Shown: positions 1 to 64,000 of the stretch, piece by piece
Position numbering within the stretch: the stretch's first letter is position 1
Layout: the number at the start of each line of letters is the position of its first letter
Source: Heterostelium album PN500
Taxonomy: Eukaryota > Evosea > Eumycetozoa > Acytosteliales > Acytosteliaceae
Direction: 5' to 3'
Assembly (NCBI RefSeq): GCF_000004825.1
Contig: NW_008805070.1
Coordinates: 1,488,001-1,552,000 of the forward strand
DNA: 64,000 nucleotides
Notes under the pieces: model-generated
What the model saw: the letters and a program-made list of their open reading frames with translations, nothing else
Told to the model about the DNA's origin: nothing
Databases searched by the model: none
Made by a program: the position numbers and the translations under genes

Positions 1-99
1 CGAGAATGGATAAACAATATTGAATCAAAGTATCAAACAGACAAAACAATTTCGATTAAAAGAATGTTTGCTGATGAAATATTTATAATTCGATCTTAA
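1..99 (+). CDS. 3' end of a gene entering from the left edge
   Basis: The first 99 bases are open in frame 1 from the very first base and end in TAA at 97-99, giving 32 residues that finish EIFIIRS. The composition (W, R, K, D, E mixed with I and F) looks like real protein rather than translated spacer. An A+T-rich tail with a long A run follows at 183-207, as expected of a 3' flank. No family can be named from so short a piece. An alternative is chance openness, since 33 codons without a stop is not rare. Confidence 0.4.
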   Translation, partial: REWINNIESKYQTDKTISIKRMFADEIFIIRS

Positions 100-228
100 A
101 AGTTTAGTAATAGGAAAAAAAAATAATATCAGAGTTGTAGAAGTAAACAATAATGAATGTTAATAAATGTAATGAAATTCTTTAAAAAAAAAAAAAAAAA
201 AAAAAAATTATATTAAATTAAATCAAAT

Positions 229-833
229 TTATGCTTTATTTGTCTTCTTTAAAGTTGGTCTTCTTTGTCTTCTCATTCTATATTCTGCGTGGTGCTTGAT
301 ACATCTTGAATTACTGTTGGAATATTCTAAGATCAATGAATTACATTTCATATTACCTTCTTGATGAATACATCTTTCAGATTTAAAAAGATCAGACTCT
401 GGATCTTCACCAGCTTCCAATGCACACTCTGTACTGCAATAGTCACCCCACTTCTTGGACAGCTACTCATATAGATAAGTTTCTTTGTGCATATCACACA
501 GTTCTTACTCTGAGGTTGCAGTCTTCTAGCAGGTTCACTCATTCTGATTTCATCTGGATTTGGTGATGCATAGTTATCATTGTATTCTTTGGTTGGATCG
601 AATCTCTCAATACGATGAAGAGCTTGAATTCTATAATAAATTAATTAAATCAATAAATAAATAAAATAAATAAATTAATAAATTAAATTAAATTAAACAA
701 AATAAAATAAAATAAATAAATAAATTAATTAATAAATAAAATTAATACATACTCATTTAAAAGCTTCTTGTGCTCTGGCTTTGAAGTTGAACTTGAAGAT
801 GGATTAAGAGTTTCGTTGTGAAAAACCGTTGTT
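229..833 (-). pseudogene. zinc-finger gene remnant (C-x2-C plus C3H-type finger), frame broken
   Basis: Two exon-like blocks lie on the minus strand, about 833-753 and 632-229, joined by a clear intron (GTATGT donor at 752, TATAG acceptor at 633). The splice keeps the frame: an S/T-rich start, then LLNEIQALHRIERF, then the finger start NCVIC. Further on, the motif WGDYCSTEC and a C-x8-C-x12-C-x2-HH cluster (CIHQEG...RCIKHH) lie in a frame shifted relative to the first half near 450-460, and no intron repairs it. The 5' exon has no ATG and is closed by a stop near 850. The last cluster resembles C3H fingers of the KANL2/INO80D kind, but I hold that loosely. The C-terminus is basic (RMRRQRRPTLKK). 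It is most likely a decayed nuclear zinc-finger gene. A sequencing indel would explain the frame but not the missing start. Confidence 0.5.
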
Positions 834-869
834 GGTATAAAGAGAGATTACAATTTCATATACTGTTAG

Positions 870-1416
870 TTCAAGTTAATCAGAGTTTAACTATTAAGTG
901 CATATCTTGTATGACATTAAATTGCTTCTTATCTCCTCATCATCCAATAGAGCGATTGGGGTAGGAGTGTATTTCTTCTTAAATCAAATTAAGACCAAAC
1001 ACTTTGAATCTCTTGGGAGTTTGCTGGCAACCAACACCATTGATCTCCGACAAGTACTTTACATGAGTTGTCAAAAGAAAATATACAAAAGAAAGCAGAT
1101 CTTTATCAAGATAATAATGTTTCTCCAAGAAACTACGAACCAGATGTTCACTTTGAAAAGTCAATTTACCATTGACCACTCTACAACGATACTCGCAAAA
1201 CTTGGATAACAAATATTGAAATCCAACCTGATGAGCCATCGTGGTACAAGAGAATGGTACCATTAAAAGATAATTGAATACCAAACCAATGAACCAAACT
1301 CTCCTCAATCGATTGAGGTTTCAAAATGACAGAAGATGAACTTTCTATATCCTTTCCATCAGTATTGATATTTGTTGAATTGTCTATGGCAATAGTTAAA
1401 CTCTGATTAAGTTGAA
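870..1416. repeat. 547-bp segment bounded by 26-bp inverted repeats
   Basis: The segments 870-895 and 1391-1416 are inverted copies of each other over 26 bases with one mismatch. The interior holds a minus-strand open stretch (979-1308, about 109 codons) of coding-like composition (FLEKHYYLDKDLLSFVYF) that matches no family I know. I see no clear target-site duplication. It could be a small non-autonomous transposon, or a remnant of an inverted duplication. The broken zinc-finger gene stops about 35 bases outside the left repeat. Confidence 0.4.
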
Positions 1417-1960
1417 GTAATGATCTATGAAATTGTATTCTCTTTCTCGAGAGCTATGACATACTTTCGTCTCTGATAAAAGACATAGAGACCCTCTTTA
1501 CTATTGAAGAAATCAATAAATAAAAATTAAAATTAAAAAAAAAAAAAAATTTTTTTCAAAATGTGATAACCACACCTTTCATGATGATGTATTCTAGATA
1601 AATAAGACAAAAATAACAAAAAATCACATTCAATAAATAAATTACCAAGTTGCTAGCACGATCATTATAGTATGATGAGATTACAAGTGAATTAAAAATA
1701 AAAGTTATATTAAAATGAAACAACACCCTCAGTCAAAAGAAGATCAAATTCTAGATGATTTATTCGGATAAATATTAATAAAAAAGAGAATTAAATCAAT
1801 AAATTAAAACTGTGAAATTAGTTTAAAGATTAACAGATTTAGTTGATTAGTGTTTCTCCTTCATAATTGGGTTTCAAAATGATTATGATGGTTGTTTGTT
1901 AACAATGTTGAAAACATTCGAAAAACAAATCTCAAACCTCTCGATTTGAAAAATAGAATC
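1417..1960. other. spacer, no gene seen
   Basis: This is A+T-rich sequence with stops in all frames and A runs near 1536. The stretch 1417-1500 has somewhat balanced base composition and may be decayed coding sequence, but no protein family is visible. Confidence 0.5.
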
Positions 1961-3000
1961 ATCGACATCAACATTTACTTCCAAACCACCTATGTTCACC
2001 AACTGTAGCCATTGATTGGTAGGTACAATTAAAATCAAAATCAAAATTAAGTTGTTCGGTTGAATTGTTGTTTGATGTGTTGATAAGTGTTGCTCCTCTT
2101 GATCTGTGTGTTGTTAGAATATATGATGATTTATTATAATAGAAGGGTATTCTTATTAATGATGATTGTGATGATTCAACAATTCTATCAAGTTTGATTG
2201 ATTGTTTGATCATCAATTTCAATAAACTTAAATCGGTATTACTAATGATAATTGATATGATGACGATTGTATTGATGGTGATGTTTGACTGCTATTATTA
2301 TTATTATCATTGATCTCAGTTGTTCTATTGAATTGATTGTTGTATTTATGAATGATATGATGAATCATTGTTGTGTTGTTTGATAAGTTCATCGATATTG
2401 AATGGATCATGATCATCATTGACAATGTTTGATTATTATCTGAGATGAATGATCGTAATGATTAACTCGATATTATTGATTGAATTATTGTTGTTGAAGA
2501 ATATTGTTTGGTTGTATTGACACAATATCATTATTCTTATCAGCAATGTCACTACTACTACTATTCTTATTTAATTTATTATTTAAATCTATAATATTAA
2601 CTATATATTTCATTCTATTTATATTATTATCTATTTGATTTATGATTGTATCTTTATCAATGATTGGTTTCTTTAATTTATGTTCTATAATGATTAGATA
2701 TTGATGTAGTTGTTCAAAGTATTGTTTAATTTCATTCTCTGTTGCTGATAATGATTGATATCGAGATGACATCGTTGATGTCTATAATGATTTCCATATC
2801 GATTTAAGTGTCTTTGATAACTCAGACTCTTCTTCAAGATCATCAATACTGTTGTTATATTCTACTTGATAATTATTAACTAATATGTTATTTAATGATT
2901 GTTTAATATGATTGATATGTTGACAATGAGCAGAATGATCTAATTGTTGTTTGTAATGAGCACATAATTATTATGATGTTTGCAATCTAATGTCATTCTC
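1960..3000 (-). pseudogene. B-box/kelch-like family pseudogene
   Basis: On the minus strand three blocks match the intact family member at 7098-8822 in the same order: a worn B-box end (about 2975-2880), the coiled-coil part (2772-2485; SLSATENEIKQYFEQLHQYL against SLSATEDEIKQHFEQLHQYL), and the linker plus start of the kelch-like part (2425-1968; THRSRGATLINTSNNNS is identical). The blocks lie in different frames with stops between them, and the copy ends abruptly inside the first kelch-like unit near 1968, so the whole C-terminal propeller is missing. It is a dead paralogue and its products should not be counted as genes. Confidence 0.8.
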
Positions 3001-4059
3001 TATACTGATAAATATAATAGTGTTGGAGCTATCGAATCAACTCAAAACGACCAAATTTCGTTTCATTAAAAAACATATAAATCTGAAGTTCTAGTCACAC
3101 AACACATATCAGTTAAATAATAACAAAAATGATAATAAATACATATTGTCAGCCAAGGTTGCCAATATTAAATTTTTTTGATCGATCAAAAAAAAAAAAA
3201 AGATCGACTAAAAAAAAAATTTATTGAATAAATTGTTTAAATAATATTAATAGCAAGATATTATATCAACGAACAAAAAATAACCAACATGCTAGAACCT
3301 AAATATAAAATTGGTGAATCTGTGTTTGCAGGACAGCTAGAAGGTGTCGACAAAAGAACATGGTGGGATTCAATATATCAAAAGTTACTTATAAATCAGA
3401 AATAGATGATTATATAATCAGATTTCTTACTAATGGTTATGCTGTGCAACCAATCACTTTGGATAATTATATCGTTAAAATAAGTTTAGATACTATAAAA
3501 CAACTGCTAATATGATAGATAAAGAGGTGATGATATGCATTGATCAATATAATATAATATAATATAATATTGCTTCTGTTTGTTGGGGATGGTTTAGTTG
3601 TTGATGTTGAATATGTTGAACCATGTTTTTTTTGTTCAAAGTTTGATTTTTAAAAATCCTAACCTGGGGTAAAATCGCCATAGAGGCACAAGTTTGTTGT
3701 TTCACCAAATACTATTTACAGCTTATAACAAACTTGAGATTTGATAAATAAAAATAGATTATCAAAACAATGTACACAAATTGCCTGAAACACCAAATTC
3801 CCACCCGATCCCGCCCAACCCCGAATTTAATCATGATCAATCTTATTTTTTTTTTTTGAAATTGTTTTTTTGAAAGATTAATTAATCTTTTAAGTTCAAC
3901 CAAAACTTGAACCAATTATTTTAATTCAATAAACTATTTATCATCACTTATTATATTTTTTTACAATTATACTCTCACCTTTTTTTTTAATATTCTTTTT
4001 ACTTAATTCATTATCCATATAAATTATAATATTTTATTTCACGACTATCATAAAATAAG
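3001..4059. other. spacer with one short coding-like fragment
   Basis: Mostly low-complexity A+T sequence, including GATCGATC next to A/T runs around 3180-3215. At about 3290-3515 on the plus strand there is a coding-like fragment: an ATG at 3290 begins MLEPKYKIGESVFAGQLEG, and a second frame continues as VTYKSEIDDYIIRFLTNGYA, with a possible GT...AG splice between them. It looks like a relic of an unidentified protein. The rest (3516-4059) shows nothing except a short TATA-rich approach to the gene at 4060. Confidence 0.4.
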
Positions 4060-4539
4060 ATGTCTGTATCATCTAAACAATTCAGACAACAATCAGCCAC
4101 AGAATCACGTAGTATTGATCTTAAAAATAATCCAACAAGAGATGATCAAGAATCATGCCACAAAATTCCAAATAGTATATTAAAAGAATCTTATAATAAT
4201 ACTACTTCACAAGCAGCTAAAAACGATATTATGGGTCATGCACATTCCACCAATAATATTTTTTATAGTACTAATAATAATCAACATTCTCAACAAGAAT
4301 ATAATCTTCAAAGTGATAACTATACACAAAGCTCTGTTTATGGTAAAGGTGGGCAAATAGAAAATTCATTATATAAATTACATCATACACAAGATTCAGC
4401 TGCTACAACAAATATCATGCGTACTATGATCAACAGTGGCCCAGGATATACAGAAATTGTCGCCAATCTCGATAAACGTCAATTTAATAATCCTTCAGAG
4501 AAGCAACAAATTGATATTGCAAGAAGACAACTTGGATAA
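4060..4539 (+). CDS. hypothetical 159-residue hydrophilic protein
   Basis: A single open frame with a good dictyostelid start context (AAAATAAGATG) ends in TAA. The protein is hydrophilic and rich in N, Q, S, T and H, with no signal peptide, membrane segment or motif I can name. The N-terminal two thirds look disordered. The last 45 residues are more ordered (NSGPGYTEIVANLDKRQFNNPSEKQQIDIARRQLG runs across two helices at most), so any conserved function probably lies there. A GTAAGT donor follows eleven bases after the stop (4551) and pairs with an AG at 4669-4670, so the 3' UTR probably contains an intron. It is flanked by B-box/kelch-like copies on both sides. I do not recognise the family. 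Confidence 0.65.
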   Translation: MSVSSKQFRQQSATESRSIDLKNNPTRDDQESCHKIPNSILKESYNNTTSQAAKNDIMGHAHSTNNIFYSTNNNQHSQQEYNLQSDNYTQSSVYGKGGQIENSLYKLHHTQDSAATTNIMRTMINSGPGYTEIVANLDKRQFNNPSEKQQIDIARRQLG

Positions 4540-4676
4540 TAAATGAGAAGGTAAGTAAACCATAGAAAATATTAATAATAGTATAAATTACTAATTTATT
4601 TAATTTTTTTTTTTTGACTTAAATCAAAATCTATTTGATATTTGATCATCTTTACAATTTAATTAAATAGTTTTTA

Positions 4677-4751
4677 AATCAAAGGATTTATAAATATGCA
4701 CCAAGTCCATTACCAATTATTGGTCATAGGCACAAACTCAAAACTCAATAA
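4677..4751 (+). pseudogene. fragment resembling a cytochrome P450 N-terminus
   Basis: Directly after the acceptor at 4670 a 24-codon frame contains the motif YAPSPLPIIGHRHKL, which is very like the proline-rich hinge of microsomal P450s (xPLPIIGNLHxL in dictyostelid CYP508-type enzymes). It is followed by a stop and no other P450 motif is present downstream. It is most likely an orphan exon relic. Chance similarity cannot be excluded for so short a piece. Confidence 0.35.
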
Positions 4752-4831
4752 TAAAATCAACAAATTTCAAAAGTAATAATACATCTATTTATAATAAAGT
4801 TATTTATTAAAAATTCTTCTTAAATATTAAT

Positions 4832-5656
4832 TTAATATGGAATTGATAAAGAACCATACCAGTAGCTATGATAAGGAAGGTCAGTATGGTATGGTTCAAT
4901 TTGGTCAGTTTCAATGGAATATCTAAAATTACCATAGTCTACACCACCAAATGAATAGATATAGTTTGATGTTGGTGACATTCGATGATACATGAGAAAA
5001 ACATCACCTTCTTTCTCTGGTAAACTGATTAAATTAGTTGTCTGATTGGTTTCGACATTGAATCTTATGAATCGATTATTATGTTTGGAATGAATATAGA
5101 AATTTCCTTTATCGTCATAGCATGCTGTTCTAGTATTAATATCGATTTCAATATCTGTTACTGTTTGACTAGTTAGATCTAGCTTAAATAACATTCTCTT
5201 GTTGTTGAATGCCAAAGAATATAGGTTGTTATTAAAGATCATTGTTGATATTTGTCGTTTATAATGATTGCTTAGTTGATGATATCTCTCGAATATCATT
5301 GTATTGATATTGAATCTATCTATATTAAGTCTATCTTCTATATTATAAGATGTCGATTCATACCCATTAACCAAATAGATATAATCTTTACCATCGTAAC
5401 ATATAGATACGTAATCTCCAATCTCTATTCCTTCGATATCACCAGTATATTCAATTGATTTCGATTGAATTGAAAATTTATACCATTTCTTTCGGTTATG
5501 CCATCCACCAATGATATAGATATAATCACCAACCAGAATCATTGATTCGTATGAAGCGAAAAAACAATTCTTTATGTTCAACTCTTCTATTGTATTGTTA
5601 ATTGTATCAATCAAGGATATACCTTCAGCATATGTATGGAAAATGTATGATACCAT
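4832..5656 (-). CDS. kelch-like domain protein, N-terminally truncated family member
   Basis: An uninterrupted 274-codon frame equals the C-terminal half of the B-box/kelch-like protein at 7098-8822. Shared landmarks are the start YIFxT, the first blade YIYxxGG...KKWxKFS, DRFNINTMxFERYxQL near the middle, the DNxGNFxIxxxxxxRxIxxNVE stretch, and the final YIYSFGGV...GNFxYSxE. The B-box, coiled-coil and linker of the full-length protein are absent: the ATG at 5656 corresponds to roughly residue 320 of the longer one. No upstream exon with a B-box is visible in the 265 bases before it. It may be an expressed propeller-only paralogue or a recently truncated copy; the intact frame over 822 bases argues against old decay. 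Confidence 0.65.
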   Translation of the reverse strand: MVSYIFHTYAEGISLIDTINNTIEELNIKNCFFASYESMILVGDYIYIIGGWHNRKKWYKFSIQSKSIEYTGDIEGIEIGDYVSICYDGKDYIYLVNGYESTSYNIEDRLNIDRFNINTMIFERYHQLSNHYKRQISTMIFNNNLYSLAFNNKRMLFKLDLTSQTVTDIEIDINTRTACYDDKGNFYIHSKHNNRFIRFNVETNQTTNLISLPEKEGDVFLMYHRMSPTSNYIYSFGGVDYGNFRYSIETDQIEPYHTDLPYHSYWYGSLSIPY

Positions 5657-5921
5657 TTATCTATTAATATGGAATAAATTTAAAGTTGAAGTTCTGATTA
5701 ATTTAAAAAACAACTTTGTGATCTTTAATTTTTTAATTATAATTAATAAAAAATTTTCGAAAATAAAACAAATTAATTATAATTAATATATCAGTATATT
5801 CATTATTTATAAAGTTGTTATTAGTACAAATAATAAAGATGTTAAAGTTTATGTTTGAAACTAATAATGATTTATTTAATGTATTTGGTAGTCAGTGATG
5901 AACTCTTGTTAAGTAGCGAGT

Positions 5922-6550
5922 TCATGAACTGGTTCTAACAACTTCATTACATTTCTTGCAAATAAATCCACCTGTAATCCACTCTACATATGGATGAGGA
6001 CATTTTGCACTAGGCTTTGTTGTATTGTAATTAAATGCGGGAAGCTCTGTTTTCGTAGGAAATTCAATATGGGGTGGTAAAGATGTATTCATCTTTGTGT
6101 TTGTATTGGTATTATAATTATAATAGTTATTGATGTTGGAATTATAAATGTTATTGTTATTATGATTATTTAAATTTCTATTATTATTATTATTATTGTA
6201 GTTGTTCAGCTTGTTTATGTCACCATTGAGGTTATTGATGGAAGAGGTAATACTATTGAGAAAGTCATCGTGAGAGTTGTTGTTCATATATGGGTTGTAG
6301 TATTTGTCTTGGTACTCGTGCTTGTTGTTTTGTTCGTCGTAAACATCGAAAATTAGAGGATGTGCTGTGCTAAAGTACCAAGTTAGCTCGTTAGGCGCCA
6401 ACACCTGACCTGTTAGAGTCTTACGACCTTTCTCATCCATCATCAAAACTGAAACCTTAACAAGAATTTTGTGAAACTTGTTTCTAACATTCCATTTACC
6501 AAGAACTCCATAATCAAATTTATCTTTTGTTACATCAAAATCTGTGACAT
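5922..6550 (-). CDS. N-rich protein with C-terminal C-x2-C motifs, 5' end unresolved
   Basis: The minus-strand frame ends at 5922. An ATG pair at 6446-6441 can start a 174-residue protein, but the same frame stays open upstream to about 6548 and that part reads as real protein (DFDVTKDKFDYGVLGKWNVR), so the true start probably lies in an earlier exon not found here. Order: a compact conserved-looking region (KILVKVSVLMMDEKGRK...APNELTWYFSTAHPLIFDVYD), a 60-residue asparagine-rich linker, then a C-terminal segment CPHPYVEWITGGFICKKCNE, whose cysteines could bind one metal ion. I do not recognise the family. The ends of the upstream exon(s) in 6600-7000 could not be fixed. Confidence 0.5.
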
Positions 6551-7097
6551 CTTAACTACTTATTTAGAGATATAAAATCAAAATCTTTAATTTTCTTTAA
6601 TATAATTTCTATTGTTGAAAGAATTTAAAAATAGATAGAAAAAAAAAAATAAAAATTCACAGATTTTGTTCAAGTGACACAGATCAATCAGATCAATAAG
6701 GATCCAAATTATTACAGAGTTGGCTTAAAAAAAAAAAATAAAAAAAAAAATTTGTAAATTATAATTAATATCTATGTGTATGGTATAATTCAATAATATT
6801 ATTAATATGTATTTTTGAATAGTATAAGTACAACAACTAGCGTGTTTATAAAAATAGGTTGAATCAATAACTACATTAATCGTATTTGTTGAAATTTGTT
6901 AAATAATAGAGATAGTTAAAAAGTCAGACAAAGATGTATATTTTTTAAACCTTGCCAGTTTCGTTTGTAAAATTAAATTATTAGTTAATTATTTTATTTA
7001 ATGATTGTTAGTTAACGTTAAGGAGCTATTATTTTGCTCTACTATCGATACCAACGCTTTACTTGATTCTCTTAATTTTTTGTAATTTTGTATTTAT
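6551..7097. other. spacer, no gene seen
   Basis: A+T-rich spacer with poly-A tracts (about 6640 and 6727-6750). A short open piece at 6661-6720 on the minus strand might be a missing 5' exon of the gene ending at 5922, but no join could be confirmed. Confidence 0.4.
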
Positions 7098-8822
7098 CTA
7101 ATATTGTATTGATGTAGATGCACACCATTCTCTATCGAATTTATCATCCTCCAAGAATGATTTCCAATCATCGTCTTCGACTGAATATTTGAAATTGCCT
7201 TGTCTAACACCACCAAATGAATAGATAAAGCTTGATGTTGGTGATTCTTGGTGATATATTAAAAATAGACATTCATTTTCCTTAGGAATAGGCTCGAGAT
7301 TGGATGATTGTTTACTTTCTACATTGTATTTGATCAATCGTTTGGTGACTTCATCGTATATAAAGAAATTTCCATTGTTATCATGGCATGATCTGAATGG
7401 TGCAATGTCAATTTGATGATTTGTTATTGTGCTATTTACCAAATCCAACTTTAATATATTATTTTCTTTATATGATATTGAATATAAGGAACCTTTGAAG
7501 ATCATCGCTGATATTTGATCATCATATTCATCTGGTAATTGATAATATCTTTCAAATGTCATTGTATTGATGTTGAATCGATCGATTTTAACTTTAGGAA
7601 AATCAATAACCAAATAGATATGATCTTGACCATCATAACAAACCGGAAAATACCTATCACCTTTGATTCCTTTGAAATCCCCAATATGTTCAATTGATTT
7701 CGATTTCATTGAGAATTTCATCCATTTCTTTGGATTGTCGGAACCACCGAATACATAGATATATTCACCAATTGAAACAATTGATTGGTATGTATTATAA
7801 AAATCATAATTTAAATCTAATTGTTCGATTGAATTGTTATTTGATGTGTTGATAAGTGTTGCTCCTCTTGATCTATGTGTTGTGAAAATGTATGAAGATT
7901 TATTATCATCGTTGTTTGTTGTTAATAATGATGATTCCACGACTCTATTAAGTTTGATTGATCTATTGATAATTGAATTCAATTGATTGAAATCAGGTTG
8001 TTTGATTTTTAATTTGTATGATAATGATTGTATTGATGATGTTTTATTGTTATTATTATTATTATCATTGATTTCAGTTGTCATATTGAATTGATTGTTG
8101 TATTTATGAATGATATCCAATAATAATGATGATGAATCATTGTTGTATTGTTTGATAAGTTCATCGATATTGAATGGATCATGATCATCATTGAACAATG
8201 TTTGATTATTATCTGAGATGAATGTTTCTAATGATGAACTTGAGATGATTGATTTCATTATTGTTGTTGTTGAATATTGTTCGGTTGTATCTTCTGTTAT
8301 TGACTGACTATCATCATTATTATCAATACTGTTATATTCTAATTTATTATTTAATTTATTATTTAAATTTATAATATTAACTATATATTTCAATTGATTT
8401 ATATTGCTATCTATTTGATTAATGATTGTATCATTATCATTAATGATTGGTCCCCTTAGTTTATGTTCCTCAATTACAAGATATTGATGTAATTGTTCAA
8501 AATGTTGTTTGATTTCATCTTCTGTTGCTGATAATGATTGATATAGAGATGTTGATGTCTTTAATGTTTCCCAAATCGCTTTAAGATGTAAATTGTCTTT
8601 ATTATTAACATTATAACTATTGTTGTTATTTTTACTATTATCTGATTCTGATAAATTCAAATTATTTAAATAATGTCTGATATTATCGATATGATCGTAT
8701 TGTTGAACATGATCTGGGTGGTCATTATTGTGATTTATTGTACATCTTGAGCACATGAGTTCATTACAAGCAAAACACACAAACTCATGTGATCTTGTAT
8801 GCTCTGCACAATGATTTTTCAT
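7098..8822 (-). CDS. B-box zinc-finger protein with coiled coil and kelch-like propeller
   Basis: An intact single-exon gene of 574 residues. A B-box finger occupies residues 5-38: C5-x2-H8, C16-x2-C19, C24-x2-C27, then H31, H35 and H38. Residues about 95-165 are helical with hydrophobic spacing and probably form the coiled coil (SLSATEDEIKQHFEQLHQYL). A poorly conserved N/S/D-rich linker follows to about 310. The C-terminal 260 residues contain repeated YIYxFGG-like strands and a repeat pitch of roughly 45-50, in keeping with a kelch-type beta-propeller. The layout is TRIM-like without a RING, a common dictyostelid arrangement; a protein-binding role is inferred, with no catalytic motif seen. 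It is the only complete member of the family in the window and the reference for the truncated and dead copies around it. Confidence 0.85.
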   Translation of the reverse strand: MKNHCAEHTRSHEFVCFACNELMCSRCTINHNNDHPDHVQQYDHIDNIRHYLNNLNLSESDNSKNNNNSYNVNNKDNLHLKAIWETLKTSTSLYQSLSATEDEIKQHFEQLHQYLVIEEHKLRGPIINDNDTIINQIDSNINQLKYIVNIINLNNKLNNKLEYNSIDNNDDSQSITEDTTEQYSTTTIMKSIISSSSLETFISDNNQTLFNDDHDPFNIDELIKQYNNDSSSLLLDIIHKYNNQFNMTTEINDNNNNNNKTSSIQSLSYKLKIKQPDFNQLNSIINRSIKLNRVVESSLLTTNNDDNKSSYIFTTHRSRGATLINTSNNNSIEQLDLNYDFYNTYQSIVSIGEYIYVFGGSDNPKKWMKFSMKSKSIEHIGDFKGIKGDRYFPVCYDGQDHIYLVIDFPKVKIDRFNINTMTFERYYQLPDEYDDQISAMIFKGSLYSISYKENNILKLDLVNSTITNHQIDIAPFRSCHDNNGNFFIYDEVTKRLIKYNVESKQSSNLEPIPKENECLFLIYHQESPTSSFIYSFGGVRQGNFKYSVEDDDWKSFLEDDKFDREWCASTSIQY

Positions 8823-9051
8823 GTTATATTATTATCATTAATACTAATAAAATCTAAATCACTTATTACTTCTTTCATTAAAAAAATGGTTTTTCCAACC
8901 CAAAAATTCCATTGCACAACCCGAAGTTCGGTGTAACACATTATGAAGAATAAAAATTTAAGATGATTGAGCATGATACAATACTTTGTTAAATATTTAC
9001 ATATACTGCTTTTGTTTATTCGATTCATTTTATTTTTTTTGATTGATTGGT

Positions 9052-11932
9052 TTAATGCTTGACTTGGAAAAGTTTGATGTTGGTGTGTTGGAAAAGTGGG
9101 GGTGAGTGATTCTCAAGGTAGATGATACACCACATGTAAGCAATAAACCATGATTTTGTAATAGGGTTTGCATGATACTTTCTTGTCATAATTGGTCCAG
9201 CGGCAGGGAACAAACCGACTGTAGTTGAAATCTTGAGGTACTCCATGATCTTTTGCTCATCAGATCCAGATCCAGTGCAAAGTCTCTGAATTTGTGGAGA
9301 TAGATTTGTGATTACTTTGAGAATGTTCTCTAGTGGTAAATTCTTTTTAACCGATTGAAGCCATTCATCTGTTGGAATCCAAACTTGTTTTTGTGTAACT
9401 GTATCAACTACTTGTTGTTGTTGTTGTTGTTGTTGTGGTTGTTGTTCTCTTGGTGATAATTTCTGCTCCTCTTGTTGTTGTTGTTGTTTTGGAGTAGTAT
9501 CTAAGGGAGGTGGTTCTTCTCTGTGAATATGTTCAGTTGAACTCTTTTGTGATTCCTTTGGTGGTTCGTTTTGGTGTGATGTTGATGACGATGATGACGA
9601 AGACTCCAAGTTCATTTGTTGCAACTGAGAGTCAACTTCAGAGATGGACGATTTCTCATCGGTTGGTGTTTGGTCAGATGGCATTGGTTTGACTGAACTA
9701 CTGATCTTTAGATATGCTAGTTTGGAGAATTGGTTCTGGCATCTGAGGATGGCATAGAGCAGTCGGGTGTTACTCTCGTATTGGTGTTGCAGGAGATTGT
9801 TGAATGTCTCCAGCAAGAGATGTACATAACGATGGTTATGGTTGTTGGCAAAGAGGAATCTTGGCGACGAGAGATACTCAAACAACTTCATCATCTTGAC
9901 ACAGGTGATCATCGAGAGGTTCTTCATGTACGGTGAAAGATTCGACAACACTGTGAGAATACACTCAAAGATACTCTCTAGCTTATCGTTGTTATCCATC
10001 AACAGTCGATACATGACGATAATGAGGAAGTCAGAGTATCCACTTGGCTTTGGAATATCAATCACTATATGACCGTTGAAAGGCTTGTTCAAAGAGATTG
10101 CAAAATCTCTTTCACCCGACAATACCAATAAAATGAATGTTCCAATTTGAACCAATCCATGAGTTGCTATAGTTAAATAAATATTAATATTATATTGATT
10201 TTGATTCTATGATAATTAATAATTATACATACTTTGACTTCTTCTACCTTCATCCATATATTGTAATAATGAAACTAAAAATTGTGGAGAACTTGGATTG
10301 GTAGTTACAAAGTTTAAGAAATCCTAAATTATTAATAGTAAAAGAATTGTTAGTTAAAGATCTTTAACATCTCCTACTTTAAACTTCTTTTAAGTACTTA
10401 CATGATTGATTGATATCATTCTCCAAAAAGTAATTAATAGATCTTGATGTAATTCTATCTTTTTGGTGGAATGAGGTAAACGAGTATGAGATGCCATCAA
10501 AGGTAATCCCAAAATTCTCTCGAAATGAGTAAAGAAGAATCCAAAATCTCTTGTTCTCTTTAAATTCTTTAAGAAATTTATAAATTTGTTTGGCTATATA
10601 AAAACAAAAAAGGATTATTAGTATTTGTTTAAAAAATTTGGTTGGTGAATAATAAGCTTACAGATTCTGTTGTTTGTGATGGAGATGTACCTGGTTGTGG
10701 TGGATCATAACTGATGAGTACGTTTAGGATTTGTATGCAGAGTTTGGCAACTGGTTCTTGATCGTCGGCAAACATCAGATGGTTATAGGGCACTCCCCAA
10801 CCGACTGGATCATAGGTACAGAATGTGTTGATCAACGAGTAGAGCAGTGTCTCGGTGTAGTAGTCTTGAGTGTGAGTGAGCCAATCGAGCCATTTCGATC
10901 GGAAATTGTAGGATTGCTCTTGATTGGTATAGAGTTGCTCTGAGAGACACGCAAGAATACACTGCAACACTGCCATACGATTGAGCCAATATGCTTTGGC
11001 AGCACCACTCTTTACGGTCTCTGCTCCGAATCCCGCTTGCCATGCCAGCTCATTTGGCAGTTGCTCTGGGAACAACTCACGTAACTGAGCAGTGGGTGTT
11101 TGGAAAGCTGCAGCATCCAAAGTATATCCTGGATGGAAGAGGAGATCCAACAATACTTCCATCAACTTTATAGCCAACGGAGTGGAATCGACTTGATTAC
11201 TAAGTGATGGTTGTGTCTTGTCTTGTTGTTGTAATGGTTGTAATGGTTGTGATGCTTCATCTTTAATTTCACCAGTGGTAGTAGTAGTTGTTGTTGTTGT
11301 AGAGGTTGGAATCAAATGTGTTTCATCTAATTTTGGTTGTGGTAAACTATTAGCAGTTGATTCAGCTGTTGTTGTTGTTGTTGATGTTGATGATGATTCC
11401 TGATTGTCTTGGCTGTTGGTTGTTGTTGTTGTAGGTGTGATTGAAGGTGGTAATGAATGTGATCTTGCAGAAGGTATGATCTTATTCTGCCAAAATATCA
11501 ATTCACAGAAATCCTTTTGTGAACAATCCAAAACAAACGGTATAATTCTACAGAGATAATTAAGCGAGACATTAACTCTCTGGAAGTCAGCGGCAGTATT
11601 CTTTCCTCTCTGTGAACCTTTTATCAATGCTAAATATTCTATTAACTTTAAAGTGTTGTAGTAGGTAAAAATATAAATGCCACAAAAACAACAATTATTA
11701 ATATATATAAAAATTAACTAATCAAAATAAATAAATTACATACTTTTCTAACGAGTATTGATAGGTTATCAGGTTGATGATCACGTATTGATTTGATGAC
11801 CGTGATGACGGTATCTTCATCCAGTGTCTGTGTGAGTACGACTTGCCATAGCTCATCATCTTGACCAACCGATTGTTGTTGAAGTGTATCGATTGCTTTT
11901 AAATAAACTTCTCTTGATGCTCCTTGACCCAT
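9052..11932 (-). CDS. hid1: HID1 family protein (Golgi/secretory membrane trafficking)
   Basis: Five exons on the minus strand: 11932-11744, 11645-10662, 10593-10402, 10323-10233 and 10166-9052, all in frame with GT/AG borders, giving 856 residues. The start MGQGASREVYLKAI matches HID1's MGNxESKLxxxKAI, including a glycine at position 2 suitable for N-myristoylation. Diagnostic blocks are YDPVGWGVPYNHLMFADD, STKKIELHQDLLITFWR and GTFILLVLSGERDFAISLNKP, all close to animal HID1. HID1 is a peripheral Golgi/TGN protein required for dense-core vesicle and secretory sorting, related to dymeclin; here that role is by family. Two low-complexity inserts (S/T/Q-rich around residues 110-160; Q-rich in the last third) are dictyostelid additions. 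Acceptor AG at 11646-11647 is chosen because the nearer AG would introduce a stop. It diverges from the DEP gene at 12731. Confidence 0.93.
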
Positions 11933-12730
11933 CTTTTTTTTTTCAAACTATATTGTTTATTCTACACTTTTTTATATTTACTTTTTTTTTTTTTTTAACG
12001 ACCAAGTTTGATTTAATTTATTTTTGTTTTATTATTTTAAAAAACAAAACAAATAAATACAATTATTATTTTATTATCTATCTATGTCAATAAAGAAAAA
12101 AAAAAACAAAAAATTATAATCATACACACACACTCTATGAATATGATTCACACCAACAATATTAAATTAAAAAAATAATAAACAACTTCATATGCCAATT
12201 TAGGGTTTGTTGACTTTTGTTTATTTTTTTTCTTTTTTTTTTTTCTTTTTTATAATGCATCATCGTCTTTAACACCCAGGTTCACCACGTTGTTGTGAAA
12301 AAAGTCAATAAATTTTTTTTTATTATTAATTTTATTCTTTTCTTTGCGAGACAAAATTAATATGTAGACATGTCAAGTGATGAGTCACCCTTTATCTCCA
12401 ACTATAACAATGAAAAAAAAAATAAATGAAAATAGTAATCAAATATTAAGGTTTCATTTTACTTTTATTTTAAATACAAAAGATAACAATTAAATTAATT
12501 AGATAAGATTTACATGATAGGATCTTCATGTGTGGGTGTAAAGATTATTATATCAATCGCGATGTAATCTAATTGGTTGTGCGATCGGATTTTCATTTTA
12601 ATGAATTTTTTTTTATATAATTTTAAAATTAAATGGGGCTGAAACAAAAAAACATTGTGATTATATAATAATAAAAATAAAAAAAAAAGAAAATAAGCAT
12701 TTTTACTTGAATTATTATTTATATTAAAAG
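11933..12730. promoter_or_regulatory. divergent promoter region of hid1 and the DEP-domain gene
   Basis: 798 bases separate the two ATGs, and both genes run outward. It holds long T and A tracts typical of dictyostelid promoters and no open frame of note. No individual factor site can be supported. Confidence 0.5.
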
Positions 12731-13891
12731 ATGAGTTTACTTAGGGAAGATGAAGTAAGTAATTAAATTATCTAATATATACTAATTAGTAGTAGTAGTA
12801 TTATCAAAAAGAGAAAAAAAAAAAAAAGGAATAATAATATCATGATGATTAATAATTATTTTTTTAATAATATTATTATTATTATAATTATTTATGTATA
12901 TATTACAAATAATAATAGGTAGAGCTATTGGAATCTAAACTTAGAGATTCGACCAAAGGTATCATACCAAAGTTGAGTGGTGATAGTTTTATCAAGGGAT
13001 CAGAGGTGATCGATTGGATGGTAGCCAACATGTCGGTGTCGCGTGTCAAAGCATCAGAGTACGGACAGATGCTTTGGAATCGCGGTGTGTTCGACCATAT
13101 TGCACCGCACCCATTCTCTGATGACGGTCAGCTCTTTCGTTTGAAACCGAGTGAAGCATCACCAAGAAAGCCAGTTGACGATCAACAGTGGAATCAACTG
13201 AAACAAGATGCCGCCAATAAAGATACATCAAATGTTGATCCAATTGCAAAGTATGTTATAATAATAATAGTTAAAAGTTAATAGTTAATAGTTACCTTAT
13301 TTCATTTATATAAATACTGATATTACATTTATTATTTACAAAAGATTACATAAATCAATTGAAAATGCAACAAAAGTATATCAAAGATTATTAAGAGATA
13401 AGAATCAGACAGCTTCACCAAATATATTGCTAGGTTTAAAGTTGTTGGATCAAACTTTGAATTTGATAGCATCAAACAGTGGTAGTAATAGTAGTAATGT
13501 AGTACATCCTTGTTATAGTCAGATACTTCATTTATTAAATAATCCAGATGCTGAAGTAGTAGCCAACAACAACAACAACAACAATAGTACATCTACAACA
13601 ACACCAACACCAGCACCTACACCTTCAACTAATAGTAATAGCAATAGTAGTAGTAAAAAGACAACTACTACACAAGATTCAACAAAGAAGACAACTACAG
13701 GTTCAACAACAAAAACAACTAATACTACAGCAACAACAACAACAACAAACAACAACAAAACAAAAGAACAAGAAATTCAAGAATTGACTGATGCATTAGC
13801 TTTTTCAGAGAGATTGGAAATTGGTTTAGTTCAACAACTTAATTTAGCACACCAACAAACAACACTATTGAAAACATTAAAGAAAAAATAA
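12731..13891 (+). CDS. DEP-domain protein
   Basis: Three exons: 12731-12754 (MSLLREDE), 12919-13250 and 13345-13891; borders GTAAGT...TAG and GTATGT...AAG keep the frame, giving 300 residues. Residues about 12-80 form a DEP domain: LRDSTKGIIPKLSGDSFIKGSEVIDWMV carries the expected basic/hydrophobic start and W, and continues to FSDDGQLFRL. DEP domains bind membrane lipids or GPCR/RGS partners. A helical stretch (HKSIENATKVYQRLLRDK) follows, then an S/T/N/K low-complexity run of about 70 residues, then a C-terminal predicted coiled coil (ELTDALAFSERLEIGLVQQL). No RGS, GEF or PIPK domain accompanies the DEP, so it may act as an adaptor. The exact family is not recognised. Confidence 0.8.
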
Positions 13892-14425
13892 TAACAATAC
13901 AACAATACAAGATAATTTTACTTGTTTCTTTGTAAATAACAATAATATTCAAAACTTATTTAATTAATAATATCAAAACAAAACAAAACAAAAAAAAGAA
14001 AGAAAGAAAAGAAATAAAAATAAATAATGTATAATAAAAATTTATAAATCAATTTAAATTAAAGACTCAATTAATTCATGTTCATTCAATCTCATTATGA
14101 TATATAGTCATTATTGTGGTTGTTGTGTGTTTATTAAAACAAATTATATATATGTATATAATATTATTATTAAAGTGAGTGTGTGTTTTTGAGGATAGAT
14201 AGATAGTTAGTTTCAATTCAAGATCATTTAAACCCATGTTCACACGCATTCATACACACCCTACTCGTGTTTCATTTCAATGATTTTCGAATATCTATCA
14301 TGATATATTATATTATATTTATCAAAAATAAAGTAAGAATAAAGCAAAGTATTATTTATTATCTATTTATTTATATATTTTTAAACAAATCTATTTCTAA
14401 TATAAAATCTTAAGAAAATAAAAGA
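13892..14425. other. spacer, no gene seen
   Basis: A+T-rich 3' flank and promoter sequence between two plus-strand genes, with short ATAG/TTAT microrepeats. No coding-like stretch was found. Confidence 0.6.
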
Positions 14426-15015
14426 ATGAATATTTACAATAGATTTATTTGTATTTTTTTATTATTTATTGGTTTAGTTGTAATAGGATGTATGTCGGTT
14501 AATTGCTCTAGTTCATTGGCTAAATATTTCGGTCCAAATTCAAAACATATAGTATCGATGACTGCAACATTACATGATGGAAATGTATATTATACACGTC
14601 ATTATTTATATTGGTAAGTATTTGATTTACTTTGTTTATTTTTTTATTTTTAAAAATAGAATGAATATTGATACTAGTTATAAACTAAAAACAAACAAGG
14701 TATCCAAATGGTGGATTTTTAACGAATGGTGATGGATTTGCAGTCCTTTCAAGTGGCCAAACTGAATGTATTAATGGTGTGGTAGAACCATTTGGAATCA
14801 ATAGACAAGAAACTTCATTCTACGATAGAAGTGGTATCATTATCAGACAAAATGGAACTGTATCTTTCTCACCACTCTGGAAACCAAATTCCGATTCATC
14901 ATACAATTTCAATTTGATTTGTGAAGATAGTATAATCTATGGAATGGATCAAGGTAATGCTTTTTCATTTGTATTTACTGATGACAAGTCGGAAATCGGT
15001 GGATCTTGTCGTTGA
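14426..15015 (+). CDS. small secreted protein of unknown function
   Basis: Two exons, 14426-14613 and 14700-15015, joined at a split tryptophan codon (GTAAGT donor, AAG acceptor), give 167 residues. Residues 1-28 are a clear signal peptide (NRFICIFLLFIGLVVIGCMSVNC). The mature part is about 140 residues of beta-rich sequence with five cysteines (counting from C28), one N-glycosylation sequon (NGT) and glycine-turn segments such as YPNGGFLTNGDGFAV. No transmembrane segment or GPI-type tail is visible, so it should be secreted. It resembles small extracellular proteins found in families in dictyostelids, but I cannot name one. Confidence 0.75.
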
Positions 15016-15119
15016 TAAAATTTGATAAAATCAAAGAAATAAACTTTATTTATTGAGAATAAATTATTAATTCAAGAGATATAATTTACAATAAGATTTA
15101 AAAATAATAATTTATTTGA

Positions 15120-15600
15120 TTTACAATTTGAAGATAAGAATAATAATAAGAATTTATTATCCAACATTTATTCAACACTATCAGCTTGCTTTCTTTGGCC
15201 AGTGGCTGGATTGATGTCTATGAATTTACAAAATGAAGCATTCATTTGGAAGATGGTTTCCCTTCTTGCAGATGGAGCAAGTACGGTACTTGAAGTACCA
15301 ATATTCGACTTCTTGTTGATGAATTTAGTTTTGTTTGGACCAACACTTGAATGTGCGGATCGATCGTTTGTTGATATTGTTTGGTGATCATTTCTGAGGA
15401 ACATTTGGTTGTACGTTTGGCGGATTGTACACTACCGGTTGATGATTGCGAGTGGTGAAGTGCATGACTTTCTCTTCTCTCTTGAAACGGAGTTTATCAT
15501 CAAGTTGCTTACGACCCAATTCGTTTAATCTCTTGGCCAACGCATCGATCCAGCCACTGGCCAAAGAAAGCAAGCTAATTCATTCTTATGTTAGATCCCT
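15120..15600 (-). pseudogene. CCHC zinc-knuckle coding fragment enclosed by a perfect 29-bp inverted repeat
   Basis: The minus strand has coding-like pieces: a basic helical segment (ALAKRLNELGRKQLDDKLRF) and a knuckle CSICKKGNHLPNEC, which fits C-x2-C-x4-H-x4-C exactly. Zinc knuckles occur in retroelement nucleocapsid regions and in some host RNA-binding proteins. The Ty3/gypsy fossil 300 bases to the right makes an element origin plausible but does not prove it. The fragment is not intact. The inverted repeat arms are 15183-15211 and 15548-15576. Confidence 0.45.
15183..15576. repeat. perfect 29-bp inverted repeat, arms 15183-15211 and 15548-15576
   Basis: The two arms are exact reverse complements over 29 bases and include the core CTTTGGCCAGTGGCTGGAT. 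The 336-base interior contains the zinc-knuckle fragment. The arms are about 48% GC, far richer than the surroundings, and both read as coding sequence. Confidence 0.85.
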
Positions 15601-15773
15601 GGAACCATCAATAACATGTATGTTAATATTTTATTTACAGTTGTAGTATCATTAACTTACTCTCATTTGATCTATTAGGAAAGTGACATCAAGAATCTAA
15701 CAAATGTCAACTTTACCTTGAATGGTATCAATAAAGATAGTCTACATTATCTAAGCAAATCAATAAAAACATA
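15593..15773 (+). pseudogene. short spliced coding-like gene tail
   Basis: On the plus strand a piece ending SLEPSITC meets a GTATGT donor near 15617. An AG at 15679-15680 then opens a 30-codon frame (DIKNLTNVNFTLNGINKDSL) ending in TAA near 15773. It looks like the last exons of a gene whose body is missing. No family is recognised. Confidence 0.3.
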
Positions 15774-15899
15774 ACTATTAACAATAAAGTATTTAAAACA
15801 TTTTAATTTTATATAATCAATTCTAAAACAAACTTTATTCTGTTGGGAATAGAGACGTTACAAAATTTAAATTTTGAAAAAAATTGAAAATTGATTTTA

Positions 15900-16720
15900 A
15901 AAATAAAATAATATCTTTCCTGATGCTGATAAAGAAAACAACATTAAAGGACTAGCTATTAAATTTAATACTCTAAATGATTCTATTCAAACCATTTTAG
16001 TTGAAAATAAAATTTCTAACCACACTTTTTAAAATAAATTTGACGGTTGACCAACCCCAAAACCAAAAAATTATCCGATCCCATATTCGTTTTTAGACGA
16101 ATTGGAAAAACAGATAAACACTTATTTGGAAAACGGGCAAATCACCCCATCTCAATCCACATTAGCTGCACCCCTTTTATTTATTAAAAAGAAAGATGGA
16201 GACTCTGTGTAGAGTACAGATACCTATCAATGATACCAAACATCACTGAAGTTCTTACAAGAGATGGTGTCCTTTTTCTCTAAAATTGATCTACTCCAAG
16301 GATACCACCAAATTAGAGTTCATGAAAATAATCAATTTAAGACAGCATTTCGAAATTCATTTGGTGTATTCCAATTTACTGGACTCACTAACGCATCATC
16401 TTGTTTTCAGACTCTGAACAGTCTAATCCAAAGAAATCTAATTGCCAAAAAATTACTTATTACCTCGATGATTTGTTAATCAAAACAAACATTGACGATG
16501 AAGACATAAACACTCAAGATGTTTTATAAATTGTCGATTTATTAAATCAAAACAAATTAAAAATAAAATTAGCAATGTATTTTAGGTCAATACTAACTTG
16601 AATATCTCGGCCATATTGGTCATAATAAATTGATTCCTATAAATGAAAAAATCTTAGCAATCAAAAATTGGAAACAACCTATCACCAAGAGAGAATACTG
16701 TTTATATTTATATGTTCAAT
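15900..16720 (+). mobile_element. Ty3/gypsy LTR-retrotransposon fossil (reverse transcriptase part)
   Basis: The plus strand carries the hallmark order of a Ty3/gypsy reverse transcriptase: the LAAPLLFIKKKDG block, then FSKIDLLQGYHQIRV, then TAFRNSFGVFQF. Only this part of pol is recognisable, with no protease, RNase H or integrase and no terminal repeats seen. The copy is broken, with several breaks, and looks old. It belongs to the same broad class as the dictyostelid Skipper/DGLT elements. Confidence 0.85.
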
Positions 16721-16854
16721 TCTCTCTTTGTGATAGATTGTATATAGAATTATAAACATATAAATATAATACTTACAACTTTGATATAAAATTAGGATAT
16801 GTTTATATGTATAATATATGATATCATTTCCATTCTAAAATAACAACCAGGCTC

Positions 16855-16925
16855 TATTATGATTCAAAATATCTCTTAAGAATGGTTCACATTGATTGGA
16901 TTCAATTGAATATTTGAAATTTCTA
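16855..16925 (-). pseudogene. 3'-end relic of the B-box/kelch-like family
   Basis: About 70 bases match the end of the 7098-8822 gene on the same strand: the run TCAATTGAATATTTGAAATT corresponds to its TCGACTGAATATTTGAAATT, with a degraded LKNGS-type upstream part. It lies just right of the Ty3/gypsy fossil. Nothing else of the gene remains. Confidence 0.45.
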
Positions 16926-17002
16926 CACCAAAAATAAAAAGTAAAATCATTTTTTACTACCGATATATCTTATTTTGGTAATTTTATTGATTAAATATTA
17001 AT

Positions 17003-18370
17003 TTAATTTGTATATCTGATTACTTCTTTTGTTTGACCTTGTTTATCTTGAGTTTCATAAAAGTATTCATATGGTAATCTAAAGAGCATACCGATGATGA
17101 GTGAGAGTGGCAGCATAATAAGAGACAAGAAGAATACACCACGCTTTCTTGATTGTGGTGGTAGTTTGATTCCATTTGCTGCTGCCTCTGCTATCTTTTG
17201 TTGGTATCGATGTTCCAATACCGACTCCAATCCCATGATAAAAGACGATGCCGAGAATGCAAGTGTTGTAAACAAAGTGATATTTGGGTCGAATGTATAG
17301 TAGATGGCGAGTGGTGCAATCACACCGGCCACAGCATGAGCCAACGACACTGGGAAGTTCCAGGTTGGATGTGTCACCGGTAGCATTCTATAGCCAGCGG
17401 CAGCGTATTGTGACTTTAACTTCTCGGCCAACGCCAAGAAATGTGGAATTTGCCAGATGAACAAAACGGTTGCAAGTAAACCACCGATCGCTTCAATCTC
17501 ACGTGCTCCAGCTACGGTTCCGATGAGTGGTGGTATAGCACCGACGATAGCACCGACCCAAGTGTTGAACGAGGTGGTTCTCTTCAAGTGTGTGTAGTAG
17601 ATGTAGATGAAGATGTTGGACATGGCGAGTGCTCCACACATTGGATGCACCAAAATGAGTGATCCACAACCGATAACACCGGTGGCGAGAGCAAAGAGGA
17701 AACCGGTGTCACGTTTAATCTCACCGGTGATCAATGGACGTGTTTTGGTACGTGGCATCTTTGAGTCGTAGTTTACTTCCATCTCTTGGTTGTGAGCGCA
17801 TGCCGATGCCGATGCCATGAATGTTCCGAACGACACTACGCCCAGAGTAAGTGGATCCACCACTGGAACAGTCATTACATATCCAGCGACAGCAGTGAAT
17901 GTTACATAAACTGAAATTGGAAATTTAACTAAATTAAAGTAACCTTTTCTCATAAATCCAAATTTACTAACTACTTTTGGTTTTTCTTTTTCTTGCTGTT
18001 GTTGAGTTTGTTGTTGTTGTTGTTGTTGTGGTTGATTATCTAATATAATTTCAGCTGCAGTTGCATTGGTTGTGGAAGTTGAAGTAACGGTTGTTGATGT
18101 ACAATAATGGAATAATAATGGTAATCTATTCTTTATGATATTATGATCTCTTATAACTAATGATTTACATGCATTTCCATTACTATTATTGAATAAAGAT
18201 GTATATGATGCTATTGTTTTTGTTGCTGTTCTATTACTATATGATTGTCTGTTCGAGCTCGATGTTATACTACATGACAGCAACGATGTTGCTGCAGGTG
18301 TTGTTAATACTGATTTATTCAACAAATTTGTTTTCATCGTCATTGATGAAAACAATTTTGATGATATCAT
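17003..18370 (-). CDS. cox10: COX10, protoheme IX farnesyltransferase
   Basis: A single-exon gene of 455 residues. It is a UbiA-family prenyltransferase of the mitochondrial inner membrane that adds a farnesyl group to heme B, making heme O for cytochrome c oxidase. Residues 1-130 are a long S/T/N/Q-rich leader with basic residues, fitting a mitochondrial presequence plus a dictyostelid poly-Q insert. The catalytic aspartate-rich region is NQEMEVNYDSKMPRTKTRPL at 194-213, the COX10 version of the UbiA first motif. The second polar loop lies around residues 305-345 (EKLKSQYAAAGYRMLPVTHP). Eight to nine hydrophobic helices are visible between 150 and 440. It stands upstream of no partner; the next gene (18718) runs the same way. 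Confidence 0.95.
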   Translation of the reverse strand: MISSKLFSSMTMKTNLLNKSVLTTPAATSLLSCSITSSSNRQSYSNRTATKTIASYTSLFNNSNGNACKSLVIRDHNIIKNRLPLLFHYCTSTTVTSTSTTNATAAEIILDNQPQQQQQQQTQQQQEKEKPKVVSKFGFMRKGYFNLVKFPISVYVTFTAVAGYVMTVPVVDPLTLGVVSFGTFMASASACAHNQEMEVNYDSKMPRTKTRPLITGEIKRDTGFLFALATGVIGCGSLILVHPMCGALAMSNIFIYIYYTHLKRTTSFNTWVGAIVGAIPPLIGTVAGAREIEAIGGLLATVLFIWQIPHFLALAEKLKSQYAAAGYRMLPVTHPTWNFPVSLAHAVAGVIAPLAIYYTFDPNITLFTTLAFSASSFIMGLESVLEHRYQQKIAEAAANGIKLPPQSRKRGVFFLSLIMLPLSLIIGMLFRLPYEYFYETQDKQGQTKEVIRYTN

Positions 18371-18717
18371 TGTTTTTATACTATTTAATTAAAATATGAT
18401 AAATAATAGTTATAACTGTACAATGAAAAATGATAAAATGATGGGTGCTAATGCAATCATAAACACACCACCAAATCGCTACACTTTTAAAAAAATTTTG
18501 ACTTTTTTTTTATTTTCGCTTGCAAAATTTCGGTTGGACAGTCGTGTATTAATTAATTATTTAAAAAAAAGAATATTTAGTTTTATTTAAATCTTTAAAT
18601 ATCTTTGAAACTATATTACTATGTTATTCTATTTAATATATATATATACATTTTTAAAACTATATTATTGTTATTCGTGTTATTTTTCTTTTAAAATTTC
18701 GAAATATTACTATTATA
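18371..18717. other. spacer: cox10 promoter and 3' flank of the seven-transmembrane gene
   Basis: 347 A+T-rich bases between two minus-strand genes. No open frame or motif can be supported. Confidence 0.5.
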
Positions 18718-20436
18718 TTATTCTAATACACCTAATGCTGAAGGTGAATTTCCAGGATAATCTATGATAATACAATTCTTTGGATCATATGTCTTTGCAT
18801 CAAAGTAATTTACTAATGCCATTGGATCCAGTTGTTGTGAAGATATCTCTGCTAAACTTCTTGTTAACTCTACTAAACTCATTGAATCTAAATTTGAGCT
18901 GTTATTATGATGAAAAATGATATTAGTTTGGTTTGATTGTAATATTCGAAGAGTTGAATTATAGTTACCTTGAAAATATTGGATTTCTTGAATATGGTCT
19001 AAATAATATACAAAGGAAAGCGAGCATAACCATTGACATTGGTTCGGAAACACTAAAGGTTACCCAATAGAGGAACCACACCATGATGATACGCATACTA
19101 TTTACAATGAGGATTCCACCGAGATACAAGACAACCGCTGTTCTCAAGTATTGGAATGCACGTGTTTTCATTTGATAGATATGTACAGAGCGTGCGTTGT
19201 TGGTGTATCGCGCCAGTGTGGTGTGTGTCTCTAGTAGCCGCAGATTCTTGGTGATATTGGTAAAGAGTTTCGGCATCATAAAGAAATAGAGAATCATCAG
19301 ACTGAGGAAGTAGTAGACATCGTTGTAGAAGCTAAAGAACATCAGAACCGAGAGCAGCAACACCATGATAATCGAAATCGTCCGCACCTCGGACGGTGGT
19401 AGTGTTGCCCTTGTAATCCGCCAGCCCTTCGACATCAACAAAAGTCCACCGAAAAACACTGTCTCCTCGACAGAGAAAAACAAATTCTCCATATTATTCG
19501 TTATCGAATTGAAATGTCCAGAGACATCCGCTGTCTTCCAATATAAAAATGATAAAACTAATAATAATAATTTAAATCCTAATATTATACCTAGTTTTCA
19601 AAGAACTTGTTAGTCTTTTCTTTGTTTATGTTGTTTGAATAAAATGATAATAACTGACTGTAATATATATACTTACAAATGATTATATGTATTTCATTTA
19701 CAAATCGCTTATATCTTGCGAGATAGAGTATGTAAATTGAAATGAGTATTACGATGACGATGACCATCGACATGTAGACACTTGGCATTTGTATGTAGCC
19801 GAGTGAGAGATGATGTCCATTGTTCATCATTGTGTAGTCGAGTGTTAGCTCCACTGTGGAGGATCCGTTGCATTTCAGCAATATGATTCTGTAGAGATCT
19901 GCCTTTTCAAAGGTATGACTGAATGTAAAGTTTTGGGTGACGCTGACATTGCGCACCGGACACACTCCATCGGTTGGACTGTTACACAGCTTCGTTTCGA
20001 TCTCATTGTTTGGCGAACTACCTATCAGACTCTGATAGTCGTTGTCCTCACAGATCCACAATGTCAAAAAGTCGAAATAGAACTTACTAAAACCACCCTT
20101 ATTTACTATACCAATACCATCTGACATTGGTGAAATAGCTGTTGAATCTTTATCTTGTTGTTGTTTTGATGTATCTATAAAATCATTGGGTAAATCTATT
20201 GTGGCGTTGAGTTGTAAGTTTCCACCTGCCACGAAACCAAATGAAGTAACCATATAGTATTGATTTGAAAACGATATTTTCTGATCAGTGTATATCATTG
20301 CATCGACCAACATCGATATCGATCTCAAATCTTTTACTCCATTACCACTACCACTACCACCACCACCATCATCACTTAAAATCAAAATGACTATGAAAAA
20401 CCATATCAAATTTGATCTACTATTTAAAATTAACAT
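18718..20436 (-). CDS. GOST-type (lung 7-TM family) seven-transmembrane protein
   Basis: Three exons, 20436-19677, 19590-18969 and 18898-18718, spliced in frame (split cysteine, then split serine codon), give 520 residues. Residues 1-22 are a signal peptide. A luminal domain of about 200 residues follows, with several NxS/T sequons and two cysteine pairs (CEDND...LCNSPTDGVCPV). Seven hydrophobic helices lie from about 228 on. The family signature is the motif LLLMSKGWRITRATLPPSE between TM3 and TM4, characteristic of GPR107/GPR108, TMEM87 and GPR180/TMEM145-like GOST proteins of the Golgi and endosomes. The cytosolic tail is short and polar. The closest subfamily cannot be chosen by eye. A trafficking or sorting role is by family only. 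Confidence 0.85.
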
Positions 20437-21391
20437 ATTAAATGTTGTTTTTTTTTTTTCTTTAATCTATATAATCTATCTAATATTATTATTTTATTTA
20501 TTACTACTATATATTTATATATTATATTTATTAATAGAATTAATTATTTGTTTTATATCAATTTGATATTTTCTTATGAATAATATTTCATTATATTATA
20601 AATATATTAATCATGAATTACTACTACAATATAATTAAACTTTAAAGCTTTAAAGAGTGAAATACAAAAATGTAATATTAACAATAAATAACTATATTTA
20701 ATATTGTATAGTTGATAAAAAAAAAAAGTATAAAAGTAAAGAGTTAAATCGATCGTAAATGCAAAGACTTTTTAATAAAAATAAAAAAGCTATGCACTTT
20801 ATTATTATTTTTTTTTTTGATCAAAAACTCACCATTAGAAGAGAAATGACCAAAAATCTTAAAAATTTTTGAAAGAATCTTTAAAAAAATTTTCTGTCCA
20901 AATTTGGGGTTACATGAAAATTTGCCATACAAGATGTGTTGTCAAAGAAAACAATACAATGAACACTTTTTGTCGGTTAAAAAAGATAGATATTATTTGT
21001 AAAAACGAACAGAAAAAAAAAAAAAAGTGAAGTTATAACTACAATTTGTAAAAAAAAAACAAAAATTATATTCTTTATTTATTTAAGTTTAGTTGTGGAG
21101 AAAGAAGAAAAAAATACAATGACAGTTTGTGAAAAAACAAGAATAACCAATATACCAACTTTACAAGAATAATAAAATCTAATAAAGTGTGGCGTGTTGT
21201 TTATATTGTTTGATATTAAAAAAGGAAAAGGTTTTTGGAAGTTATTGATTATTTTGCAATGGTATGTTGTTTGTTTGTTTGTTTGAAAAAAATATTGGTT
21301 TTGTGTGAAATGAAAAGAATTCTCTTATACAATTAATTATTATTATTATTGTTATTATATTGGACATTGTTTTTTTTTTGATTTATAATAC

Positions 21392-21429
<38 letters not shown>

Positions 21430-21439
21430 TTTGATTGTT
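20437..21439. other. spacer, no gene seen
   Basis: About 1 kb of very A+T-rich sequence holding the promoter of the seven-transmembrane gene and the 3' flank of the kinase gene. It contains poly-A/T tracts and an ATT/ATA triplet microsatellite at 21394-21427. A minus-strand 62-codon stretch near 20744-20932 is low-complexity K/F/I and not convincing. Confidence 0.6.
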
Positions 21440-23186
21440 TTAAACTTTTGCACCAGGTCTTTTCAAATGTTCACTCTCGCTTACAAATGTGAAATCCTCG
21501 AAATTCTTTTGCATTGAACTGCTCAATCCTGGTTTCTCTGCAGAGAGTTTGGCAGTCTCTGCTAAAAATCCAGCATCCACTTGACTCGTGTCATTCTTTC
21601 CTTGCACTGGTGGAATAAATGGTGGTTTCAATTCTTTACGAACACATTTCTCCCAATCTATACCATGGAAAAATGGATGAGCTTTAATTGTTTTCGCTTC
21701 TTTTAATCTTTTATTTGGATCTCTTTCCAACAACTAGAAAAAACAAAACAATTAAAATGAACTGTTAATAATTCAAATTTATCTTTCCAATATGATAATA
21801 ATAATTAACAACTTACTGAAGAAATGAAATCTCTTGATTCTAATGAAAATTGAGGTGTAAATACTAATTTTTGATTCATGATATTACTGTACATAATTCT
21901 GATGTCCGAGTCGTAGAATGGCGGCAAACCAGAGAGCATTTCGTAGACGAGTGTTCCGAATGACCACCAATCGATCGCTTTTCCATAGGCTTCACCCTTG
22001 AGAATTTCTGGCGCTAGATATTCTGGAGTGCCGCAGAATGTGGCGGTACGATCGTCGTCGCTGAGCAGGCCTTCCTTGCTGATGCCATAGTCGGTGAGAC
22101 AGATGTGTCCATCCGAGGTCAGCAGTATATTCTCTGGTTTCAAATCGCGATACAATACACCGCTGTTGTGAAGATACTCCAAGCCGCAAACGATCTCTGC
22201 GCAGTAGAAACGCACACGATCCAAGTCGAAACGCTCCTCGTTCTGCAAGTGGAAAAACAGCTCACCACCATTGATGTAATCCATGATAAAGTAGAGTTTG
22301 TCGTCGGTCTGGAACGAGTAGTTCAAGTTTATCAGGAATGGATGCACCAGTTTCTGGAGAATATTCTTTTCGGCGCGAGTGTGGTCGATTTCCTTGCGCT
22401 CCAAGATGTTCTTCTTGTTGAGCACCTTCATCGCGTAGATCATACCGGTGTCTTTCTTGCGCACCTGCAACACCTTGCCAAAACTACCCTTACCAATGAC
22501 ATTCAGCAGATCAAAGTCCTCGACACCGACACGCTCCTTTGCAGTGGTACGCATCTTGCCGAGTGTTCGATTCAGCACCTCGATCCAAGATTGCATCTCC
22601 TCTGGCGAAGTTGCCTTCATATAATAGGTTCGCTCAGGTGTTATCACCTCAAACAAATTCTTCTTTTTTCTCTGTGATTGAACAACACTACTAACATTCT
22701 TTAAATGAATAATTCCCAATTCACAAGTATTCTGTAAAATAATAATCGATAATAATATTTTTTAGTACAAAAAAAAAAAAATGATTAGTTAAAGTTATCT
22801 GATTATTATAGTGTTTGTATGAGTGTTTGTTTATATTTTTCGATTTTGATTGTCTGTATGTGTGTTTGTGTGTGTGTATTTAAATAAATCTATTTTTTCC
22901 ATTGGATTTTTGTGTTGTATGAAAAATAAATTTTAGTATGCACACCCACACATTGTTATACTAAAATGAATGTAGATTGATTTACTTTGTTTATTTTGTA
23001 TTGGTTGACTATGAATCTATTACTATTATTATTCTGATTGAATATGATTATGAATATGTGATTGTTGTGTATACGTACAGCATTCTTTGAGTAATATATA
23101 GAGCCATTTTTAAGTACACACCATCGTTTTCTCCATGTCTTTATGGAACCACCTTCCTTTGTTAAAAATCCTTGTTTATCTGCCAT
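21440..23186 (-). CDS. pkbA: PKB/Akt-type AGC kinase with PH domain
   Basis: Three exons, 23186-23079, 22731-21817 and 21733-21440, all phase 0, give 438 residues. The PH domain (about 4-93, GFLTKEGGSIKTWRKRWCVL) should bind PIP3 at the leading edge. Kinase landmarks: GKGSFGKV 116-123, K138, the YRDLKPEN loop with D232, a metal-binding motif that reads DYG (250-252) instead of DFG, and the T-loop TFCGTPEYLAPE with T267 as the PDK1 site. The C-terminal tail has the AGC hydrophobic motif FEDFTF (419-424), where T423 is the TORC2 site equivalent. Length and order match D. discoideum PkbA, which acts in chemotaxis and polarity, rather than the PH-less PKBR1. The Phe-to-Tyr change is conservative and the enzyme should be active. 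It is divergent from the TBC gene. Confidence 0.93.
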
Positions 23187-24003
23187 TGTCAAATTAATTG
23201 ATTGATAGCAATCAAATCTAATTAATCGATGTAGATAATGAAAACAAAAAAAAATGAAAATAAAAACAAAAAAAAAAAAAATACAATCCATAAAAAAAAA
23301 ACAGAGAACAAAAAAATAAATCTGACAAAAACAAAAAAAAAAAAAAAAAAACTATCGATTTTTAATATTAAATATCATTAAAATTATAATTTTATTATTT
23401 TAACATTGTTTTTTTTTGATATTATTTTAAAAATATTTATCAATAAGTGTAAAATATAATTACACCTTTTATATTATTTATATTTTCTAATCTTATTTGT
23501 TGTATTTAATATTCAAATCAATCTAAAAAATCTTCAACAACAAAGATAAAAATAATTTTTTTAATTTAAAAAATCATAGAAATTTTTTTGTTTTGACATG
23601 TTTTATATCTAAAAAAAGATTGTTATCTTAATTTTTATTTTGTTAATATTATTATTTATAGATAGATAGATACTGTATTATTAGTTGTAGATTATTAATT
23701 TATATATTAAGTAAATTCTATATCACTAAATAAATAAATAAAGAAAAGAGAAAAAAAAACAATAGAGATTGTTTGTGTTTGTTTGTTTGTTTGTTTATTT
23801 ATACAGGATAAGATTTACAGATAGATTTATATTTATATAAAATAGAAATAAATAGCAAAAAGGAAGAGATAGAAAATAAGATATTTAGATATATCTAATC
23901 TAATAGTTTGTTTATTGATATAGCAACTATTTTTATAATTGTTTATAGAGAGGAGTTGGGTTAGTTTAAGAATAACAACTTAAACAAAAAGAGCAACTAA
24001 ATA
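23187..24003. promoter_or_regulatory. divergent promoter region of pkbA and the F-box/TBC gene
   Basis: 817 bases between two outward-facing ATGs. They are dominated by A and T tracts (22-base A run near 23330) and GTTT microrepeats near 23773-23795. No coding stretch is present. Confidence 0.5.
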
Positions 24004-26007
24004 ATGATGAATAGATCAATTTCACCCGTTAGATTATCACCTTCAACACCAGTTAGTTCTTCACCTGTATTAAATGGAAAGTCTAATTCGATTCAAATAA
24101 ATAATAATAATAATAATATAAATGGTGCAACAACAACAACAACATCATCATCATATAAAAGATTATATAATCGAGCAAGACAACAGTTTTCATTTCAAGA
24201 GTTGGCAGGTACCGATCTGACGTTGCTCATGGAGGAGAGTCTGTTGATTCGTGTGTTTCAGTTTCTAAGCTATCACGATCTCTTTGTGGTGAAACGTGTC
24301 TGTTCTCGATGGAGACCTCTCTGTGAGAACAAAGATTGTTATGCCGGACTCGATATGCAATCGTTCATTCACAACTGCAGGTATCTACCAAAGGCGGTGT
24401 TGGCTGCCTACATCTCGACACTTGATATGGAGGGAGAGGAAATCGATGCACTCAAAATGGTATGTCGTGAGATACCCAGAGTGATTCTACCAGACGATCC
24501 ATCACCACCACCACAACTATCATCATCAACAACATCAACAACAGCCACTTCAACAACGACAACAACAACAACCACCAGTAAATCAAATGGAATCAATGGA
24601 TTCCTCCAAGATTTAAGTAGTAGTTTCAATAGTATTAGTAGTTTAACGATTAGCGGTGGATCGAAATCGAATGGTCATCTTAGAACACACTCTAGCAATG
24701 GAATTCACCAAGATGACACATTCGGTTCATTAACTAGTTCGAACTCAAGCAATGGATCACTGTCATCCTCCTATGAATCACCATCATTAATGTCAAGTAA
24801 TAGTTCATCAACACCAACATCAACAAGAAGTAAGTGTTTGAAACAAAAATAGCAATTTTAGAAGCAATGAAAATACTTATTAAACCATTTATATTTATAT
24901 TAATAATTACAGAAAATGTAGATAAAGAAACTCAGAAAAAAGAAAAGTTAAGAAGAGAACGAGAAAAGAGAATGGAAGAAGCTATAAAGAATATGGAACG
25001 ACGATATATTACCGAATTGGGAGAAGAAGAAATCATCAAAGAAAGTTAAAGAATTGATTTTCCAAGGTATACCTTCACTATCAAGAGAGAAAGCATGGCC
25101 ATTATTAATTGGAAATGATTTAAACATTACACCTGGTATGTTTTTTTATTATATGTCTGATTGGAATGCAATCTAAATATTAACAAATATTTTGATTTGT
25201 TGTTATTTAGAGTTATTTTCAATTTTTGGAGCAAGAGCAGAGAGAGCAAAACAAAAAGGAGAATCTTCACTGGGTCGTGAAGGTACTGTTACACTTATTC
25301 AGTTGGATCTACCAAGAACTTTTCCAATGTTATCGATTTTTCAAAATGAAGGACCTTATCACCATAAGCTTGCTGCTGTACTCGAAGCCTACGTTTGCTA
25401 TCGACCGGACGTTGGCTATGTTCAAGGAATGTCCTACTTGGCAGCAATATTTTTATTAATTTTAGACGAATATCAAGCATTCGTTTGTTTATCAAATCTT
25501 TTAAATAATCCATGTTATATGACTTTCTATACAATGAATTTACCACAAGTAAGTAGTACTAGCTATTTAAATAATAATAATAATTCTGATTAATATTAAT
25601 AATTAATTATTTTTTAGATGGAAGTTTATATGAGAGCAATGGATTCACTTTTACAAATTCATATACCAAAAGTACATAGACATCTGAAGGAAATGGGTAT
25701 TCAACCAGATATTTTTATGATCGATTGGGTTCTTACTATATTTTCAAAGGCATTGCCACTGGATGTAGCTACACACGTTTGGGACTATCTCTTTTTAGAG
25801 AAAGAGACCTTCATTTTCCAAGTGGCACTGGGAATCCTAAAGATGTATTCAAAGGAATTGGAGACTGGTGATTTCGACCAATGTATGACACTGCTTACAC
25901 ATCTGCCACCAGACATTGACGATGACGAACTTTTCCAACACATTGCAACTTTTAATATTAAACCAGAGCAATTCGCCAAACTTCTCAATGAAAAGTCATC
26001 ACCATAA
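24004..26007 (+). CDS. F-box plus TBC-domain Rab-GAP (TBC1D12/14-like), one apparent frameshift
   Basis: Four exons: 24004-24829, 24913-25135, 25211-25548 and 25618-26007. An F-box lies at residues 73-115 (MEESLLIRVFQFLSYHDLFVVKRVCSRW), then S/T-rich linkers, a charged coiled coil (KEKLRREREKRMEEAIKN), and a TBC domain with both catalytic motifs: IQLDLPR (IxxDxxR arginine finger) and YVQG (glutamine finger). The TBC start WNDDILPNWEKKK...VKELIFQGIPS and the rest are closest to TBC1D12/TBC1D14, which act on Rab11-type recycling and autophagy. The summed exon length is 1777, one more than a multiple of three: the frame must skip one base near 24987-24993 (AAG-A-ATA-TGG) to pass from the coiled coil into the TBC domain. 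That may be a sequencing or assembly indel, a real +1 shift or an allele defect. Confidence 0.85.
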
Positions 26008-26023
26008 CATTGGAATTACTTTA

Positions 26024-26263
26024 TCAAGGATATCCTTTTAATAAATTAAACACAACCATATTTAAATATGTTTTGGAAATCAAACATATTAATCTTATAT
26101 AAACAAAACTATTTTTTTTATTATTAAAGTTTTTGATTAATATAATATTTGTGTAATCTGAGTTGATAGCAAATTCGATCACTCTTTCTTTGACTGCTTC
26201 TTCGAGTTTTGTTAAAACAAGTTGAAACCCCGTTCGGTCTGACATACATACATACACATACAA
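26024..26263 (-). CDS. possible small gene, about 73-79 residues
   Basis: An open minus-strand frame begins in a GTAT/CATA microsatellite and, from the ATG at 26245, reads MSDRTGFQLVLTKLEEAVKE, a plausible amphipathic helix. The second half is I/N/K-rich and looks like translated spacer, so an intron after about residue 40 or simple chance is possible. It lies in the 542-base gap between two convergent genes, where a real gene would be tightly squeezed. Confidence 0.2.
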   Translation of the reverse strand: MYVYVCMSDRTGFQLVLTKLEEAVKERVIEFAINSDYTNIILIKNFNNKKNSFVYIRLICLISKTYLNMVVFNLLKGYP

Positions 26264-26549
26264 AGATTATTATTCATTTATTATTTAATTCTTAAGATTA
26301 ATAGAATATTTTATTTTATACATTAAAGTTTTATTTTGGTTGTTTTGTTGTTGTTTGTTGTTAAATGTTGGAATGATTTGAATTTGGTTTAGTTTATAGA
26401 AAAAAATAATTAATTATATATAGTAATGTATACAATCTTGTGATAATAATAATTTTTTTTTCGTTGTTTTGTTGGTTGGTTGGTTGGTTGTTGTGTTGTT
26501 GTAATGACAATGAGTGAGTTGTATGTTTTGTTGTTGGTTGGTTGTTTGT

Positions 26550-28179
26550 TTAATTGTAAACCATGTATTTTGGAGTGGCAGAAAATTTAGCATATGATTT
26601 AATGACCTTGTCGATGGCCTCCAAGAAATCCTTTTCTGTTACAATCTTTCTACGTGCACGAATTGCAAACATACCGGCTTCAGTACAGACGGAACGAATG
26701 TCGGCACCGGTCGAGTTTGGACAGAGACGAGCCAACAACTCGAAACGGATATCACGAGCGCACGACATTGTCTTGGCGTGGATGGTAAAGATGTGTGCAC
26801 GACCCTCCAAGTCTGGCAAACCGAATTCGACCTTACGATCCAAACGACCGGGACGCAACAACGCTGGATCGAGTGTGTCCGGTCTGTTGGTGGCCATCAA
26901 CACCTTGATGTTACCACGTGGATCGAAACCATCGAGCTGATTGATCAACTCGAGCATAGTACGTTGCACCTCATTGTCACCACCGGCACCATCATCGAAA
27001 CGGGCACCTCCAATGGCGTCGACCTCATCAAAGAAAATAATACAGGCCTTCTTGGAACGTGCCATCTGGAAGAGATCACGAACCATTCTGGCACCCTCAC
27101 CAACATACTTTTGGACCAACTCACTACCAATGACACGAACGAATGCTGCATCGGTACGATTGGCAACAGCACGTGCACACAATGTCTTACCTGTACCTGG
27201 TGGACCATACATTAAAACACCCTTTGGTGGATCAATACCTAACTCTACAAATTTCTCTGGCTACAATATTATTATTATTATAATAATTTAAAGCAATGTT
27301 AATAACAACAAATTAAATTATATAATGATTGAAAAGTAAGATATATGGTTGTTGGTGTCACTTTAGTTTCCACCATTCCACATATTCCAAACTTTCATTA
27401 AATTAAACCTACATGTAATAATGGCATTTCAACTACTTCTCTTAGTTTTTCAATTTGTTCTTTACAACCACCGACATCCTTATATGTAATATCTGGCTTC
27501 TCTTCAACTTGCATCATTGTTACTGATGCGTCAATCTTTGGTGGCAATGGAATTTGAATTTGATATTTATTACGATCAACACTTTAATATAATAAGATAT
27601 AGTAGATAGTTATATTTATATTAATATTGTATTTATATTTAAAATTTAAAATATTTTAATTTATACTTACCCAACACGAATACCTTCTTCAACATCGGTT
27701 GGTGACAACTTGTCACCGAGTGCCACTACAAACTTGGCGATTTGCTTGACAGTGATAATATATTTGGCGTTGGGAGTGCCTTGATTAATGATTTTTGTAC
27801 AACGTGCTACTTGTAAGGGTGGTTCCTCATTGATTGAGTTCTTGTCTACGATGAGATCCCATTGTGATGGTGGTGCAATACCAGTATCTGATTCTTTAAT
27901 TCCACATATCTCATTTACTTTTGCTGTCATCTTTTTAATATCATCTTCTAACGTCTTGATTGATTTAGTATATGGTCCAACTCCCTATGAAGATTAATTA
28001 ATAAATCAATAGAACAAACAAACAAACAAATCCTGATATTAATAACTATAATTTTCATATGAATAAATAACTGAATAAATACATACATAGCTTTTTAAAA
28101 GTGCAATATCACCTTCATCCAAAGCCTTTGGAGCTACTTCATTAATCATCTCATCTTCAATCTCTTCTTTGTTTACCAT
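26550..28179 (-). CDS. psmC2: 26S proteasome regulatory ATPase Rpt1 (subunit 7)
   Basis: Four exons, 28179-28087, 27984-27671, 27581-27413 and 27260-26550, in frame, give 428 residues, the usual Rpt1 length. The N-terminal part ([20 protein letters not shown]) and [28 protein letters not shown] are Rpt1-specific. Walker A is GPPGTGKT at 211-218, followed by pore-loop residues KYVGEGAR, Walker [12 protein letters not shown], sensor ATNRP and the arginine fingers RPGRLDRK. It is one of the six AAA ATPases of the 19S base, which unfold ubiquitinated substrates and open the 20S gate. The ending KYMVYN lacks a strict HbYX tail. It shares a 476-base divergent promoter with the UTP21 gene. Confidence 0.97.
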
Positions 28180-28655
28180 CTTTTGTAACTCTTCTCTTTA
28201 AAACTAATCTATAAAAAATATATATATAATGTAACTTATTAATAATATAAAAAAAATGAAATAATTAATTAAAAAAATAAATAAAAATAACAAATTCTAT
28301 CTTTTTTTTTTAAAAAATTTTAAAAATTAAATGATTAAAGTAAGGATGAACATCAATTTCAATATATTTAAAAAAAATTAATCAATATTTAATTTTTTTT
28401 TTTTTTTGTTTTTTGATTCACACAAGTCTCAAGTCGATTTTTTCGAACTTCTTTTGCAAACTATTTTTTTCATAAAATTTAAAAAAAATTAAATTTAACA
28501 AAAACGAACGATTTGATAGATTACCATTATTGTTTATTTATTTATTTATTTTTATTTTATTTTTATTCTATTTTAATATTAAAAAGTTTATATTGGTTTA
28601 GATTTTTTGATATTAGTTAGTAGTATCAATATATAATAAATAGAATAAAAGAAAA
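28180..28655. promoter_or_regulatory. shared divergent promoter of psmC2 and utp21
   Basis: 476 bases between the two start codons, over 80% A+T by eye, with a 16-base T tract near 28392-28407. A proteasome gene and a ribosome-biogenesis gene are paired here; co-regulation is possible but no shared element is identifiable. Confidence 0.5.
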
Positions 28656-31600
28656 ATGGATAATCATTTATTTAGACCATTCAGAGCATTGGGATATATT
28701 ACATCGAATGTACCATTCCAATTGAAATCAGAGAATCTGATATATACCATCATGGTATCTATTGGTAATTCTTTCCAGCTTATACATGTATGTCTATTAT
28801 TAACATCATAGTCAATCATTGTTGTTATTAAAATTATACTAATATAATCATTCAATCTATTACCTATGTATTAATAAAACTACAGTCAGATAAATTGATT
28901 CCATATATGACATCTGCAAGTCAAATAGGAAAAATAAAAACAATGCAATTTTATGCACGTGAATTCTATGTTACAAATTCAAAGAACAATATAAATCTAT
29001 GGAAAGGACCTGTAAGTAGTAGTAGTAGTTTAGCAAATTTGAATTTATTAAAATTGAAGAAACGATTATTTGTTAATTGATTCATATCGTTGTTATTTTA
29101 TTAGAATATTGAAAATACATTTACAGGACATTCAGCTTCAGTAACAGGATTATTGGTTTTGGATAATATTTTGCTTTCATTGTCAAAGAACAATGAGTTG
29201 ATGATGTGGGATTTGGAGAGTAGAGTCAAATTTACCAGTCAATTGCCATCGATCGATGCTAAACAATTTAGAATTACAACGATGTTCCATCCAGCCAACT
29301 ATTTCAATAAGGTGTTGTTGGGATCGGAACAGGGTTCACTTCAACTCTGGAATCTCAAGACCAAGAAGATGATCTATAGTTTTGCAGGTTGGGGATCACC
29401 TGTTCTCTCGATTGCTCAATCGCCTGCAATCAATATTGTAGCGATCGGTCTTGCCGATGGTCGTGTCATCTTGCACGACTTAAAGTCGGACGCGACTGTC
29501 GCCACACTCTCTCAGAAGGGTGGAGTCACCTCTATTTCATTCCGTAGCGATGGAACCGCTCATATGGCAACAGCAAACGCACAAGGAAAGATTAATATCT
29601 GGGATTTGGAGAAGAAGCGATTGGTCGTGTCGCAGCGAGCGCATGTTGGCGCGATCGGTGCCGCACAGTACTTCCGTGACGAACCGATTATGTTGACCAA
29701 CGGAAATGATAACTCACTGAAAGTATGGACTTTCCACGATACAACTAGAAGCGCACCTATTTTGTTGCGTGAGCGTAGTGGACACCCATCGCCACCCAGC
29801 CAAATCCGATTCTTCACCGACGACGACATGATTACGATGTCGGCCGGTGCACTGCGTCACATGAATATCAACTACAGTTTCTTGAATCGTGTGTTGAGTA
29901 AGAAGGATAGTAAGATTGACCAGCTGCGTGCATTCGATTGCAATGCCAGACAGCATCGTGCTTTCGACACGGTGGTGAGTGCCGCCGACGGACAGCGTAT
30001 CGCGCGTACTTGGAACGTAGAGAATTTCACCATTGGACAACATCAAATGGATGCCGGTGCCAATATTTCTAGTATTGCCGTTTCAACTTGTGGACATTTC
30101 GCCATATTGGGTAGTGTCAACGGACATATCACCAAATACAACATGCAATCCGGTTTGAAACGTGGCAAAGTCGATGCAAAGTATCAACACTCCAATGCCA
30201 TCAGTGGATTGTTTGTCGATCCAACCAATAAATATATAGTAAGCGGTTCCATCGATGGAAGAATCACATTCTGGTTGCTCTCCAACATGACAATCGACAG
30301 AAACATACCGTTGGGTACAGAGGTACTCGCTATCAAGCATCACGCAGAGTCAGGATTGTATGCAGTGGTTTGCGGTGATAATGTTGTGAGAGTGTTTGAC
30401 ATTGCTCAAGATGTTCCAGTAAGAGTATTCGATATCGGTCAAACAGTAGTTGATATTAGTTTCAGTTCGGACGGTCGTTGGCTTGTGATTGCCGGTGAGG
30501 AGCAACTCAGAGTATACGACATCCCATCGAGTGCATTGCTAGACTGGTTCTTGGTTCACAAGAAATTGACATCGATTGCCTTCTCACCAAGAGGAGACTA
30601 CCTCATTTCCACTCACGAGAATCAGCTGCCTGTCTATCTCTGGACCAATCAATCATACTTTGGATCGACCATGCTCGAGAAACCATCGGATGTTCCAACC
30701 TACCTCGACATGCCATCACATCAATCCGACCAAAAATCAATCTCATCAGATGATAGCAACGATAAGGAAACAGGAGAAGCGGAAGTAGATAAAGATCAAG
30801 GTGTACCTGTAAATGATATCGATATGGAAGATGACAACGATAATAATGATCAAGACAATCAAGAAGAGAATGACGATGAGAATCATGTTATTGTAGATCA
30901 AATTGGATCGTTGATTACATTGACACAGATACAAAAGTCAAAGTGGAATACCCTGTTGAATCTAGATACCATTAAGAAGCGTAATAAACCAATCGCTTCA
31001 CAAATGAAACCAGAGTTGGCACCATTCTTTTTATCGACAATCACAGGATTGGAACCAAAGTTTGCTACAGAGACAGAGACTGCTTCTGAGCAATCAAAGA
31101 AAGATAGTAATAATAATAGTAAATCAACAGAACAAGATGGTGAAGATGATGAAGAGAAAGATCCCGAGGGTTGGGAAGATTGGGTTACACCAAACGACGA
31201 AACAGAGCAAGACGATGAAGATGATTCAACAAGTAACGATAAGGTATTAAAGAAGAACAAGCTCAATGGATTTTCAAGAAGTTTTAATAATGATGCGAAA
31301 ACTATATTATCAAAAGCATTAGAGAATTCATATAAATCACAAAATTGTAAGTTATTACATTGTAGTTTAATATAATAAGCTGAGATCTGTTTATATTAAT
31401 AATAATTTATATTCTTTGTAATTAACAATAATGTAGATAGTAAAGTATTGAAATTATTTAAAAAGATGACACCTTCTGCTATTGATTATGAAATACGATC
31501 ACTTTCTACTACAGAGAATGCTGGTATCGATATTCATATGATGGTAGATTTCCTTTGTTACCAACTTCGTAGTAACGATGATTTCGATATGATTCAATCG

Positions 31601-31768
31601 TTGGTTACAATGTTGTTGCGAGTACACGGTGATCAGCTATACTCTGAGAACTTCAAAGAGGATCTCGAACAACTGAAACAATCACAACAAATCGGTTGGT
31701 CAAGACTACAAAAGATGTTCCATGCCAACATTTGTATGTTAAGATATTTCACCAATACTTTACAATAA
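28656..31768 (+). CDS. utp21: UTP21/WDR36, SSU processome UTP-B subunit
   Basis: Four exons, 28656-28787, 28886-29011, 29105-31346 and 31437-31768, in frame, give 943 residues. The start FRPFRALGYITSNVPF is the family signature. WD repeats form two tandem propellers over residues about 30-640 (for example NFTIGQHQMDAGANISSIAV and HSNAISGLFVDPTNKYIVSGS). A Q/D/E-rich acidic linker follows (about 665-745), then the Utp21 C-terminal domain (AKTILSKALENSYKS through KVLKLFKKMTPSAIDYEIRSL). The protein acts in the nucleolus within UTP-B on the 35S pre-rRNA and U3 snoRNP during 18S maturation. The fourth exon is confirmed by continuity of the C-terminal helical domain across the GTAAGT/TAG junction. 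Confidence 0.95.
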
Positions 31769-31854
31769 ATTAAATAAAATAACATAAATTAAATTTAAAA
31801 TAAACTAAAATATATAAAGTAAAGAAAGTATTAAAAAAACTTTCTCTCTATTTA

Positions 31855-33158
31855 TTAATCTTTATTGTTTTGATTGTTTGGTGTTGTTGTTGTTGTTGTT
31901 GAAGCAGGTGATGTTTCTATTGATTTAATCATATCATCGAAATCTTGACTCTGTAAAACATACTTCTTATTACAGTAGTTACAATTTAGAGTATCATGAT
32001 TATGTTGTTTCAAGTATTTGATCTCATCTAATCCTAATGTTATTAATCTACTCTTAAATGACTTTAAACTACATCTATAATTGTTAAATAAAGATATTAG
32101 TATATATAATGATCGTATTGTATTGTATATGTAGATCTATTTACCTGCAAAAGAAGTCAACAAAAGTACTACCTATAATCTCTATTGGATGTGGAGCTAT
32201 CAGCTTAAGTATCTCTTCTAATGATTTCTTTTCTTTGTTCAGTAGTGTATCGATTTTAAAGAGTTTAACTCTTTCTTGTACGGCTTGCATAGTTGAGTCT
32301 GGTGTGGTAGGTAACGATTGTACAAGTATACCACCGTTGAATGTTACTGTACCGTCAGAGTCATGTTCATGCTCCAATGATATAACGGTCGGTACTTGTT
32401 CAGACAAGCTAAAATATCGTTGGAATTCAGTGGTGATGGTGAAATCTTCAAGTTCAACTGTGCTCTCGACAGGTTTGCTCTGACCGTATAGGATCTTATT
32501 GAATTGAAACAGTCCGACTGGTGGATTCTCTTTACGATAGCGATAGTCTTTCTCTTGTTCCGCAATCGATTCGTTATTAACGAGATAGCCACGTACTTCA
32601 CCGACTTGAATAGCTTCGGCATAGAGATACTGTGGATTACGATTGCCACACTTGATCTGAGCACTGATACGCTCTTCATCACTGAGAAAAGAGGCACACA
32701 ACGACACACCTGACATCATCTTGCCTAATTGCATTGTCTCTGTGCTATTCAAACCATGCTTTGTCTTTCCGACATTGGCTGCTTTTGTCAGATTAATAAT
32801 CGATAATCTTAGTTGGTTTGAGAATGCGGTAACTACTTGATCTCTTGTTCTCTATCGTCATATATAGTCATATAATCATATAATAATAATAAGTATTTCA
32901 TTATATATATATACATATCTATGCTAATTAAACATAATGATATATATCAATAGATTTACTTACTTTATGTTCTAATGCTTTACTTGACAATTGTTGTTGT
33001 GGTTGTGAATCTGTGACATCAGATGTAGCTGCAACTGAATAGTTTCTCTTAAAATTGGACAGTTGACGATGTCTAGCAATAAAAGATTGTACACTATCAA
33101 CTGTTACATTATTAATTAATCTATTTATATTGTTATTATTAAATTTAAATCGAAACAT
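31855..33158 (-). CDS. HSP33-type redox-regulated chaperone with mitochondrial-type presequence
   Basis: Three exons, 33158-32964, 32851-32145 and 32074-31855, give 373 residues. Residues 1-45 are rich in R, N and S without acids near the start (MFRFKFNNNNINRLIN...RHRQLSNFKRNYSVAA), fitting a mitochondrial leader. The core matches bacterial HslO (RDQVVTAFSN, NPPVGLFQFNKIL, FSLSEQVPTVISLE). The C-terminal zinc switch is complete: C300-x-C302 and C332-x2-C335 (CNYCNKKY), with the linker SFKSRLITLGLDEIKYL. In bacteria HSP33 is activated when oxidation releases the zinc and makes it a holdase. The exon border falls inside the CxC motif, so the gene has introns in a fold of bacterial type. The Thr/Asn tail is a dictyostelid extension. 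It is convergent with utp21 (86 bases apart). Confidence 0.93.
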
Positions 33159-33448
33159 TTCATTAGTTGTGAAAATGATGAAAAAACTAATATTTTTTAA
33201 TTAGAGTAAAAACGATTTGGAAGAATAATATATTTATTCCATATTGAAATATTTGTAAAGATCTAAAAAAATTATAGATAGGAATTTAATTTTGTACATT
33301 ATTAAGGTATTCATTTTTGGTTCTATTTAATAAAATCTAAAAAACAAAATAAATTTTAATTCAAATATATTTAACCAAACTAAAAATCAGAATGAATTGG
33401 ATTAACTTTAACTTTATTTCAAAATTTTATTCTTGATTTATTTTATTA
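33159..33448. other. spacer, no gene seen
   Basis: A+T-rich 5' flank of the HSP33 gene. Nothing else can be supported. Confidence 0.5.
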
Positions 33449-34562
33449 TTAAAATATTATTGGGGTAGATGGACACCAATCTCTTTCGAATTTATCATCT
33501 TTGAAGAATTGCTCCCATCGATTGTGTTCAATTGAATATTTAAAGTTACCAAGTTTAACACCACCAAATGAATAGATAAAACTTGATGATGGTGATTCTC
33601 GGTGATACATTAAAAATTTATCACTCTCTTTGATCGGGATAGGTTTGAGATTGATTGATTTTTTGTTTTCAACATTGTATTTGATCAATTGTTTTTTATT
33701 ATTATCGTATATGAAGAAATTTCCCTTGTTATCATGACATGCTGTTTATGGTTAATCTTAGATTTGATGATTTGTTATTGTTTTATTTGCCAGATCAAAT
33801 TTAATCATCTTAGTTTGATCGTATGGTATAGAATATAATGAACCTTTGAATATCATCGAGGTTAATTGTTGGTATAATAATAGAATCGATCGATTCACCA
33901 TCAAGACAATGACTTTTGAAAGATATTTTCAATTACCTGATGAATATGACCGAGTACATAGATATCTTCACATATTGAAATGATCGATGGATATGTTCTA
34001 TTAAAATCATAATTTGATTTATGAGGATCAAAATTGAGTTGTTCGATTGAATTGTGTGTTGCGAATAAATATAATGATTTATTATTGTTTGTTAATGATG
34101 ATCCATCAATTCTATCAAATTTGATGGATTGAGATCTAGTTGTATGATTGATAAATTATATGATGACTATTGAATTGATGAGGATGTTTCATTATTATCT
34201 TTATCAATGATTTCAGTTATCAAATTGAATTGATTGTTGTATTTGTGAATTATTTCCAATAATAATAATCATGAGTTATTGTTATAATCCCTGATAAGTT
34301 TATCGATATTGAATGGATCATGATCATCATTGAACAATGTCACGATAACAACGATAATTTCTTTATATATTCCGATAATAATAGATTAATCAAATACAAG
34401 GTCGAAACCAAACAAATAACCCACCTTAAGCCTATTCCAGTCAAAGATAGAAATCAAGAGTCTCCAAAATCAAGTTTTATCTATTCGTTTGGTAGCACTC
34501 GATTGAATCAAACGAAACTGAACCATTCTTCAAAAATTATGACAAGCAAGAAAATAGAATAA
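33449..34562 (-). pseudogene. rearranged B-box/kelch-like family pseudogene
   Basis: The minus-strand part 33449-34337 matches the 7098-8822 gene in order from the C-terminus (SSFIYSFGGVKLGNFKYSIE, then the GNFFIYD-like block, linker and coiled-coil border) but with stops and gaps. Two internal pieces are turned round: 33879-33950 reads on the plus strand (NRIDRFTIKTMTFERYFQLP) and 34338-34562 reads on the plus strand (CHDNNDNFFIYSDNNRLIKY to FIYSFG). So the C-terminal domain is present twice in opposite directions. It is a host family member killed by local inversions, not a mobile element as far as I can see. Confidence 0.8.
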
Positions 34563-35538
34563 TGTGTGGATCTGCTTCCATTTCAACATAATTGTCTTCA
34601 CCATAAATATCTATTTTTTATTAATGAATAAACTTCAACTACAGTTTTTGTTTTTTTTTTTGTTCAATTTGATAAATGTTAAATTTTTTTCAATGATAGT
34701 GATTGTGGCTGTTTTTGACAATTTTTTTTTCTAAGTTTTTGCATTAGAGATTAATATTAAAAAAATAAAATAAAATATCAAACCTTGTTAGATTTTAATA
34801 AAAATTAGATAAATAGAAAGTATTTTTATAGTAGATTTAGAATATAAAGTTTGTTTTATTCTTTAAAAAAATTTTGAAAGAGTTTGGCCTCTGTTTTTCG
34901 ATGGGTAAAATGAGTTTTCCAATCTGCATCGGAGTTCGGAGCAAGCTACAACGAACCCGAGAGATCAAAGAATACAGGGACAGACATATTTATCAATGTT
35001 ATGAAAGATTCAATCAAATTCTCAAAGATCTTCAATCAAAAATTGGTGTTCAAAAAATGGTTATTGTAATATGGGAAATTTATATGAGAAAATCAATGAT
35101 TGGCAACTAGCGAAATAGATATTTAACAATGGACCCTACTGATTAAATAAAGCACATATATCAAATAGAAATGGTTCAACACACGATATGTGAGCTTTAA
35201 TTTCTATCGATTCCTTGAATAGTGGATAAAGCTGGTATCTTTCACGCCAATCTACACTAAATATTAAATTTTTGGTTTTTATTTGAATCAAACACAATCA
35301 AATCAACAATAACCATATAAAATTCAATTGTATAATGTTAGCGATACGAAAAAGCAACTTTGTTTAGAGAATAAATCAAATTTAGTATTTTATCGGAATG
35401 AGTGTTGTAATCGCAAAAAATGTGCGATCACCCAAAAACCCCAAAAGATCTGGAAGATTTTTAACTGAATCCTTCCCCAACAATTTTATTTTTAATAATG
35501 ATTATTAGTATTATTTTAGTCAAAAATTTGTAATAAAA
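34563..35538. other. spacer with one weak coding-like stretch
   Basis: A+T-rich spacer upstream of the first ComC-like gene. The plus strand at 34874-35110 is open for 78 codons with balanced composition (RSKLQRTREIKEYRDRHIYQ), which may be decayed coding sequence, but no family is seen. A short hairpin (ATCGCA...TGCGAT) lies near 35411-35430. Confidence 0.4.
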
Positions 35539-38500
35539 ATGAACCATACAAAATTTGTATTTATATTTATAACAATTTTATATGTATTTTGTGAAAATGT
35601 TAATTCGCTCGAAGGTAAAACTAGTTATTATAGATTTATTGATTGAAAATGATTAATATTTATAAATCTTTTTTTTTATATAGTTTTAAAATTAGAGTTT
35701 TTAAGTGATGGTCAAGTTTATGTAAATAAAGATACAGGGTATTGTCAACTAAAGTTGACATTCAAAGTAGATCCCTATGGGTGTTCTTCATCTGTAAACA
35801 TCTATCCAAGAAATAGTGCTTTGCAATCGACAGATTATTTTGGCGTTGATAATCTATACCAATATTTTACCAATACCTATTTATATCCTACTGGTCAATA
35901 TCCTATGTTGTTTGATTTGAATTGTACTGGCTTTGCAAATGAGTACACTAATATGACCCAGATATTTTCATGTTACGGTAAATAATTGATTATTAGATCA
36001 TTTCATCAACTAATTTTCTTAATTGACACTAATTATTCTTCTTTTTTAATAATCTTATTTTTAGATGTACCAACAATAGGTGTAGTAAAGCTATCACCAT
36101 TTGTCGAAACTTTCGCGAAAACATTTACAACATATCAAGCAGTAGCTTTCCTACCACAGTTAAAATTCTATCTACCTGCACTCAATTGTAATGCTATATG
36201 CTATAAATGTTCAATAACATCAACCTATTCTTTAACAACGGGATCATATTTTACTGTTTCAATAATCCCATTGCCAGGAAATAATAATTGTTATAACATT
36301 CTCTCATTGTCAATTCTGATTGGCGATGATGTTATATACTCTATCGATATAGAGAATAATTTCTTTACAAGTAAATATATATGTTTATTTATTAACAAAC
36401 CTTTATTAACATGAATATAAACCTTAAAATTAAAATCTAACTAGATTCTTTACCAACGGTAATCAATAAAAATACAACATATCCAAGTGTTAATAAACCA
36501 CCATTCGCTGCTTATATATCCAACATTCCAATATGGAACTCTGTCGATCTTGTCAATCCAAGTCCATTCCATATTACTAGGATCTTAACTAAAGATATTC
36601 CTTTATATCCTGTTCAAGGAAACTCAAGTTTTGCTACATATCTTTCACCTTATCTACCAAGTTCACCAGGAACAATCAATATTATGTCAAAGGTTTTAAA
36701 CAAAGAAACAACTTTGCCATCTATTCAATATAATTTTAGTTTAGGTAAATATTAATATACTGCTAAATACTCTTAAGAAAAATAATATTCTAATTTTTCA
36801 ATTCTTTTAGTTGATACCAATACATTGTATCCACTATCAGAATGTAATTATGGCTATATATTTGGTTTTACTGTCTATGGAACCGAAAAAAGACAAACAA
36901 CTAATCAACTGAACACTTATATTAGTTGGTACGTTCCAGATGGTAGCTCAGCTCCAAAATTATTTTCAAAATTCAAGTATCCCTATGGATATCGTAATGG
37001 AACCATTGATAATGCCTCATTCGTAGTTTCCGTACTGACAGGAAATATAACGAATTATGCAACTGCATTATATTATACTAATTATCAAATATTTCCAACT
37101 ACTCCTCAAGGTAAATATTATAAATATAATTTACGAAAAGAAATATACATTAATAAATATTATATAGGATCACCACTACAGTTTAGATTAAGCGGTTTAT
37201 CAATAACACCCTTTGGAACCTATTCTTTCTATATTCAAATTGGTGTGAATGAACCTCAATATGGAATTTACAAGATTCAAATTGGTAGTTGCACTCTAAA
37301 TGAAAAGGATTTGGCATCTGGAGATATATTCAAAGGTTACTATGAAAAAGTGTGTAGATATGATTTTATCGATGGTATTGCTCAAGATCTAGTAATTGAA
37401 ATCTATGGTAGATCAATGGAAATGTCTTCAATTCAACCAAATACTGTTGTACCGTTTTTAGGTTCCTATTTAAACAAAACAACAGTACAATGTAATTAGA
37501 ATATATATAATATAATTTTAATTTATTAATCAATTGTTTTACTCTAGTCAATGTAGGATTGAATGATATTGGATATGTTGGATTTTCAAAAAATAATGTA
37601 GATGTTACCAATTTATCAGTTTGGAATTATTTCCTTTTCAATTTAACAACCAACAATAGATTAGATTATAAACCGATTTTGGAGATCTTCAATCAAGATT
37701 TCAATGGTAACAAGAAACAATTCACAGGTCAATGGAATTCAACACTAGAGCTGTATGTCATTCCATTTTTGATTCCAATGAATTCTTTCGAAGGTTTGGT
37801 TCCATATCGATTACTCTCCCGTTTACCAATCAGTAATGCAGAATTTTATTCAAAGTTTAGAGAGTCATCACAATTATATTTACAATCAAAGAGTAAGTAT
37901 TTTCATCAAAAAAAAACTATATTAAACAAAAAACTAATATTATTATTATTTTATTAAAAATTAGATGCTGATTTACTTGGTCCAATGGTTACAGGTTTAA
38001 CATATTATTCTCAGAACTCTACAATAGGATGGGAAATTACCATTGAGGATAAAATTAATGGATTTAAAGAAGGTTACATATGTATATCTTCATTTTATCA
38101 ACCTTCTTGTATGGTTTCAAAGATTCCATTTAATAGTCCAACGATATTAATGAGTGGTGATATGTATGTTGGAAAATATAGTTTTAGGATATCAATACCT
38201 TATGTTGTCGCAGATAACTTTACAATATCGATTTATGCAGTGGATAATGGTGGAAATATTGCGACATCTATCATTGACCGAGAGATATCTATGTTTCAAG
38301 GATTAAAGAAACAATTCATCTATACAGATCCATTTATGAAAATCTATAATACAGATATCGGAAAGAATATGACAATTATTACAAATCCAGAAGGTACTAG
38401 TAAGTATTTTTTATTGTTTCAATATATAAATTGAAAATTTTTTAACTTTATATATCTTCCTTTCAACTAATAAAGCAAGGGAATTTAATCCACCAAGATT

Positions 38501-40320
38501 TGCCAGTTTTGGTTTAACAAATGAAGCTGTGGATGTTGGATTCCAGAATTCTACCAACCAGTTTATATTTGAAATAGTTGATGATTCTGGATTTAATTAT
38601 TTTCATCTACCAACCGTCTATGTGATTTCTTTGTATCAAGATATAATTGAATTTCCAGTAGATCTTATAGAAGGAAATTCAACATATTGCAAAATGTACA
38701 GTAATATTAGTTTACCGTATGGATTTGGTTCCTCTGAATTCTTTATTGCTGTATATGGATTATCCGATATCTATTATAATCTTTATGGATATGCAGGAGT
38801 AGAAGCATCCGGTTTTTTTAGAAACTTTACAAAAAGTAAAAAAAACATATAAAAAAATGTTTTAAGTTATTTTATATTAACTTTTTTTTATTATGTAGCG
38901 CCTTATTTAGAAAGTTATGAACCGATTTCAAGAGAAGGTGGAATGTTAACAGTATATGGATATCAGTTTGGTTCAAATTCGAGTCTACTCTCTTTTACAT
39001 TAACAAATGATACTATGACTTATACCATTTCAGCAACTTACAAACCGATAGTTACAAACAGCTATTTAATCATCTCCATACCATCTTTTGGCAACTCGTC
39101 TTTTTACAATTTGACAATGTATAAAAACCCATATATATCAAATCTATTAACAATATATCCATTAGAATCTTACTATGAACCAATAGTAATACCAACAATA
39201 AAACCAACGCAAACACCAACAACCACACCACCAAAGCCATGTCCAGGAAATCCAACATGCAATGGAAATGGAAATTGTGTAAACTCTGAATGTAAATGTT
39301 TTAAAAACTTCTTTGGTCCAGATTGTTCATCACGTATGTAAATCTATTATTTTATATAACTATTATTATTAGAATTTCATATTAATATTATTTTGATTAT
39401 TTATAGAATTAATTCCATCACCTCCACCAAATGTAAATCCTTCTACACCAGGTACAAATACAACGGTGATCACTCCAAATGATAATACATTAATATCAGA
39501 GTTATCGATTGATTCTTTGAGAGAATTGAATGATATTGGAAATGTTGTTGCAGAATACAAGTTATCAAATTATTCATGGAACTTTGAAAATCTAACAAAA
39601 GTAAACGATCCAGATTTCATTGAATATCGATATTCAACATTAATTAAAAACACAACACAATTCAACATTACCATTCAATGGTTCTTGAATGAATTCAATT
39701 ATTCATTTGCCGGTGATAACTACACAATGTCAAAATCATCATTAAAATACTCGATATCAATATCAACTTATGAATTCTTGACGAATCTCAATCAACTCCA
39801 AGTTATCATGTCAGCAACACTCATTGGTGCAAATGATGATTGTTCATCAAAATCATTTGGAACAACATCGACATCCGACGGTAAAGATCAACAATTACAA
39901 TGGATCAAACTCAAAGTTGGCTATGAAAGTCTTTACGGTCGATTCATTGAGAAAGCTGTTGTCGATGATGATGCAATGATTGTGATAAACCGAGTGCTTG
40001 ACGATCAATATCAACCTATTTCAACAACATCAACAACACAATCATTCATTGGAATTGACATTCCACATTTCAGTCGATCGGTTCTCATTGATCCTGATTT
40101 CTCAATACTTGTAGATAATACACCTGCTTCCGACGATCCAAATTCAAAATGTAACAGTAAATCATCAGGATTAAGTAAATATCAAATCATAGGTATTGCT
40201 GTTGGCGCTGCTGTCATTGCCATAGCCATAACTGGTGCAACAGTTTTTTTCATCATTAAAAAGAAGAAACAAGCCAAAGAAATTAACAAGTTGAATATGA
40301 AAATGGAAAAATTTAAATAA
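35539..40320 (+). CDS. ComC-like EGF/TIG type I membrane protein, tandem copy 1
   Basis: Eleven exons: 35539-35614, 35684-35977, 36065-36370, 36445-36744, 36811-37110, 37168-37491, 37548-37892, 37965-38399, 38476-38835, 38899-39333 and 39407-40320, giving 1362 residues. It has a signal peptide (exon 1), a long beta-rich ectodomain with many NxS/T sites, and a TIG-like unit in exon 10 (YLESYEPISREGGMLTVYGY). Exon 10 also has a P/T hinge and an EGF-like module with six cysteines (CPGNPTCNGNGNCVNSECKC...C). The last exon has a ComC-type supersandwich domain (ISELSIDSLRELN...FAGDNYTMSKSSLKYSI), one transmembrane helix (IIGIAVGAAVIAIAI) and a 25-residue K-rich tail. Every internal exon has a length divisible by three with phase-1 introns. 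ComC/Tgr-type proteins of D. discoideum act in cell contact and development; the same here is inference. Confidence 0.9.
39239..40230. repeat. gene-conversion tract, partner at 44555-45546
   Basis: The 992 bases from the EGF module to the middle of the transmembrane helix match 44555-45546 with no gap. I count 19 differences; the intron (39334-39406) differs at one base, and only one coding difference changes an amino acid (N to T in the EGF module). Identity falls off sharply at both ends. Confidence 0.85.
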
Positions 40321-40706
40321 AGAGAAAAAACACAAATATCTTTCACCCTTATCAAAAGCCAAACCCTTGGGGTTCACCAAAAAAAATTTTCGGATCGATC
40401 TTAAAAAAAAAAAAAAAAAAAAATTAATAATTTTTTTGCGTGATCAATTTTTGATCAAATGGGTTTCACAAAAAAAAACTTCCCATCTTCTTAATTCGGA
40501 ATGCAAGCCCCGATATTTTTTTTAATGTTATTTGTGGTAAGAAAAGAAAAGAAAAGAAAAAGTATATATCTAAAGATATTTTAATAAAATATCAAAAAAA
40601 TAAAAAAACCATTTTAAACTTTTAGAATGATTTAATAAAGATTCATAGGATACTTAAATAATATTAATATTTAGATTCTATTTTTTTTTTTATCTTTTTT
40701 TGCAAT
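40321..40706. other. spacer between the tandem ComC-like genes
   Basis: 386 bases with an A run near 40404-40423 beside GATCGATC and TGATCA palindromes, and AAAAG repeats near 40541-40560. It must contain the 3' end of copy 1 and the promoter of copy 2. It shows no obvious relation to the sequence upstream of copy 1. Confidence 0.5.
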
Positions 40707-43700
40707 ATGTATAAAAATTATTTATTTTTTAATTTTTCTTTATTTTTTTATATTTTTATTTGTTTTGTAAAAGTAGACTCATTAGATAGTAAGATAATTT
40801 TTTATTTATTCTAAACTTAACTAGTTGTTCTAATTTTTAAATAAAGTTCTTAGTTATGAATTTATTAGTGAGAATCCCACTTATTTTAATGCTTTAACTA
40901 GTTCATGCCAAACAAAGATTGCCTTTAAAATTGATCCTGCTAGATGTACATCACCAATAAACGTGGTTATTAATAATGGAAATTATATATCTCAAGATTC
41001 AATAGTAGTTGACAATCAATATCAATACCATTATTATACATTTGCCTATAATGTTGGTCAATCTATCATGGATTTCATGTTCAATTGCACAGGAGGTGGA
41101 CAATATTATCTTCAAAACTCTGATAATAAAATTAAATGTTTAAGTAAGTTAATTAAAAAAAAAAAACAAAATCATTTAAAATTATTAACTTTTGTAATTT
41201 TTTTGGGACTTTTTTTTTTGATCATTTTTTTTTAGATGTACCAAATTTTAGTATTACTAGTATATCAGCATGGCAACAAACATTTAACTTGGGATTTCAA
41301 AGCTATGAGAGTGTATTTGATGTTCCAGAGTTGAATTATACTTTACTCTCTTTAGTTTGTGATGCGAGAGCATTTGAATGCACAGCTACACCCAGATATT
41401 CAAAGTCGAAAGGCTATTTCAGTTTCATTCTCACGATTGTACCATTCCCAGGTCAACTTGATTATAATAGTGACACTCTTACCATTTCAGTTGGTCCAGA
41501 TGTTAAGTTCACACAACCACTAGATAATATATTCTTTTCACCAACAGGTAAGTTAACTTACATAAAAAAATCTTAAAAAAGAACCATGTTAATTAGTTTC
41601 AAAATAATTAATAATATTATTTTATTTTTTTTGGAAAATCATCATCATCATCATCTTAGATGGAGTAATACAAGTACTAAACAATCAATCATATCCAAAT
41701 CTTTTGAGACCTACTTTTAACTCTTACTTACCGAGTGTACCTGTTTGGTTCTCAGTTGATCTGCTCAACCCTGGACCGTTCTATGCTACTAAAACACCGA
41801 TTCAAGATACTGCGTTGTACCCTGTCAAAGGAAACAAAAAGTCAGCAACCTTAATCACTGCTATTGTACCGAAACTAGGAAGTACCTATTTCTATTTCAG
41901 AGCTTGTAATGCAACTATGACCACTGTAGAACCTTTGATATCAATGTTTTTTAGTAAATACATAAATTACCATATTTATAATAATATCATTTTAGCTAAC
42001 TTTTTTTGTTTTCTTTACATAGATGATCAAATTTATAATGATGGAGCAGCAACACCAAATGGAATGTATATAAATAATGGTGATAGTAAATTTGCACTAT
42101 ATTTTATCAAAAGATTGATACCGAATCAAATGTCAACCTATGTTGATTGGTATGAAACTGGTCAATTATTACCACACACGCTTTATAGTAAATACAACTT
42201 CCCCTTTGGATATATGAATGGAACTGCACAACTTTCATTTTCAAAGAGTGTTCATCTAATTGGAAATCTAACAAACTACGGTACTGGTGCTTTCTATGTA
42301 GATTATCATCCAATTCCATATGGTTTTGTAGCAAGTAAATACATATTTATTATTAATACTTTAACTTTAATTTAAAAATATTAATATTATATCATTTATT
42401 ATTTTATCTGTAAATTTATAGATCCAACAATGCTTAAAGTAGATAATATAACTTTAACACCATTTGGAACCTATTCTTTCTTTATTCAAATTGGACTGAG
42501 TGAACCGCTCAATGGTGTCTACAAGATTCAAATTGGAAGTTGCAATCTTTTCGATAAAGATTTGGTATTTGGAAATGCATTCAATGGAATCTATGAGAAA
42601 GTTTGTCGATATGATTTGGTTGATGGTGTTGCTCAGGATCTAGTAATAGAAATATATAGTAAATCAATGGCATTATTATCATTTACACCGAATTCATACA
42701 TACCAACATTAGGTAGCTTTTTACCACCATACCAATTCCAATGTTTGTATTAATTATCAACGAATATAATTATTAGTTACTAATTATTTATTATATTTCA
42801 CAGTTAATATACCTTTAAATGAATTTTCAATGGTTGGATTTGCAAATGAAGTTGTCAATGTAACTAATTTGTCGGTTGTAAATTATTTTTATTTCAATTT
42901 GACTTCTACCAACAATAGATTAGATTATAAACCGATTTTGGAGATCTTCAATGAAGATTTCAATGGAAACAAGAAACAATTCACAGGTCAATGGAATTCG
43001 ACACTCCAACTCTATGTCATTCCATTTTTGATTCCAATGAATTCTTTCGAAGGTTTGGTTCCATACCGTTTACTAACTCAACCACCAATAAGAAATTCAC
43101 AATTCTGTGCAAAGTTTGGTGAATCATCACAATTAACTTTACAATCTGAGAGTATGTATAGAATAATTAATAATAATTATTATTATTAATTAGAACTTTT
43201 ATTAATATATATTTAACAACAAACTTTTAAATATTTAGATGCCGATTTACTTGGTCCAATTGTAACCTCTATTAAAACATTCTATCAAGCAAATGTTATT
43301 GGATGGGAGATTACGATAGAAGATGATGTCAATGGTTTCTCAAATGGATATCTTAATGTCACTTCGAATTATCACTCTGGTCCGATTGCTCCTGGACCTA
43401 TTTATTTCAGAGTAACTGATAGAGTTGGAGGTGACCAATACGTGGGTATCTACATTCTACGTATATCAATACCTCATAATGTTGCCGAGAACTATACACT
43501 ATCTCTATATGCAGTGGATAATGGTGGAAATATTGCTACTTCTTTTGCCGACAGAGAAATCCAAGGATTTAAAAAACCTAATCAAATCGATTTCGTCTAT
43601 ACAGATCCATTCATGAAAATCTACGGTACTGAAATGGAAAAGAATTTGACAATCATTACCAATCCAAGAAGTAAGTATCAATAATATCCATTTAATAATA

Positions 43701-45648
43701 AATTAATCACTTATTAATAATATTATTATTATTATTAGCTGAGAAAGAAGGTGTAGCACCCAAATTAGACCGATTTTCTGTTACAAGACCAATAGTGGAT
43801 GTTGGTGTCAGCAATATATCGACTACGATTTTATATCAGATTTCAGATAATACGAATATCGATACCGATCATGCGCCTACCATTTATGTCTCATCAATGT
43901 ACGAGGCCACTGTTGAATTCCAATCGGCTCTTCTCTCGTCCAACTCTACACACGCCTCATTTTCCTGTCAGATTATACTTCCCTATGGTTTTGGTTCCAC
44001 AGATTTCTATATTTCAATCTATGGAATATCCGATATCTATTATAATCTAATAGGATACACTCCATTAGAATTATCTGCTTCAAGTTTTTCTTTTGGTTTA
44101 AAAAGACAATTTTCAAAGAGTAATTATTTTTTTAATTTCAATATAATGTTAAAAAAAAAATAATACTAATTATTCTATTATTAAAAATAATAGCTTATCC
44201 ATATTTAGAAAGTTATGAACCGATTTCTAAAGATGGTGGACAATTAACTATTTATGGATATCAATTCGGTACTGATTTGAATCAGATTTCTTTCAAATTA
44301 TCACCTCCCAATGGCGAAGTTATGATAAATCTAACAAGATCTTCGGTTTCATTGTTGGGAAATTCATATATAATTATTAATTTCCCATCGTTTGGTAATT
44401 TCTATAGTCTTGAACTGGTTCTAATGAAATCGACATTCAGTTCCAATGTCTTGACAATTTATCCTACTTCGCCACTGGAGCTACCGAATGTCACACCCAC
44501 TCCAACACCAACAAGCACTACAACACAACCCCCAGTTACACCCACACCAAAACAATGTCCAGGAAATCCAACATGCACTGGAAATGGAAATTGTGTAAAC
44601 TCTGAATGTAAATGTTTTAAAAACTTCTTTGGTCCAGATTGTTCATCACGTATGTAAATCTATTATTTTATATAACTATTATTATTAGAATTTCATATTA
44701 ATATTATTATGATTATTTATAGAATTAATTCCATCACCTCCACCAAATGTAAATCCTTCTACACCAGGTACAAATACAACAGTGATCACTCCAAATGATA
44801 ATACTCTGATATCAGAGCTATCTATTGATTCTTTGAGAGAATTGAATGATATTGGAAATGTTGTTGCAGAATACAAGTTATCGAATTATTCATGGAACTT
44901 TGAAAATCTAACAAAAGTAAACGACCCAGATTTCATTGAATATCGATATTCAACATTAATTAAAAACACAACACAATTCAACATTACCATTCAATGGTTC
45001 TTGAATGAATTCAATTATTCATTTGCCGGTGATAACTACACAATGTCGAAATCATCATTAAAATACTCGATTTCCATTTCAACTTATGAATTCTTGACGA
45101 ATCTCAATCAACTCCAAGTTATCATGTCAGCAACACTCATTGGTGCAAATGATGATTGTTCATCGAAATCATTTGGAACAACATCGACATCCGACGGTAA
45201 AGATCAACAATTACAATGGATCAAACTTAAAGTTGGATATGAAAGTCTTTACGGTCGATTCATTGAGAAAGCTGTTGTCGATGATGATGCAATGATTGTG
45301 ATAAACCGAGTGCTTGACGATCAATATCAACCTATTTCAACAACATCAACAACACAATCATTCATTGGAATTGACATTCCACATTTCAGCCGATCGGTTC
45401 TTATTGATCCTGATTTCTCAATACTTGTAGATAATACACCTGCTTCCGACGATCCAAATTCAAAATGTAACAGTAAATCATCAGGATTAAGTAAATATCA
45501 AATCATAGGTATTGCTGTTGGCGCTGCTGTCATTGCCATAGCCATAGCAGGAACCATCACATACATAACACTTAAAAACAAAAGACAAGCCAAATCAATA
45601 GAAGAACTAAATATGAAGATGCAGAAATTAAAATCCGATAAAACATAA
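40707..45648 (+). CDS. ComC-like EGF/TIG type I membrane protein, tandem copy 2
   Basis: Eleven exons: 40707-40788, 40847-41143, 41236-41547, 41660-41953, 42023-42334, 42422-42742, 42804-43151, 43239-43670, 43739-44119, 44194-44649 and 44723-45648, giving 1386 residues. Exon number, order and phases equal copy 1, and each exon aligns with its partner (for example GSFAT-type exon 4, FGTYSFxIQIG exon 6, the identical NRLDYKPILEIFN of exon 7). Exon 6 ends at an unusual GTTTGT donor, fixed by the frame. Ectodomain exons 2-5 and 8-9 are diverged. From the EGF module through the transmembrane helix the two genes are about 98% identical in DNA. The cytosolic tail is different again (KRQAKSIEELNMKMQKLKSDKT). 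Confidence 0.9.
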
Positions 45649-46145
45649 TTTTATTTATTTATTTCTGCAAATGGTCTTTATTCAAAAAAAAATTATATAA
45701 AAAGTAAATTTAATTAATTTTTAAAATAAAATTTTAATTAATATATTAATATTGTACTATAATAATTCTATGAGATTCACATTATTTGATTCAGACAATC
45801 AATAATCATAATCATATAAATTTCATAAAGAATTGATTGAAATCTGACACAACACTATTTTTTATTGATTCAAAGAAAAAAAGATATGTGTCATTCTTTG
45901 ATTTTTCTTTTTTCTTTTTTTTTTGGCAAACTTAACATTTTAACAGTTTTTTTTGCAAAATGAGACTATATTAAGTTTATTTTTAGTTTTAGACATATTA
46001 AAATCGTAATTTTCTCTTTATTTATTTATTTATCTTTTAGAATTATTTATTGTAACATTATATTATTATTTTTTTTTATTTTTATTTTTTTAACTTATTC
46101 TATTTTGACTTTCTTTTTTACAACTAATATATATATTTATAAATA
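45649..46145. other. spacer, no gene seen
   Basis: A+T-rich sequence with T tracts, holding the 3' flank of ComC-like copy 2 and the promoter of the exonuclease gene. Confidence 0.5.
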
Positions 46146-48363
46146 ATGGTATCATCATCTTCATCATCAGCAATATCAACAGTTTTCAATGCAACATCAT
46201 CCAACTCATCATTTGAATCAATGGTTAGAATGTTAGGTTATGGTGTTGCATCATTATTAGTTGCATCTTATCTGTGGTACAGTAATCGTCAAAACAATAA
46301 CAATGGCAATAATAATGGTAAACAACCAACAACTGTACCAAAAGAATATTTTAAATTACCAAAGTCTGTCAATATTCATGTATTGAACGATGTTGATGAA
46401 GCCGATAAACTTCTTTACGATCTTTACAATTCGATTTTGACAGCACTAGGTCTGCCTTTAGTGAATATAGATGAAGCAATCATCTCCAACACTTCAGATG
46501 AATCTTCTACAACATCATCAACATCATCAACAACAGCAAACACTACCAACAACAATTCATCATCATCGACATCCTCGACATCATCACCTGCAATCAAAAG
46601 ACTTGATGAAACAGGTCTTTCAATTGAAGCAACCGATAAGGTTGTACTTGGATTGGATGCAGAGTGGGCACATGATCATCTACCATCTGGTGCTGGCAGT
46701 TCTCAGAAGAGTCCACGTGTCGCTCTTATCCAAATATCAACGGCAACCGACGCCTATCTCTTACAGATGACTCAGATGTCTCGTATTCCAAAGTCGTTGA
46801 TTGCCATCTTAACGGATCCGCGTATTCTCAAGGTCGGTGTTGCCATCAATCAAGACGCAACCACCATATTCAAGAATTTCAATATTCTCACAAAGGGATG
46901 TGTCGACTTGGTTCCACTGGCTCGCCTGACCAACTACGCAGGAAATGGATTGGCCAGTCTAGCTTATTCCACGCTGAACGGTTGCAATTTGGATAAGAAT
47001 CATTTGGTTCGATGCAGCCACTGGGAACTAGCAACTCTGTCAGCGGAGCAGATTCACTACGCTGCATGTGACGCTTGGATCTCACTGGCTATCTACACAC
47101 AAATGCTACAAACCTACAGAAGAAACAGAGCGTTGTCTTGTCCTGACGAACCGACACCTTCGTCCATGGATTTCTGTCGTTCCTTTATCAATGCCAACTT
47201 CAAAATACGTGATTCCAAGAGTGGTGATAGCAGCGATAAGAATAGCAGCGGTAATGGACATAGTAAATCAGCGGGAAAGAATAATCAAAAGGGAATGTCG
47301 AAATCATCGATGAATTTCGGTAGAGACGATCGTGTACTCTATGATAATTGTCCGTTGTACGGACCGGACGGTACACTGCTGTGTAACGTCAGTAAGAAGA
47401 AAGTGCAGTGGTATCTCGAGCGTAATCTCGGTGTTATCACCTGTGAGAATCCACTCTCTATCAAATTGACATTCACACCGAAAGGAAACGGTCATGCCGA
47501 TGACGCATATTACTTGTCGCACAAGGAGAATCGTTGTGTTGTCTGTGGTACCACCAAGAAGATATTGAGACACTCCATCGTACCACACTCCTACAGACAA
47601 TACCTACCAGTGGAGATCAAGAGTCACTCTTCACACGACGTTGTTATCCTCTGTTCGGAATGTCATTTCACAATGAACAAACGACTTCATTTCATGAAAC
47701 TAGTAATTGCCGATCAATATAACGTACCATTTGAAAACACCAGTAGTGTAATCATTGATAAAGATTTATTAAGAGTAAGCTCATACATATATATATATAA
47801 TCATCCATACAATATAACTAATTTATTTATTACTTTAGATGTCTAAACATGCAATTGTATTATTTGGTCATTATTTCAAGGAGACTTCAAAGTTGAAAGT
47901 TGAAATCCAAAACGAAGAAGAGGAAGAAGAGGAGAAAGAGAAAGAGAATGGCAATGATGATGAAAATCAAGGTAATGAAAGTGATGAAAAGGAGAATGAA
48001 GGTAAAAGAAGCAGCAGCAGTAATAGTTGTAAATCAAAGTGTAATAGCAATAAGAATGGAGTGAAGAGACTACTAGCAAAGAAGAAACCTAATATACCAT
48101 TGGAAAAGATCGAACACATGAGAAAGGAGGTATTGACTTATCTGGGTAAGGAAGAGTTGGTTGAGGAAGATGTCGTTCGTCTAGTACAATCGAATCCAAA
48201 GCATAAGGATGACAGCTACGTTGCTCATGAAAAACAAGTAATGGATAAAGTATTGGCAGACGGTGACGAAGGTATCAAAAAATTCATCAGAGCATGGCGT
48301 AGAAACTTTGTTGAAACCGTACAACCAAAGTTCTTAAACGAACATTGGTGTATTGATAAATAA
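46146..48363 (+). CDS. EXD2-like 3'-5' exonuclease with membrane anchor
   Basis: Two exons, 46146-47774 and 47839-48363, give 717 residues. An N-terminal transmembrane helix (about 29-46, MLGYGVASLLVASYLWY) is followed by an N/S/T-rich spacer, then a DEDDy exonuclease domain: D171 and E173 in LGLDAEW, D237 in GVAINQD, and Y305 and D309 in HYAACD. C-terminal to it lies the EXD2-type module CVVCGTTKKILRHSIVPHSYRQYLP...ILCSECH, a zinc/HNH-like arrangement of C-x2-C, H and C-x2-CH. Animal EXD2 sits at the mitochondrial outer membrane and is implicated in DNA end resection and RNA degradation. The second exon is highly charged (E/K repeats) and then helical (LTYLGKEELVEEDVVRLV). All catalytic residues are present. 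Confidence 0.9.
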
Positions 48364-48835
48364 ATAATCAAAACAAAATTAATAATTACAAATTATTCTT
48401 TTTTATGATGCCAACGGTTTTCGGAGATTTTGATTATGATTGATTTTCAATCAGTATGTCAAGAGGGTTGTGGGTTCACATTAAACTATTCGTTTTCTTG
48501 ATGACTCATTTTTTTTTTTTTATTCTGGTATTGGGTGGTTTTTGGTCAAATGATTTTATTTTATTTTAATTTGTTTTAGATATCAGAATAAGAATTTGAA
48601 CATTATATTAGCCACATAATATAGATCTGTGTGAATCCCAATTGATCAACCCAGTATTTAAATCAACAACAATTGTTGTTGGTGATTAAGTAATATCTAT
48701 GTTAAAACAAAAAAATGGTGTTGTTAATGTTATGTAACATTACATTACATTCATATTATTATTATTTATTATCGTCAGTATAACAATAATCAATATACAA
48801 ATTAGTTATTATAAATAAATACAAAAAGTATAAAA
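48364..48835. other. spacer with an 18-bp palindrome
   Basis: Mostly A+T-rich. An exact 18-base palindrome (CAACAACAATTGTTGTTG) lies near 48664-48681, about 155 bases before the next ATG. Its role is unknown and chance is possible in such repetitive sequence. Confidence 0.4.
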
Positions 48836-50950
48836 ATGATAATAATTAAAAATAATAATAATTATAGTAATAATAATAATTTAATATTCTTTAAAATTGT
48901 AAAAAATAAATTATTAGTTAAAAAGATATTAGAGTATATAAAAATAATATCGGATGTTCACTTTTTTTATGGTAGAACACTTTCGTCCACTGTTACAGTG
49001 CGGTATCATCACTTTGTGAGGTATTACCACGATATCAATGACACCGAATGGATATGTAGAAATGGATACTTTGCGTTGTTGCTAGACAAACTGGTTAGAG
49101 GTGATCGATTGGTATGGAGTAAACATTCGCTAGATACTCTGTTCGAGCATAGTAGATCGTTGGGTATTCAATACTTCTCAACGCTTTTCGAACTGATCGG
49201 GAGTAGGAAGCAACTTGGTCATATCTATCGGTATTGCTTGACACCTTCAGCCATCGTCAGACACACCGAATCGCTATTAAAGAATGATGGTGACCTACAA
49301 GTGTTCTGCTATTTCTACAAACAATCTATGACCTGTATAACAACAAACTCTCTACTCATAGCAATAGAAAGTGGAAGTTATCAAATCATAAACTATCTTT
49401 ATCATTATAATACATCTACTTTTATCGATCTATTATTATCTACAACAACAACAAAAATTAAAGATAAAAAGCTAAATATATTACAATTGGCAATAGAATC
49501 AAAATCAAAAGATATGATACTATTTATCTATCATATATTAATTAATAATAGTAATATTAATAATAATAATAATAGTAATAACTATAACAATTCAATATCA
49601 ATTTATTATATATTAAAATGTATAGATGATCTACCAACTATTAGATATCTATTAGATAATAATCATAATAATAATTTAATTGAATTCACAAAAAGTGAAT
49701 TTTATTCTTATATAGATCATGCAATACCAATTGATAGTATTACAATCAATCATATAAATATTGTTATTTATATATTAGAAAAGTTTATTGGTGTAGAGTT
49801 ACCATTATTATCAGAGATTACCAAAAGAGTGATTCATCTTTCTTCTGGTAATCAATTGATATTGAATCAATTGGTATTGTTTGAATTATTACTATCAAAT
49901 TCAGACATATACAACTCTGTTACAATTAAATATAAAGTTAAACATTTAATTTCACTTGGATCTATGGATATTACAAGATATCTAATTGGATATATCGATA
50001 GATTGCCTGTTCATATCAAACCATTGCTATTGGAGTATTGCAGTGAAGTCGGTACCATTGAACAACTCTGTTACATCGATTCATTAGATTACGCACATAA
50101 TCTCGACTACGTACTGGATCTTGCCAATAGCTATGATAAGCTTGTCTATCTCTATGGGAAGGTGAAGAGACTGACCCATCTCGCCGTAGATAACGCAGCG
50201 TACAGAGGTGATATCGATTCAGTAGCTTTTCTAATTGGCCATTGCCAGGCTCCTTTCCGTTCCGCCGTTTACACTGCAGCTTCGAAGCGACACCTGAACG
50301 TTCTGGAATACCTACTCAACCATCTGAATAACCTTGACACTGCCACACCGACACCATTCTATTTCCACTATAATAATTGCCAATCGGTTGAATTCTTGGT
50401 TACCAACTTTGCTAGACTCTCACAACTCTACCGATTCCAAGAGAATATAATTACCATCGTATTCCAATATGCTTGTTACTATGGTTATAAATCGGTGGTC
50501 CTATTTATCATTGAATATTACTCGGCGTCGGTTTGCAATAGCAATAAGTATTTGGAGTTGGCTGTTATGGCTGGTCAAGTGGAGATACTCTATATCCTAA
50601 TGGATTGGTCAGAGTCAACCAATAGACTGATCATATCGTCACATTGGCAGTACTGTCTTTGCTTTGGTGATAGATCGTTCCACCAACGTGTCATTCAGTA
50701 TTGTAATAATAACTTTGGATCGATACAGACCGATCATCTCTTCGAAGGAATATTCATCAGAGGACAAATCAACCTACTCCGATATCTTCATCAAGATCTT
50801 AAACTCAAACTACCACTAGATATCGAGTTGGCAATAGTAAACAATCATATTGATATTATCGAATACTATCAATACAATCAACTAAATTCGAATATACAAC
50901 GTTTAGAGCAAATATATAATAATGATAACTTAATATTATCGACAACCTAA
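48836..50950 (+). CDS. ankyrin-type repeat protein of a dictyostelid family
   Basis: A single-exon frame of 704 residues. After an N/I/K-rich start comes a helical N-terminal region (HHFVRYYHDINDTEWICRNG) and then many 30- to 35-residue helix-turn-helix units of ankyrin type. Examples are NILQLAIESKSKDMILFIYH, HLAVDNAAYRGDIDSVAFLI, TAASKRHLNVLEYLLNHL, YACYYGYKSVVLFIIEYYSA and LAVMAGQVEILYILMDW. The repeats are degenerate, lacking the strict TPLHxA start. No other domain is seen. Such proteins are numerous in dictyostelids, have no known enzymatic role and probably bind other proteins. The first 40 residues could be spacer translated from an early ATG; a later Met is possible. Confidence 0.75.
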   Translation: MIIIKNNNNYSNNNNLIFFKIVKNKLLVKKILEYIKIISDVHFFYGRTLSSTVTVRYHHFVRYYHDINDTEWICRNGYFALLLDKLVRGDRLVWSKHSLDTLFEHSRSLGIQYFSTLFELIGSRKQLGHIYRYCLTPSAIVRHTESLLKNDGDLQVFCYFYKQSMTCITTNSLLIAIESGSYQIINYLYHYNTSTFIDLLLSTTTTKIKDKKLNILQLAIESKSKDMILFIYHILINNSNINNNNNSNNYNNSISIYYILKCIDDLPTIRYLLDNNHNNNLIEFTKSEFYSYIDHAIPIDSITINHINIVIYILEKFIGVELPLLSEITKRVIHLSSGNQLILNQLVLFELLLSNSDIYNSVTIKYKVKHLISLGSMDITRYLIGYIDRLPVHIKPLLLEYCSEVGTIEQLCYIDSLDYAHNLDYVLDLANSYDKLVYLYGKVKRLTHLAVDNAAYRGDIDSVAFLIGHCQAPFRSAVYTAASKRHLNVLEYLLNHLNNLDTATPTPFYFHYNNCQSVEFLVTNFARLSQLYRFQENIITIVFQYACYYGYKSVVLFIIEYYSASVCNSNKYLELAVMAGQVEILYILMDWSESTNRLIISSHWQYCLCFGDRSFHQRVIQYCNNNFGSIQTDHLFEGIFIRGQINLLRYLHQDLKLKLPLDIELAIVNNHIDIIEYYQYNQLNSNIQRLEQIYNNDNLILSTT

Positions 50951-51880
50951 ATAATTATATAAACAACACTTTATTGTTTTAATAAAACAATGAATATTAA
51001 AATCTATTAAACTGTATTGATTTTTAAAAAAGATACCACTTTGTTTATGACACATAAATACTGATGATAGAAATAATTATTGTAGATTGCAATTAGAGGA
51101 TCAGAAATATGACGTTGTAACTGCAGTATATCAATAAATATTGTGTTTATTTATTTAAATAATAATACTCTATACCGATTAAATCTGATTACTACTTTTT
51201 TATTTTTTATTTTTGCTCATACTCTATTCATTGATACAAAACACAAGTTGATTGAAATGTTTATTTATTTTTAAGTCATACCAAACAACAATAATCACTT
51301 GAAATTATCATTTTGATCACATAAATGAATCGGTCCAATAATCATAATAAGTTATAATAATATATTTAAAGCCTTAGATTCAAATTAATATGATTTGAAC
51401 ATCAAAAAAAAACGAAAATTTTAATCAACAAAAAATCAAAATTTAATCGAGATTCTTTTTTTTTTGTTTTTGATTGGGCTGTGCAAAGCTTTAGAGTGGG
51501 AATAAACACTTTTTGAAGCCGATATTTTATTTATTTATTTATTTTGCAACACACAAACGGAGGAAGATATCAATTAATGTTGGGGATGATGTATCAAGTT
51601 TTTTTTTTTCCTTTTTATTAAAGGGTTTGGTTTTTTCTTTTGGTGCTGAATGAACCATTTTGTTTTTTCGTCGAATCATACTATTTGTAGATATTCTTTT
51701 AAATAAACAAATAAAACCAATACCAATATTATTATTAATGTCAATGCTCTCACCTTGTAAATAACACAACACTAAAACAACCACCAAAGATCACCAACAA
51801 CCAGTTAATATTGGCACCTTTTTTCTACTTTTCGTTTGTTTTTTTTTTTGTAAACCTGGTCATAGAGAAAGAAGATTGTT
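50951..51880. other. spacer, no gene seen
   Basis: 930 A+T-rich bases between two plus-strand genes, with no convincing open frame on either strand. T tracts occur near 51600 and 51841, the latter just before the receptor gene start. Confidence 0.6.
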
Positions 51881-54800
51881 ATGCAAATGAAACAACCAAC
51901 AACTTTGTTGTTGATATTAAGTTGTTGTATTTTGTTCACGTGCATTTTGGGTTATGATCCAATTTACAATTCAGAAAACAATCATTACTACCAGTTGATT
52001 TCAGGTAGTCAGAAATATACATTTACAGAAGCTGTCAATCTTCAATCACAATATCAATATAATGGTTTGATTGGGTAACTATTCTTTTGAAAAAAGTTTG
52101 TCATATTAAATACGTTCATTTGATTATTAATAATATCATATCATCACAATGTGACTGTTCATTCTCTTTTCTTTTTTTTTTTTTTTAAAATAATAGGAAT
52201 CTTTTAACAATTAATGATGATAAAGAGTTACAATTTATTATCGAAAAAGTAATAGTTGATTCAACTATACCGAGTAAGGAAATTTGGCTTTCATTGGCAC
52301 CGCTAGACACAGAGAATAGCCGCTGGGGATGGACAACAGGAATCTACCGTAATCAAACATTATACTCTAGCTTTCCAGCTAGATGCTACCAATATTGTGC
52401 AGACTGGAGAGTATCAACCAATCAGTCCACTCCACATATCTGGTTCAATGCTACCACACTCCAACAGGCACGTCAATGGCAACACACCACACCATCTGAT
52501 CAAAAGCTGGTTATCATCGAATATGAAAGCACGATTGCTCCAACCATAGCAAGAGCCAATCCAAATTCAACTTTTATTACCATTGGCAATCTAAAAGTAG
52601 CCGATAAATGGGCAGTCAGAGTTAATGATGTCAATTGTAAATCGCTGGTTCCAACGGTAGTCAACCAAACCACAAGTCTTCAGTGCGGGTTAGAGACTCT
52701 TAAAACCTATGAGGGAATCTTTAATATCTCCATTGCCGACGGAACATTGAATTCCTATTTTGTATACAGATTTAATTCGCCGTGGATCGTAGCCATCAAA
52801 GGCAATTCCAACGATCTATCGGCCACCATCTACGGAGCCAACTTTCAACAATCACTGATATCACCAACGCCAGCAACCATCCTTGTAAATAGCATACCAT
52901 GTTCAATCATCAATTATAATTTCACATCCACTCCACAGACAATTCTTTTGAATTCCGTAAAATCACAATTATTCACATCAATACAAATCACCTACAATTC
53001 CAACACCGCCATTCCCACTCGATATTACATCAACCAATATGAATACCCTATTTTTGAACAAACCACCGGGTTATTCTACCGTTACTTTGGTAACCCAACA
53101 ACCTTTGAACAATCATTGCTATTTGCTTCACAGGATCAGCTGCTCTACAGCCAAGGTCACTTGGCAAATATAAATACAACCGAGTTGTATCAGTTTGTAC
53201 ATAACCAATTCGCCAATGGCAATAGAAGTTATAAAGTTTGGGCAGATCTTCTCTATATCAATAGTCAACTGCTTTATAATAACCAGAGTTATACAACGCA
53301 ATTGACAAATGCCACTGGTTTGCTAACAGGTAGATTCTACTTTAACGGAGCGACACAAGGTTGTATAGGAATAGAATCCACCACCACCGATACCTATCCA
53401 TTGGTTATTGTATATGGATTGCAAAATCCAGTTGTAGATAGCAGTATACCGAGAATTATAGTACCAACATTGGCGGGTGGCACACCATATTCCGTTCATA
53501 TGAAATCTAATTTCCTTTGGTTCAATTATTTCATCACCTACACATTCAACGGCAAAACCTATAACACTGCCACTTCCAACATCAAAGCCAAAACCATAGA
53601 TATTATAGCACCACCAGGTTCAGGAGTAAATCAACCATTAGACATTTCAATTGTAAATTCAGATAAGAAATCATTATCATATACAATTCATACATTTTTA
53701 GATTATCCAGGTAATTATTGAATTATTTATTATAATAATTATTATTTATATTAATTATATTTTATTATCTTTTCTATTTTTTAGCACCTATTATTAGTGG
53801 TATTAAATGTCCAAATGATTATATTACTATCATGGGTAGTAATTTCGCTGAACCAATTCAGATAAATAATTTGAATTGTAATTATATCAAGTTGTTTTCA
53901 AGTGGTGAGCTGTATTGTCAGTTAAAAGAATCACCTAATGGTGTTAATTTTTCAATTACTGCAAATGGACAACAATCAAATAGTTATACTCAGAGCAACC
54001 AGTATGCTTGGATACAAACAGTTTCTCCACAGTACATACCTTTTGACGGATCGATTTTAACTATTGTTGGTGACAATCTTGGTAGCCAAGCCAGCTTGCC
54101 AATCGTAACACTAGAAAGAGATACTACTATCATTTCAACTTGCTCCAATGTAACATTCCTTGTTGATCAAAAATCATTTACATGTATAGCCGATCCTTCT
54201 GATATAGAAGGACAATATTCAGTTAAATATCAACAAATTAATGCAATCCAAAGAGTTGAAGCTGTTGTTATTTATACAAGTAAATATTTATTATTTAAAA
54301 TTGATTTTGATTTATTACTAATTCAATTAAATATTAAAATAGATGCCACAATTAATACTACTTGGTTACAAAATCAATTTATTGTTACTTTTAGTGGATC
54401 TTTTTTAGATTTATATAAAAAAGATTGGAAGTTAAAGATTGGAAGTGGTGTACCTGGTAATATTAATTGTACTAATTGGGAATGTACTTTTGACATGGTT
54501 GAGGGTTGTACCAGTGGTTTGGTATCGATATTCAGTAGAACCGGAAGATCTTTATTTCAGACTATAATGGTTTGGACACCATTGATATTCAATATAACAC
54601 CGGCTGTTATTAATCCACTTTCAGAAGATCCAATTATCGTAAATGGGCTGTTCTTCCATAAAGGCGTACAAGTTAGATTCTTTAATTATTCTCTACCAAA
54701 TGTTACAATCTCAGAGAGTCAGATAGTGATTCATTCAGTACCAATGTCCACTGGAAATATCTCTGTTAGCATTGTCGATTTGTCCAACCCAGACGTACCA

Positions 54801-56872
54801 ATTCCATCGAATCGAATCAATGTTGTCTATCCAAAGCCAGTGGTAACCAAAGTCACTACCACTGCACCTGATATCCAATATCGCCAAAACATCACCATCG
54901 TTGGACAATTCCTAGGTGTAGCAGACCGATCTCTCTACCCAGGATTGAATACACCGGTACTAACATACAATGGTTTGTCATCTGGTGAGTTTACTACCAC
55001 CTATACATCATTCGACAAGATTGTTGCATGGATTCCATATGATTCTAGATCCGGTGAATTTAATATTACCATCGATGGACAAACTTCATTTTCCTATCCT
55101 GTTAAAGTGTGTAAGTAAAAAAAAAAACAAATCATTTAATAATTAATTTTCATTTATATTTACTAATTAGTAATTTCACTTTAGATCCATTTATTCAATC
55201 TATTGAAAATAGACCAGCAACAACAGGATCAATGATAACTATAATAGGTTATTATTTAGCACCTTATAGTTGGACTGGTCAACAATCATTATTCGTTTCC
55301 ATCGAGAATTTGAATTGTACAAGTTTGAATTTGGCTTATTCCAGTACCGCACCTTATTATCTGGCTTGTAATGCACCACCTGGTAGTGGTAAAAAGACAC
55401 TCTATATCAATAATGGACAAGATACAGTGACTTTTGATATCGTTTACCAATCGCCAACGATTGAATCGACCACTTCCACTCATTTCGGTAGACCGGGTAC
55501 TGTTTCTATTTTCGGAAGCAATTTTGCACCCAACAATGTTGCTGTTACCATCGGTGGTATACCTTGTACCTACCCAAGAGTCAACAGTAATTATGATATG
55601 TTGGAATGTAGATTTGCATCCAATGTTCCTATCAGTCAACTACTACCATACAATAACCAAATACAACTAGATGGAGTAACAACTGGTACATTTTCATTGG
55701 AGAGTAATATAACATTACAAGTTTATGTGGAAATCGATGGTTACAATACGACAGCTCCAACCTTTATCTACAGTGTCCAACCGGATGTTTGCGAGTACCA
55801 ATGTGTCTATGGACAATGTGAAGATGGTCATTGTGTTTGTACTGACGGATATACAGGGTTGGATTGCTCACTTGAAGTTGTTGTTGAAGCTCATTTACCT
55901 AGTCCAGCGCTCAATTCCGTTGATCTCATTTTAGGATTAGCAGAGTTTGCAGTTGGATTTAATATCTCTATAATTGGTCTACGTGAAGTGTCACCAACTA
56001 TGACCACCATCAATCAAGTTGAATTTAGTAGTATTTCAAATTGGACTGTTAATTCTATTACAAATGTATATGTAGAAAATAACTATAACAACAACAACAA
56101 TAATAATAGTGGTAGTAGTGACGATCAAGAAACAATCAATTTTCCAAAACCAAATGTTAAACTCTTTCAATATAAAACCAGTTTGGAAATTGTAGATATC
56201 ACAGTAAATCTGACCGTATTCCTTCAGGATGGAGATTATAATTTTGCAGGTGACATTTTTACAGTTGGAAAGAACTCTGTGAAATATCAAATCGAAATTA
56301 ATAATTGGAAGTTTGTTGATCCTCTAAATACACTACAGCTTTTGGTTCTAACCAAATCCACTGCGAAAGAAGAAACATGCATTGCAACAGCCAACAGTTA
56401 CAAAAATCAAAAAGGATCGCTAAGAGAAGTAGAGATTGTTGATTACAATGGTATTTTACATGCATACTATTCCGATCGTATATTGGTTGATGACCGGTTA
56501 GAGTACAGTCAAGTGATAGTTCTCGAAGATGGAACCACTCCAACTAATGAAGATCTTCACTATAACCGTAGTGCAGGACTTTTGACTGCCATTTGTATCC
56601 CACACTTTGAAAACTCTGCAATTATCGATCCCAATTACCAGGTACTCATTGTTATACCGGATCAAAACTGTCTGGAACAAATCAGAAGATGGCGTAAACC
56701 TCTCATTATTACTCTGGTCATTCTTGGTCTGATATCGATCCTCATAACCATATTGATAGTACTCTATCAGCGATATAAATATCATATGAAGATTCTCTAT
56801 ATTCGACTCATTGAATATCACATGGAATGCTATCAACCAATGATAGAACTATTGGATTTTAGTGATGATTAA
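51881..56872 (+). CDS. C-type lectin-like / TIG-repeat / EGF membrane receptor with ComC-type domain
   Basis: Five exons, 51881-52074, 52197-53710, 53785-54279, 54343-55110 and 55185-56872, give 1552 residues. Order: signal peptide (TLLLILSCCILFTCILG); a C-type lectin-like module (YYQLISGSQKYTFTEAVNLQ...NLLTINDDKELQFI), apparently followed by a second, weaker one around residue 405-480 (RYFGNPTTFEQSLLFASQDQ); several IPT/TIG units (APIISGIKCPNDYITIMGSNF; PAVINPLSEDPIIVNGLFF; STHFGRPGTVSIFGSNFAP). An EGF module follows (CEYQCVYGQCEDGHCVCTDG...C), then a ComC-type supersandwich domain (FAGDIFTVGKNSVKYQIEI), one transmembrane helix (LIITLVILGLISILITILIV) and a short tail. The last half shares its architecture with the ComC-like pair upstream. 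A role in sugar binding and cell-cell recognition is inferred; the canonical lectin calcium motifs are not obvious. Confidence 0.88.
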
Positions 56873-56988
56873 TAAAAAACGAAAATTAACCAAACCTCTC
56901 AAAAAGAGATTTATTTATTTATTTATTTTTTATTAATAATAATGATAAGATCGTAAACCAAAAACTAGAACAAACAACAGTTAATTAA

Positions 56989-57375
56989 TTAATTATCGTC
57001 GGTAGTAAAAGGATCATGAGGGTACTCTGTTATTTGATTTGGTAAGTTGTATTCCTTTTGATATTTAAAAATGTTGTTAATTTTATTTTGGGATACATTT
57101 TTTTTATAAAACTTACCTCTTGAACATATCTAGCAATGACAAGTAGTTTTTGAATGATTTCTTGGGGATTGGCTGTTGCTTGATTTTTCGAACATCTATA
57201 AAGAAGTGTTTGAATATCTGTGAGTTGTTCATATACCTAAAAAAATTAAAAATAAAGTTAAAATAAAGGATGACTTTGAATTTTTATAAAAGAAATAGAT
57301 AAATACATTCTCCCAGATTTCATCTTCCTCCTCTGCAGTCAAAATATAACTGTTGTTGGGGTCCACTTCAGACAT
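56989..57375 (-). CDS. 84-residue three-exon protein of unknown function
   Basis: Exons 57375-57307, 57236-57117 and 57054-56989 all join in phase 0 with GT/AG borders. The protein starts MSEVDPNNSYILTAEEEDEI and ends EYPHDPFTTDDN. The middle is a single long amphipathic helix (YEQLTDIQTLLYRCSKNQA...IIQKLLVIARYVQEEYN). Size and helical character suggest a small subunit of a multiprotein assembly, such as a Mediator- or BLOC-like subunit, but no family signature is decisive. It is too broken by introns to be noticed by a simple frame search. It is convergent with the receptor gene, 116 bases away. Confidence 0.75.
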
Positions 57376-57895
57376 ATTGTATAATCTTTTTTAATATGTA
57401 TGACTATAAATAATTATTAATTAACAAAGAAATTTTTTTTTTTATTCTCTTTTTGTGATACTTGTATTCGTTCTAAAAAACAAAAGATCTTGGGGAAAAT
57501 GAGAGAAAACATATATGAACATCTGCTATTTTATTTCCTGGAAATCAATCAATTGCAAAATTGATTGAACAAAATTTTTTTATTTCAAAATCACAATTCA
57601 AAACACTTGCAAGTGATTTTGCTAGAATTGGCAGATTTTAGAATTTTAAAAAGTTAGAATATATTAATGGTAGGGAGGGGGGTTAGAAATAGGTTAAAAA
57701 TTGGTTTTTGTTTTTAAAAAAAATAAACAGTGGTGATCTACACGAAAATCATATGGAACTAAAGCAAACTAATTTTTTTTTTCTTTATCAAAGTTTTTAT
57801 GTAAAAATGGTTTAAATTGATTTAGTACAGATTAAAAATTGAAAAAAATATGTTTTATATTTAGAATCAAAAGATCTTTACATTCTAGAAAAAAA
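57376..57895. other. spacer, no gene seen
   Basis: A+T-rich promoter-side sequence of the 84-residue gene, with a short inverted motif AATCAATTGCAAAATTGATT near 57548-57567. No gene. Confidence 0.5.
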
Positions 57896-58870
57896 CTATT
57901 ACAAATAATAACAATAACAATAACAATAACAATAACAATAACAATAGCAATAGCAACAATACACAGGTGAATAATAGTAATATTTCAGAATCAAGTACTC
58001 AGAATTGGTATCGATCGACTGACGAAGATACATTTCCTGCTTCAGATGATAATGATAGATATGGGACCAGGTGATACAACAGATTATACACAAATCCAAG
58101 GTGTGTTCTTATTGCTATTGAGGTATGTAAATTTATAATTTTAAACATTTGTAAATCTACTGCAATTATCTAATATACCACAATCATATAGAGAGAGAGT
58201 CAAGTTAGTTTATAATTAGATTTTATTTCAACAGGCATTGGAAAATGATTTTGATCAAGACAATCTTTAAATTGCTACAGATATATTAACAGTAAGATAA
58301 GCATTAATTTATTCAACTTGTTGTTGATGTTGCTGTTGTTGATATCACCATAATTTCCTTCAATAAATGTTTAGTAAACATTCTATTAATTAATGAACAG
58401 CAGCAGCAGCCGCAGCAGCAGCAGCAACTGCAACAACAACAACCAAAAGTAGATAATAGAAAGTTACAAAATCAACAATAATAAAAGATTGCTAGGTAAA
58501 CAGAAACAACGAGATATGATACCCAGATGAAGAATAAACCGATTGGTTATTAAAAGACAATGCTTCAATCAAGTAAGAGAAAAGAATTAGAAGAAGAAAA
58601 ATGATTCTAGAAAAAAGATTTATTAATTAATAGAATAGAATGTTACTAAATATTTATTGATTATCATTTAGGAAATTATAAATTTAGATAACAGATACTG
58701 AAAGAAGATGTCATTCAATAGGATAGATTTAATATCAACAACTACAACAAATGGAAATATTATTTATAAGATTAATAACAGTAGCAATTATATAAATGTA
58801 ACGCAGAAACAATAACATTTAGAGCAGATCTCCAAAGATCAATGACAATTTGTAAATAGTGGTGATCAAG
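57896..58870 (+). pseudogene. decayed N/Q-rich coding sequence
   Basis: A poly-asparagine start (57906-57950, AAT/AAC repeats) leads into coding-like sequence (SESSTQNWYRSTDEDTFPAS), then, in a shifted frame, GPGDTTDYTQIQGVFLLLLR with a GTATGT donor, then after an AG near 58232 ALENDFDQDNL. A CAG/CAA glutamine run (58399-58443) and worn pieces with many stops follow. The order suggests one dead multi-exon gene. The short LLLR/ALENDFDQ pieces are not enough to name the family. Confidence 0.45.
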
Positions 58871-59113
58871 AATGAAACATATAGTTTCAGTTTTAAAATA
58901 ATAAATCATTTTTATTTATTCGATTCACACGACTTGATATGATTCATTTACTTTGGAATCTATGATTAATAAATGAATTAATTCAAAAAAATATTTATGA
59001 TAAGATCAGAATCAATAATATTGTTGAGAATCGCTCTCATAGAAATAGATTCTATTTTTGGAGTCTTTTTAACTCTTGTTAAAGTTACAATTTAACTATA
59101 CTAGTATCATACT

Positions 59114-59249
59114 ATGATATTTTAGAGGGTCAAATAATAGATCCATAAATCAATAAAATAATATATCAATGAGTTAATAAAATAATAGATACTATGATAT
59201 ATTATTTTATTGATTTATGGATCTATTATTTGACCCTCTAAAATATCAT
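59114..59249. repeat. perfect 55-bp inverted repeat with 26-base loop
   Basis: Arms 59114-59168 and 59195-59249 are exact reverse complements over 55 bases, and the loop 59169-59194 is 26 bases. An RNA copy would form a long unbroken hairpin. Arm sequence includes AGAGGGTCAAATAATAGATC. No open frame overlaps it. The flanks show no clear target duplication. The surroundings (58871-59460) hold no gene. Confidence 0.9.
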
Positions 59250-59462
59250 TTGCATTTACATTCCTAATAAATGTGGGTGAAAGCATGTAAAAACAAATTA
59301 TTCTATATTTGGAAAAAAGTTAGCTGTTCAGTGAAAAATCGAAATTTAATTAATTTTGCAAGATATTTTTATTTTTATGCTTTTACTTGATGATTTTCGA
59401 TAAAGAACTCATAACAAGCATCAGGATTAACATTTTCAAATATTTCATTAGTTTTTAATAGT

Positions 59463-60590
59463 CTAAATGTTTTTCTTAGTTATTATAGAAATGAAGAAGA
59501 GGAAATAATAGTTGGCAGACATTTGAGTGGTTATTGGTTTAAGTTTGGATTGTACGTTACTGATACTGATATTTATAATTAATTTCATTACCGATATGTG
59601 CTGTATATATTCATTTATGATAGATTCGTCAGATAGTAGGTTGTTTTCGTGGAGAGGTGTATCGCCAAAATAGGATTTACAATAGAATTTCCAGATTTGA
59701 TGAAAGACATGTGACTTTCTTCTTACCAACTGATACGCATCTTCCATAGTCCAATCGAATCGTTGACCACCTGAAAGCTGTAAGGATTAAAGAATGGTGT
59801 TAAGATTGAATCTGTGCATAACTGCTCGACAATTAAAGAATGTATGGATGTATGGGTCAGAGCAGTATGCGAAGCACAGTTCACTTTCTTTGTTTTTGTT
59901 GTAAACCAACCGGAAGACAGTGTTTCAACCACGCTGGTGTTTCATAAGCGATACATAGGTGAAGATACTGTCGTAAGATGTGTAGTCAAATTTGGTTGGT
60001 GGTAGAGATAGTTGGAACTGACCATCAGTTAGTGAAGGAGTGCCATGTTTGATGATCAATTGGTGGTCGTAGATTAGCTTCAGAGTGGGTGGTAGACCAT
60101 CAATCAGAATAGGTTTAGCAGATCTGATTTTGTTGTCCAGATGTTTGAGATGAACTGCCAATTGGTGCCACAGAGCGCAGCATAGATTAAGATATGGTGA
60201 TAGATCTGCATTGGATTTGAGATAGCCAACTCGTATAATAACAAACTTTAGAAGAATCAGAGGATGACTGTAGGAATCTGTTGAATATCCACAAATTTTG
60301 CGCATCATTGCGAAGTTGGATGTCCCAAAGCGAGATGGCACCACGTAACCATGGTTGCACAGCTCTGGTATTTTTCATTGTGTTTTTATATTTCTTGGAG
60401 TCGATGAACGGATTGGAGTTGGGACGACCGCAGAACATATCAAACATACGCAGTTTGGTATTTAGATCTTTGAATGAAGGTGAATATGTGGCAGAATCAT
60501 CGGCGAATGGATCCATGCGAAGGATTGACGTTTTTGACAAATCCAGTTTGATAGATGCTATCGACCAATACTTAAAAAGTTATTCAAATT
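59463..60590 (-). pseudogene. frame-broken gene of unknown family
   Basis: On the minus strand three neighbouring frames of good coding composition follow each other. First is 60540-60190 (MDPFADDSATYSPSFKDLNT, then RAVQPWLRGAISLWDIQLRN), then 60290-59925 (KFVIIRVGYLKSNADLSPYL, then KLIYDHQLIIKHGTPSLTDG) and 59930-59590 (FRLVYNKNKESELCFAYCSD, then MEDAYQLVRRKSHVFHQIWK). At least two frame changes are needed, and one in-frame stop near 59930 and one near 59788 remain unless short introns remove them. G+C is near 45% in places, above the flanks. No transposon or enzyme motif is recognised. Confidence 0.5.
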
Positions 60591-61885
60591 TTACTTTATT
60601 TCAACTTTAAATAAAGATAAATTTTATAACTTATTATATACTCATTTTTAAACTTAAATGTTGTAAAGTACAAAAGATATTAAATATTATAATTCATTCT
60701 TTATTCTTTATTTAACTTTATTACATTATCACAGTGAGACAACATATGACATATCCATTGAAATTAATTATACATATAACTCCTTATAGTAATAGAGTAT
60801 TCACCGTGTTGAAAATTAATAATATTGAATAATATTAATCTATTGTTTGCAACCATTGCTTTCTAATCGGGAAATTAATAAATAACAAGAATTTTTTTTA
60901 AATCTTCAATTCACCACACTTTTTGGCTTTGGATGTAATTGAATGTGTTTCTTACAAATTTTAAAGATATATATTTTTTAGTAGTAGATCAATTTTACTT
61001 GTTTTGTGATTATCAGAATTTGATTTCATATTTTTTCTATTCTCTTGCAGTTCTCAATTTATCTATATCTGGATGAATATATCTGGATGAATATCTAGAT
61101 AATGGTGTATTTCATTGTAGGAATTAAATTGGAAAATACATTAATCTAATATATTGTCCAAAAAAAAGAAATAATTATTTTGAATATCCATTTTTCAAAT
61201 ACCAATAATATTCAAATAATAAGTATAATTAAATACATTAAATACATTAAAAACAAAGTTAATAAATATTGAAAAGATTTAAGTTTTAACTTTATTTGAT
61301 CTTTAATGTATATAGATAATAACATTTATCTTTATATGATTTTAATTGTAGAATACTTTAACAATTAAGATAAAGTTAATTGAATCTTTCTGAGTATTGC
61401 TATCGATTTCTCAACCTCATGTTTCAGACGTTCATTTATAGATTTGGACAATATTTTATAACACCGTCAATCACTTCGATTTGTAACGATAATACCACTT
61501 TTTCAAAATTCAAATTATTTTTCATTTTTAAAAAACTCAACTTCTATTCAAAAAACGAACAATCAACTTTACTATTCAAGTTCTTACACTAACTCTGAAT
61601 AGGTATGATCAATTTATATTTAATAAACATAAAAACAAGTTCTTACACTAACTCTGAATAGTCTTTAAATTATTTGAGTTGATTATTAATAAATAAATAG
61701 ACTGATACCTATTTATTAAAGATTTGATAATATTTACTTTTTTTTTTTTTTTTTTAAGAAGTAAAAATTGATTTATTAAGTAATATATTGGGGATGGTGT
61801 AAACCATCGAATTTTTCTTTTTTTTTTTTTTGATAATATTTACTACCGAACGCATGCGGACATAATTTTTTAAGGAAAAAGTCCT
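60591..61885. other. spacer with a 26-bp direct repeat and a small coding relic
   Basis: A+T-rich. A 26-base direct repeat lies at 61577-61602 and 61636-61661 (core TTCTTACACTAACTCTGAAT). Short TATCTGGATGAATA repeats occur near 61066-61095. On the minus strand about 61525-61380 a coding-like fragment reads NNLNFEKVVLSLQIEVIDGV, then, after a frame change, NERLKHEVEKSIAILRKI, which is probably a gene relic. T tracts precede the tRNA. Confidence 0.5.
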
Positions 61886-61966
61886 ACCAGAGGTGGGATT
61901 CGAACCCACGAACCAAATGGATGAGATCTTAAGTCACACTGCTTTAACCAGCTTACATACCCTGGT
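61886..61966 (-). tRNA. tRNA-Leu (anticodon UAA)
   Basis: 81 bases, no intron. The acceptor stem ACCAGGG pairs with CTCTGGT with one G-T wobble. D stem TGT/GCA has the TGGTTAAA loop. The anticodon stem TGTGA/TCTCA has one mismatch and loop CTTAAGA, giving TAA at positions 34-36. A 12-base variable arm (TCCATTTGGTTC) makes it class II, and the T arm is GTGGG-TTCGAAT-CCCAC, which includes the B box GGTTCGAAT. All features agree with leucine. The T tract near 61809-61831 lies downstream in the direction of transcription and can terminate RNA polymerase III. Confidence 0.95.
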
Positions 61967-63179
61967 AATATGATGAAATCTTTTTTTTTTACTATTAATT
62001 TTATTTCGCAGTTTTTTTTTCCAATAAAAACTTAGTGGATTTTACTATTATCAACAAAGTTTCTGTCCTCATGCCCATGTTTTTTAGTGCAAACTCTGGA
62101 TTCACTGAACATATTTAAATATCCACCCACAACATAAGATAGAATATCTTAATTAATTTTCTTTTGTACAGTAAATAAATTTTTACTGTATTTGTCTTTT
62201 TCTTTGTGATTTTTATTTTTTCCCAAACCCCAAATTTAATTGTGTAATTCCTTATTGGTTTAAAATTTAAACAAATTATTTAAAATAGGAAAAGAAAATC
62301 AAATCAAAATATTTTTTTAAATAATTATAAAAATTTAGATTTATTTGAAAATATTTAAAAATGTTCTTAATATATTTGAATGTCATCTAAGAAGAGTCAC
62401 TTTATCAAATTGATTCCAAATTTTGACGATATACACTTTTAAATGATACATCTTTGATACTACTAGAATATTGTTTAATCCCTCCTGTGTATCGTTATTC
62501 GCTATGTCTAAAAATTTTTGAATTTCACTTCTGTTCTCTAATAAAATGTTAAAATAATTATTTTAAAAAATTTTATTTATTTTAATTTTTTTATACTCTT
62601 CATAACTCATCGTATTTCCTTCACATAGTATTCATATAGTTTAAATAATGCCACTTTGGGATAGACCCCTTGATAGTGAGTGGATCTTTTACTTGACATT
62701 CAGAATTGACACTTTCACGGCTGAGATTTCTTTTTTTTCCAAATTCCTAAAACTGTAAGGATTAACAATTACAGTAAAAATACTATTTTTTTGCCACTTA
62801 CTATCAAACTAATAGATAGATATATATTTATTTGATCATTTTATTTTATTTTTTAAATTAATATATATTTAGAAAGATCATAATTCAAACTTGTACTAAA
62901 CTAAAACAAAGCTGATCCAAATGATTTGTCAAACTTCCTAATATCTTTGATAGTAAAGGATATGATAGATTTACAAATATATTATTTTTATTATTATCTT
63001 TCATTTATAGGATTTCAAAAAAAAATAAAAGGAGAAACAAATCAGTTTTTAGATTTTTTTTTAACTCATTTTTTTTTTTTAAAAATTTATTTCATTTGTA
63101 AAATTAAAGATTATGAATTTGGTATGTCCAAATTAATATTAATTAAAATAAAATTTTTTTTTTAATAATTTTATTTTTA
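61967..63179. other. spacer with a possible small coding exon on the minus strand
   Basis: A+T-rich. On the minus strand 62537-62380 is open with protein-like composition (SEIQKFLDIANNDTQEGLNN, then MYHLKVYIVKIWNQFDKVTL) and is preceded by a good acceptor (TTTTATTAG), but no in-frame upstream exon could be joined. About 62720-62620 also looks coding in part. I see no evidence for a tRNA-targeted retroelement beside the tRNA. Confidence 0.4.
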
Positions 63180-64000
63180 TTAATCTGTTATTCTTTTGAA
63201 TTTATACAGTTTATCATCCATAGGTCGAAACTTTCCAATATTAACCAAGTTGTCTGATAAAAGTGATTGATTTAACATTGGAATATAGATATCATTTCCA
63301 TTGAATCCATTGTAAATTAATTTTACTATTTTAATTTGTTGTCCTTTTTCTTGATTTAATATATCGAAAACTTGATTTAACTGGGTTACTAATGAAATGG
63401 GTTCAATCTTATTAACATTATTTACAAAAATATTATATTGGATAGTCAATTTCCATATGTTTGGATTCAGATTAATTAATCCAATGAAGAACTCGAGATT
63501 TAGAGTTGGATCGAGTTTGATCGATCTTAGTTTCGGCGAAGTCTGAAAGATATGTGTCATACAGTCAAAATTCTTACATCTAAATTTACTGACTGCTATC
63601 TTTCTAAGATTGGAAAGAATTATATTCTTGGGGGGTTCTGAATTAAAAAAATAGGATGTGATCAGAGAGTGTTGATCAGGATTGTCGATGGCGATAGAAG
63701 TTGTTGAAACAGATGCTGAGATGTTGACCTTGGGACTGGATTTTCTGAGCTCCAAAAGAGATGATATTTCTTCATTCACCAACATTGTGCTTACATTTGA
63801 AAAAATAAATTCCACCGAAACCAATTGATCTTTGTTAGTTGCATCCAACAATCTTTGAAAATGAGTATTTGTTCCGTGTACCGATCTTCTGAATTTAAGG
63901 AATTTCAAATTCATAAAGATCGGTGTTTCAGGAGAATAATATCCAATTCCAAAATCTCTATATGATTCTAGATTGTCAAGAAATTCCGTTTTGATAGCAT
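63180..64000 (-). CDS. partial gene running off the right edge, LRR/FNIP-like
   Basis: The minus-strand frame is open from the window end to the stop at 63180, at least 273 residues with no start inside the window required (the frame continues in AIKTEFLDNLESYRDFGIGY before the first internal Met at 63914). The sequence has repeating units with the flavour of irregular leucine-rich repeats (LRKIAVSKFRCKNFDCMTHI; PKLRSIKLDPTLNLEFFIGL; NPNIWKLTIQYNIFVNNV), typical of large dictyostelid F-box/FNIP/LRR families. The N-terminal half, where an F-box would sit, is outside the window. The family call is tentative. Confidence 0.6.
   Translation of the reverse strand, partial: AIKTEFLDNLESYRDFGIGYYSPETPIFMNLKFLKFRRSVHGTNTHFQRLLDATNKDQLVSVEFIFSNVSTMLVNEEISSLLELRKSSPKVNISASVSTTSIAIDNPDQHSLITSYFFNSEPPKNIILSNLRKIAVSKFRCKNFDCMTHIFQTSPKLRSIKLDPTLNLEFFIGLINLNPNIWKLTIQYNIFVNNVNKIEPISLVTQLNQVFDILNQEKGQQIKIVKLIYNGFNGNDIYIPMLNQSLLSDNLVNIGKFRPMDDKLYKFKRITD

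What the first reader, a model, noticed from the sequence alone, without database searches (positions are those of the whole stretch)
35539..45648. Tandem ComC-like receptor pair with homogenised 3' ends and diverged ectodomains
Two adjacent 11-exon genes match over 992 bp (39239-40230 and 44555-45546) with no gap and about 19 differences, including a nearly identical intron, while upstream exons differ strongly and the cytosolic tails differ again. This pattern indicates recent gene conversion of the membrane-proximal part beside fast ectodomain change. In D. discoideum, linked TIG-type membrane proteins (TgrB1/TgrC1) serve kin recognition, so this pair is a fair candidate for a recognition system of another lineage.
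Basis: partly seen in the sequence, partly recalled or inferred. Interest (0 to 1): 0.8.

Follow-up and report, generated by a model that had tools for sequence, protein, structure and literature searches.

The report
Amoeba surface-receptor genes sharing converted stalks
Two neighbouring social-amoeba genes make surface proteins with different outer parts on an almost identical membrane-side stalk, because a block of DNA was copied from one gene into the other; other tandem groups of the same large gene family show a similar pattern.

Summary
Genes A (35539-40320) and B (40707-45648) are intact 11-exon genes whose 992-bp 3' block differs at 19 sites, one of them in the intron. A third copy, C, on another contig decides what happened. 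B-C synonymous divergence is even (0.56 ectodomain, 0.54 block), while A-B falls from 1.07 to 0.09 and A-C from 1.32 to 0.55. So A received its EGF + ComC_SSD + outer-TM block from B. A 147-bp exon 7 patch apparently went the other way. The pair is one of 24 tandem clusters among at least 146 ComC_SSD loci. In the 33 loci I could read, six of six clusters with diverged upstream regions show homogenisation in the same module, five clearly and one weakly. "Fast ectodomain change" is not supported: ectodomain dN/dS is about 0.36-0.43, and synonymous sites are just as diverged. It is not a TgrB1/TgrC1 pair by the features tested. The closest known pattern is regional gene conversion in clustered protocadherins. 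I read it as lineage-expanded adhesion/recognition receptors with variable heads on locally homogenised stalks. Whether the shared stalk is a cis-assembly module, or merely the only part still similar enough to convert, is open.

The parts
35539..40320 (+). Gene A: 11 exons, 1362 aa. Signal peptide (by eye), ectodomain with DUF7743, DUF7035, DUF7034, a TIG-like stretch below cut-off, Pro/Thr hinge, EGF (DUF7949), ComC_SSD, TM (by eye), short basic tail
   Evidence: spliced model; Pfam; exon coordinates; phases
40707..45648 (+). Gene B: 11 exons, 1386 aa, same domain order
39239..40230 (+). Conversion tract in A (recipient): EGF, intron 10, ComC_SSD, outer part of TM
   Evidence: 19 of 992 mismatches to B; A-B dS 0.09 against 1.07 upstream; A-C dS 0.55, like B-C 0.54
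44555..45546 (+). Conversion tract in B (donor)
   Evidence: B-C dS does not change across it (0.56 to 0.54, p 0.81)
37658..37804 (+). Exon 7 patch in A, apparent donor of a second conversion, older by its A-B dS (0.20 against 0.09)
   Evidence: 49 codons: A-B dS 0.20, A-C 1.04, B-C 1.07; 0 of 2000 shuffles reach the score
42917..43063 (+). Exon 7 patch in B, apparent recipient (the A to B direction is inferred from B-C rising to 1.07)
   Evidence: end coordinate
40231..40320 (+). Inner TM and cytosolic tail of A, outside the tract
   Evidence: tail site patterns 23 BC, 5 AB, 5 AC
45547..45648 (+). Inner TM and cytosolic tail of B, resembling C rather than A
   Evidence: B-C 76%, A-B 48% amino-acid identity
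52189..56872 (+). Downstream TIG-type gene (TIG and ComC_SSD above cut-off; Ig_TgrO1 and EGF below) with the same kind of membrane-proximal module; not homogenised with A/B (27% identity over the exon 11 part). Exon structure not modelled; the extent, and whether ORF 52189-53721 (no Pfam match) belongs to it, are approximate

Best explanation
A and B are cell-surface adhesion or recognition proteins of a large dictyostelid family: a multi-domain head on an EGF + ComC_SSD + TM stalk. SHOWN: after A and B had long diverged, about 1 kb of B's membrane-proximal coding region, intron included, was copied into A by gene conversion. A smaller, older patch in exon 7 was copied too, apparently from A to B. 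The protein encoded by the 3' block has since been held almost invariant (17 synonymous, 1 non-synonymous change). SHOWN in a sample of 33 loci: other tandem clusters of the family have homogenised stretches in the same module, with diverged heads and mostly diverged tails. INFERRED: tandem arrangement plus purifying selection keeps the stalk similar enough to keep converting, while heads and tails have passed the similarity limit. The result is sets of neighbouring receptors with different heads on a common stalk. INFERRED and unsure: the common stalk serves shared trafficking or cis-association, the heads give trans specificity, and the different short tails couple to different partners. My probabilities: conversion 0.97; family-wide pattern 0.9; surface adhesion/recognition role 0.75; stalk as a cis module 0.3; kin recognition by this pair 0.1.
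For: Synonymous divergence for ectodomain, tract, tail: B-C 0.56, 0.54, 0.59; A-B 1.07, 0.09, saturated; A-C 1.32, 0.55, saturated. Tract against ectodomain: p 1e-38 (A-B), 6e-9 (A-C), 0.81 (B-C). Site patterns: ectodomain 786 BC, 266 AB, 202 AC; tract 122 AB, 8 BC, 6 AC; tail 23 BC, 5 AB, 5 AC. The tract is bounded on both sides, which an unequal crossover would not leave. Constraint: 1:17 non-synonymous:synonymous in the A-B tract against 55:77 for B-C, Fisher p 0.003. Family: 150 scored matches merge to 146 ComC_SSD loci; 24 clusters hold 68 of them; 43 of 44 neighbours are on the same strand. Of 107 pairs with diverged upstream codons, SSD pS < 0.40 in 17 of 21 linked and 8 of 86 unlinked. 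The C5 pair is the clearest parallel: SSD dS 0.02, three upstream pieces 1.20-1.52, tail 0.40. Receptor anatomy.
Against: Rooted trees with distant outgroups do not settle the topology conflict: for the ectodomain, A+B held together is not rejected (p-AU 0.26); for the SSD, B+C held together is not rejected (p-AU 0.135). So direction rests on synonymous distances and on the tract being bounded. GC3 is not raised in the A/B tract (A 0.215 ectodomain, 0.225 tract; B 0.240, 0.232). All 8 unlinked exceptions join C27 genes to C38/C7 genes, so either homogenisation is not purely local or those clusters are related. In the C9 cluster at 1.04-1.06 Mb, 1 of 5 pairs passes the 0.40 line. The homogenised stretch does not always span the whole module: it is the C-terminal part of the SSD in C15 and C9, the N-terminal part in C27. 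Tails are not always more diverged: C31, C9 L035/L036 and L024/L033 have tails 0.89-1.00 alike. Pairs are not independent: 10 of the 21 linked ones come from one cluster. Nothing here tests binding, expression or a cis module.
Confidence: 0.6

Rival explanations
1. Neutral conversion island. Purifying selection on the SSD keeps its DNA alike, so only this part still exceeds the identity needed for conversion; the shared stalk has no special function as a shared part.
For: The conserved part of exon 7 was converted too, as expected if similarity alone decides. B-C constraint is stronger in the stalk than in the ectodomain (non-synonymous:synonymous 55:77 against 425:266, p 3e-5). Ectodomain windows show no clear positive selection. 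The extent of homogenisation differs between clusters.
Against: The A-B stalk is more constrained than the B-C stalk (1:17 against 55:77, p 0.003; small counts), which simple conversion does not predict. Tails diverge between young whole-gene copies in C38 (amino-acid identity 0.67-0.86, SSD 0.99-1.00), though not in C31 or C9 L035/L036.
Confidence: 0.5
2. A and B are recent duplicates, and A's head and tail were later replaced by those of another paralogue, so the stalk is the original part.
For: Rooted trees reject neither topology; all introns are phase 1, which favours exon shuffling.
Against: It needs replacements on both sides of the block.
Confidence: 0.1
3. A/B is a TgrB1/TgrC1-like kin-recognition pair of this lineage.
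For: Adjacent large surface proteins of a dictyostelid; a TIG-type gene with ComC_SSD lies nearby; another Polysphondylium species shows kin discrimination (PMC3041686, abstract).
Against: No TIG domain above cut-off; same-strand, not divergent; homogenised stalks; one of 24 clusters; no polymorphism data.
Confidence: 0.1
4. Assembly artefact (collapsed or copied reads).
For: Near-identity over 992 bp in adjacent genes.
Against: 19 scattered mismatches of 992, 17 of them synonymous; different flanks; a similar pattern in other clusters. No reads were examined.
Confidence: 0.01

Closest known systems
Clustered protocadherins of vertebrates (regional gene conversion)
   Same: Tandem surface proteins; the 3' membrane-proximal part is homogenised by conversion among neighbours while the 5' recognition domains stay diverse. 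In fugu the 3' regions are over 99% identical and the 5' ends differ (PMC1852091, passages). EC5-EC6 make promiscuous cis dimers and EC1-EC4 give trans specificity (PMC7811963, passages).
   Different: Unrelated proteins and organism. No shared constant exons; each gene is complete. GC3 is not raised in the A/B tract. No cis or trans binding is known. Cytosolic tails here mostly differ gene by gene.
Tgr (tiger) family, TgrB1/TgrC1 of Dictyostelium discoideum
   Same: Large dictyostelid family of TM proteins with Ig/E-set heads, duplication and recombination; GARD found 12 and 10 recombination sites within tgrB1 and tgrC1 (PMC12324515, section read). The window's downstream gene combines TIG domains with ComC_SSD.
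   Different: A and B lack a TIG match above cut-off and are same-strand. The pattern here is homogenisation of the stalk among paralogues, not recombination across the gene length.
ComC-type proteins (Pfam PF22933 ComC_SSD)
   Same: Share ComC_SSD and an EGF-like domain above Pfam cut-offs. comC is in the 2016 table of developmentally essential D. discoideum genes with limited conservation, as 'Has EGF domains' with the group 4 code (PMC4931340, passages).
   Different: The D. discoideum ComC sequence was not compared here, so orthology is not claimed.

Membership tests
ComC_SSD family (PF22933) | ComC_SSD profile match above the gathering score (24 bits) | tested here: met
   69.8 bits (A) and 67.7 bits (B)
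ComC_SSD family (PF22933) | EGF-like domain before the SSD | tested here: met
   DUF7949 29.3 and 28.1 bits, cut-off 27; that DUF7949 is EGF-like is my reading of its overlap with EGF_2 (19.8 and 20.4 bits, cut-off 22.1)
Tgr family | TIG/IPT domains in the ectodomain | tested here: not met
   None listed at E <= 1 for the full proteins. Exon 10 peptides alone: A 15.3 bits, cut-off 20.9; B and C none
TgrB1/TgrC1 allorecognition pair | Divergently transcribed pair | tested here: not met
   A and B are both on the + strand; the divergent order of tgrB1/tgrC1 is recalled and fits 'diverging gene pairs' in PMC12324515
TgrB1/TgrC1 allorecognition pair | Extreme polymorphism within the species, matching alleles needed | not testable with these tools
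   One genome only
TgrB1/TgrC1 allorecognition pair | Heterophilic binding between partners | not testable with these tools
   No binding data; structure models were too poor to use (mean pLDDT 33.7 and 40.7)
Protocadherin-like mode of evolution | Localised 3' homogenisation among tandem paralogues, beyond what amino-acid constraint explains | tested here: met
   dS falls in the stalk
Protocadherin-like mode of evolution | Raised GC3 in converted regions (fugu) | tested here: inconclusive
   Not raised in A (0.215 to 0.225) or B (0.240 to 0.232), slightly in unconverted C (0.228 to 0.275). In the homogenised C5 pair SSD 0.24 against upstream ORFs 0.12-0.18; other loci mixed
Protocadherin-like mode of evolution | Diversifying selection on the recognition domains | tested here: not met
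   3 of 134 B-C windows with pN/pS > 1, maximum 1.04

The most novel reading that the evidence does not exclude
A social-amoeba lineage has independently evolved a protocadherin-like recognition system: over a hundred surface receptors, about half of them in tandem arrays, whose stalks are kept alike within an array by repeated gene conversion so that neighbours can assemble in cis, while their heads provide a diverse trans-recognition code and their tails diverge to separate outputs. This could serve cell-type sorting or self-recognition in a lineage outside group 4, the group to which the 2016 comparison confines tgrB1.
Probability: 0.12. Interest if true: 0.88.

Novelty: new variant of a known kind. 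Interest (0 to 1): 0.55.

Why it matters
It shows, with direction and boundaries for one pair, that dictyostelid surface-receptor arrays evolve by module: the membrane-proximal stalk is overwritten among neighbours while heads and mostly tails stay apart. That resembles vertebrate protocadherin clusters, in an unrelated family and a distant lineage. It gives a testable prediction (stalks of one array associate with each other and not with those of another) and a practical warning: trees built on the SSD or on whole genes of this family can mislead within arrays. It also offers candidate recognition genes, though it does not single out this pair.

Tried and rejected
Assembly duplicate: rejected (19 scattered mismatches, different flanks). 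Synonymous constraint on the SSD as the cause of low dS: rejected, because B-C dS is the same in stalk and ectodomain and 500 unlinked pairs have a median SSD pS of 0.72. Positive selection on heads: not found. Rooted topology conflict by AU test: inconclusive. GC3 signature: not seen in A/B, mixed elsewhere. AlphaFold2 on exon 11 and on exon 10 (window sequences only, two rows each): mean pLDDT 33.7 and 40.7, so no fold search was run. PDB sequence search with A: one chain at E 0.22, not relevant. The first family-wide scripts read minus-strand loci in the wrong orientation; their rows for those loci were discarded and redone.

Rows dropped: the SSD test covers 33 of the 146 loci (the 30 best-scoring matches plus A, B and C). 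Of their 528 pairs, 117 had at least 100 aligned upstream codons (25 linked, 92 unlinked) and 107 of those had upstream pS >= 0.45 (21 linked, 86 unlinked); the other 10 were too similar upstream. Thirty more loci centred on DUF7035 were held; five served as outgroups.

Prior reports: 12 of 42 papers listed; 0 papers with dictyostelid + gene conversion + tandem + adhesion; 12 of 24 listed. None of the listed titles or opened passages reports this pattern. PMC5288501 uses 'concerted evolution' for the correlated distances of tgrB1 and tgrC1, and has no 'conversion' (passages). PMC8129030 has 'gene conversion' for Ig and VLR genes and for possible diversification in general (passages). The library holds open-licence papers only and the lists were capped, so this is no proof of novelty.
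Full report
WHERE. The window is G000:C9:1488001-1552000 of a 32.9-Mb, 39-contig genome. Gene content and size fit a dictyostelid; from memory they fit Polysphondylium (Heterostelium) pallidum best. I did not prove the species.

THE OBSERVATION. Reading both genes with GT-AG introns gives uninterrupted 11-exon frames: A 35539-40320, 1362 aa, and B 40707-45648, 1386 aa. The models rest on sequence alone; for A intron 8 two splice choices score equally. In A, B and C all ten introns are phase 1 and exons 2-10 are multiples of three. Similarity breaks off on the left at the Pro/Thr hinge just before the EGF domain and on the right inside the TM segment. Pfam gives, in order, DUF7743, DUF7035, DUF7034, DUF7949 (EGF-like) and ComC_SSD, all above cut-off.

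WHICH PART MOVED. A third gene, C, lies on contig C25 at 702770-707638, with the same 11 exons and 1383 aa (coordinates). Synonymous divergence (NG86) for ectodomain, tract and tail is 0.56, 0.54, 0.59 for B-C; 1.07, 0.09, saturated for A-B; 1.32, 0.55, saturated for A-C. B and C diverge evenly between these parts, while A becomes B-like within the tract and is A-like again in the tail. The drop is significant for A-B (1e-38) and A-C (6e-9), and absent for B-C (0.81). Site patterns agree: 786 BC, 266 AB and 202 AC in the ectodomain; 122 AB, 8 BC and 6 AC in the tract; 23 BC, 5 AB and 5 AC in the tail. The simplest account is one conversion with B as donor and A as recipient. Rooted trees with distant outgroups do not decide between the topologies (p-AU 0.26 and 0.135), so the direction rests on distances and on the tract having two ends.

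A SECOND TRACT. The best A-B-like segment within the ectodomain is in exon 7 (A 37658-37804, B 42917-43063): 21 AB against 3 AC and 3 BC sites, and 0 of 2000 shuffles reach its score. There A-B dS is 0.20 while A-C is 1.04 and B-C 1.07. B-C has risen to the A-C level, so this patch appears to have gone from A to B. The patch is small (49 codons) and its direction is less sure.

SELECTION. Since the conversion, the tract has gathered 17 synonymous and 1 non-synonymous change, against about 77 and 55 between B and C; Fisher p 0.003. Ectodomains have dN/dS of about 0.43 (A-B) and 0.36 (B-C); 3 of 134 B-C windows exceed pN/pS 1, the highest 1.04. The heads differ because they are old, not because of demonstrable positive selection.

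THE FAMILY. The genome holds 150 scored ComC_SSD matches, of 197 candidates, which merge to 146 loci; 68 lie in 24 clusters with gaps of at most 8 kb, and 43 of 44 neighbours share a strand. These are lower bounds, as only the best candidates are scored. DUF7034 lies within 3 kb upstream of 61 of 146. The SSD test covers 33 loci: the 30 best-scoring plus A, B and C. Pairs with diverged upstream codons (pS >= 0.45) number 107. SSD pS is below 0.40 in 17 of 21 linked pairs and 8 of 86 unlinked ones; the median of upstream minus SSD pS is 0.34 against -0.03. Pairs within a cluster are not independent (10 of the 21 are from C27); by cluster the direction is the same in six of six (C5, C7, C9 at 1.04 Mb, C9 A/B, C15, C27), weakest in C9 at 1.04 Mb, where 1 of 5 pairs is below 0.40. 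The C5 pair is the sharpest parallel: SSD dS 0.02, EGF piece 0.03, three pieces further upstream 1.20-1.52, tail 0.40. The homogenised stretch is not the same length everywhere: about the whole module in A/B and C5, much of the SSD in C7, its C-terminal part in C15 and C9, its N-terminal part in C27. C38, C31 and one C9 pair are young duplicates along the length read. All 8 unlinked exceptions pair C27 genes with genes of C38 or C7, which local conversion alone does not explain unless those clusters are related.

MECHANISM. Bounded tracts in tandem genes point to gene conversion rather than unequal crossing-over. Why the stalk? Two readings fit. Either the stalk is merely the part that selection keeps similar enough to convert, or identity of the stalk within an array is itself useful, as for protocadherin EC5-EC6 in cis assembly (PMC7811963, passages). 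The excess constraint in A-B and the tail divergence between young C38 copies lean to function, but weakly; tails of the young C31 and C9 L035/L036 copies are alike.

KNOWN WORK. Fugu protocadherins show a 5'-diverse, 3'-homogenised pattern, with raised GC3 (PMC1852091, passages); GC3 is not raised in the A/B tract. Tgr genes recombine along their length in group 4 species (PMC12324515: abstract, introduction, first part of Results, tgrBC section and Discussion read). A 2016 comparison counts in P. pallidum 110 proteins under IPT/TIG, 25 under EGF-like and 1 under both, and gives comC and tgrB1 the group 4 code and tgrC1 the D. discoideum code among genes with limited conservation (PMC4931340, passages). 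Searches for dictyostelid gene conversion in such genes found no prior report among the papers listed, within an open-licence library. Kin discrimination is reported for P. violaceum (PMC3041686, abstract).

VERDICT.

Noticed in passing
window 52189-56872 (+): TIG-type gene with ComC_SSD, and Ig_TgrO1 and EGF matches below cut-off: the same kind of membrane-proximal module as A/B under a TIG head.
   Followed up: partly
G000:C7:742079-742658: Two overlapping ComC_SSD pieces in different frames, one with two stops inside, at the 5' end of the C7 array: perhaps a decayed copy.
   Followed up: no
L010, L011, L020, L021: SSD GC3 of 0.50-0.57 against 0.20-0.43 in upstream ORFs; high third-position GC confined to the SSD in a few genes, unexplained.
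   Followed up: no
L022-L024 (C38) and L033 (C7:713859): Near-identical genes on different contigs (SSD dS 0.07-0.09 to L033); tails of L022 and L023 differ from L033 (0.67 alike) while L024 and L033 tails are 0.89 alike.
   Followed up: no
window 61884-61967 (-): tRNA-Leu gene (anticodon taa).
   Followed up: no
window 7098-50950: Neighbours by Pfam: kelch protein, Hid1/Dymeclin, UbiA prenyltransferase, Utp21, a 3'-5' exonuclease-domain ORF and an ankyrin ORF; 10 of 27 long ORFs were scanned.
   Followed up: no
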